A DNA stretch of 35,205 nucleotides from a virus. Both the position numbers and the translations under genes were made by a program. The notes beneath the pieces were generated by a model, which was given only the letters and a program-made list of their open reading frames with translations, was not told the origin of the DNA and searched no databases. The DNA lies in the IMG/VR virus record IMGVR_UViG_3300036828_000534, positions 1 through 35,205 of that record. The stretch is one strand, 5' to 3'. Positions within the stretch are counted from its first letter, which is position 1. Every line of letters begins with the position of its first letter. Of this stretch, positions 1 through 35,205 are shown piece after piece.

Positions 1-189
1 CCCCAGGATCTCCTGGCCCAGGACCGGGGAGTTCATGACCAGGATGATGCCCACCATGGGCACCATGCCACCGGGGATGGGCTGAAGCTGACAGTTGGCC
101 TCCCACTGCACGTCCTCCCCGAAGGACAGTTCATCCAGCAAGCGAGGGATGCGCTCGCGAATCGCATCCATTATGGCAATAGCGGTCAT
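1..189 (-). CDS. Hypothetical protein, N-terminal part only
   Basis: The reading frame opens with ATG at 189 and stays open for 63 codons to the window edge, so only the N-terminus is seen (MTAIAIMDAIRERIPRLL...). The start overlaps the helicase stop in a TGATG arrangement, which supports it as the next gene of the same operon. The visible part has a short amphipathic beginning followed by a stretch rich in Gly, Met, Val and Ile. I recognise no family and cannot assign a function. It could be another structural or connector protein, or a partner of the helicase, but position is the only clue. Confidence 0.55.
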   Translation of the reverse strand, partial: MTAIAIMDAIRERIPRLLDELSFGEDVQWEANCQLQPIPGGMVPMVGIILVMNSPVLGQEILG

Positions 190-1781
190 CACACTCCTTG
201 CTTGCGACTGATCTTCATCAACCGCTTGCGAATGTCGGCGGAGAGATAGTTGGAGCCATCTTCGTTGTCGTCGGTGAGCTTGTCCGACCAGGCATGGCGC
301 TTAAGACCCAGTCCTACGATGCCGTCCTCGATGGTGTTCCGCACGATGAGATCGTTCACGTAGGTGATGGGGTGATGGGAGTCCAGCCTATTCGCCCGGT
401 TGATGCGCTGCCACCACTTCGAGTGCGTGAGGGGCATCTCGTAGTTGATGACCCATTGGGCCTCGGGCAGGTTGATGCCCCGGCACCCGGCATCCGAGGA
501 CAGGAAGATCTGGGCACCGTCGCGGAAGTCCGCCATGGCCCGGCGGCGCTGAGCATAAGAGAGCCCACCGTGGTTGACCGCCACCTCGAAGCCCTCCTTG
601 ATGAGGCGCTCCTCGATCAGGGGCAGCATGGACTGGCCGTAGAACGTGAAGACCAGGGTCTGGGTGCCCCTCACGTCCTTGGTGAGCCGCTCCACCAGTA
701 CGTCCAGCTTGGCCGAGCCCAGCGCCTCCAGGCCCGCCTCACCGACCTCTCGGACGATCATGGAGGCCACCTGGGGCATCTCCCGGCGCTCGGCGCGGGC
801 TAGCTCCACCGAGCGAACCAGGGACAGCGGGTGACCGGCAATCTGGCGCAGCACCCCGAATAGCTGGCGGGACCAGAGAGGGTCGCTCCGGTGGTCCTCG
901 TCGGTCTGGGCGATGATCTCGTAGAAGGCCTGGTGACGCTCCCCCAGGTCCACGTAGGTGGCGATGGGCGGGGCGATCTTGGGGAAGTACCCAGCGATGT
1001 CGGGGTCGAACTTGGACTTGAACACGGCCAGATGGCCGATCTTCTCCTGCAGGGACAGCATCCCCGGCGGGCAGTCCTCGGGGGTCAGGCACTTGAACAC
1101 GATGGCCTTGCCGTAGCGGTCCCGGCCGACGTGGTAGTTCTCGAAGTCCTCCACCCGGCCAGCCGAGAGGGGGTCCATGAGCCGGGCCAGGTTGAACCAG
1201 CCCTCGGGGTCGCGGTCCACCACGGTGGCGGTGGTGGGCATGACCCGTACCGAGCCCGTCTTCCGCAGATGCTTGACCAGTAGCTCATGGTGGCGGTACA
1301 TGGCCGAGCCCCGATCCGCCCCCAGCTTGGCCGTGGCCTCGTCCCAGATGAGTAAGACCCGCTTGCCCTCCAGGGCCTTGGCCAATGGCCCCGGCATAAG
1401 TCTGCTGCGCTCTCGTCCACCTTGGCGGATCTTCTCCTGGTGGGCGATCTCGCCCCGGACGGTCTCGTAGACCCCCAGGATGATCTGGGGTGGATGGGCG
1501 ATCACGTCGAGGCGTTTCTGCGGACCCCCACTCAGCACACCGACCGATGCTCGGGTGAAGGTCCGCAGGTCTTGCTCCCACTCGTCCAGCTTGCCCTTCT
1601 CGCACTCCAGCAGGACGTGATCGATCTGGCCGTCGTCCAGGAGCATGCAAGCGATGCACAGGCCGATGGCGGTCTTGCCCGCTCCGCAGTCGGCTCCGAT
1701 GCACAGCGATGATTGGGCCAACCCCTGGACGACCAGATCGACCTGAAAAGGCTTCAGGTCAAAGGGCGCGATGTAGGTCAC
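189..1781 (-). CDS. SF2 DEAD/SNF2-type helicase
   Basis: Predicted ATP-dependent DNA helicase or translocase of superfamily 2, 530 residues. Visible motifs are a Q-motif-like start (DLKPFQ), Walker A GADCGAGKT at residues 29-37, a Walker B/DEAD-type box IWDEAT ending near residue 150, and motif III TTAT near 183-186 followed by an SNF2-like DPEGWFNLARLMDP. The C-terminal half carries motif V (SSDAGCRGINL) and motif VI (QRINRANRLDS), so both RecA-like lobes appear complete. The start is GTG at 1781, sharing GTGA with the stop of the gene before it. Phage proteins of this type act in replication, recombination or transcription. Its place directly after baseplate genes marks the end of the tail cluster. 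Exact substrate and role are not deducible. Confidence 0.88.
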   Translation of the reverse strand: MTYIAPFDLKPFQVDLVVQGLAQSSLCIGADCGAGKTAIGLCIACMLLDDGQIDHVLLECEKGKLDEWEQDLRTFTRASVGVLSGGPQKRLDVIAHPPQIILGVYETVRGEIAHQEKIRQGGRERSRLMPGPLAKALEGKRVLLIWDEATAKLGADRGSAMYRHHELLVKHLRKTGSVRVMPTTATVVDRDPEGWFNLARLMDPLSAGRVEDFENYHVGRDRYGKAIVFKCLTPEDCPPGMLSLQEKIGHLAVFKSKFDPDIAGYFPKIAPPIATYVDLGERHQAFYEIIAQTDEDHRSDPLWSRQLFGVLRQIAGHPLSLVRSVELARAERREMPQVASMIVREVGEAGLEALGSAKLDVLVERLTKDVRGTQTLVFTFYGQSMLPLIEERLIKEGFEVAVNHGGLSYAQRRRAMADFRDGAQIFLSSDAGCRGINLPEAQWVINYEMPLTHSKWWQRINRANRLDSHHPITYVNDLIVRNTIEDGIVGLGLKRHAWSDKLTDDNEDGSNYLSADIRKRLMKISRKQGV

Positions 1782-2095
1782 ACCACTGAAAGCAGGTTCT
1801 CCAAGTCCAGGCCCCAGAGGTAGAGATGGGGGCGATCCAAGGAGGGCTCGGATTCAACCGCACTGAGGACGACTTCCCCACTCATCTCAAGCTGCACCAC
1901 GGTATAGGGGACATGGGCCGGGACCTTGGCTACGAACTGCACACCGCTATCGAGGACCTTCACATCAACGAGAATATGGATATTGGTATCCGGGCCGACG
2001 AAGTTCATGGTCCAATGGTGGTCCCCGTGCAGGGCCTCCTCGATGACCCGCAGCCGTGCCAGGGTCACGTTCAGTCGGGCTTCCAGCAACGACAT
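1778..2095 (-). CDS. Small hypothetical protein upstream of helicase
   Basis: A 105-residue acidic protein beginning MSLLEARLNVTLARLRVIEE. A longer frame extends to 2218, but I reject that start. It would overlap the preceding gene, its extra residues are low-complexity Ser/Pro/Arg, and a near-perfect Shine-Dalgarno lies 6 nt before the ATG at 2095. The N-terminal ~20 residues look helical (possible coiled coil). The rest alternates hydrophobic and polar residues, as in a small beta-rich domain. It overlaps the helicase start by 4 nt, so the two are probably translationally coupled and may work together. I do not recognise the family. Confidence 0.7.
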   Translation of the reverse strand: MSLLEARLNVTLARLRVIEEALHGDHHWTMNFVGPDTNIHILVDVKVLDSGVQFVAKVPAHVPYTVVQLEMSGEVVLSAVESEPSLDRPHLYLWGLDLENLLSVV

Positions 2096-2101
2096 TCGAA
2101 T

Positions 2102-2109
2102 CACCTCCT
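2102..2109 (-). promoter_or_regulatory. Strong ribosome binding site
   Basis: On the minus strand the bases read AGGAGGTG, then 6 nt, then ATG at 2095. This is the best match to the 16S anti-SD that I noticed in the window, and it decides the start of the small gene ahead of the helicase. It lies in a 58-nt gap after the TAA of the giant tail gene. Re-starting here with a strong site, instead of an overlap, suggests the helicase group is a separate translational (perhaps transcriptional) unit. I see no convincing -35/-10 pair. Confidence 0.75.
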
Positions 2110-2153
2110 GGCAAGAGATCCTATCACCACTAACCACCAGGCTTCCATTCGGT

Positions 2154-5100
2154 TTAGGTGATCGTCTTGGTGATGGCCGGGGAGATGATGTTGTCGAACT
2201 GGGCCGGGGTGACAACAAAGAAGCTCACCGAGTCACTGAAAGTACCAGAGATATCGTCCGTACTTTGCCTGGTGAAATGACCGTTGATCCAGGTGGCAGA
2301 ATCACTCATAGGATTGTTAGTGCCAAAGAACTCGAATGCACTGGGATTAGCTGTAACTTGACCTATAGCAGAGTCAATAAGAGAACCAGCGATATTGTCG
2401 GCGGTAGTCCGGTTGTAGAAGTTGGAGAATACGTTGACGATCGGGACGCCATCAGGGAACAGGTTCGGGTACTGCTTAAAGGCCAGGAACCACCAGCGCG
2501 GCACCGGGTTGCTCCACTGGGTGAACATGGGATCGGTGTAAATGTCCGGGGTGGTGTCGAAGACCGACAGGTTCGGCCCCTGCATGAAGGGCTTGGCGTC
2601 CACGTTCAGTTGGCCCTCGTAGATGGGCCGGATCTGCAGGGCCGAGATGTGCATGGACGGCCGGTAGCACGTCACCCGCCAGACCAGTTGCTGAGAGGGG
2701 ATGGGGAAGCGCACCACCCCGTTGGGGTTGTTGCGATTGTCCAGGCCCTGCCAGAAGGTGGTGCCGCCGTCCACCGAGAACTCCCAGATGATGCTCTCAT
2801 CGAAGACCGAGAGGGTATCGACCGAGATCACGTCGTTGGTCTTGCCGTCCTGGACCAGTTGCACGAACAGCGAGTGGGTCACGTCCTGGTTGGGCACCGA
2901 GCCGATGTCATAGACGGCGGTGAACTCGGTCACCGCTCCCTGGGCTCCCGAGGTCTGGGCCTGCCAGACCAGGCGGCCGGTGATGGTGTCCACCAGTTGC
3001 ACGAACAGCGGTGAGGTCAGCCCGCTGACGACCGTGTAGCGCACCGCCACCCAGGCCCGGCCACCCGTGGAGAGCAGCAACGGGGCGGAGCAAATGCCTC
3101 CGTAGGGAAGGGCCGCTTGGCCCGCATTGGAGATCTGCACCGGGGCGATGAAGGAGATCTTGTCGATGTAGTGGACTTCATTGAGGGCCGCACCCGTGAC
3201 GAAGGCCTGCAGATCCACCGTGGCCGCATTGGGCGGTGCTACCGCGGTGGTGATCACATCGGTCCATTGTCCGGCCACCTCAGCAACACTGGTTCCCGAC
3301 TGGTTTATGTTGGTACCAGCCGCGTTGTTCCACTGAATATATGCAAGAACATTTCTGGCTGTGACACCTGGCCGAAATCCACAATGGAAGGAGTATTGCT
3401 TGCCTGGTATCACCGGTATGCGAATGGTGGCATGCGAGATGGTCGCAAGCATGTTGCCTGCCGCCGTGGCCTGCATAGCCAGAGAATGGGTGCCATCCTC
3501 GGCTTGAGCAGTGGAGTTGGTGATGGCGCAGTTAAGCCCGGCCGTCCAATCTCCGAGGCTACCGCCCTCGAAGGATGAGTCCTCGGGTGACAGCACGTTC
3601 TGCAGGACGTAGGTCCCGAAGGTCTCCAGAGGCGGCTCGATGGGCGGGTTGATCACCCCTTGCACCGCGCCCCCGGCTCCCTGGGCGGCGGGAGGAGGCC
3701 CGCTCTGGCGGGAGAAGACGATGGAGTTGGTGCCGGTCAGGTAGGTGACCTGCAAGGGGGTCACGTCCCCCACCGCATGCCAGGTGCCGGTGTCGAGCCA
3801 GGTGGTGCTACTCAGGGCCTGGTTCCGCATGTCGTCGTCCAGGACCACCTGGACGGCGTCGGACTGGGTGGTGGCGAACTGCAGGCTGGTCACATCATGG
3901 GTGGAGATGAAGCTGACCGACTGGGCCACGTCGGGCAGGCTGGATATCAACGCCGGGTCGGTGGGAGTGGCCAGATCACCAGGGTTCTGCTGGAAGGTGT
4001 TGGACTGGATGAACATCTCATCCAGGAAATACTCGTAGTAGACATCGGTATCATTTTGAGCTAAGGCCGAGGTTCTCACCGCCTGGATCTCCTTGAATCC
4101 GCAGAAGAAGGCCACCTTGGAGGTGTAGGACACATCGGAGTTCTGGTAGGTGTGGAAGCTCGGATTGGCGAAGCGAGGCGCGCCCATGCCCTGGCGGATG
4201 TTGGCGAAGTTGTACAGCCAGGAGGCCGAGCCGATCTGCTGGGCGGTGCCGGGATCATTGGAGACCATGACCTGGGTAGGGCTCATCTGCAGGCTGGAGG
4301 CCGCCGCGCTGAGAGGGGCTCCCCCGGTCCCGGAGTTGATCCAGGGATTCTGACCCTGACCCATGGCGATGAGAGTGGCCGTGCCGGGATCCATGGTGCC
4401 CTGGTAGCCGGGAATGGACGCCACCGAGGTGGAGGCGGCCACCGTGGTGGCCGAGAAGGTCTGGACCATGGTCTGGGTGGGCAGGAAGCCCTCGTAGGGC
4501 TCGGGAGCCAGGTTGGTCATCTCGATCTTCCAGAACTTGGCCAGGATGGGCGGCACCTTCAGGTAGCCGGTGGTGAGCAGGTAGTCCCCGGCCACCGGGG
4601 TCCAGTACAGGTCCGGGTAGAAGGCGGGCTGGCCTCCCACCATGCCCGAGGGGTTGTCGGTCGAGATGAAGCTCGGGTTGAAGCGCAGGTAGGCGTTGCT
4701 GGTCTTGCCCTGGTCCTGAGAGACGAACTGCCCCTTGGAGCAATACGGCTGAGGACTGAACAAGAAGTCGTTGACGGTGGCAGGAGTGAGCGTCTCGTTC
4801 TTGACCACCATGTTGTGCAACATCATTCCCGAGGTGGCCACCACCGAGTTATCGTTGAAACCACCGATGCGGATGTTGGGATATTTGGTGCCGGAAAGCT
4901 GGATGTTGTCGAAGTAGTTGGTGCTGATAATGTCGCTGTTAAGCCCTATGTACGATCCCATGGGACCGAGCGTGCCGCTCAGATTCCCGCTGTAGGCCAC
5001 CACCCCATCGATGGTCATGGTCACCGAGGTGACCCCGTTGACGGTGATGACCACATGGTGCCAAACGTTGGCGGTGATGCCGGTGAGGCCGGTGGGGGAT

Positions 5101-7883
5101 CCCCAGGCGGTCCAGGAGGTAGTGGTGGCGATCCCCGAGGGCGTGCCGCGGGTATCGACGCGGGCCATGTAGCCCTTGCCGCTGACATCGCAGCCGAAGT
5201 AGAAGTTGGCCAGGCCACCGGTCGGGATCCACACGTCGTAGGCGTAGGTGGTCTGGGGTCCGATGCTGCGCGACACCACGGCATGGGCCGGGACCACGTA
5301 GCTGGGAGTCGGCCTGCCCTGGACGCTGCTCGACGCGAAGCCACTGCCAGCTTGCAGCTTCCACTGAGCCGAGGTGCTGCCCGTGTCGATCAGGCCCAGG
5401 GTCGGGCCGCGGGCCTGCTGGACGACATGGGAGACAGGATTGCCGCCCTCGAAGCTATAGGCGATGGTCCAGCCCTGAGCAGCGGAGTAACCGACCACCA
5501 GGCGGGTCATAGCCCCCAGGGGCAGAGCCGCGGCCAGGGAGACCACCGGGCTGCCGTCACTGGGGTTGATCTGGAAGGCCCCGTTGGTATAGGACACCTG
5601 GATGCCCAGCAGGTCGATGAGGGGCAGTACCCCGGTGGTGGGGTTCAGGTTGGCCAGAATCCCCAGCCCGGCCCACCAGTCCTGGGTGGGATCCCACTGC
5701 AGGCCCCAGTTGGGCACGTCGATGTAACCCGTGGTCCCGGTCCCGGTCGGGAACTGCAATCCGGTGGGGACGTGGACCACGTTGCCGGTGATACTGCTGG
5801 CCGGGTAGAACAACGGGGTGTCCTGAGCGGTGTGGCGCTGGGCCGCGGTGGGCGTGCTGTTGGACCAGTACAGGGTGGCGTGGACCCCGAGATGGGTGGG
5901 GTCGATGTAGAACCGATCCACAACTTGAGCGGCTCCAGTATTGGTCCGCACGTCCAGGTAGAAGTTGACCACGGCCGAGGCCAACGGCTGGGGAGCGCAG
6001 CGCCACTGCACCGGGTTGGTCTTGAGGGCGTTGGCCGGAGCCTCCATATACAGCGAGTAGCTGATGGGGCTGCCGATGATGTCCGAGCCCACCCCGATGA
6101 CCTGGGTGGCGGGCAGGTGGGGCGTGGGCAGGTCGTCGGGTCCCTCGATGGAGAACCCCACCTTGAACCGTCGTACCGCCAGGGAGTACGGCACCGGCAC
6201 CTGACGGGTGGCCCAGCCTCCATTGCTGGCCGGTTGGGTGGTGGTGTAGCTGTACACCGGGCCGTGACCATCTCTCCTCTGCAGCACCACCCGGACGCGC
6301 TGGGTGTTCACCGGCAGGATCTTGGTGGACAGATTGAACCAGTGATTCTGCCCGTAATGTTGAGGGTGAGTCTTAGAGGAGAGATAGTCCTCGTTATTGA
6401 CCAGTACTGCGGGAACAGAATCGATGATGTCATGCTCCAGCATCGAAACCCAGGTTCCGCTCGGGCTGTCGTAGTATTCAACCGAGATATGCTGAGGGAA
6501 ATGAGCCACCTCAAGAGAGACAGCATTGATATTGTGAAACGAGCCGAAACGGATCTCCAGGACCTCGCGGTAATCGTTGTCCTGAGGACGAGCGTCGGTG
6601 GCCCAAAAGCTCAGCGAGTCGCTGGATAGCTGCAGGTTGTTGATGTTCTGCTGGCCCAGCGCGGTCAGCAGGGTCCCCACGTCGAGGCCGTCGAAGGTGA
6701 GTTCCGACAGGCTGACCGACGTATTGACCGTGCCCCGCCCGGACAGGGCGTTGATGGCCATGACCCCATCCTGGGAGTACCGTCCCAGCAGGGCCATCCA
6801 CCACGGCAGCGGGGCATTGGTGGGCAGGTAGTCGGTGTAGGTCCCGTCCAGCCACACGATGCGCTGGGTGTCGGTGGAGGCCAGCACGTTCTGGGAGAAG
6901 TCCTGCAGGTAGCTGAGCGCCCCGGAGATGTCCTTGTTGTAGAACCACTGCTCGCCCTGGTAGCTGTTGAACGGCGGCACCGTGGGGGCCAGCACCGTCC
7001 CCGGCGTGGCGGTCCCATACGGCGCGGCCGCTCCGGTCGAGGTGACCGTGACCGCAGGCTCGATCTCCCAGTAGTTCGAGTCGGCCCAGGCCCCGGCCAC
7101 CGACACCGGGGTGTACACCTGCGGCCCCTGGGCGATCACCTGAGCGATGGCATCGGCTGGCTTCAGTTGTTCGATCACCTGTAGCACGTTGTACATCTCC
7201 GCCTGGGTGACCGGACGATGCGGCGAGATGATGAACTGCTTCTGCTGCAAGGCATTGGGCACATTGCCGGTGTAGCCCTCAAGCTGAGCGTAGGTGAAAG
7301 CCTCCAGACCGGAATAGGTATAGGACTGAAGCTGCAGATAGGTCATGGCCGTGTTGGCGGCGTAGACGAAGCTCTCGTAGATGTCGCAGGTCACCGACAG
7401 GATGGCCTCCGCGATCAACCGCATGCCCACCGGGGTAGGGCCGTAGGCGATGGCCCGGCCGAACTGGAACAGCCGTTGGCGGTAGCTGGCGTCGAGTTGG
7501 GCGGCGTCGCGCCAGTCACTGTTGGAGGCGGTGTCGGTGTAGGGGTCCATGGGCAACTGCTCGTCGGGGTCGCGGGTCATGCCGAACAGCGCCCCGTAGA
7601 AGCTGTCCAGGTCGTAGAAGTACGACGAGGACAGAGCCTGGCCCAGCCGGGACAACACCAGGCGCTTGCGTAGCTGCCCGGCTCCGGCATCGCCCAGCAG
7701 GGTCCGCACGAACCGGACCAGGTTGGAGTGCGGCGACAGGTTGTAGGTCTCGGGCGGGAAGTGCCGGAAGCGCTGATCGGTCTGGACCGGCATCAGGAGG
7801 GCCTGGGTGACCGTCTGCAGGCTCGCAGACCCCGGAGTGCCCGGTTGTAGCTGTAGCTGCCCTGGGGGCGTCAGATCGCTCAT
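2154..7883 (-). CDS. Giant distal tail/baseplate protein with lectin-like domains
   Basis: A 1909-residue structural protein that directly follows baseplate J, where gpI-like and fibre proteins usually sit. The N-terminal ~250 residues are helical and non-repetitive, probably the baseplate-docking part. The middle holds two concanavalin A/LamG-like stretches, roughly residues 700-850 and 850-1000; the second includes a WHHVVITVNG...TIDGVVAYSG signature. Residues ~1436-1590 form a CBM4/9-like module (FEGGSLGDW at the start, EVHYIDKISF at the end). The C-terminus is rich in Trp, Pro and Asn. Together these suggest binding of host surface glycans. The ATG at 7883 is preceded by a GAGAGG-type RBS and lies 10 nt after the previous stop. 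GC content dips around 3290-3480 and 6320-6560, hinting at mosaic origin. Baseplate wedge or receptor-binding protein is inferred; the domain folds are pattern-based. Confidence 0.75.
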   Translation of the reverse strand: MSDLTPPGQLQLQPGTPGSASLQTVTQALLMPVQTDQRFRHFPPETYNLSPHSNLVRFVRTLLGDAGAGQLRKRLVLSRLGQALSSSYFYDLDSFYGALFGMTRDPDEQLPMDPYTDTASNSDWRDAAQLDASYRQRLFQFGRAIAYGPTPVGMRLIAEAILSVTCDIYESFVYAANTAMTYLQLQSYTYSGLEAFTYAQLEGYTGNVPNALQQKQFIISPHRPVTQAEMYNVLQVIEQLKPADAIAQVIAQGPQVYTPVSVAGAWADSNYWEIEPAVTVTSTGAAAPYGTATPGTVLAPTVPPFNSYQGEQWFYNKDISGALSYLQDFSQNVLASTDTQRIVWLDGTYTDYLPTNAPLPWWMALLGRYSQDGVMAINALSGRGTVNTSVSLSELTFDGLDVGTLLTALGQQNINNLQLSSDSLSFWATDARPQDNDYREVLEIRFGSFHNINAVSLEVAHFPQHISVEYYDSPSGTWVSMLEHDIIDSVPAVLVNNEDYLSSKTHPQHYGQNHWFNLSTKILPVNTQRVRVVLQRRDGHGPVYSYTTTQPASNGGWATRQVPVPYSLAVRRFKVGFSIEGPDDLPTPHLPATQVIGVGSDIIGSPISYSLYMEAPANALKTNPVQWRCAPQPLASAVVNFYLDVRTNTGAAQVVDRFYIDPTHLGVHATLYWSNSTPTAAQRHTAQDTPLFYPASSITGNVVHVPTGLQFPTGTGTTGYIDVPNWGLQWDPTQDWWAGLGILANLNPTTGVLPLIDLLGIQVSYTNGAFQINPSDGSPVVSLAAALPLGAMTRLVVGYSAAQGWTIAYSFEGGNPVSHVVQQARGPTLGLIDTGSTSAQWKLQAGSGFASSSVQGRPTPSYVVPAHAVVSRSIGPQTTYAYDVWIPTGGLANFYFGCDVSGKGYMARVDTRGTPSGIATTTSWTAWGSPTGLTGITANVWHHVVITVNGVTSVTMTIDGVVAYSGNLSGTLGPMGSYIGLNSDIISTNYFDNIQLSGTKYPNIRIGGFNDNSVVATSGMMLHNMVVKNETLTPATVNDFLFSPQPYCSKGQFVSQDQGKTSNAYLRFNPSFISTDNPSGMVGGQPAFYPDLYWTPVAGDYLLTTGYLKVPPILAKFWKIEMTNLAPEPYEGFLPTQTMVQTFSATTVAASTSVASIPGYQGTMDPGTATLIAMGQGQNPWINSGTGGAPLSAAASSLQMSPTQVMVSNDPGTAQQIGSASWLYNFANIRQGMGAPRFANPSFHTYQNSDVSYTSKVAFFCGFKEIQAVRTSALAQNDTDVYYEYFLDEMFIQSNTFQQNPGDLATPTDPALISSLPDVAQSVSFISTHDVTSLQFATTQSDAVQVVLDDDMRNQALSSTTWLDTGTWHAVGDVTPLQVTYLTGTNSIVFSRQSGPPPAAQGAGGAVQGVINPPIEPPLETFGTYVLQNVLSPEDSSFEGGSLGDWTAGLNCAITNSTAQAEDGTHSLAMQATAAGNMLATISHATIRIPVIPGKQYSFHCGFRPGVTARNVLAYIQWNNAAGTNINQSGTSVAEVAGQWTDVITTAVAPPNAATVDLQAFVTGAALNEVHYIDKISFIAPVQISNAGQAALPYGGICSAPLLLSTGGRAWVAVRYTVVSGLTSPLFVQLVDTITGRLVWQAQTSGAQGAVTEFTAVYDIGSVPNQDVTHSLFVQLVQDGKTNDVISVDTLSVFDESIIWEFSVDGGTTFWQGLDNRNNPNGVVRFPIPSQQLVWRVTCYRPSMHISALQIRPIYEGQLNVDAKPFMQGPNLSVFDTTPDIYTDPMFTQWSNPVPRWWFLAFKQYPNLFPDGVPIVNVFSNFYNRTTADNIAGSLIDSAIGQVTANPSAFEFFGTNNPMSDSATWINGHFTRQSTDDISGTFSDSVSFFVVTPAQFDNIISPAITKTIT

Positions 7884-7893
7884 GGGGGCCTCT

Positions 7894-10098
7894 CTAGGCG
7901 TTGACCATGTACGTGTTGAAGGCTCTGACGTACAGGTTGGCGGTGTTGAAGACCGGGACGGTGTCGTCGGGGAAGTACACGTCGGTGACCCGGTTGGCGT
8001 AGGCGAAGGTCTGGATGATCCCGGCCGCCGAGTTGATCTGCTGGATGGCCCAGTTCTGGGAGCCCGCCGCGGTGGCGTCGGCCTGGGTGGCGAAGCGCAC
8101 GGCCAGCACCCCGGTCACCTGGCCGACGGCGGTGAGGATCTCCGAGGCCGACAGGATGCCGTCGAAGCCCACCACGCTCATGACCCCCTGCACGGCGGTC
8201 TGAATCGGGCCAAGCACGCTGGCGGCGGTGTAGCCCGAGGCCAGGACCACCACGAAGGTGGTGTTGAGCATCATCTGCTTGGCCGCGTGGCACCACACGT
8301 CGGTGGTCACCAGCCGCCACAGGCCCATGGCCGTCTCCACCTCGCGGGGCACGGCGTTGTAGTTGTAGGTCACCGGCAATAGGGAGTTGGCCGGGGGCAC
8401 CGGGTTGCCGCCGTTGGCCACCGAGCGCCACTCGATGCCGGAGATCGAATGGGGGCTGCCACCCAGGTTGGTGGCGTTGTTGACCTGGAAGTAGTCGATC
8501 CCGTAGTAGTAGGTCAGGGCTCCCACCTCAGTGCCGGTCCCGGCGTCGGAGGCGAAGATGACCGAGCCCACCTGAGAGGGAGCCTGGGTAACCGGAAGGC
8601 CGCCGATGGCGGAGACGGTGATGGTGGCCGGTAGCTGGGTGACCGGGGCGAAGGTCAGGGGCAGGAAATAGTTGCCCGGCGTGGGCCGGGTGAGATCAGG
8701 GTGGATGTACTTGGTGAAGTTCATGGGGTCGTTGGCCACCGAGTTGAAGGTGGTGGCCCCGGACCAGATGACGGTGTCATTGGCCTGCTGCTCGTCGTCA
8801 CCCTGAACGTAGATGTCGATCTTGTTGGTGATGCCATTAGCCGGGTTGTTGCGGGATGCTTGGGGCACGTACTGGAACTGGAAGTCGTAGATGCCATCGG
8901 GGCAGTTGATGGGGTCGATGGAGGTGATGGTGGGCGAGTACCCGGCCGTGTTCACGGTGGGATAGGCCTGGGTGCCGGTGTAGGAGGCGTTGTCGGTCCA
9001 GGTGGTCTGGCTGATGGGGATGATGGCCAGCAGCACCTCGGTGTTGGTGGTGCCCGAGCCGTAGATGTAGACCCACTGGGCGTTCAGTGGCGCGGCCGGG
9101 ATGGTGAGCCGGATGCCCTGGTTGACGGCGTTGGTGGTGATGGTGGCCTCGGCGGAGGCCGGGGTGGTGCCCCAGTCGTTGCCCCAGGCGATGCGGTAGA
9201 AGCGGGCCACGCCAGAGGCGAAGGTGCCACCCGAGGTCACCAGGGCCAGGGTGAGGCCGGTGGGGGCCACCATGGCGAAGGTGGTGGGGTCGAAGGTGTA
9301 GTTGATGTTGGGGTTCAGGATCTGCTGGTTGTCGATGTCCGGCCCGAAGACGTAGTTCATGGGGTAGACGTACTGGGCCGCCTGGATGGTGGACTGGCCC
9401 TTGGTGTTGACGATCTGGACCTGCTCCAGGTGGGTCTTGGCCGCCCCGATGACGTTGGCCAGGACCGTGGCCGGATTCTCCTGGGCCACCCCCAGGAACA
9501 TCTGCTCGGTCCCGGCCATGTTGCGGAAGACGGTGTTCTCGAAGCGGTTCCGCAGGGCATCGTCGGACTCGGCGTCGGAGCCCCCCAGGGTGGCGTTGGT
9601 GTTGGCCACGTTGGAAAAGCCGCTCAAGGGGGTGCCGAAGTTGACGATGGCATTGGGGGGCACGTTGCCGTTCGAGCCGCCCACCTGGGCGATGATGGGC
9701 ACGTCGATGGAGACCGCCCCGATGGGCAGCACGGCGGTGATGAGGGTGGTGAAGATGATGGCCGGGCTGTCGTTGGTGGCGATGGCCGTCCCCGATGGCA
9801 CCGAGGTGGATTGCATCGCGGCCTGAGGAACGGCGAAGGTGGCCACTCCGGTGGCGCGCCGGGCCGCGAAGCGGGTCATGCCGAAGAGGTTCACGAAGTC
9901 GTCCAGCGAGGCCCCGGTCAGGCTGGCGATGTCGTAGTTATATCCTAAAAAGAACTGATCTACATACGCTTCTGCGATGACCTCGGACACGGCGTCAATG
10001 ATCTTGCGCGTGGGCGTTCCGATCGAAGTATCGAGGTCAGGAATGGTCACGCCCAGGGCGGAGACGATCTGGCTGGCAACGTCCGTTTGCGTGGGCAT
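7894..10098 (-). CDS. Baseplate J-like protein
   Basis: Baseplate wedge protein of the phage P2 gpJ / T4 gp6 type, 734 residues. Wedges of this family link the central hub to the outer baseplate and help trigger sheath contraction. The N-terminal region has the usual helical start followed by LFGMTRFAARRATGVATF. Around residues 95-160 comes the beta-rich stretch with IPSGT-like (VPSGTAIATND) and GNVPPNAI motifs. Then comes the diagnostic GGSDAESDDALRNRF. The protein is longer than gpJ (about 300 residues), with extra beta-sandwich sequence in the middle (residues ~270-420, with ATITTNAVNQG and VYIYG), probably an inserted domain. It shares TGATG with the gp25-like gene upstream, the standard W-J order. 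Confidence 0.93.
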   Translation of the reverse strand: MPTQTDVASQIVSALGVTIPDLDTSIGTPTRKIIDAVSEVIAEAYVDQFFLGYNYDIASLTGASLDDFVNLFGMTRFAARRATGVATFAVPQAAMQSTSVPSGTAIATNDSPAIIFTTLITAVLPIGAVSIDVPIIAQVGGSNGNVPPNAIVNFGTPLSGFSNVANTNATLGGSDAESDDALRNRFENTVFRNMAGTEQMFLGVAQENPATVLANVIGAAKTHLEQVQIVNTKGQSTIQAAQYVYPMNYVFGPDIDNQQILNPNINYTFDPTTFAMVAPTGLTLALVTSGGTFASGVARFYRIAWGNDWGTTPASAEATITTNAVNQGIRLTIPAAPLNAQWVYIYGSGTTNTEVLLAIIPISQTTWTDNASYTGTQAYPTVNTAGYSPTITSIDPINCPDGIYDFQFQYVPQASRNNPANGITNKIDIYVQGDDEQQANDTVIWSGATTFNSVANDPMNFTKYIHPDLTRPTPGNYFLPLTFAPVTQLPATITVSAIGGLPVTQAPSQVGSVIFASDAGTGTEVGALTYYYGIDYFQVNNATNLGGSPHSISGIEWRSVANGGNPVPPANSLLPVTYNYNAVPREVETAMGLWRLVTTDVWCHAAKQMMLNTTFVVVLASGYTAASVLGPIQTAVQGVMSVVGFDGILSASEILTAVGQVTGVLAVRFATQADATAAGSQNWAIQQINSAAGIIQTFAYANRVTDVYFPDDTVPVFNTANLYVRAFNTYMVNA

Positions 10099-10529
10099 CA
10101 GGTTTGGCTCACTTCGTTCTGGAGGGTCACCTGCTGTCCTGACACTGTCAGGATCATTACCGAGACCATCAACCTGTCGGCCTGCTGGGTCACATCGATA
10201 GCTTCAATGGAGCCCACTACTTCGTTGCTGGCATACTGGCTTTGCAAGCCGTTGGACACCTCGGTGGAGATATTGTCTTGCTGTACCATCATGTAGTTGT
10301 TCACCAGCCGAGCCACCTCGGCCATCACCAGGTTCTCATCTACCAAGGTGATGGCGTCTCCAATGTAGTTGCCCAGTAAGGAGCCCCATCTCGGATGGAA
10401 GCGATCACATCCGTAGGGCTCCAGGGTGGCGAGGGACAGGTCCTGATAAACCTTCGAGGGACCATTGACGGCAGCAAACCCATTCGCACCAATCTGCAGA
10501 TCGCCGTTTTGAATCTGTAAAGTAAACAT
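10098..10529 (-). CDS. gp25-like baseplate wedge protein
   Basis: A 143-residue protein matching the T4 gp25 / P2 gpW family, a lysozyme-like-fold wedge subunit that nucleates sheath assembly at the baseplate. Visible signatures are the opening LQIQNGDLQIGANGF, then VYQDLSLATLEPYGCDRFHPRWGSLL, which matches the family pattern of a conserved Gln followed by a Pro-x-x-Gly turn, and a C-terminal alternating strand region (DRLMVSVMILTVSG). Its position just before baseplate J is the canonical order. Start and stop overlap the neighbours on both sides (TGATG), so stoichiometry is probably set by coupling. Confidence 0.85.
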   Translation of the reverse strand: MFTLQIQNGDLQIGANGFAAVNGPSKVYQDLSLATLEPYGCDRFHPRWGSLLGNYIGDAITLVDENLVMAEVARLVNNYMMVQQDNISTEVSNGLQSQYASNEVVGSIEAIDVTQQADRLMVSVMILTVSGQQVTLQNEVSQT

Positions 10530-11437
10530 CAGCCCGTCCCCAAATAGTGAGCTTCAAAATAGGTCTGATCAGGACTACCGGCTTGTCCGGCCACCGCCGT
10601 ACTGGCCGCCACCCTGGTGTAATAGGTGTCGGGCAAGCTGGTGATGCGCTGTGTCCCTGTAGATATACCCTTGAGAGCATAAGTACTGGAGGCATGGTAA
10701 AGGCCATCTATATACACATTGGACGGGCTAGTACGCCAGATCCCCGGCTGCACCCATTGCCCGGTGGCACTGGGCGAAATCCCAGCCTGGAATGTCATCT
10801 GCCACATGCCCGTGATCGGCGGAGAGAAGAGCCCGGTACTGGCGCTATAGATCCCATAATCGTCATAGGTCACAGAATCCATGGTCAGGGTAAGCCACGC
10901 ACCCGCAGACGCCGTCCACCCGGCCGTCTTGTAGTAACGGCAATGCAGCACGTCTCTGGGTCGCTTCCAGGCACCACCGTTCACACCGTGCTTGGCTATC
11001 CACACATCCCCCAAATGATCGACTGTCGTCTGCAGGGTGCTACCGGTGGTGACCGGTGGTGGTGGAAAGGCCACCCAGCCAGGATTGACCTTGAGGATCC
11101 CAAGCTGCTGAAGGCCCTGGCCCAGGGAATAGGCGTCAGAGGCCACCGGCAGCAGAGGGGCCTGGCGCGACAGGAAGGTCCAGGTTCCCAGGGACTGGTC
11201 CACGATCCATTGCTCGCCCACCTGCGGGTAGGCTCCTGAGCCCACCACCGTGGACACCCCGATCTGGCGGTACTTGCCGAAGGAGTCGATGGTGGTGGCG
11301 ATGCCCATGGGATCGGTGTTGTTCTGACCGACCTTGGAGCGATCGATGGCGGTGACGATCACCACGTAGCGGGTGATCTGAGCGGCGCTGTTGGCCGTGG
11401 CGGCGGCCTGAGGGTTGCGGGAGTGCGGAGAGGTCAT
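10529..11437 (-). CDS. Spike-like baseplate protein with C1q-like tip
   Basis: A 302-residue protein in the slot where gpV/gp5-like puncturing or spike proteins are found. Residues ~20-95 look like a small OB/SH3-like barrel (RYVVIVTAIDRS, then YPQVGEQWIVDQ and GTWTFLSRQ), a pattern common in phage hub and spike proteins. Residues ~165-302 resemble a C1q/TNF-like jelly roll: YDDYGIYSASTGLFSPPITG followed by MWQMTFQAGIS and a C-terminal YFEAHYLG strand. C1q domains usually trimerise, which suits a threefold spike or short fibre. It overlaps the hub gene by ATGA. Role (central spike versus short tail fibre) is inferred; both domain calls rest on sequence pattern only. Confidence 0.6.
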   Translation of the reverse strand: MTSPHSRNPQAAATANSAAQITRYVVIVTAIDRSKVGQNNTDPMGIATTIDSFGKYRQIGVSTVVGSGAYPQVGEQWIVDQSLGTWTFLSRQAPLLPVASDAYSLGQGLQQLGILKVNPGWVAFPPPPVTTGSTLQTTVDHLGDVWIAKHGVNGGAWKRPRDVLHCRYYKTAGWTASAGAWLTLTMDSVTYDDYGIYSASTGLFSPPITGMWQMTFQAGISPSATGQWVQPGIWRTSPSNVYIDGLYHASSTYALKGISTGTQRITSLPDTYYTRVAASTAVAGQAGSPDQTYFEAHYLGTG

Positions 11438-13863
11438 ACCAGTGCCTTCAACCCTCCCTTAGCCATTCCGTAGAGCCCGGAGTGGTCGGTGGCGGACGGG
11501 GCGATCACGTTGACATCGGTCTTGAACCCACCGCCCTGGGTCAGGTTGAAGGAGTGGGTCACCCCGGTGACGTAGCACTGGAAGCCGAACTGCTGGAGGC
11601 GCAGCAGCATGCCGGGATAAAGCTCGGGCATGAAGGTGATGGGGATCACCGTGTTGAACTGGCTGGCCCAGTTCATCTGAAATAGGTAGAGGGCGTACCA
11701 GAACTCGGCCAGGTGACCGACGATGGTCTGCATGGGGGTGAAGTTGGGTCGCACCCCGAAGCGGTTCAACAGAGCCGAGATCAGTTGCGAGCCCGACCCG
11801 TTGGGGGCCAGATCGGCTTCGCTCACATTGAGGAGAGCCTTGAGGACATCCGGCGTCTGCACGGTGGCGATGCCCATGGTCTGAATCATGTTGCCTATCG
11901 CTATCGGGCCGCCCGGAGCAGAGCCGAAGACGCTGGGGGCGTAGGTCCCGGCCGTGAACTGGTGGGTGACCAAGCTCTCATCGGACCAGACCACAGTGAA
12001 GTCCTGTAGCTCGACATTGGTGACATCCATGATCCCGGCCGTCTGGTACACCCCGAAATAGTCCGGGAACCAACTGATGAAATCGCCATTGGGAGCCGCG
12101 CACCAAGACCGCATGGAAGCCTTGGCCATCATGTCGATGAAAGGCAGGATGGGTGAGTCGTTCATCAGGGCGCGTGGTCCGGCCAGGACTCCCGACAGCG
12201 GGTCATAACCCTGACCGAACCAGTCCCATTCGGTGATTAGCTGCTGCGAGGCAGTAGTGCCAGTGCCCCCGGTGGCTCCGGCCGCAGTGCTGCCGACAGG
12301 AACCGTGGTGGTACCAGCCTTGGCCGCCGCATCCGAAGGACGACCGAACCCTACCGAATCGGTGCGATAATCGGTGATGTGGAGGTTTTGGCCGGTCTGG
12401 GGAGCCTCGGCCATTTGATTGTTGCCGACCCACATGGTGACATGACCGGGGCCATCCGATCGCATCTCGTAAAAGATCAGATCACCGGGTTCAAGCTGAG
12501 CCACGGTGAGATTGGGAATGTGCATGGCGGTGTATTGCGCTTCGGAAGTGCGGGGGATCTCGATCTTCCCGCCATGAAGCCACGCTTGTGAGGTCAATCC
12601 CGAGCAGTCATAGCCATCAGGGCCGACACCAGCAGTGCGATAAGGGATAGGAGGAGTGTGATTGCAAAGAGTGGTGGCATAGTTAGCGGCGTTGAGACCG
12701 GCCACCGAAACCACCTCGATCTGCCCGGTACTCGACCCGGTGTAGGCGTTGTCACCACCGGTCGCGGAGCCCGCCCCCGTGGTGGCGGCCGTGCCGGAGA
12801 CCATCCCGAACTTCTGAGCCGCCTCCACCTTGGGATCCACCCAGGCAATCGAGACGTAGTCACCTTCGGTGAGTCCCAGTGAGGACATCAGGTACGAGTC
12901 CATGCAGACCTGAGGCTGAGGGGGCTTGGCCACCTGCTTAGGTCCCCAGCCCACGGTGTAGACGATGGCGGCGGCATTGGAGTTGGGGTTGGCCACAACA
13001 ATCTTGCGCTTGGCCAGCCAGTCTGTGACTTTGACCTTGTCGATGCCGGGGGTGTTCTTGTTGCCATCCGGGGGCAGCCGGAAGCCCCATTGCATGGCGA
13101 TCCAAAAATGACCCTTCTCGGGCTGGATGCCGGTGGTGAGCGGGGCCGCGCTGGTCACCGCTCCCATAGTGACGGGAAGCTCGACCCCCTTGGGCACATC
13201 GTTCCGGGTGGCCCCCAGAGTCTTGATGGGATTGGTGGAATCAGTGGTATTGCCATTGGCAGCAGTGGTAGATCCCTGAGTATTATTTCCACCCAACGCG
13301 TCATAGTAGCTGCCGAACTGACCTTCAACAGCGTTGTACAAAGCCGCGATCTTGTTCATCCAGTCCGGCGGTATCTGCCCGATGTGAATCTCGGAGTTCT
13401 TCAGTCCACACACCTGGGTGAGAATCGCTTCCATCTTTTGAGAGATGCCACCGTCGGCCCCGTTGGCGGGATCCCCCATGGCTCCGTTGTGCATCAGAAG
13501 GTCCATGGCCGCGATGGTGCCGGGATCCCAGTAGTGGTACAGGAGTCGCTTGTTGGCGCAGGAGCCGGTGATGGTGATGGTCCGCTGCCAGGCCGTCACG
13601 AAGGGCACCACGTTGAGGTAGCCAGTCATGACCAGCATCTCGCGCACCCGCTTCATGTAGATCACGAAGCGGTCGTTGGGGGAGAAGGCCCGGTCGTACT
13701 TACGGCGCTTGTTGAGCAGGCCCAGGCTCATGGTGTGCAGGCCGTTCTCACGTAGCTGCACCTGACCCTGAGTGATGTCCTCGGACACATCGATGGTGCC
13801 CGAAACCGTGTTAACCTCACATCTGATGCTAGGCGAGTAGGCGAAGATACCCGTTCTCACCAC
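11434..13863 (-). CDS. Baseplate hub fused to NlpC/P60 peptidase
   Basis: An 809-residue tail-tip protein. The N-terminal part (1-200; SEDITQGQVQLRENGLHTMSL) and the C-terminal part (540-809) resemble gpD/gp27-type hub halves. Between them lie a possible RlpA-like double-psi barrel at ~275-345 (VVANPNSNAAAIVYTVGWGP, then SSLGLTEGDYVSIAWV) and a clear NlpC/P60 domain at ~385-510. That domain has catalytic Cys420 in GYDCSGLTSQAW, His474 in GPGHVTMWVGN, and an EPGDLIFYE turn. NlpC/P60 enzymes cut peptide stems of peptidoglycan, so this is probably the virion-associated lysin used during DNA injection. The start is one of two adjacent GTG codons (13863 or 13860); the SD-like AAGGGGG is unusually close. 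The initiation region abuts the plus-strand HNH gene. Confidence 0.83.
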   Translation of the reverse strand: MVRTGIFAYSPSIRCEVNTVSGTIDVSEDITQGQVQLRENGLHTMSLGLLNKRRKYDRAFSPNDRFVIYMKRVREMLVMTGYLNVVPFVTAWQRTITITGSCANKRLLYHYWDPGTIAAMDLLMHNGAMGDPANGADGGISQKMEAILTQVCGLKNSEIHIGQIPPDWMNKIAALYNAVEGQFGSYYDALGGNNTQGSTTAANGNTTDSTNPIKTLGATRNDVPKGVELPVTMGAVTSAAPLTTGIQPEKGHFWIAMQWGFRLPPDGNKNTPGIDKVKVTDWLAKRKIVVANPNSNAAAIVYTVGWGPKQVAKPPQPQVCMDSYLMSSLGLTEGDYVSIAWVDPKVEAAQKFGMVSGTAATTGAGSATGGDNAYTGSSTGQIEVVSVAGLNAANYATTLCNHTPPIPYRTAGVGPDGYDCSGLTSQAWLHGGKIEIPRTSEAQYTAMHIPNLTVAQLEPGDLIFYEMRSDGPGHVTMWVGNNQMAEAPQTGQNLHITDYRTDSVGFGRPSDAAAKAGTTTVPVGSTAAGATGGTGTTASQQLITEWDWFGQGYDPLSGVLAGPRALMNDSPILPFIDMMAKASMRSWCAAPNGDFISWFPDYFGVYQTAGIMDVTNVELQDFTVVWSDESLVTHQFTAGTYAPSVFGSAPGGPIAIGNMIQTMGIATVQTPDVLKALLNVSEADLAPNGSGSQLISALLNRFGVRPNFTPMQTIVGHLAEFWYALYLFQMNWASQFNTVIPITFMPELYPGMLLRLQQFGFQCYVTGVTHSFNLTQGGGFKTDVNVIAPSATDHSGLYGMAKGGLKALV

Positions 13864-13870
13864 CCCCTTC

Positions 13871-13879
13871 GATGGGTAT
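13871..13879 (+). repeat. Left arm of 9-bp inverted repeat flanking HNH
   Basis: GATGGGTAT at 13871-13879 is the exact inverted complement of ATACCCATC at 14347-14355. The two arms bracket the HNH open frame almost exactly: the upstream ATG lies inside the left arm, and the right arm starts 2 nt after the stop. Nine base pairs is short enough to arise by chance, so a link to insertion of the element is only a suggestion. Confidence 0.35.
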
Positions 13880-13892
13880 AGCGTGTGAAGCC

Positions 13893-14345
13893 ATGGTTGC
13901 GCGCTACCGCTATATTCAGCGTCCTGGGCATCCCTTGGCTGGTCCCAGCGGTAAGTTCCCTCTGCATCGGCTCATCCTGTGGGACAAGATCGGTCCAGGA
14001 TCTCATCCCTGTCACTGGTGCGGAATAACGGTGACCTGGATGCCTGGACCAACCGTTCGAGGAGCATTGACCGCCGATCACGTCGATGGTGATAGCAGGA
14101 ACAATGATCCTGACAACTTGGTCCCCGCTTGTCATTCCTGCAACCACAGTCGATGGCATGGCATTCGACCTGGCGAACTCTTCGTCACAAACAAAACTTC
14201 TGGTCTTCGTACCCGAGCCGAGGAACGATCCTGCGAACAATGCGGAGCTACGTTCCTCTTTCCATTGACAAAGAGATCTGATCCTACACGCGGAAGATTC
14301 TGTTCTTCGTCTTGTCGAGCCAAGTGGTATTTCAAGAGACGATGA
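13893..14345 (+). CDS. HNH homing-type endonuclease
   Basis: The only gene on the plus strand, inserted between two tail genes. It encodes about 150 residues starting MVARYRYIQRPGHPL; an in-frame ATG at 13872 would add seven residues. I prefer 13893 because known actinophage HNH proteins begin at this point. Residues 38-86 hold the HNH/zinc core: HPCHWCG, ALTADHVDGD, NNDPDNLVPACHSCNHSR. The C-terminus carries a second Cys cluster (CEQCGATF and FCSSSCRAKW), probably a zinc ribbon for DNA binding. Free-standing HNH genes of this type are usually mobile and cut an allele lacking them. The 3' half has lower GC than the flanking tail genes, consistent with separate origin. It is transcribed antisense to the operon, so it presumably has its own promoter, which I cannot identify. 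Confidence 0.9.
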   Translation: MVARYRYIQRPGHPLAGPSGKFPLHRLILWDKIGPGSHPCHWCGITVTWMPGPTVRGALTADHVDGDSRNNDPDNLVPACHSCNHSRWHGIRPGELFVTNKTSGLRTRAEERSCEQCGATFLFPLTKRSDPTRGRFCSSSCRAKWYFKRR

Positions 14346-14346
14346 G

Positions 14347-14355
14347 ATACCCATC
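14347..14355 (+). repeat. Right arm of 9-bp inverted repeat flanking HNH
   Basis: ATACCCATC here pairs with GATGGGTAT at 13871-13879. The arm overlaps the last bases of the stop codon of the minus-strand tail gene ending at 14354. If the HNH unit moved as a block, this would be its right border; chance is equally possible for a 9-bp match. Confidence 0.35.
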
Positions 14356-15034
14356 AGGTGGCCTCTCCCTTGCCGGGATGACCGGGGATCGAGGTACTCA
14401 CCGGAGAGGGTGGTGGAGTGGGACCGCCGCTTACATCAGTGGGCAAGGAGATAGGAAGACCCTTGGAGTCATCGGTGATGTTGTCGTAGAGCTTGGCCTC
14501 GATTGACACCGCCGGACCTCCCTGCAGGCTCTCGAAGGGATAGAACTGCGAGTTGGCCCCTCCGATGCTTTTAGGCTTAGAGGCAATAGACCCAGCCGCG
14601 AACCCTATGACCCCCCTGATGGTCGGTTGACATCCCCGAAAGGTCAGGTTCATCGTATAGGCCAGATCTTGAACCGTATTAGTACGATCGAATCCTTCAG
14701 TGAGAAACCCGTAGAAATCGAATCCCCTGGGTCCTCTCATCCGCATGGGAAAGTTAGCTCCATTCGAAATGTACTTGGCATAGCTGATACACCAGTTGAC
14801 AAACCTCTCGCGGTCCTCCCAGGTGGTCTGAACAATGCTGATGCCCACCGTACTCATGAAATACTGACGCACATAGATGGCCTTGGCCCCGAAGCCTCCA
14901 TAACGCGGTCCTCCCTGGCCGGAGTCCTGGGTGGAGACGATGTTGGGGCCGAAGAGAACACGGGTGCATTTGACCGCGTAGGAGGTAGCTGCGCTGCCCG
15001 ATCCCCATGATAGCGTCATGTTCTCGCCCGCCAT
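14354..15034 (-). CDS. Baseplate/tail structural protein, unassigned
   Basis: A 226-residue protein beginning MAGENMTLSWGSGSAATSYAV. No enzyme motif is visible. The sequence is mixed alpha/beta with several aromatic patches (YGGFGAKAIYVRQYFM, RGPRGFDFYGFL), and its C-terminal ~35 residues form a Pro/Ser/Gly-rich tail (GGPTPPPSPVS). It sits between the tail lysins and the hub in a row of overlapping tail genes, so a baseplate or tail-tip structural role is likely by context. GC is lower than in neighbours over about 14570-14880. I do not recognise a named family. Before the HNH insertion it was probably directly adjacent to the hub gene. Confidence 0.6.
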   Translation of the reverse strand: MAGENMTLSWGSGSAATSYAVKCTRVLFGPNIVSTQDSGQGGPRYGGFGAKAIYVRQYFMSTVGISIVQTTWEDRERFVNWCISYAKYISNGANFPMRMRGPRGFDFYGFLTEGFDRTNTVQDLAYTMNLTFRGCQPTIRGVIGFAAGSIASKPKSIGGANSQFYPFESLQGGPAVSIEAKLYDNITDDSKGLPISLPTDVSGGPTPPPSPVSTSIPGHPGKGEAT

Positions 15035-15246
15035 TAGGGCACTCCTCCAGATGGTCCCAGGAATCCCGACAGCATCTCTTCTCGATCAGCATCGGTCATA
15101 ACCACCGCTAGTCCATAGGTGGTTAGTCCGAACCCACTGTCCTTAAACTCATGGACGATTGGGCGTTGTGTAGTTGGTGGAGCAGGCATGGAAATCGGTG
15201 TGTCTGCGATCCAGTAGTTGCTGGCGTTGCTGGCGTTCGTAGTCAT
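15034..15246 (-). CDS. Small hypothetical tail-operon protein
   Basis: A 70-residue product (MTTNASNASNYWIADTPISM...). Its stop shares TAATG with the next gene, and its start overlaps the previous stop in ATGA, so it is almost certainly translated. The first half is Asn/Ser/Pro-rich and extended. The second half (VHEFKDSGFGLTTYGLAVVM followed by acidic TDADREEML) could form a short strand-helix unit. Lying in a baseplate gene row, it may be a small structural or assembly factor. No family recognised. Confidence 0.55.
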   Translation of the reverse strand: MTTNASNASNYWIADTPISMPAPPTTQRPIVHEFKDSGFGLTTYGLAVVMTDADREEMLSGFLGPSGGVP

Positions 15247-16475
15247 GATGCCGTCGCCTTCGCGGCGAGGATCTGTCCATAGACGCTCATGATGTCCTTG
15301 GGATAGGTGGTGTCAGCGGCCCAGTTGCCACCCAGTCCGGCCCAGGTGGTGACGTTCTTGCCGCCCCAGGTAGGAGCGACCGTGGGCTCGGCCAGAGCCG
15401 CCGAGTTGCCCTTGACCACCCGGTAGAGAAGCTGGATCTGGGCACGTACCCCTGCCTGAGCGCTGGAGAAGTCCAGGCCCGAGGGCGCGCTCACCGGGTG
15501 GCCGATCCCGGCGTAGTTGTTGAGGCTGGTGTCGTCGTTGGTGAAGTAGCCGGTCTCCCAGATGGCCTGGGCGAAGGCCACATCGCCGCGCACGTTCTGG
15601 GCCTTGCCCTCGGAGAGGTACCAGCCGATGACGTTCTGGATGGTGTCGGTGAGCTTGGGCGGCTGACCCCGGCTGCCCCAGAAGCTCATGATCTGACCAG
15701 CGGTGGCCGTGGAGGGACCCAGGATGGTCATGTTGGGATCGGCGGACTTGGCCGGGTCCCCACCGCCCGCTGGAGGGGTCCCAGAGCCCCCTGTATTGTC
15801 CTGTGCGGGCTGCTGAGCGGCTCCGCCGAAGGCACTATTCAAATAGCCGCCCAGATTGTTGGCGTAGTTCTGCTGGGCCAGGAACTGCTCCACGTCGGAG
15901 GTGTGCAGTTGCCCGTTGTACTTGTTCACACCGTCGTAGCCCAGCCCGTTGGAGAGGCGCTGGATGTAGGCATCGGTGGCCACCTTGGTCAGCGAGCCGC
16001 CTGTGAGGTCACTGTCCACGAACAGGGTGAGTTGCCAGTCGGGGGCGATGTTGACATTCTCGTAGTCAATGGCCATACCCGAGGTCGAGGTGTAGTCCTT
16101 GAGATAGACCATGAAATCGAAGCCGCGATTGGGGTAGACAAAGCGGACTGGTTGGGACGAAGAGAGGGTGGGATGATCGATGGGCGTAATGGTCTGATTG
16201 GCTTGCATGTTCGTGATGGCCAGTATGCGGTTGAGGAACTGCTCCTGCTCGATATAGCCGCCCTTGCCGAAGGTCCCGGTAACCACCAGGTCGCTCATCT
16301 CCACCCCGAAGATCTGGATGACCATGCCGCCCAAGGTGGGGGTCTCGGAGGTCTTGACGGTGTAGGAGAGCGAGACACTGGTCGGGTTCAGCCGCATGGG
16401 AACGCCGTTCAAGGAGGCGTTCATCACCCCGGACAGGGATCGGTTCAGGAAGCTCTCGCGGGCGTAGGAGGACAT
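15243..16475 (-). CDS. Tail lysin: shared tail domain plus glucosaminidase-like domain
   Basis: A 410-residue two-part protein. Residues 1-215 are a virion domain about 80% identical to the same region of the next gene upstream (both begin MSSYARESFLNR). Then comes a Gly/Pro/Ala linker (220-245), then a C-terminal domain resembling GH73 / FlgJ-type N-acetylglucosaminidases: RGDVAFAQAIWETGYF with candidate catalytic Glu307, LNNYAGIG, and repeated Trp. GH73 enzymes cleave the glycan strand of peptidoglycan. I chose ATG 16475 over the GTG one codon earlier because it restores the same N-terminus as the paralog and gives a TGATG junction. Its place after the tape measure suggests a tail-tip location. 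The enzymatic class is reasonably supported; the shared N-terminal domain is not a family I can name. Confidence 0.78.
   Translation of the reverse strand: MSSYARESFLNRSLSGVMNASLNGVPMRLNPTSVSLSYTVKTSETPTLGGMVIQIFGVEMSDLVVTGTFGKGGYIEQEQFLNRILAITNMQANQTITPIDHPTLSSSQPVRFVYPNRGFDFMVYLKDYTSTSGMAIDYENVNIAPDWQLTLFVDSDLTGGSLTKVATDAYIQRLSNGLGYDGVNKYNGQLHTSDVEQFLAQQNYANNLGGYLNSAFGGAAQQPAQDNTGGSGTPPAGGGDPAKSADPNMTILGPSTATAGQIMSFWGSRGQPPKLTDTIQNVIGWYLSEGKAQNVRGDVAFAQAIWETGYFTNDDTSLNNYAGIGHPVSAPSGLDFSSAQAGVRAQIQLLYRVVKGNSAALAEPTVAPTWGGKNVTTWAGLGGNWAADTTYPKDIMSVYGQILAAKATAS
16084..16133 (-). repeat. 50-bp exact direct repeat, copy 1
   Basis: This block is identical over 50 bases to 17298-17347, 1214 bp away, and lies at equivalent positions in the two paralogous lysin genes. 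It encodes the end of the VRFVYPNRGFDFMVYLKDYTST segment. Flanking parts of the genes differ more, including at silent sites, so this is either a recently converted patch or the best-conserved remnant of a tandem duplication. Confidence 0.9.
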
Positions 16476-17668
16476 CACTTCACCAGCTTCAAGATGTCAG
16501 GCATCTGGGCCTTGCGGAGATCCCCTGGGCAGTAGATGTGACCACCCCAGTCGGAGCCACCCTCGCCGTGCCAGGCGAACCCACCATCCCCCGGCTTGGC
16601 CGACAGCCGCTTGGGTATCCCGTAGGAGGTCACCGCCCACTGGTAGATCCCGGCCACCGCCTTGACCTGGGCGTCGGTGAGGGGGTCGGTGTTCATCCCC
16701 TCGGTCTCGACCCCCAGGTAGGTATCGTTGGCGGCCACGGCATGCCAGGCCTGGTTGGCCCCATCCACGTATTGCTCGACGGTCCCGGTCTTGGCCACCC
16801 AGAAATGGGCCGAGACGGCTCCCGCGCCGGGAGTGTTGAAGTGGTTGTACTGGCTGTTGTCGCCCTGGCAGACGTGCAGGACCAGGCCCACATGGGCGGA
16901 CATGGCCCCGCCGTGGTTGACCACCGGCATCCACTTGGCCCCCGAGTACTGGCCCTGGCCGGTGCCTCCGGTGGCCGGGGTGCCCGGCGCTGTGGTCCCG
17001 TCGGTGGAGGTGGTGCTGGGCGGGACCTGGACGGGATTGCCGAAGCCCGCCTGCAGGTAGCCGCCGAGATTGTTGGCGTAGTTCTGGGCGGCCAGGAACT
17101 TCTCGACATCAGCGGTGGTGAGTTGCCCGTTGTACTTGTTGATGCCGTCATACCCCAAACCATTGGAGAGACGCTGGATGTAAGCGTCAGTCACGACCTT
17201 GGTCAAAGACCCACCGGTATTATCGTTGTCAACAAAGAATGTTAACTGCCAATCAGGAGCGATATTAGTATTCTCATAGTCGATAGCCATCCCGGCAGTC
17301 GAGGTGTAGTCCTTGAGATAGACCATGAAATCGAAGCCGCGATTGGGATAGACAAAGCGAACTGGACCTCCAGCGGTGGAGAAGCTCTGGTTGGCCTGAT
17401 AGCCAGCCAGAGCCAACATCCGGTTCAAGAACGTCAGTTGCTCGACGTAGCCACCCACCCCGAAAGTGCCGGTGATGATGAGATCACTCATCTCCACTCC
17501 GAAGATCTGGATCACCATGCCACCGAGCGTGGGGGTCTCGGAAGTCTTCACCACGTAAGAAAGCTCCACTGAGGTGGGATTTAGCCGCATAGGAATGCCA
17601 TTGAGAGAGGCATTCATAACGCCGGATAGATTCCGGTTAAGGAAGCTCTCGCGGGCGTAAGAGGACAT
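16475..17668 (-). CDS. Tail lysin: shared tail domain plus Amidase_2 domain
   Basis: A 397-residue paralog of the following gene. Residues 1-212 are the shared virion domain, 213-243 a Thr/Gly/Pro linker, and 244-397 an N-acetylmuramoyl-L-alanine amidase of the T7 lysozyme/PGRP fold (Amidase_2). Visible features are GLVLHVCQGDN with zinc ligand His265, AHFWVAKTGTVEQYV, LGVETEG, and the C-terminal WGGHIYCPGD with Cys380 and His367 or His377 as remaining ligands. This enzyme class cuts the bond between glycan and peptide stem. It is coupled by TAATG to the tape measure gene and by TGATG to its paralog. Because the tail domain is retained, it is more likely virion-borne than a free endolysin. 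Confidence 0.82.
   Translation of the reverse strand: MSSYARESFLNRNLSGVMNASLNGIPMRLNPTSVELSYVVKTSETPTLGGMVIQIFGVEMSDLIITGTFGVGGYVEQLTFLNRMLALAGYQANQSFSTAGGPVRFVYPNRGFDFMVYLKDYTSTAGMAIDYENTNIAPDWQLTFFVDNDNTGGSLTKVVTDAYIQRLSNGLGYDGINKYNGQLTTADVEKFLAAQNYANNLGGYLQAGFGNPVQVPPSTTSTDGTTAPGTPATGGTGQGQYSGAKWMPVVNHGGAMSAHVGLVLHVCQGDNSQYNHFNTPGAGAVSAHFWVAKTGTVEQYVDGANQAWHAVAANDTYLGVETEGMNTDPLTDAQVKAVAGIYQWAVTSYGIPKRLSAKPGDGGFAWHGEGGSDWGGHIYCPGDLRKAQMPDILKLVK
17298..17347 (-). repeat. 50-bp exact direct repeat, copy 2
   Basis: Second copy of the 50-base block found at 16084-16133, in the amidase-type paralog. The offset between copies is 1214 bp, about one gene length, as expected for tandem gene duplication. 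Confidence 0.9.
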
Positions 17669-20145
17669 TATTTCCCGGTGTAGTTAGTCGGAGCGCTACC
17701 GGCCATGCTGTCGGGATTAACCTGCCCGAGCGGGGCTACCAGGCTGGTGGCACTGGAGTTGCTGATGCTCTGCCCGTTGGCGGTGATGGTGAACCACTGC
17801 TGGAGTTGCGGGCTAGCCGAGATCTGCACCTGGGTGATGGCCTTGCCGGTGGCAGCCACCCCGGTCTTGAGCCTGCCGGTGAGATCCTTGCCCTTGAGAG
17901 CCTGGTTGGAGGAGGGAGCGGCCGACGCCGCCGCCCTGGCAGCTTCATCGCCAATGGTGCCACCGAACTGGGAGCCCGTTGTCTCCCCGGCCACGTTCTG
18001 GCCATTGTTACTGCCCTGGGCAATCTCCACCCCGCCCTGGGCCGCCTGATCGGCGTAGTTGTTGATCAGAGTTTTGAAATCGACTGTCTTCATGCCTTCA
18101 TTGGTAAACACCTTGTACAGCATCTTCTGGGCCGCGCTGCTCTTGAGCATCTGTTGGATGACAGGAGAGTTCTGTCCGGCGTTTGCACCGCCGAAGCCGA
18201 TCTGCTGCAGGTACTGCCGACGCAGCTTCTCTGCTCCACTGGACCCGGTGATGGTGCCGATATCAACCCTGACCCCACCAGGGAGGCCAGTGCCCTTGGC
18301 CGCCGCTCCCAAAGCCTTCGTACTCCCGGCCTGAGCCTGTTGACCAGCAGGAACCGGACCAGCCATGGTCGCCGCATTCTTGCTGGTGGCCGCCAAGGCC
18401 TTCTGCTGAGCCGTGCCCAGAGGCCCGGCCGGGGTCGGGGCCTGAAGACCATTCTGGGCGTAGTAACCGATGAAGGCCTGAGCCACCTGCAGAGGGTTCA
18501 TCTGACTGGTGTCGATCCCGGCAGCTTGCAAGATCGATTGGATGCCCTGAACATTGGGCAGTTTACCCAATAGATTGGTAGCTAATCCTTGCAGTTGGGC
18601 TGGATCTACCTGGCCATTGGCACCGACCTGAAACTTACCAGATTTCATCTGCTGTCGTAAGTCATCTATGGCTGGTCCACCACCAGCCTGACTCAGAAAC
18701 TGATCAATGTTCTGATTAACAGCCTTAACGCCCCAGGTGGGATCAGTGGCCATCCTCTGAACCACCTGATTAAAGTTCATCCCTTGCTCCGAGGCAATCT
18801 CATATAGCTGGGTATTGCCGGTTACACCACTGAAGTTCATGCCCTGGAACTGACGACCCAGATTGGCCTGGAACTGGCTGACGGCTGTGGACACTCCCAG
18901 GGTCCCGGCTCCGCCCCCCACGTTCTGAGTCACCCCCTGGTAGGTCTGGATGAAGCCCTGGCGCACCTGCTCGGCGTTCTGGGCAGTGTCCTTGGCCGCA
19001 GCCGATACCGCCTTGAGGGACTTCTCCAGGTTGGTGAAGTTCTCGTAGCCGCTCTGGGCCTGGACGGTGATGGCGGCCAGGGACTGGGCCACGCTCATGC
19101 CCATGGAGTTGAAGCTCGACACCATCATGTTGAGAGCGCCGTTGCGCTCCTGACCGCGCATGCCCAACTGGGTGGCTCCCATGAAGGCCTCCTGAGCCTG
19201 CCCGGAACCGAAGCTGAACATATTGCGGAGCTTGAAAGCCTCGCTGGAGATGCGCTGACCGAACTGGGAGACGTTAGAGCCGCCCAGAATGGCCTGGTAC
19301 TGGGCGTTCTGCGCCCGCTGGTTCTGGATCATTTTAGCGCCCTCATACCCGGCCAGTCCCACCGCTGCTGCACCTCCGGTGATAGCCCCGGCGACTCCCA
19401 ACCCGGCCATAGCACCCTCAGGAATCAAGGACGTGGCAAGCTGACCAATACCGCCTATCCCTTCTCCGGCCACCGCCCGGCCCACCACTCCCTGCAAGGC
19501 ACTGCCGAACCGTTCGCCGCGTTGCAACTTGGGCACATCGCCTTCGTCAACCTTCTCGGATCTGACGTTGCCATCGGCATCGCGGATCAGTTGGTGAGTC
19601 TCCATCTTCTTGGTGTTGTCGTTGTAATAGCTCTCCAGGCGAGGACCGAAGATCCCCGAGCCCGAGGTGGAGATGGCCCGAGCCGCTCGGGTACGCAAGT
19701 TGCCCATGCTCATGGCTCGGGTGGGAAGGGCACCCGGCTGACCTCGCTTACTGCTCGGATCGTCCTCCTCGGTATATCCCATAGCCGTGCCAGGCGCGGC
19801 AAACCTGGCCGTGATGGTGGGCACCTTGCCTTTGCCGGTGGTATGGGTGGTGCCACCCACGCCCATGGGTCCCCACAGGCCACCGAACATGGTCCCACCC
19901 TGAGTGGCCTTGCCGGTCATCTGGGCCAGGAACTGGTTGGTCTGCTGCTGCTGGGTGGCCAGGTTCTGGATGTAACCTTCAAAACCCCGGAGCCCGGCAG
20001 CCACCCCGGCGGCGATGGAACTGGGCAGATCTGAGCCACCACCACCGGGCGATGGCATAGCCCGAGCTTGATCACCTCTGATGTTGGAGTCGGGACCACC
20101 CGTGAAAGGTCCAGGGGACACGGGGCCGACGTAGGGATCGCTCAT
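17668..20145 (-). CDS. Tail tape measure protein
   Basis: An 825-residue protein following the frameshifting chaperones, the defining position of a tape measure, whose length sets tail length. At about 1.5 angstrom per residue it would give a tail of roughly 120 nm; this is an estimate. The N-terminal ~110 residues are Gly/Pro-rich with a QQQQTNQFL segment. A hydrophobic Gly/Ala stretch at ~245-275 (GLGVAGAITGGAAAVGLAGY) could span a membrane, as often seen in tape measures. After it come long Gln/Ala/Ser-rich helices (AQSLAAITVQAQSGYENFTN, SLKAVSAAAKDTAQNAEQV). No peptidase or transglycosylase motif is visible; those functions seem moved to the next two genes. The start overlaps the chaperone stop (ATGA). 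Confidence 0.9.
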   Translation of the reverse strand: MSDPYVGPVSPGPFTGGPDSNIRGDQARAMPSPGGGGSDLPSSIAAGVAAGLRGFEGYIQNLATQQQQTNQFLAQMTGKATQGGTMFGGLWGPMGVGGTTHTTGKGKVPTITARFAAPGTAMGYTEEDDPSSKRGQPGALPTRAMSMGNLRTRAARAISTSGSGIFGPRLESYYNDNTKKMETHQLIRDADGNVRSEKVDEGDVPKLQRGERFGSALQGVVGRAVAGEGIGGIGQLATSLIPEGAMAGLGVAGAITGGAAAVGLAGYEGAKMIQNQRAQNAQYQAILGGSNVSQFGQRISSEAFKLRNMFSFGSGQAQEAFMGATQLGMRGQERNGALNMMVSSFNSMGMSVAQSLAAITVQAQSGYENFTNLEKSLKAVSAAAKDTAQNAEQVRQGFIQTYQGVTQNVGGGAGTLGVSTAVSQFQANLGRQFQGMNFSGVTGNTQLYEIASEQGMNFNQVVQRMATDPTWGVKAVNQNIDQFLSQAGGGPAIDDLRQQMKSGKFQVGANGQVDPAQLQGLATNLLGKLPNVQGIQSILQAAGIDTSQMNPLQVAQAFIGYYAQNGLQAPTPAGPLGTAQQKALAATSKNAATMAGPVPAGQQAQAGSTKALGAAAKGTGLPGGVRVDIGTITGSSGAEKLRRQYLQQIGFGGANAGQNSPVIQQMLKSSAAQKMLYKVFTNEGMKTVDFKTLINNYADQAAQGGVEIAQGSNNGQNVAGETTGSQFGGTIGDEAARAAASAAPSSNQALKGKDLTGRLKTGVAATGKAITQVQISASPQLQQWFTITANGQSISNSSATSLVAPLGQVNPDSMAGSAPTNYTGK

Positions 20146-21112
20146 GACCCGTTCAACGTCACTTTCTTGTCGGCCAAGAGCGACTCGATGATCTGAGCCG
20201 CCTCAATCGAGGACGGTGGGGTGAGTTGGAAGTCGATCACAGGGGTCTCCTCGTCAGTGAGAGTGTCGATGAGGGAATCGACGTTGCTGAACAACGGGGG
20301 TGGGACGATCTCGGGATAGAACTGCGGGATGTAGTGGACGGGATCAGCAGAAATCAGCGCCAACTTGAGGGCCTGGATCTCCTGGCGCACCTTGTCCTGG
20401 GCCTCCATGGCCATGACGACTTCGAGGGCTGTCTTCTGCACCATCGAGATGTGGCCCCCGTGCAGGAGGCCCTGTCGTTCAGCCAGGCGGCACTGGGAGG
20501 CTAGCCAGGGATCAACTCCACTGATCCCGACACTTTTCCCATTGCTTCGATGACCTTCTGTACCCGGATTTCGAGGAGGAGATAACGCTCGTAGATCGCA
20601 TCGATGGTCCAGGGATACCAGTGAGTCCTGATGTAGTTGAACCGCTCCTCCACCAGGTCCACATCCATGGCGATGGGCACCGGTAGAGGCTTGCCGTCCA
20701 AATGCTCTAGGCACGCTCCTACAACAAGGGTCTGATAGGCCTTAACATCCGCCAGGGTATTCTGGTACTTCGCATGGACCAATCCTATTTGGATCAGTTC
20801 GTCTGTCATCAACGTTCTGATCTTGAAGCGATGGCCCATCCACTCAAAGTCATCACTGAGTTTGCCTACGAAGTTAAGCCCAATAAAATCCTGGCGATAC
20901 TGCTCATCAAATGCGGGGAGTTCCTCTTCCTCTGCTCCAGGTCCCTCACTCAACGTTCCTTCAGTCACCGGGCGTGGATCGTGGGTTGGCTCGGAGATGC
21001 TCTCTGGCTCTGGTTCGCTAGTCCAGAACGGGCCTGATCCGGGAGATATGGTGCCAAAGTCCATGGGGATATCTGTCACAGGAGGGTCGATTGACTCTCC
21101 TTCACCCTGCAT
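20142..21112 (-). CDS. Tail assembly chaperone G-T fusion (-1 frameshift product)
   Basis: Predicted fusion made by -1 ribosomal frameshifting: codons from 21112 to 20534, then base 20534 is read again and translation continues in the other frame to the TGA at 20142, giving about 323 residues (193 + 130). The added part begins SVGISGVDPWLASQCRLAER and contains a helical segment (AMEAQDKVRQEIQALKLALI) and an acidic C-terminus. In lambda-like and many myoviral systems the longer gpGT form recruits tail-tube protein to the tape measure and is made in a small fraction. The downstream frame has no good start near the junction, its open frame continues smoothly through the slip site, and it ends in an ATGA overlap with the tape measure gene. 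Confidence 0.88.
20501..21112 (-). CDS. Tail assembly chaperone G
   Basis: The unshifted product, 203 residues, ending at TAG 20501. The first ~75 residues are acidic and Pro/Ser/Glu-rich, probably disordered. The remainder is mostly helical (KIRTLMTDELIQIGLVHAKY, MDVDLVEERFNYIRTHW), typical of this chaperone group, which binds the tape measure during tail assembly and is absent from the virion. ATG 21112 has an AAGGAG Shine-Dalgarno 7 nt upstream. It lies between tube and tape measure, the conserved place for this gene. The slippery heptamer lies 10 codons before the stop. Confidence 0.88.
   Translation of the reverse strand: MQGEGESIDPPVTDIPMDFGTISPGSGPFWTSEPEPESISEPTHDPRPVTEGTLSEGPGAEEEELPAFDEQYRQDFIGLNFVGKLSDDFEWMGHRFKIRTLMTDELIQIGLVHAKYQNTLADVKAYQTLVVGACLEHLDGKPLPVPIAMDVDLVEERFNYIRTHWYPWTIDAIYERYLLLEIRVQKVIEAMGKVSGSVELIPG
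20534..20540 (-). promoter_or_regulatory. -1 frameshift slippery heptamer GGGAAAA
   Basis: On the minus strand the zero frame reads ATG GGA AAA GTG, so the heptamer G-GGA-AAA fits X-XXY-YYZ. Shifting back one base gives GGG AAA AGT GTC..., which enters the frame that runs to the tape measure gene. It is one base away from the lambda G/T site GGGAAAG. I did not identify a definite stimulatory hairpin downstream. Confidence 0.9.
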
Positions 21113-21130
21113 ATGTTTTCTCCTTATGAG

Positions 21131-21310
21131 CTAAGTAACCATGAATGATGCGACGAAGAAGGCCAACCCGACCGCTATGGCGGCAGCGTAGAAGGCCTTC
21201 ACCATGAAGGCCGCTACTGCCCCGGCGGCGAAGGCAACGAGGGAGATCCACAGGAAGGCCAGCACGATCCCAGAGGGTTTGTTGGCCAGATGAACGACAA
21301 CCGAGAGCAT
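21131..21310 (-). CDS. Small two-segment membrane protein
   Basis: A 59-residue product (60 if the GTG one codon earlier is used) with two hydrophobic segments, about residues 13-33 (GIVLAFLWISLVAFAAGAVA) and 40-57 (FYAAAIAVGLAFFVASFM), separated by a short MVK-type turn. It starts in a TGATG overlap with the tail tube gene and ends 18 nt before the chaperone start. Its size and topology would suit a holin-like or membrane-interacting protein, but no lysis partner is adjacent and tail operons rarely hold holins. It could instead be an accessory protein for membrane passage. I do not recognise the family. Confidence 0.65.
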   Translation of the reverse strand: MLSVVVHLANKPSGIVLAFLWISLVAFAAGAVAAFMVKAFYAAAIAVGLAFFVASFMVT

Positions 21311-21795
21311 CACGTCTGTCCTTGCAAACCGGTCTTGTAGGCGTAGATCAAGCTCAGGTTGCGCGGGAAGGTCAACGTGCCGATCTGCACCGCCTCCCGG
21401 TCATCGATGGCGGTGACCACGCAGTTGTGGTAGGTCCAGCCGCGCCAGGTCGAGGAGGTGGGCGACTTGATGGTGGTGATGGCCAGGATGGGCGTCTTGG
21501 TGTTGGCCATCATGTTGTACACGTCCACGATGTTCCAGGACCCTGTGAGGCCGTTCAGCGCCCACCAGACGGGCTGGTTCCACAGTTCCCGCACCACTAG
21601 CTGCAGGGTGCCCTCGGCCCGCACACGGGGCAGGGCGAACTCCACCGGGTACTGGGCGTCGAGGGGGGTGACAGCCTCGTACTGGCGGATGGGCTGCTGG
21701 CCCGAGTCATGGACCTCATCCAGGAAGGCGATGGCCTTGCCGTTGAAGCTGAAGGTGGTGAAGCCCGAGCCGACGAGCCTGGTCTGGGTCTGCAT
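21310..21795 (-). CDS. Tail tube protein
   Basis: A 161-residue protein right after the sheath, as expected for the inner tube of a contractile tail (T4 gp19-like fold). It opens MQTQTRLVGSGFTTFSFNGK, followed by an AIAFLDEVHDSGQQPI loop. Then come alternating strands with a YPVEFALPRVRAEGTLQLVV segment and a final strand group (NCVVTAIDDREAVQIGTLTF), the pattern of the tube beta-barrel plus assembly loop. An AAAGGA-type RBS precedes ATG 21795, consistent with high expression of a major structural protein. Family assignment rests on fold pattern, size and position. Confidence 0.83.
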   Translation of the reverse strand: MQTQTRLVGSGFTTFSFNGKAIAFLDEVHDSGQQPIRQYEAVTPLDAQYPVEFALPRVRAEGTLQLVVRELWNQPVWWALNGLTGSWNIVDVYNMMANTKTPILAITTIKSPTSSTWRGWTYHNCVVTAIDDREAVQIGTLTFPRNLSLIYAYKTGLQGQT

Positions 21796-21807
21796 GACGA
21801 TCCTTTA

Positions 21808-23283
21808 CTAGGTGCCGGTGTTGCCGGTGGAGCCGCCCGTGGGATCGGGGGCGGTGGTGATGGTCGAGACCGAGCCGGTGGTGGTGTCGATGGAGTACTG
21901 GACGACGATGTAGTTGAGGGGGTAGGCAGGCTGGTACTGGAACTGGACTAGCACCACCAATGGATTGGTGGTCTGTTGCTGCACCCCGAGCCCGGTGTAG
22001 CCCACGATCAGGCCTTGGCTGAGCAGAGCCTCCAGGGCTCCCTGGACCATGCCCTTGACGGTGGCCAGGGTGGTGGGGGTGAAGGCGCTGCCGATCAGGC
22101 CCGAGTTCTGCAGGGTGTTCTCGATCATCTCGATCATGCCGTCGCCAGCGCGGATGATCGATAGCTCCCGGCTGGTGATGGCCACCGTCGAGGTGGTGAC
22201 GCTGTGGCGCATCTGCAGGCCCCCGCCGGTCACCTGCTCGGTGACGGCCACCCCGGCCGCCGATAGCTGGTTCTTGTAGGCCATGGTCATGGTGGTGAAC
22301 ACCGAGTTGGGGATGCCCGACAGGCCCGAGACGTTCTTCTTGGTCAAAGGGACCTGGCGCTGCAGGGAGGCCAGGACCCCGGCCCAGGCCGCGGCCAGGT
22401 AGTAGCCGGAGACGATGAACGAGGCGTTGTTGGTGCCGTTGAAGTAGTTCATCTGATTTGGCCAGTGTTCCTGGATGCGGTAGCTGGAGATGCCCTGAGC
22501 CACGGTGTCAGGAGGGACCGAGTTGGCCGCGTCGTAGCCCACCAGGCCCACCCCGAAGATGCCCACCTGAGCCTGAGAGTTCAGAAAGGAGGCCAGGTCC
22601 AGACCGATATTGATGGTGTCCCCCGGCAGCGCCGAGGTGCCGGTGAGGCCCACCGGCAGCGGGACGATGATGTCCAGCGGCACGATCGAGGCCATGGTGT
22701 TGTAGGCCTCGGCCAGGCCGGTGCGGGTGGCTATGCCTCCGGTGTCCTGGGTGGGGCAGATGATGATGGTGCCCGCCCCGTTGACGAAGGCCAACTGGGC
22801 CGCCAGGCTGAGAGGGGACAGGATGGCGTTGGTGGTCAGGTCGAGCGGGATGCCCCAGTCCTTCTTCACCGAGGGGTAGTCGGTGTAGGTGGCCGGGAGG
22901 TAGTAGTCCCCGTCGGTGTACTGGTAGGTGATGTAGACCACCTGGCCGCTGAGGATGTTCGAGGTGGGGGATCGGGCTACCGTGACCTGGTTCTGGGCCG
23001 GGGTGTGCCCATTGATCACGGTGGTGACATAGTCGGTCAGAAGGAAGGCATTCCCGGATACATCGGTGATGCTCACACTGGCTGGGTTAGCCCCAAACTG
23101 GTTCAGTATGACCGGGATGGTATCGGTCAGAACATAGCTCTCGGTTGTCGTCTTGTAACCGAGCGCCGGGCCAACAATCCCGATGACATCAGGAGCAATG
23201 CCAGTGACCCCAACAAGGGGAGCCGCCAAAGCCTCGATATAGACATCGGGAGGCTGGTACTGCGTGAAATCAATGATGGACAC
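21808..23283 (-). CDS. Tail sheath protein
   Basis: The contractile sheath subunit, 491 residues. The N-terminus YQPPDVYIEALAAPLVGVTG and the following APDVIGIVGPALGY match the conserved sheath opening in which the N-terminal arm links neighbouring subunits. Middle strands VYITYQYTDGDYYLP and AAQLAFVNGAGTIIICPTQD are also typical, and the C-terminal core ends with LNYIVVQYSIDTTTG before a Gly/Thr-rich tail. The start is GTG at 23283, forced by an in-frame TGA two codons upstream; an AAGGGGG lies about 13 nt before it. Presence of sheath establishes the contractile-tail class. Confidence 0.95.
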   Translation of the reverse strand: MSIIDFTQYQPPDVYIEALAAPLVGVTGIAPDVIGIVGPALGYKTTTESYVLTDTIPVILNQFGANPASVSITDVSGNAFLLTDYVTTVINGHTPAQNQVTVARSPTSNILSGQVVYITYQYTDGDYYLPATYTDYPSVKKDWGIPLDLTTNAILSPLSLAAQLAFVNGAGTIIICPTQDTGGIATRTGLAEAYNTMASIVPLDIIVPLPVGLTGTSALPGDTINIGLDLASFLNSQAQVGIFGVGLVGYDAANSVPPDTVAQGISSYRIQEHWPNQMNYFNGTNNASFIVSGYYLAAAWAGVLASLQRQVPLTKKNVSGLSGIPNSVFTTMTMAYKNQLSAAGVAVTEQVTGGGLQMRHSVTTSTVAITSRELSIIRAGDGMIEMIENTLQNSGLIGSAFTPTTLATVKGMVQGALEALLSQGLIVGYTGLGVQQQTTNPLVVLVQFQYQPAYPLNYIVVQYSIDTTTGSVSTITTAPDPTGGSTGNTGT

Positions 23284-23415
23284 GACGTATCACGCCCCCT
23301 TATCAAAGGTTAGGATTGCGTCATGCATTTGGGCTGATGACACAGAACCGCGTCTCCCTGGTCGGGCTTCTCACTCCTTCGGCGCTCTGATCCAGCTAGA
23401 GACAGGCCCCGACCA
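23284..23415 (-). other. 132-nt leader region before the sheath gene
   Basis: One of the longer non-coding gaps in the minus-strand operon. It contains an imperfect stem-loop: GGTCGGG at 23360-23366 pairs with CCCGACC at 23408-23414, with an inner TCTC/GAGA pair. It also holds a 12-codon open frame starting at ATG 23325 (MHDAILTFDKGA) whose TGA lies 6 nt before the sheath GTG, in the same frame. These could be a leader peptide and an RNA structure tuning expression of the most abundant tail protein. No U-run follows the stem and I see no clear promoter, so the reading is tentative. Confidence 0.3.
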
Positions 23416-24078
23416 CTACTGCCAACCATCTGATGGCGGTGTGCCTGGTCCGATCGACGGACCATTAGCATTGAGCGTGGTCTCTGTCCAAGTATTCAAG
23501 CCTTGTGGCGTGGAGTAAATCTGAATCTGGGACAACGGATAGAGCTTGTCCTTGTTGGCTGTCGAGTAGAACTCGATCACGCATTGCATGGCCAAAGTCA
23601 CCTCGTAGATGATCTCCTCTGTCCCCCAGGGCGTGCCCGGTGTGGCTGAGGCTCCTCGCTCCGCGATGCGGTCGAAGTCCATGTTCATGGCCAGGTAGTC
23701 GTTGTTCTCGATGGTGTCCCGAAAGGCCGCCACGGTGGGGTCGCTGCCGAAGGCGAACACCCGGACGATCTCATCGTGCAGGCGCGCCCGCTGCGTGGAG
23801 GTCATGGTGGCCAGGGTGTAGGTGGCCCAGCCCTGGGCTCGCCACAGGTACAGCGGGGTCAGGCTGTTGTCCCCGTTCGGCAGGAAGCTGTTGATGTCAT
23901 CGATGCCGCCTCGGGAAAGCTCTCCCTCGGGCTCGAAGTCCACCCAGACACCGGGGTAGTCCTGCGGGTTGAGCGGGTATTCGATGGAGACGTGCAGGCC
24001 CGCGAAGTCAGGCTGGTTGTCCATGGAGACATAGTCGCCATGGAAGACGCTTTTCAAGCCTGAGGTGATGACGTGCAT
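23416..24078 (-). CDS. Tail terminator/completion-type protein (putative)
   Basis: A 220-residue protein immediately upstream of the sheath, where tail-terminator or tail-completion proteins normally lie. It has an acidic, aromatic-rich first half (YPGVWVDFEPEGELS), a helix (MTSTQRARLHDEIVRVFAFG), then strand-rich sequence ending EVTLAMQCVIEFYS. That arrangement is compatible with the small alpha/beta fold of terminator proteins (lambda gpU / T4 gp15-like). ATG 24078 is preferred to the TTG one codon before. Assignment is by position, size and rough secondary-structure pattern only; a minor neck protein is the main alternative. Confidence 0.5.
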   Translation of the reverse strand: MHVITSGLKSVFHGDYVSMDNQPDFAGLHVSIEYPLNPQDYPGVWVDFEPEGELSRGGIDDINSFLPNGDNSLTPLYLWRAQGWATYTLATMTSTQRARLHDEIVRVFAFGSDPTVAAFRDTIENNDYLAMNMDFDRIAERGASATPGTPWGTEEIIYEVTLAMQCVIEFYSTANKDKLYPLSQIQIYSTPQGLNTWTETTLNANGPSIGPGTPPSDGWQ

Positions 24079-24086
24079 CAACTGGA

Positions 24087-24851
24087 CTAGGTAGATTGCA
24101 CACCTCTTTTCGCCAGCTTGCTCATCCGCTCGGCCATGGGCTGCTGAGGATAAGCGGGGATCTTGTCACCGAGCGAAGCGCGAGCCGAATAGAAGTTGTA
24201 GCCAATGTGGATGGGGCCGGGGATGATCCCGGCGACATTGCAGGCCTGCACCAATCCGTTCTGAATGAAGTTACGGGGGCTCAATCCAGGGAAGTACCAG
24301 CGCAGCCCGATGTTGCCCTTGGCGATGCGACCACCTACCCGGCCTGGGGTGGTGTGGGGCTGAGCCGCCTCTCGCATGGTGATACGGCCGGGCGCGCCGG
24401 GGAAGTTCCAGTTGGGCACCTCGACCTTCTGGACCTGGCCGCCCGTGCGCCGGGTGACGGTCTTCTTGTCTCCTCGCGTGCCCGCCTTGCGGAAGATCAG
24501 CACCTGGGTTTTGCCGCTCTCGGTGACGCGGGTCTTGGCCTTGGGGTTCTTCTGGCGCTCCCGGCCAGCCGGGTCATCGATCCACATGGGGATGGTCTTC
24601 CCGGCCAGGGCGCGCATGACGAAGGGGTTCACTCCGGCATTCTGGAACCACACCCGGTCGTCGGCCCAGCGCAATCCGAAATGCTCCTTGCCGTACAGGG
24701 GCATGATGCGCCTGGCCGAATCCCCACTCAGCTTGGGGGCGTGGGAGCGGGCGAAGATGACGGCGACGTTGGCCAGCCACTTGGCATCGTGCAGGCTGAG
24801 CCCGTTGATGACCATGATGGCTCGATCCGGGGCGCGGGTGCCGATGGGCAT
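24087..24851 (-). CDS. Neck/head-tail joining protein (putative)
   Basis: A 254-residue basic protein starting MPIGTRAPDRAIMVINGLSL. The frame continues open upstream of this ATG, but that part lies over the coding frame of the previous gene and has His/Arg/Leu/Gly-rich shadow composition. The ATG also makes a TGATG junction, so I start here. Visible features are a Trp-rich centre (GLRWADDRVWFQ, RWYFPGLSPRNFI), a Lys/Arg-rich loop (GTRGDKKTVTRRTGGQVQKV) and a C-terminal helix. It lies between a connector-like gene and a terminator-like gene, which suggests a neck component similar in place to HK97 gp10. I do not recognise a specific family. Confidence 0.5.
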   Translation of the reverse strand: MPIGTRAPDRAIMVINGLSLHDAKWLANVAVIFARSHAPKLSGDSARRIMPLYGKEHFGLRWADDRVWFQNAGVNPFVMRALAGKTIPMWIDDPAGRERQKNPKAKTRVTESGKTQVLIFRKAGTRGDKKTVTRRTGGQVQKVEVPNWNFPGAPGRITMREAAQPHTTPGRVGGRIAKGNIGLRWYFPGLSPRNFIQNGLVQACNVAGIIPGPIHIGYNFYSARASLGDKIPAYPQQPMAERMSKLAKRGVQST

Positions 24852-27202
24852 CAGAACTCCGTTACCGGGGCTCGGGAGTAGTACTGGGTGATGTTCTCCT
24901 GGATGTAGCTCTCGGCCAGCGGCAGCATGTAGATGGGGGAGGACTCGTCCTCTCTGGTCACGTTGGCGTAGCTGAACCCGACGGCGTTCCACGGCCCAGC
25001 CTGGGTCCCGAAGCCAGTGTCGAGATGCTCTCCCTCGACGGTCTGGATCTGCCAGCGCGACCCGTCGCCGCGGATGAGGTAGTCCTTGGGCTGCATGCGG
25101 AAGTCGGCGGTGGTCTGGACCTGAGCCACATTGGTGTTGATCACGCCGCGGGCCACCTGCTGCTGGACCGGCTCGTCCCAGGTCCACAGCGAGGGCCGGA
25201 CCAGGACGGCCTTGTAGCCGCCCTCGAAGCCGGTGCCGTAGCAGTCCGGGCACTTGAAGTAGGCGGGCTGCGACCAGGTGTCGGCCAGCGCTCCCTGGGT
25301 GGTGAAGCAGGTGGTGCAGCGCCCCACCAGGCCCAGGGTGAAGTCCTGCATCTGCCACATCAGCACGAACACGCCATACTCGCCCAGGCGGTACAGGGCC
25401 TGATCGTGACGGGCGCGCTCGTTCTCGACCTCCCAGTTCTTGGCGTCGGGGACCACGTAGGTGTCGAGGAAGTGGTTGAGCAGGGCGGCCTGGATGGTCA
25501 GGGCGTCGATCTTCTCGACCCCCACCCCGGTCTCGGCACCGGGCGGGATGGCCAGGTTCTGGGTCAGGGCTCCGGTGGCCGAGGACAGAGCCGTGACCGG
25601 GCCGGTGGTGACGACGACAGCGGCCTTGTGCAGCGTGGCCGCAGCCAAGGACTGGGTGACCGACTCGCCTCGGGTGAAGACCTTGTTGACGCGGGCGCAG
25701 ACCACCAGCACCGGCCCCACGATGATGCTGGCGTGGCCCACCACAATGGTGTGTCCGGTGACATTCAGTCGCAGGGCAGCCACGGCAATGCTGGCTGTTC
25801 CAACGACAGTGGTACGCCCGTTAGCAGCAATGTTCACACCGCCAACCACGATGCTGACGTTGCCGATTACGGTGGTAACCGTGGCGTTAATAAGTACCGG
25901 GCCAACCACAACGTTGGCTTTTCCGATCACCGAAACAACACCGTTAACTCGAACGTTAAGCGGTGCTATGGCTACGGTGACGGTACCGGTGACGGTGATG
26001 ATGACGGTGGTGACTTCCAGATCCACCCAGTAGTTCTGGAAGAGCGCCCCGCCGGGGGAGTTGACCCCGATGTAGAAGTTGGGGAAGGTGTTCGGCGGCC
26101 CGTAGGCGAACAGCGACTGGCCGGGCTCGGTGGCCCCTGCGCCATTGAAGCTGAAGGCGATCTGGGCGTTGGCGGTGGCCGGGGCGGTCATGGGACCGGC
26201 CACGATGCCGTTCTGGCCCACCGCCTGGTTAGCCTGGCCGGAGTAGACGCCCCAGTAGCCGGTGTAGAAGGCTGACCACTGGTCCGGGGTGATGGTGTCG
26301 TTGTAGACCGACACCCGGTACTTGCCGATGGGCAGCGCCACGTTGCCGGGGATGGGGGTGGAGATCCAGCCACTCCCGGCCACGCCGGACCAGGTGGGGT
26401 TGACGACATCCACCACCGCCGTCCCGTTCAGGCCGCCCTGGGTCATGGTCCAGATGGAGACCTCGGTGGGAAGCTGAGCCGTCCCGGCCGGGCTGTAGAA
26501 CCAGATGTTGTTGACGGTGGCTCGGGCGGTGATGTCGATCTCGGTGCCGACGGTGAGATTGTCGGTGGTGTTGGGCTGGGTGTAGGAGGTGGCCGAGGCC
26601 ATGTTGGGCCACAGCCGCCAGGTGCCGGTGTAGGTGGGGGCGGCGGTGTCGGAGACCTGGACATCGACCCACAGGTTGTCGGTGCCTGAGACGGTCAGAG
26701 GGATGGCGGTGGAGGGATCGTTGCCTGCCGTGGTCATGGATCCCTGCGGGTTGCCCCAACCGCCGGGATAGCCACCACCCGGCGCGGAGAAGGCCCGCAG
26801 CGGCCCGTTGGTGATGCCGTTGGGGTAGGTCTGACCCGCCCCGAAGGAGTTGGGGGTGTCAGGGTAGGCCCCGTTGACGCCGATGGCGGCGACGAGGGTG
26901 TCACCGATGGCGATCTGGATGGGAGTGGGCAGGGCGATGTAGTTCCAGCCGGTGGCCAATGCCCCCGAGGTGACCACGCTGCCGGGGACGACCAGCCCGT
27001 TGGTGCCGTTGACGAGGGACCACAGGGCGCATTTGGTAGGGCCGCTGGGCTGCGACCCCGAAGAGCATCGCCACCACCAGTAACCCGTGAACCACATGCC
27101 GCCCTGGGTGACGGTAAAAGCCATCCCGGAGATGCGGTTCCCCGTGTAAACGACCGGGGTGGTTGGCCCGTTGGTGGCGGGGAACAGGCGGTAAGTCGCC
27201 AT
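24851..27202 (-). CDS. Neck protein fused to tandem adhesin-like domains
   Basis: A 783-residue mosaic. Residues 1-180 and ~190-390 are two divergent copies of a DUF4082-like beta-sandwich: YRLFPATNGPTTPVVYTG with ISGMAFTVTQGGMWFTGYWW, and WRLWPNMASATSYTQPN with IWFYSPAG. Residues ~395-505 are about five 20-21-residue repeats (pattern V-x-G-x-A-S-I-x-V-G). The C-terminal ~250 residues look like a phage connector domain: helical WEVENERARHDQALYRLGEY, then a zinc-finger-like CTTC...KCPDCYGTGFEGGY at ~629-657. The whole suggests a neck subunit carrying an outward collar fibre with a surface-binding tip. The connector role is inferred from position and the Cys motif; the DUF4082 call is pattern-based. 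Confidence 0.62.
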   Translation of the reverse strand: MATYRLFPATNGPTTPVVYTGNRISGMAFTVTQGGMWFTGYWWWRCSSGSQPSGPTKCALWSLVNGTNGLVVPGSVVTSGALATGWNYIALPTPIQIAIGDTLVAAIGVNGAYPDTPNSFGAGQTYPNGITNGPLRAFSAPGGGYPGGWGNPQGSMTTAGNDPSTAIPLTVSGTDNLWVDVQVSDTAAPTYTGTWRLWPNMASATSYTQPNTTDNLTVGTEIDITARATVNNIWFYSPAGTAQLPTEVSIWTMTQGGLNGTAVVDVVNPTWSGVAGSGWISTPIPGNVALPIGKYRVSVYNDTITPDQWSAFYTGYWGVYSGQANQAVGQNGIVAGPMTAPATANAQIAFSFNGAGATEPGQSLFAYGPPNTFPNFYIGVNSPGGALFQNYWVDLEVTTVIITVTGTVTVAIAPLNVRVNGVVSVIGKANVVVGPVLINATVTTVIGNVSIVVGGVNIAANGRTTVVGTASIAVAALRLNVTGHTIVVGHASIIVGPVLVVCARVNKVFTRGESVTQSLAAATLHKAAVVVTTGPVTALSSATGALTQNLAIPPGAETGVGVEKIDALTIQAALLNHFLDTYVVPDAKNWEVENERARHDQALYRLGEYGVFVLMWQMQDFTLGLVGRCTTCFTTQGALADTWSQPAYFKCPDCYGTGFEGGYKAVLVRPSLWTWDEPVQQQVARGVINTNVAQVQTTADFRMQPKDYLIRGDGSRWQIQTVEGEHLDTGFGTQAGPWNAVGFSYANVTREDESSPIYMLPLAESYIQENITQYYSRAPVTEF
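25690..26016 (-). repeat. Short coding array of ~20-21-residue repeats
   Basis: About five tandem units within the neck/adhesin fusion, for example VIGKANVVVGPVLINATVTT, VIGNVSIVVGGVNIAANG.. and VVGTASIAVAALRLNVTG... The alternation of small hydrophobic residues and the near-absence of charge suggest a beta-solenoid or stacked hairpin stalk. The period is almost the same as that of the much longer array at 30080-32392, but the consensus differs. Confidence 0.75.
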
Positions 27203-27205
27203 AGG

Positions 27206-27604
27206 CTAACTCGCTACAGGCAGCGAAACAGTCATGCCTCCAGCCGGGATCGAGAAGTTGTTCCCGACCACTACCGGCTGTGCAGAGATGGATCCCGACG
27301 CTATGAAGTTCCCACCGGTAAGAGCCGTCCACAATGAAACATTGGTGTAGGTCTCGGCGGTGGTTACCGCAGTCCAGGTGACAGGATTGTTGTTGGCGCA
27401 GGCCCCGTTGGTCGGGGTTCCGAACTCCGGTGCAGTCCCGCAGGTAACCCGCAGGGTTTCGCCTGCGATATTGGCGGTGCCAGCCGGTCCTGGCTGACCG
27501 GTGTGCAACTGGGCGTACAAGGTGGTGTTACCCGCCCACGCTGTGCCGTTGAGCATCAATGCCAGAATGCTGTTGGCGACCGGAGTGGAAACTCCTACGG
27601 GCAT
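27206..27604 (-). CDS. Small fibre/decoration protein (LHTGxPG type)
   Basis: A 132-residue protein with the recurring phage pattern LYAQLHTGQPGPAGTAN, then TWTAVTTAETYTNVSLWTA and GGNFIASGSI, ending in an alternating strand. Proteins with this pattern are widespread in phage structural operons and are usually annotated as minor tail, head-fibre or decoration proteins; the precise role is not settled. ATG 27604 has a strong RBS (TAAGGAG) that overlaps the stop codon of the preceding gene. It shares its general plan with the next two genes upstream. Confidence 0.6.
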   Translation of the reverse strand: MPVGVSTPVANSILALMLNGTAWAGNTTLYAQLHTGQPGPAGTANIAGETLRVTCGTAPEFGTPTNGACANNNPVTWTAVTTAETYTNVSLWTALTGGNFIASGSISAQPVVVGNNFSIPAGGMTVSLPVAS

Positions 27605-27614
27605 TGCTTGCTCC

Positions 27615-28058
27615 TTAGTTCAGCGTGATGTTCAGGGCGGCGGCAGCGAAGCTGAGCGTGATGTTCCCGGACCCCACCGTCTGGGCCGGGGAGCAGGTCC
27701 CGTACAGGCACAGGTTGCCTCCGGTGAGGGCGTCGAAGAGCCCGAACCAGGACAGAGGGGCTCCGGCCAGCCAGGCTCCGCTGGCCTGCAGGAAGGTGAT
27801 CACCAGCTTGTTCTGGATGGTATAACCGGCCGGAGGCTCGGTGGTGATCGGCCCGAAGTTGGTCGAGTTGTTGGGCACCGTCACTCGCGCATAGGCGTTA
27901 CCGGCGGGCTCGGTGAAGTTCCAGGCCGGGGTGCCCGCCTGGGCCTGGGAGGGACCGGTGGAGGACAGGCCCAGGTACAGGTTGGCCGGGATGGCGTAGG
28001 CGGTGCTGCCCAGGAACAAGCTGCTGAGCTTCTGGTCGAGGTAGTTGGTGAAGGGCAT
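27615..28058 (-). CDS. Small fibre/decoration protein, paralog 2
   Basis: A 147-residue protein, MPFTNYLDQKLSSLFLGSTA. A longer open frame reaches 28475, but that extension lies out of phase over the neighbouring gene and has His/Arg/Gly shadow composition. ATG 28058 gives a TGATG junction and a sensible N-terminus. The pattern LYLGLSSTGP, FTEPAGNAYARV, then SWFGLFDALTGGNLCLYG is typical of small phage tail-fibre or head-fibre proteins with a beta-sandwich fold. It resembles its two neighbours in plan but not closely in sequence. Function inferred from family pattern and neck context. Confidence 0.6.
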   Translation of the reverse strand: MPFTNYLDQKLSSLFLGSTAYAIPANLYLGLSSTGPSQAQAGTPAWNFTEPAGNAYARVTVPNNSTNFGPITTEPPAGYTIQNKLVITFLQASGAWLAGAPLSWFGLFDALTGGNLCLYGTCSPAQTVGSGNITLSFAAAALNITLN

Positions 28059-28450
28059 CAGGTCTGGGTCACGCTGACTTGGAAGGTCCAGGTGGTCCCG
28101 GCCGTCTTGTTGCCCAGCGACACCCCGATGTGGTTGAAAAGCTGGGCCGGACCACCGCCGTTGCCGTTGTCGATGCCCCACTCCCGCCAGAAGAAGGTGC
28201 CGGTCCCGGCCGGGAAGGTGGCCTGCCAGGTCATGACCTGGCCGGACTGTTGGGGGAACCCGGAGTTCATGCCCACGAAGACCTTGTTGGTGGGGGCCGC
28301 CAGGGCGGTGTCGGTGGCATGGACGACAGGCACGCTGCCGTTGCCGTCCCCCACCCCGATACGGGCATGCCCGGCGTCGAAGGGCGTGGGCTGAGCGGTG
28401 CCGGTCAGAAGCTGCTCCATGATGCCGATGCCGGTGTTGGTCTCGACCAT
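28058..28450 (-). CDS. Small fibre/decoration protein, paralog 3
   Basis: A 130-residue protein beginning MVETNTGIGIMEQLLTG. The frame extends seven codons further, but ATG 28450 restores a TGATG overlap. The sequence HARIGVGDGNGSVPVVHATD, VFVGMNSGFP, then FFWREWGIDNG follows the plan of small phage fibre proteins: helix, exposed GDG loop, strands, and a W-x-E-x-G-I-D strand. With the next two genes it makes a run of three distantly similar proteins, perhaps subunits of one hetero-oligomeric collar or fibre base. No enzymatic motif. Confidence 0.58.
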   Translation of the reverse strand: MVETNTGIGIMEQLLTGTAQPTPFDAGHARIGVGDGNGSVPVVHATDTALAAPTNKVFVGMNSGFPQQSGQVMTWQATFPAGTGTFFWREWGIDNGNGGGPAQLFNHIGVSLGNKTAGTTWTFQVSVTQT

Positions 28451-28701
28451 CAGTGCGTCTCCTGATTCCACTCATCGATGGTTAGCATCCGGCGGTTGCC
28501 GCGAGAGTCGATGTGGACCACCTTGCCGGTGACGTGATCGATGCGGATCTCCTCGGCCGGTGCCCAGTCCAGATCCGCGAAATGATCATGGGTCAGGTCC
28601 TCGGGGGAGATCCCGTGATGCTCGGCTGCGGCGGTGGTCTGCTCCTCGGACCACTTGGCCAGGCGGACCTCATGCTTGAACGTGCCGGACTCGTTCGCCA
28701 T
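28450..28701 (-). CDS. Small acidic hypothetical protein
   Basis: An 83-residue hydrophilic protein (MANESGTFKHEVRLAKWSEE...). It has a predicted helix with ISPEDLTHDHFADLDW and a C-terminal strand pair (KVVHIDSRGNRRMLTIDEW). ATG 28701 has AAGGGG a few bases upstream, and the stop overlaps the next start by TGATG. It is flanked by structural genes but looks cytosolic. An assembly factor for the adjacent fibre proteins is possible. Family not recognised. Confidence 0.58.
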   Translation of the reverse strand: MANESGTFKHEVRLAKWSEEQTTAAAEHHGISPEDLTHDHFADLDWAPAEEIRIDHVTGKVVHIDSRGNRRMLTIDEWNQETH

Positions 28702-28722
28702 CTCACCCCTTCGTTGCTCTGG

Positions 28723-28920
28723 TCAGCCCTCAGGCAGCGCCAGGACCTGGCTGGCCGAGCCAGAGGGCAGCAGGGGCCTACGGGGCTCCCGGACGCCACA
28801 GGGAGGCGCTGAGGGGTCGCTGGGGCCTTCGTAGACGATCCATGACAGCGAGGTAGTGCTGGTGTTAGCCGTGGTCCATGACACCGGGTAGTTGTTGGAG
28901 CTTGTGGTGAAGTATTGCAT
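28723..28920 (-). CDS. Very small hypothetical protein
   Basis: A 65-residue product, MQYFTTSSNNYPVSWTTANT, starting in a TGATG overlap with the stop of the preceding gene. The first ~35 residues are Ser/Thr/Tyr/Trp-rich and strand-forming; the rest is a Pro/Arg/Ser tail (PCGVREPRRPLLPSG). Coupling and same-strand packing favour a real gene, but the sequence gives no functional clue, and a non-functional spacer ORF cannot be excluded. Confidence 0.42.
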   Translation of the reverse strand: MQYFTTSSNNYPVSWTTANTSTTSLSWIVYEGPSDPSAPPCGVREPRRPLLPSGSASQVLALPEG

Positions 28921-29855
28921 CAGTACCACCTCGTCCAGTAGCGGGGTCGAGCCGCGGCGTTACCAGCGAGTCGCGTCGGCCCGAAGTTGCCGTAGACCCC
29001 GCCGGAGACCAGCACCCTGGGCTGCAGGGCGAACATCTGGCGGATCTTGAACACCTCCAGTTCCTGCTGGTAGGCGGCCTGCTCGGTGGAGAGGATCTCG
29101 CCCCAGCGCTGCAGGTAGTCCCGCCGGGTGAGCCGGGCCACGTTGGCGTTCTCGGCCAGGGGCTCCTCCACGTAGGAGCGCATCAGGTGCTTGATGGTCT
29201 CGATGGTCAGGCCCTGAACCAGGAGGCCACCCCACTGCTGGACCGGGAAGGTGGGGCCGGTGGCCGGAGGAGCGTTAGGGTCGGTGACCGGGGCGTTCCA
29301 GGTGTAGTTGTTGACCGGCTGCATGGACAGGTTGATGTTCATGATGGCGATCTGCAGTAGCTGGGCCATGCGGCCGCGCCCGAAGTGACTCTGGAAATAG
29401 GACAGCAGGTTGGGGCCGCCGAACTGGCTGTCGTAGATGTCCTCGAACTTGGCCCAGACCAGGTCGATGACGGCCCGCATGTCCGGGGCCAAACCGTCAT
29501 AGGCGGGGCTGTAGGAGCCCACCTCGACCGGGGTCATGTAGGTGTCGGGCACCCCGCTCAGTTGATAGGTCCAGGCCAGGTGATAGCGGCCGGTGGTGGC
29601 GGTGTCGGTGGACAGGAAGGTGTAGCTATAGGCCCCGGTGTAGTCACGCACGGCATTACGCCCGGTGAAAACGGCGGGCACTCCGGCCAGGTCCGGCATC
29701 ATGGCCACCAGCACCACTAGCCCGTCGGGATCGGTGGGCACTCCGCCGATGTTGATGATGATGCCAACCTGATCGTTGGCCTGCTGCGAGACGTAGAGGT
29801 AGTCCTCCAGATTGGCCGGAGGATTACCGGGGACAGGAGAGGGTAGTGCGGTCAT
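28920..29855 (-). CDS. Neck/connector structural protein (putative)
   Basis: A 311-residue protein. Residues 1-120 are a strand-rich domain that looks like an immunoglobulin-like sandwich (VLVAMMPDLAGVPAVFTGRN, GRYHLAWTYQLSG). Residues 130-311 are mainly helical (MRAVIDLVWAKFEDIYDSQF, RRDYLQRWGEILSTEQAAYQ), ending VLVSGGVYGNFGP. The helical half, with its D-Y-L-x-R-W and V-S-G-G-x-Y-G features, resembles a conserved protein found near the neck genes of actinobacterial myophages, as far as I recall. Ig-like plus helical halves suit a connector or collar protein. The start overlaps the repeat-protein stop (ATGA). Confidence 0.52.
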   Translation of the reverse strand: MTALPSPVPGNPPANLEDYLYVSQQANDQVGIIINIGGVPTDPDGLVVLVAMMPDLAGVPAVFTGRNAVRDYTGAYSYTFLSTDTATTGRYHLAWTYQLSGVPDTYMTPVEVGSYSPAYDGLAPDMRAVIDLVWAKFEDIYDSQFGGPNLLSYFQSHFGRGRMAQLLQIAIMNINLSMQPVNNYTWNAPVTDPNAPPATGPTFPVQQWGGLLVQGLTIETIKHLMRSYVEEPLAENANVARLTRRDYLQRWGEILSTEQAAYQQELEVFKIRQMFALQPRVLVSGGVYGNFGPTRLAGNAAARPRYWTRWY

Positions 29856-32800
29856 TGTGACTCCAGGGTGGGATCCGTAGTGGGGAACGGGAAGAGGGGT
29901 CCTCCGACGCGGATGACCCCCAGGATGTTCTCGGTGTCCTCCTCCGGGGCTCCCGACACCGGATAGGGGAAGAGCGCACCGGCCATCCTGACCAGGCCCG
30001 TGAGGTCCTCGGTGATCTCCACCAGGGCCTCGGACTCGGGATAGGGATACAGGGTGGCCCCTGGCCGGACCTTGCCCAGGATGGTGATGTAGATGACGGT
30101 GCCGATCACCGTCATGACCGCCTTGGCGACCATCTTCACCACCGCCAGTTCGGTCACCCGCGCCGCCACCAGCAGGGTGGTCTCGGCGTCGAGGGGGACC
30201 ACACCCGGTATGAACAGGTGGGCGATCAGCATCTCGGCCGTGGCCGCCATAGCGGCGTAGATGGCGATCTCGGTGATCAGCCCGGTCGTCGTCAGCGAGG
30301 CCACCGCGGCCATGACCACCGAGCCGTACCTGATCACCACCCCGACCGTGGTCAGCGAGGTCACCGCCGTCATGGCGATCGCGGCCACCTCGGTCACCAA
30401 CACGGTCATGGTCAGAGCCGCGGTGGCGGTCAACGCCACCCCGGCAAGCTCGGTCACCCGTGCTGCCACCACCAGTGACGCCAGCGCGGTCAAGGCCACC
30501 GTGGCTATCTGTTGCACCGAGCCCGCCACGGCCAGACTGGCCAAGGCCGTCATGGCCACGCTGGCCAGTTCGGTCACTCGCTCCGCCACCGTGAGCGAAG
30601 CGAAGGCGGTCATGGCCAGGTTGGCAAGCTCGGTCACCAGCCCGGTCAGGGTCAGCGTGGCCGTCCCGGTCAGAGCCACCACACTGACCTGGGTCACCAG
30701 GACGGCGATGACCAATCCAGAGGTAGCCGTCAGGGGCACCGTGAACAGATAGTTCGTTGACCCGGCCACCATCAGAGCGGTGCTGGCCACCAGGGGAACC
30801 GTGAACACATAGGTCACCCCTCCTCCGGCCACCGTCATTCCGGCACTGGCGACCAGATGGACCGTGAACACGTAGGTCTCCAGGCCCACCACTGCCAACC
30901 CGGCATTGGCGGCCATGGGTATGGACGCCCCCACGTAGACCACCGACGCCACGGTGAGACTGGCGTTGGCCCCCATGATCGTGCTGATGCCAGCTAGCGA
31001 TGCCCCGGTCACCATCAGGAAGGCCTCGGCGGTCATGGTCACCGTTCCGACGACCAGAACGGTGGTGGTCACCGACAGCGAGGCGGTGGCCGTCATGGCC
31101 AGAGAGGCCACCTCGACGGCTATGGCGTTGATGGCCAACCCACCTACGGCGCTCAGGGCCACGGCGGCCTGTTGGGTCACCCGCCCGGTCAAGGTCAAAC
31201 CGGATGTGGCCGACTCGACCACCGAGGCAACGACCGTCTGCTGGGTGGTGACGGTCAGCCCGGCGCTGGCCGTCATGGCCACCGTCCCGGCCGCCTGGCC
31301 GGTGGTGGTTATCGGCAGGAAGGCCACCGCCGTCATGGCCACCGAGGCCACCTCGGTGACCTGGGCGGTGATCGTCAGTGCGCCGGTCGCGGTCAGGCTG
31401 ACGGTGGCTTGTTGGGCCACCACCCCGGCCACGCTCAGTCCGGCGGTGGCCGCCTCGACCACGCTGGCGATGACCGTCTGGGTGGCGCTGACCGTGAGCC
31501 CGGCGGTCGCGGTCAGAGGGACCGTGGCGAACACGCTGCGGATGCCGCTCACCGCCATCCCGGCCGTAGCCGCCAGGGGCACCACGGCTACTTGCTGGAC
31601 CTGAGCAGCCACACTCATCCCGGCCGTAGCCGAGAGCGACACGATGGCCGGACGGGCCACCACTCCGGCCACGGCCATTCCGGCGGTAGCCGACTGAGCT
31701 ACCAGAGCCTGCTGGGTGACCATCCCCTGGACGATCATCCCGGCGCTAGCCGACAGGCCGACAGAGGCGACTGCCCCGGCCACCAGCGGCTTGCTCAGCA
31801 CGAAGATCCCAACCGGCGCGCCCAGTACCCCGGCGATGACCGGGATGACCGTGGCAGCGGGCTTGAAGCTGGTGGCCGCCACGGTCATGGTCGAGGTGGC
31901 GGCCTGGGACAGGGAAGCGAACTTGGTGACCGACGCCGCGATGGTCAACCCGGTCAGGGCCGTCTCGGTGACGGCGGCCAGTTCCTTCACCGAGGCCGTC
32001 ATGGTCATTCCCGCCGTGGCGGTCAGGGCGGCTGCTCCCTGCCAGACGGTATTGGTGGCCAGGCTCAAGGTGGTAGTGCTGGCTAGAGCCACGCTGGCTT
32101 GTTGCTTGACCGAGGCCGCTACCGTCATGCCCGCCGTGGCTGACTGGACCACCGAGGCCACCTCGGTGACCACCGGGGTGGTCGTCATACCGGCCGTAGC
32201 CGACATGGCCACTGCGCCGGACACCGTCCGGGTCCCCGCCGCCGTCAGGGCGGTGGTGCTGGCCATACCGACGCTGGCGACCTGGGTCACTGCCGCACCG
32301 ATGGTCATACCGGCGCTGGCCGACTGAGCCACCGCCGCAATCTGGGTTACGGCCGCCCCGACGCCCATGCCTGCTGTGGCAGAGAGATGAACGGTGGTGG
32401 GAACGTCACCGCTGACACTTAAGGTGGTGGTTGCCCCCGGTGAAGTCTGGAGAACAAAGGAATCAGCGTAGTGAACCTCACCAGCAACAGGGTTGAAAAC
32501 CTCGATGCTAATCGCTATAGAAGCAGCGTTGGGAGGCGAGATCATGCCGGGTGGTATTCCAGAGAGCCCACACTGCAGCCAGCCTGACGTGCTGTCGGTT
32601 ATCCCAGGGCTGCTACCACCCGCACCGGAGATGTAGGCACCACCACCGTCGTAGAAGTTGATGTTCAGAGCGCATATTCGGCCCGTGGTGGCAGCCCGCA
32701 TCCAGACAGAGAGGTAATAGCCCGTGTTTGGGCTGATCGTGATTCTGGGCGAGGTGATGAAAGACGTGCTGGTGCTAGCTGCGGTGATCTGAAGGCTGCC

Positions 32801-33439
32801 CGTCCCGTTGTGGGCCTGAGCCGTGGTCTGGGCGATGGTGGCAGCCGTGGTGGTGGTCCAGGCTCCGATGCCGGTCTCGAACTCGCTGTTGTCCCCGCTG
32901 GCCAGGTTAGGGCCGGGGGCGAAGGTGGTGAGGCTCGGCGGCAGGTTCAGGTTGTCGAAGGTGCAGGTGGTGGTGGAGGCCTCGGCGTTGTAGGTACCGG
33001 CCTGGATCCACAGGCCTAGCTGGTTGATATGGGGGATGTCCGGGGTGCCGATCATGTTGGTCCAGCTATTGCCGTCGCGGCTGTAATCGAAGTAGATGGT
33101 GCCGCTGTACTCCCGGATCTTCAGCCAGGCATGATTGATGGGCGAATAAGTGAGACTTCCCAAAAGGGTCTGAGTACCATTGATCCACTGATAAGCATGG
33201 AGAACACCGCCAGATATCAACCAGAAGAGGGCGTTCTTCCCACCGGGGTTGTAGGTCTCATCGGTGAGGTATAGCGGATAGCACTCCAGCGAGGCCAGAC
33301 TCTGATTACCGGCGCTGGTGCAGTTGATCACCACCGAGCTATTGGTCAGGTTCCAGTAGGTGTAGGCGAAGTTCGGACCTGAATACAACTGATGATAGGT
33401 GGTGCTTCCAGCGGAGCAGGTGATCTGCAGTACGGCCAT
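29852..33439 (-). CDS. Giant repeat fibre protein
   Basis: A 1195-residue protein in four parts. Residues 1-170 resemble a concanavalin A/DUF1349-like sandwich (HAWLKIREYSGTIYFDYSRD, then a CTFDNLNL close); its first strands seem to lie in the gene upstream. Residues ~180-332 are a CBM4/9-like module (FETGIGAWTT to GEVHYADSFVL). Residues ~350-1120 are about 37 tandem 20-residue units with consensus near VALTATAGLTVAAxVTEVAS. Residues 1121-1195 are three ~26-residue repeats around LFPYP. There are almost no charged or aromatic residues in the array, as expected for a beta-solenoid shaft. The start ATG follows an in-frame TGA by one codon and has GGTGATC upstream. A neck or head fibre that binds surface sugars is inferred. 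No enzyme motif seen. Confidence 0.72.
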   Translation of the reverse strand: MAVLQITCSAGSTTYHQLYSGPNFAYTYWNLTNSSVVINCTSAGNQSLASLECYPLYLTDETYNPGGKNALFWLISGGVLHAYQWINGTQTLLGSLTYSPINHAWLKIREYSGTIYFDYSRDGNSWTNMIGTPDIPHINQLGLWIQAGTYNAEASTTTCTFDNLNLPPSLTTFAPGPNLASGDNSEFETGIGAWTTTTAATIAQTTAQAHNGTGSLQITAASTSTSFITSPRITISPNTGYYLSVWMRAATTGRICALNINFYDGGGAYISGAGGSSPGITDSTSGWLQCGLSGIPPGMISPPNAASIAISIEVFNPVAGEVHYADSFVLQTSPGATTTLSVSGDVPTTVHLSATAGMGVGAAVTQIAAVAQSASAGMTIGAAVTQVASVGMASTTALTAAGTRTVSGAVAMSATAGMTTTPVVTEVASVVQSATAGMTVAASVKQQASVALASTTTLSLATNTVWQGAAALTATAGMTMTASVKELAAVTETALTGLTIAASVTKFASLSQAATSTMTVAATSFKPAATVIPVIAGVLGAPVGIFVLSKPLVAGAVASVGLSASAGMIVQGMVTQQALVAQSATAGMAVAGVVARPAIVSLSATAGMSVAAQVQQVAVVPLAATAGMAVSGIRSVFATVPLTATAGLTVSATQTVIASVVEAATAGLSVAGVVAQQATVSLTATGALTITAQVTEVASVAMTAVAFLPITTTGQAAGTVAMTASAGLTVTTQQTVVASVVESATSGLTLTGRVTQQAAVALSAVGGLAINAIAVEVASLAMTATASLSVTTTVLVVGTVTMTAEAFLMVTGASLAGISTIMGANASLTVASVVYVGASIPMAANAGLAVVGLETYVFTVHLVASAGMTVAGGGVTYVFTVPLVASTALMVAGSTNYLFTVPLTATSGLVIAVLVTQVSVVALTGTATLTLTGLVTELANLAMTAFASLTVAERVTELASVAMTALASLAVAGSVQQIATVALTALASLVVAARVTELAGVALTATAALTMTVLVTEVAAIAMTAVTSLTTVGVVIRYGSVVMAAVASLTTTGLITEIAIYAAMAATAEMLIAHLFIPGVVPLDAETTLLVAARVTELAVVKMVAKAVMTVIGTVIYITILGKVRPGATLYPYPESEALVEITEDLTGLVRMAGALFPYPVSGAPEEDTENILGVIRVGGPLFPFPTTDPTLESQ
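29855..30079 (-). repeat. Three C-terminal LFPYP repeats
   Basis: The last 75 residues of the giant repeat protein form three units of ~26 residues: KVRPGATLYPYPESEALVEI.., LVRMAGALFPYPVSGAPEED.. and VIRVGGPLFPFPTTDPTLES. Each has V-R, then L-[YF]-P-[YF]-P, then an acidic stretch. They differ completely from the 20-residue array and end the chain, so they may anchor the fibre or cap the solenoid. Confidence 0.75.
30080..32392 (-). repeat. Coding array of ~37 x 60-bp (20-residue) repeats
   Basis: A run of imperfect 60-bp units in a single frame, so regular that motifs such as the plus-strand GCCGTCATGGCCAC fall at nearly the same column every 60 bases. Examples are VAMSATAGMTTTPVVTEVAS, VVQSATAGMTVAASVKQQAS and VALTALASLVVAARVTELAG. 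One unit has 21 residues, and one is followed by a ~30-residue non-repeat insert (GVLGAPVGIFVLSKPLVAGA) near 31760-31850. The even phasing over ~2.3 kb indicates growth by in-frame tandem duplication under selection for repeat length. Confidence 0.92.
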
Positions 33440-33442
33440 GGT

Positions 33443-33445
33443 TCA
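33443..33445 (-). other. In-frame TGA inside an apparent single domain
   Basis: Minus-strand codons read GTG ATC TGA ACC ATG GCC: the stop of the partial fibre gene, one codon, then the start of the giant repeat gene, in the same frame. The residues before the stop (LTDAFTTLDTTKWTPSDAN) look like the first strands of the sandwich domain that fills residues 1-170 of the next gene. Either the gene was split by a nonsense change, the stop is partly read through, or the halves associate after reinitiation. Confidence 0.7.
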
Positions 33446-35205
33446 GATCACCGCTATGTTGGCGTCAGAGGGCGTCCACTTGGTGGTGTCCAAAGTGGTG
33501 AAGGCATCAGTGAGATCTGCGATGGGAAGGGCACCTATGACAGTCATACCGGCCGTACCCGACATGGCGATCGAGCCGACATCGATCGGCGGTCCACTCG
33601 GGGCCAGAAACGAGGAGATGATGACATCGGTGTTCGGCCCGGTGGGCGTGCCGTTGGGCGCAGACTGCTGGTAGGAGGGGTTGGCGTTGGACTGCGAGAC
33701 GAAATAGCCGAAGCCCCAGGCATTGGGGCCGTTGGCCCCGGTTTGAATGGTGGTGACCGGTCCCCCGCCTCCGCTGGTCTGAATGCCCATGGTGAAGGTG
33801 GGGGCGGTCATGGAGCCACCCGCGGGAACGCATCCGAACACCCCCACGATTAGCTCACCTACGTGTTGCTCCGGGGCCGGGTTGACCACGGTGGTGAACC
33901 CGCTGGTGCCGGTGGCGGCGGCCGACTGATCCACATAGGGCGAGGAGGTGACCACCCCGGCCACCTCCATCAAAGTGACCACTCCCGATGGCGTCAGTAT
34001 GAAGGTGGGTGGAGTCTCGTTGGCCCCGCAGTTGGGCCGGTACCAGATGCCGATATGGCCGCTCGCAGAGGCCCGCCCGGCCACCCAGCCACCGGGGTTG
34101 GTATTCAGGGCAATGGATGAGCCTCCGTAAGCCATGGCCACCAGGAGGTTTCCGGCTGTGGTCGGCCCCAAAAACAGGGGAGAAGCCAGACCGCCGACAA
34201 AGCCGGTAGGAAGCCCCTGACTTACCACGGTGGTTAGCTGATTGGCCCACGTCTTAGGTTTGAACGTGGCTAGGTAGACAGCATTGGTGCTACCCGCCAG
34301 CGAGTTCGTGAAGCTCACACTGGTGGGAGAAGAGTTGGAGGTGGCCTGTCCATAGCCAAAGGCGACATGCTGGCCTGCTGAAGCAGTGTCGTTATTGCCA
34401 GTTACATTTATCGGTGCATTGTTGGAGGACAGGCCCGTCGTAACCGTTGCTGTGCTTCCGAAGCCATATCCCAGGGCTATGACAAGCTCGTTCGCAGGAG
34501 CGGCATCAACCGTGGCTGCGGTAGCCGTTGCTGGCGATGTTGACAAGTTGGTGATATAGGCGCTCTGATCTTGCGTGGGCGCGCCCGCCCCAGCAGGCAC
34601 CGCCATCATGCCCGAGAACTCCAACACCTGGGCGTACATCTGTCCCGACGCCTGGTTTAGGAAGGTGGGATTGGTGATTCCGGGAGTCGCGATAGTCCAA
34701 AAGATACGGACGTTATCCGAGTTCCCTGCACCAACAACCCCGGTCCAACCGGCTGGTGGCCCAGGAGGAGGGTTTGACGCGTAGACCAGGGCGACCATCA
34801 GATTGCCGGTATCGGGATTTGGCCGTGGCAGAGCCGGTGTGATGGTGGTGCCGGAGGCGCTGGTGAAGGGACCTTGGCCCACCAGTGGTGGTGGGTAATA
34901 GGGCTGGGCCAGCAGGGTGGTGATGGCCGACATGGCCACCGCGCCCGTGGGGGGCAGCCGGAAGCTGACCATGGCCACCGCGCAGCCCGTCATCTGGGTG
35001 GTGGTGTAGGTCAGGCTGTAAGTGTCAGCGGCCGAGTTCCCGGTGGTGATGCCGTAGGAGAAGCCGTAGTGATTGACGATCGAGGTGGCCGCATTGTTGG
35101 TGTTGACGGCCGTGGCCCCGTTGTTGAACGCCGGGGTGTAGACGGTGAGGGTGCGGGCCTGGCTGTTGAGGTTGGCGGCCGCCCCCAGCACCAGGTCCCC
35201 AGCAC
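33443..35205 (-). CDS. Fibre-like structural protein, C-terminal part
   Basis: The frame is open to the right window edge (codons for AGDLVLGAAANL at the border), so the true start lies outside; the GTG at 35191 is not a start. About 587 residues are visible, with about two and a half copies of a ~200-residue domain marked by [AT]GNL[ML]VAxxY, a following GGW or AGW, and a strand near the end (ELVIALGYGF, ELIVGVFGC). Single copies of the 20-residue repeat motif appear between domains (GAVAMSAITTLL) and near the C-terminus (VGSIAMSGTAGMTVIGA), tying it to the next gene. The protein ends in what looks like the first part of a sandwich domain continued in that gene. Probably a head, neck or fibre protein; role inferred. 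Confidence 0.65.
   Translation of the reverse strand, partial: AGDLVLGAAANLNSQARTLTVYTPAFNNGATAVNTNNAATSIVNHYGFSYGITTGNSAADTYSLTYTTTQMTGCAVAMVSFRLPPTGAVAMSAITTLLAQPYYPPPLVGQGPFTSASGTTITPALPRPNPDTGNLMVALVYASNPPPGPPAGWTGVVGAGNSDNVRIFWTIATPGITNPTFLNQASGQMYAQVLEFSGMMAVPAGAGAPTQDQSAYITNLSTSPATATAATVDAAPANELVIALGYGFGSTATVTTGLSSNNAPINVTGNNDTASAGQHVAFGYGQATSNSSPTSVSFTNSLAGSTNAVYLATFKPKTWANQLTTVVSQGLPTGFVGGLASPLFLGPTTAGNLLVAMAYGGSSIALNTNPGGWVAGRASASGHIGIWYRPNCGANETPPTFILTPSGVVTLMEVAGVVTSSPYVDQSAAATGTSGFTTVVNPAPEQHVGELIVGVFGCVPAGGSMTAPTFTMGIQTSGGGGPVTTIQTGANGPNAWGFGYFVSQSNANPSYQQSAPNGTPTGPNTDVIISSFLAPSGPPIDVGSIAMSGTAGMTVIGALPIADLTDAFTTLDTTKWTPSDANIAVI
33446..33452 (-). promoter_or_regulatory. Possible reinitiation RBS before repeat gene
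   Basis: GGTGATC on the minus strand matches the 3' end of the extended consensus AAGGAGGTGATC and lies 6 nt before ATG 33439, overlapping the final codons of the upstream gene. It supports independent initiation or reinitiation of the repeat gene after the TGA. Confidence 0.45.

Follow-up and report, generated by a model that had tools for sequence, protein, structure and literature searches.

Tandem predicted tail lysins of a contractile-tailed phage, candidate baseplate ring proteins with a shared anchor domain and two different enzyme domains

The window, as we call the whole stretch of DNA analysed (35,205 nucleotides), is a 35.2-kb record of a contractile-tailed phage, with recognisable genes for the tail sheath, the baseplate and the baseplate wedge. 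On its minus strand, a chain of genes runs from a tape-measure gene (17668-20145) through the amidase copy (16475-17668, 397 aa) and the glucosaminidase copy (15243-16475, 410 aa counted from the ATG, with a GTG one codon further upstream) of a tandem pair to a 70-aa ORF (15034-15246), a 226-aa ORF (14354-15034) and the gene of a baseplate hub protein with an NlpC/P60 domain (11434-13863). The stop and start codons of the tape-measure and amidase genes overlap, as do those of the amidase and glucosaminidase genes, suggesting that translation of the genes in the chain is probably coupled. The tape-measure gene, directly upstream of the pair, has no family match of its own and was assigned from its position, its length and its synteny with the annotated E3 gp116. 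The 70-aa ORF, a small conserved tail ORF, has orthologues in all near relatives, and a small ORF is found at the corresponding place in E3, Stormageddon and others as well. The hub protein matches NLPC_P60 (2.9e-17) and phrog_2810 (1.7e-96) and is homologous to the E3 gp119 'baseplate protein'. It is the third predicted wall-cutting enzyme at the locus.

The 226-aa protein, next in the operon after the 70-aa ORF, might be another tube-fold ring protein. Its profile resemblance to the N-terminal domain of the pair is weak and non-significant, and we rejected it as a third paralogue. Between the 226-aa and hub genes, a small gene on the opposite strand (13872-14345, plus) encodes an HNH-type endonuclease (HNH 0.00039, zf-FCS 0.00013, both slightly short of the Pfam cut-offs). 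This gene was not found in the near relatives, in which the 226-aa and hub genes abut, and looks like a private homing-type insertion. Elsewhere in the window, a 1909-aa tail protein (2154-7883, minus) contains DUF7297, along with stretches that weakly resemble Laminin_G_3 and CBM_4_9, and is a possible receptor-binding protein.

The two genes of the pair end in different enzyme domains. The original prediction assigned an Amidase_2 domain to one and a glucosaminidase-like domain to the other, each after a Gly/Pro/Thr linker, and both assignments hold. The N-acetylmuramoyl-L-alanine amidase domain (Amidase_2, 16478-16957) has an E-value of 2.7e-17 and 63.7 bits against a Pfam cut-off of 26, and the Glucosaminidase domain (PF01832, GH73 type, 15246-15749) has an E-value of 1.2e-8 and 36.1 bits against a cut-off of 30.2. 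The two domains bear no relation to each other. The amidase domain also matches AmpD (1j3g, 2e-5) in an alignment that covers the Glu region. From family knowledge and this alignment, we assign H265, H367 and C380 as putative zinc ligands and the Glu in YLGVETEG as the putative catalytic residue. These three residues are kept in all orthologues, as is the glucosaminidase motif AFAQAIWETGYF...LNNYAGIG. Either C-terminal domain could have turned out to lack a catalytic fold, an outcome that was named beforehand as counting against the prediction; both have catalytic folds and the key motifs. The linkers are indeed Gly/Pro/Thr-rich. That of the amidase copy lies at approximately 16958-17053, where the AlphaFold2 (AF2) model has low confidence and no secondary structure, and the Gly/Pro-rich linker of the glucosaminidase copy lies at approximately 15750-15845.

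Both genes thus encode peptidoglycan-hydrolase domains that score above curated cut-offs with conserved motifs, are joined to a structural-type domain and are encoded in the tail module, and the products are probably virion-associated (tail) lysins. It is very improbable that both are lysis enzymes (endolysins) that came to lie in the tail operon by chance. The closest matches to the amidase domain are Streptomyces phage endolysins (about 40%), which would fit such an origin, but the enzymes are joined to a structural-type domain that about 21 phages have in bare form in their tail operons, and the genes sit between the tape-measure and hub genes.

Ahead of the linkers, the two copies share an N-terminal domain, which we refer to as the anchor (amidase copy, codons 1-205, 17054-17668; glucosaminidase copy, 15846-16475). 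The expectation of about 210 N-terminal residues with some 80% identity was borne out, as the shared part is 83% identical in amino acids and 74% in nucleotides over 209 codons. With the linker included (231 codons), the values are 79% and 72%. We aligned the copies at the DNA level and found silent divergence across the shared part near saturation (NG86 dS about 1.7; 54 of the 92 fourfold sites differ). Therefore, the copies are old and do not represent a recent duplicate. The GC3 of the anchors is 0.69 in the amidase copy and 0.87 in the glucosaminidase copy, and that of both enzyme domains is ~0.87-0.89.

Both anchors match PHROG 2786 (amidase copy 1.4e-14, glucosaminidase copy 8.3e-14), a family annotated as of unknown function. 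A solved relative was not found by sequence; the PDB sequences, scanned with hmmsearch, yielded no more than a weak match to an 80alpha lower fibre (E 0.0036). AF2 models of the two proteins have mean pLDDT values of 49.9 (first) and 44.5 (second). The anchor core of the first model, at about 55-77, consists of two long strands, one helix and more strands. The best Foldseek E-values, both from these low-confidence models, are 4.1e-5 (first) and 7.9e-6 (second). The matches are mostly to tail-tube-fold proteins, namely baseplate chains of phi812, Milano, 7-7-1, AFP, PVC and phiCD508; the T4 and cyanophage A-1(L) tubes and Dit are matched as well. Among predicted viral proteins, minor tail proteins of Finch and Tonenili and CIS tube proteins were found. 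Given the low model confidence, we regard the fold matches as supportive, not decisive.

The anchor genes lie between the tape measure and the hub. In solved contractile machines, hexameric rings occupy the corresponding place, as seen for the diffocin 'tube tail' CD1367 (PMC11329794), the A-1(L) tube initiator gp18 (PMC10966104) and the Deep-Blue Afp7-like hub (PMC11406892). Together with the fold matches, this position suggests that the anchor is most likely a tube initiator, which would form the ring linking tube and hub. From fold and position, it likely forms a ring of six.

The relatives of the anchor provided insights into the history of the pair. The amidase-then-glucosaminidase order is kept in five near lineages (the window, L003, L004, L006/7/8 and L005, the L005 contig beginning inside the amidase, of which it has only the end). 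A tblastn search with the anchor reached E3, Stormageddon, Phrappuccino, ScoobyDoobyDoo, Phabba, Tonenili, Pupper, Skog and the Eggerthella phage LE2-3. E3, Stormageddon, Phrappuccino and ScoobyDoobyDoo each have a single bare anchor immediately behind the tape-measure gene, and in LE2-3 it follows an unnamed gene in the tape-measure place; about 16 further contigs likewise have a single bare anchor. Counting named phages and IMG/VR contigs together, about 21 distinct distant anchors have no second copy within 3 kb to the left or right (the L033 contig stops 241 bases past its anchor, where a twin is possible), and their ORFs stop 0-99 residues beyond the anchor. Three of the distant single-copy anchors were scanned against Pfam, and none gave a domain. 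The search for single-copy phages proposed with the original prediction was thus productive. The accompanying search for other C-terminal partners was not, as scans of viral sequences found no other enzyme on the anchor. No anchor relatives were found in bacterial genomes with the patterns used.

Since the pair is present in all five near lineages and the distant single-copy anchors are bare, we place the duplication and both enzyme gains on the branch to the window clade, in its ancestor. The history first proposed, tandem duplication followed by replacement of one C-terminal domain, is therefore upheld in part. The tandem paralogues and single-copy relatives agree with it, but the bare distant anchors make both enzymes gains, and replacement of one enzyme domain by the other is possible. 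There is a nearly even chance that two separate enzyme gains took place on already duplicated bare anchors, instead of a fused gene being duplicated and one of its domains replaced. Every distant anchor is bare, as such gains would have it, and in L026/L027 a glucosaminidase domain 53% identical to that of the window is found at the N-terminus of another baseplate protein, the one in the hub's place, suggesting that such enzymes move between baseplate genes. On the other hand, the linkers are alike within a genome (QQTTTQTT and QQTTTTTP in L006), as if anchor and linker were duplicated jointly, an argument weakened by the fact that conversion could yield like linkers too. The glucosaminidase-hub fusion of L026 (5260-7602) lies downstream of a protein that bears LysM and occupies the place of the tube initiator. 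By Pfam, the E3 hub has SLT_3 and NlpC/P60 domains, whereas the window hub has NlpC/P60 alone. This difference suggests that glycan cutting may have moved from the hub to the ring.

The similarity of the two anchors is likely due in part to past segmental conversion. In a comparison of the window with L006, clusters of sites that unite the copies by genome lie at codons 102-133 and 177-202, and clusters of sites that unite them by gene lie at codons 61-101 and 137-145 (p=0.0002 in the runs test and also for the longest within-genome run, by permutation). Among the other five genome pairs, window/L003 gave 0.023 and four were not significant. Per-codon likelihood differences over nine copies are also clustered (p=5e-5 in 25-codon windows, p=0.003 by cusum). 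In AU tests, the topology of one segment tree was rejected by the other segment and vice versa (0.002 and 7.6e-5), but the segments were chosen post hoc, and the permutation tests consequently bear the weight. The most informative character is a discrete one: a one-codon insertion (GYDG/GYDS) and an LGG motif (NLGGYL) are present in both copies of the window and L003, and all available copies of L004, L005 and L006 have GY-x and PQGYL instead. When only third codon positions are used, the clustering is not significant (p=0.2 and 0.54). The earlier suggestion of gene conversion is thus backed by the mosaic signal and the shared indel but not by the third positions. The latter result would fit an absence of conversion, with the within-genome likeness at codons ~174-206 arising from parallel change under selection for matched surfaces, since the mosaic signal lies in first and second codon positions. 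We consider this unlikely. Parallel indels would be needed to place the insertion and LGG in both copies of the window and L003 and in neither of L004 and L006, and silent sites near saturation have little power.

A 50-bp exact match between the copies had also been reported and was confirmed at 17298-17347, with its twin at 16084-16133 (anchor codons 108-124). A match of this length is improbable under codon shuffling (p=0.0002). We considered whether the run marks a recent conversion in the window and ruled this out, as silent conservation of the tract extends throughout the clade, also between paralogues of different phages. Over seven copies of the window/L003/L004/L005 clade, the mean silent difference at codons 107-124 is 0.155 per comparison versus 0.40 elsewhere, and the window amidase copy and the L003 glucosaminidase copy have 38 bp in common within the tract. 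No RNA fold is evident in it (z -0.5). Nucleotide-level constraint or repeated conversion could explain the tract.

Combining these data, we think it rather probable that the pair are paralogous baseplate ring proteins of the tube-initiator type that came to carry two enzymes after duplication, with conversion keeping their anchors alike. The phage would be related to the actinophage E3 and Bxz1-Myrna lineages, and six copies of the N-terminal tail-tube-fold domain would join the tube to a trimeric hub. In the ancestor of the clade, a single bare gene would have been duplicated in tandem, and the copies would have gained an amidase and an N-acetylglucosaminidase on flexible linkers. Occasional conversion within the anchor, as far as the start of the linker, would keep the two anchors similar. 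The amidase would cleave the link that ties the stem peptide to the glycan, and the N-acetylglucosaminidase would cut the glycan strand itself. Peptides would be cut by the NlpC/P60 domain of the hub, giving a tip with three different cutting activities. The wall would be opened as the tube is driven through, following sheath contraction. The role as tube initiator is proposed on the grounds of fold and position, and the presence of the proteins in the virion, their activities and the time at which they act are predictions.

How the two paralogues would be arranged is a separate question. They may co-assemble into one mixed hexameric tube-initiator ring that displays both enzymes, with conversion keeping their contacts interchangeable, an arrangement we regard as rather doubtful. 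A variant of the same explanation, to which we give a better though still less than even chance, has two stacked homohexameric rings, one with the amidase and one with the glucosaminidase. Tube-fold proteins naturally stack, and T4 gp54 and gp48 sit one above the other. In all lineages, the glucosaminidase copies have about 5-7 extra residues in the loop after the helix at 74-92, and a fixed 'AGYQ' versus '.xMQ' difference separates the copies; both features suggest distinct positions. Against separate rings, the homogenisation of the anchors by segments and their 83% identity suggest nearly interchangeable surfaces.

The enzymes and their tail setting follow known kinds, those of virion-associated lysins. 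E3 gp117, Stormageddon gp44 and their counterparts in Bxz1-Myrna-type actinophages (PHROG 2786) have a homologous anchor after the tape measure and the same gene order downstream. Unlike the window, they have one copy without an enzyme, and the E3 hub combines SLT_3 with NlpC/P60. Tube initiators of the Afp7, A-1(L) gp18 and XkdP types have the tail-tube fold predicted for the anchor and a place between tube and hub, and can have an extra C-terminal domain, such as the LysM in L026. Neither a catalytic domain nor a tandem pair occurs in the cases compared. The diffocin CD1368/CD1367 system also has two wall-cutting activities in a contractile baseplate, with the tube tail as a hexameric ring under the tube (PMC11329794). 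There, however, the transglycosylase and endopeptidase are both in one trimeric hub-hydrolase, CD1368. In the window, a predicted amidase and a predicted glucosaminidase are carried by two candidate ring-protein paralogues in addition to the NlpC/P60 hub. Similarly, the A-1(L) baseplate has two wall-cutting activities (PMC10966104), in a single hub protein instead of paired ring paralogues. In the open-licence papers searched, we did not find two different lysins borne by the copies of a duplicated ring protein of the tube-initiator type.

Our analysis gives PHROG 2786 a likely role. Dual-activity tail lysins are known, and in the structures compared both activities lie in one hub protein; here they would be spread over a duplicated ring protein. 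The bare single-copy relatives represent a natural 'before' state, and the hub-borne glucosaminidase found elsewhere is a sign of domain movement between baseplate genes. Duplication, domain gain and concerted evolution can be studied together at this tractable tail locus, and the tail tip would probably carry two kinds of wall cutters on paired copies.
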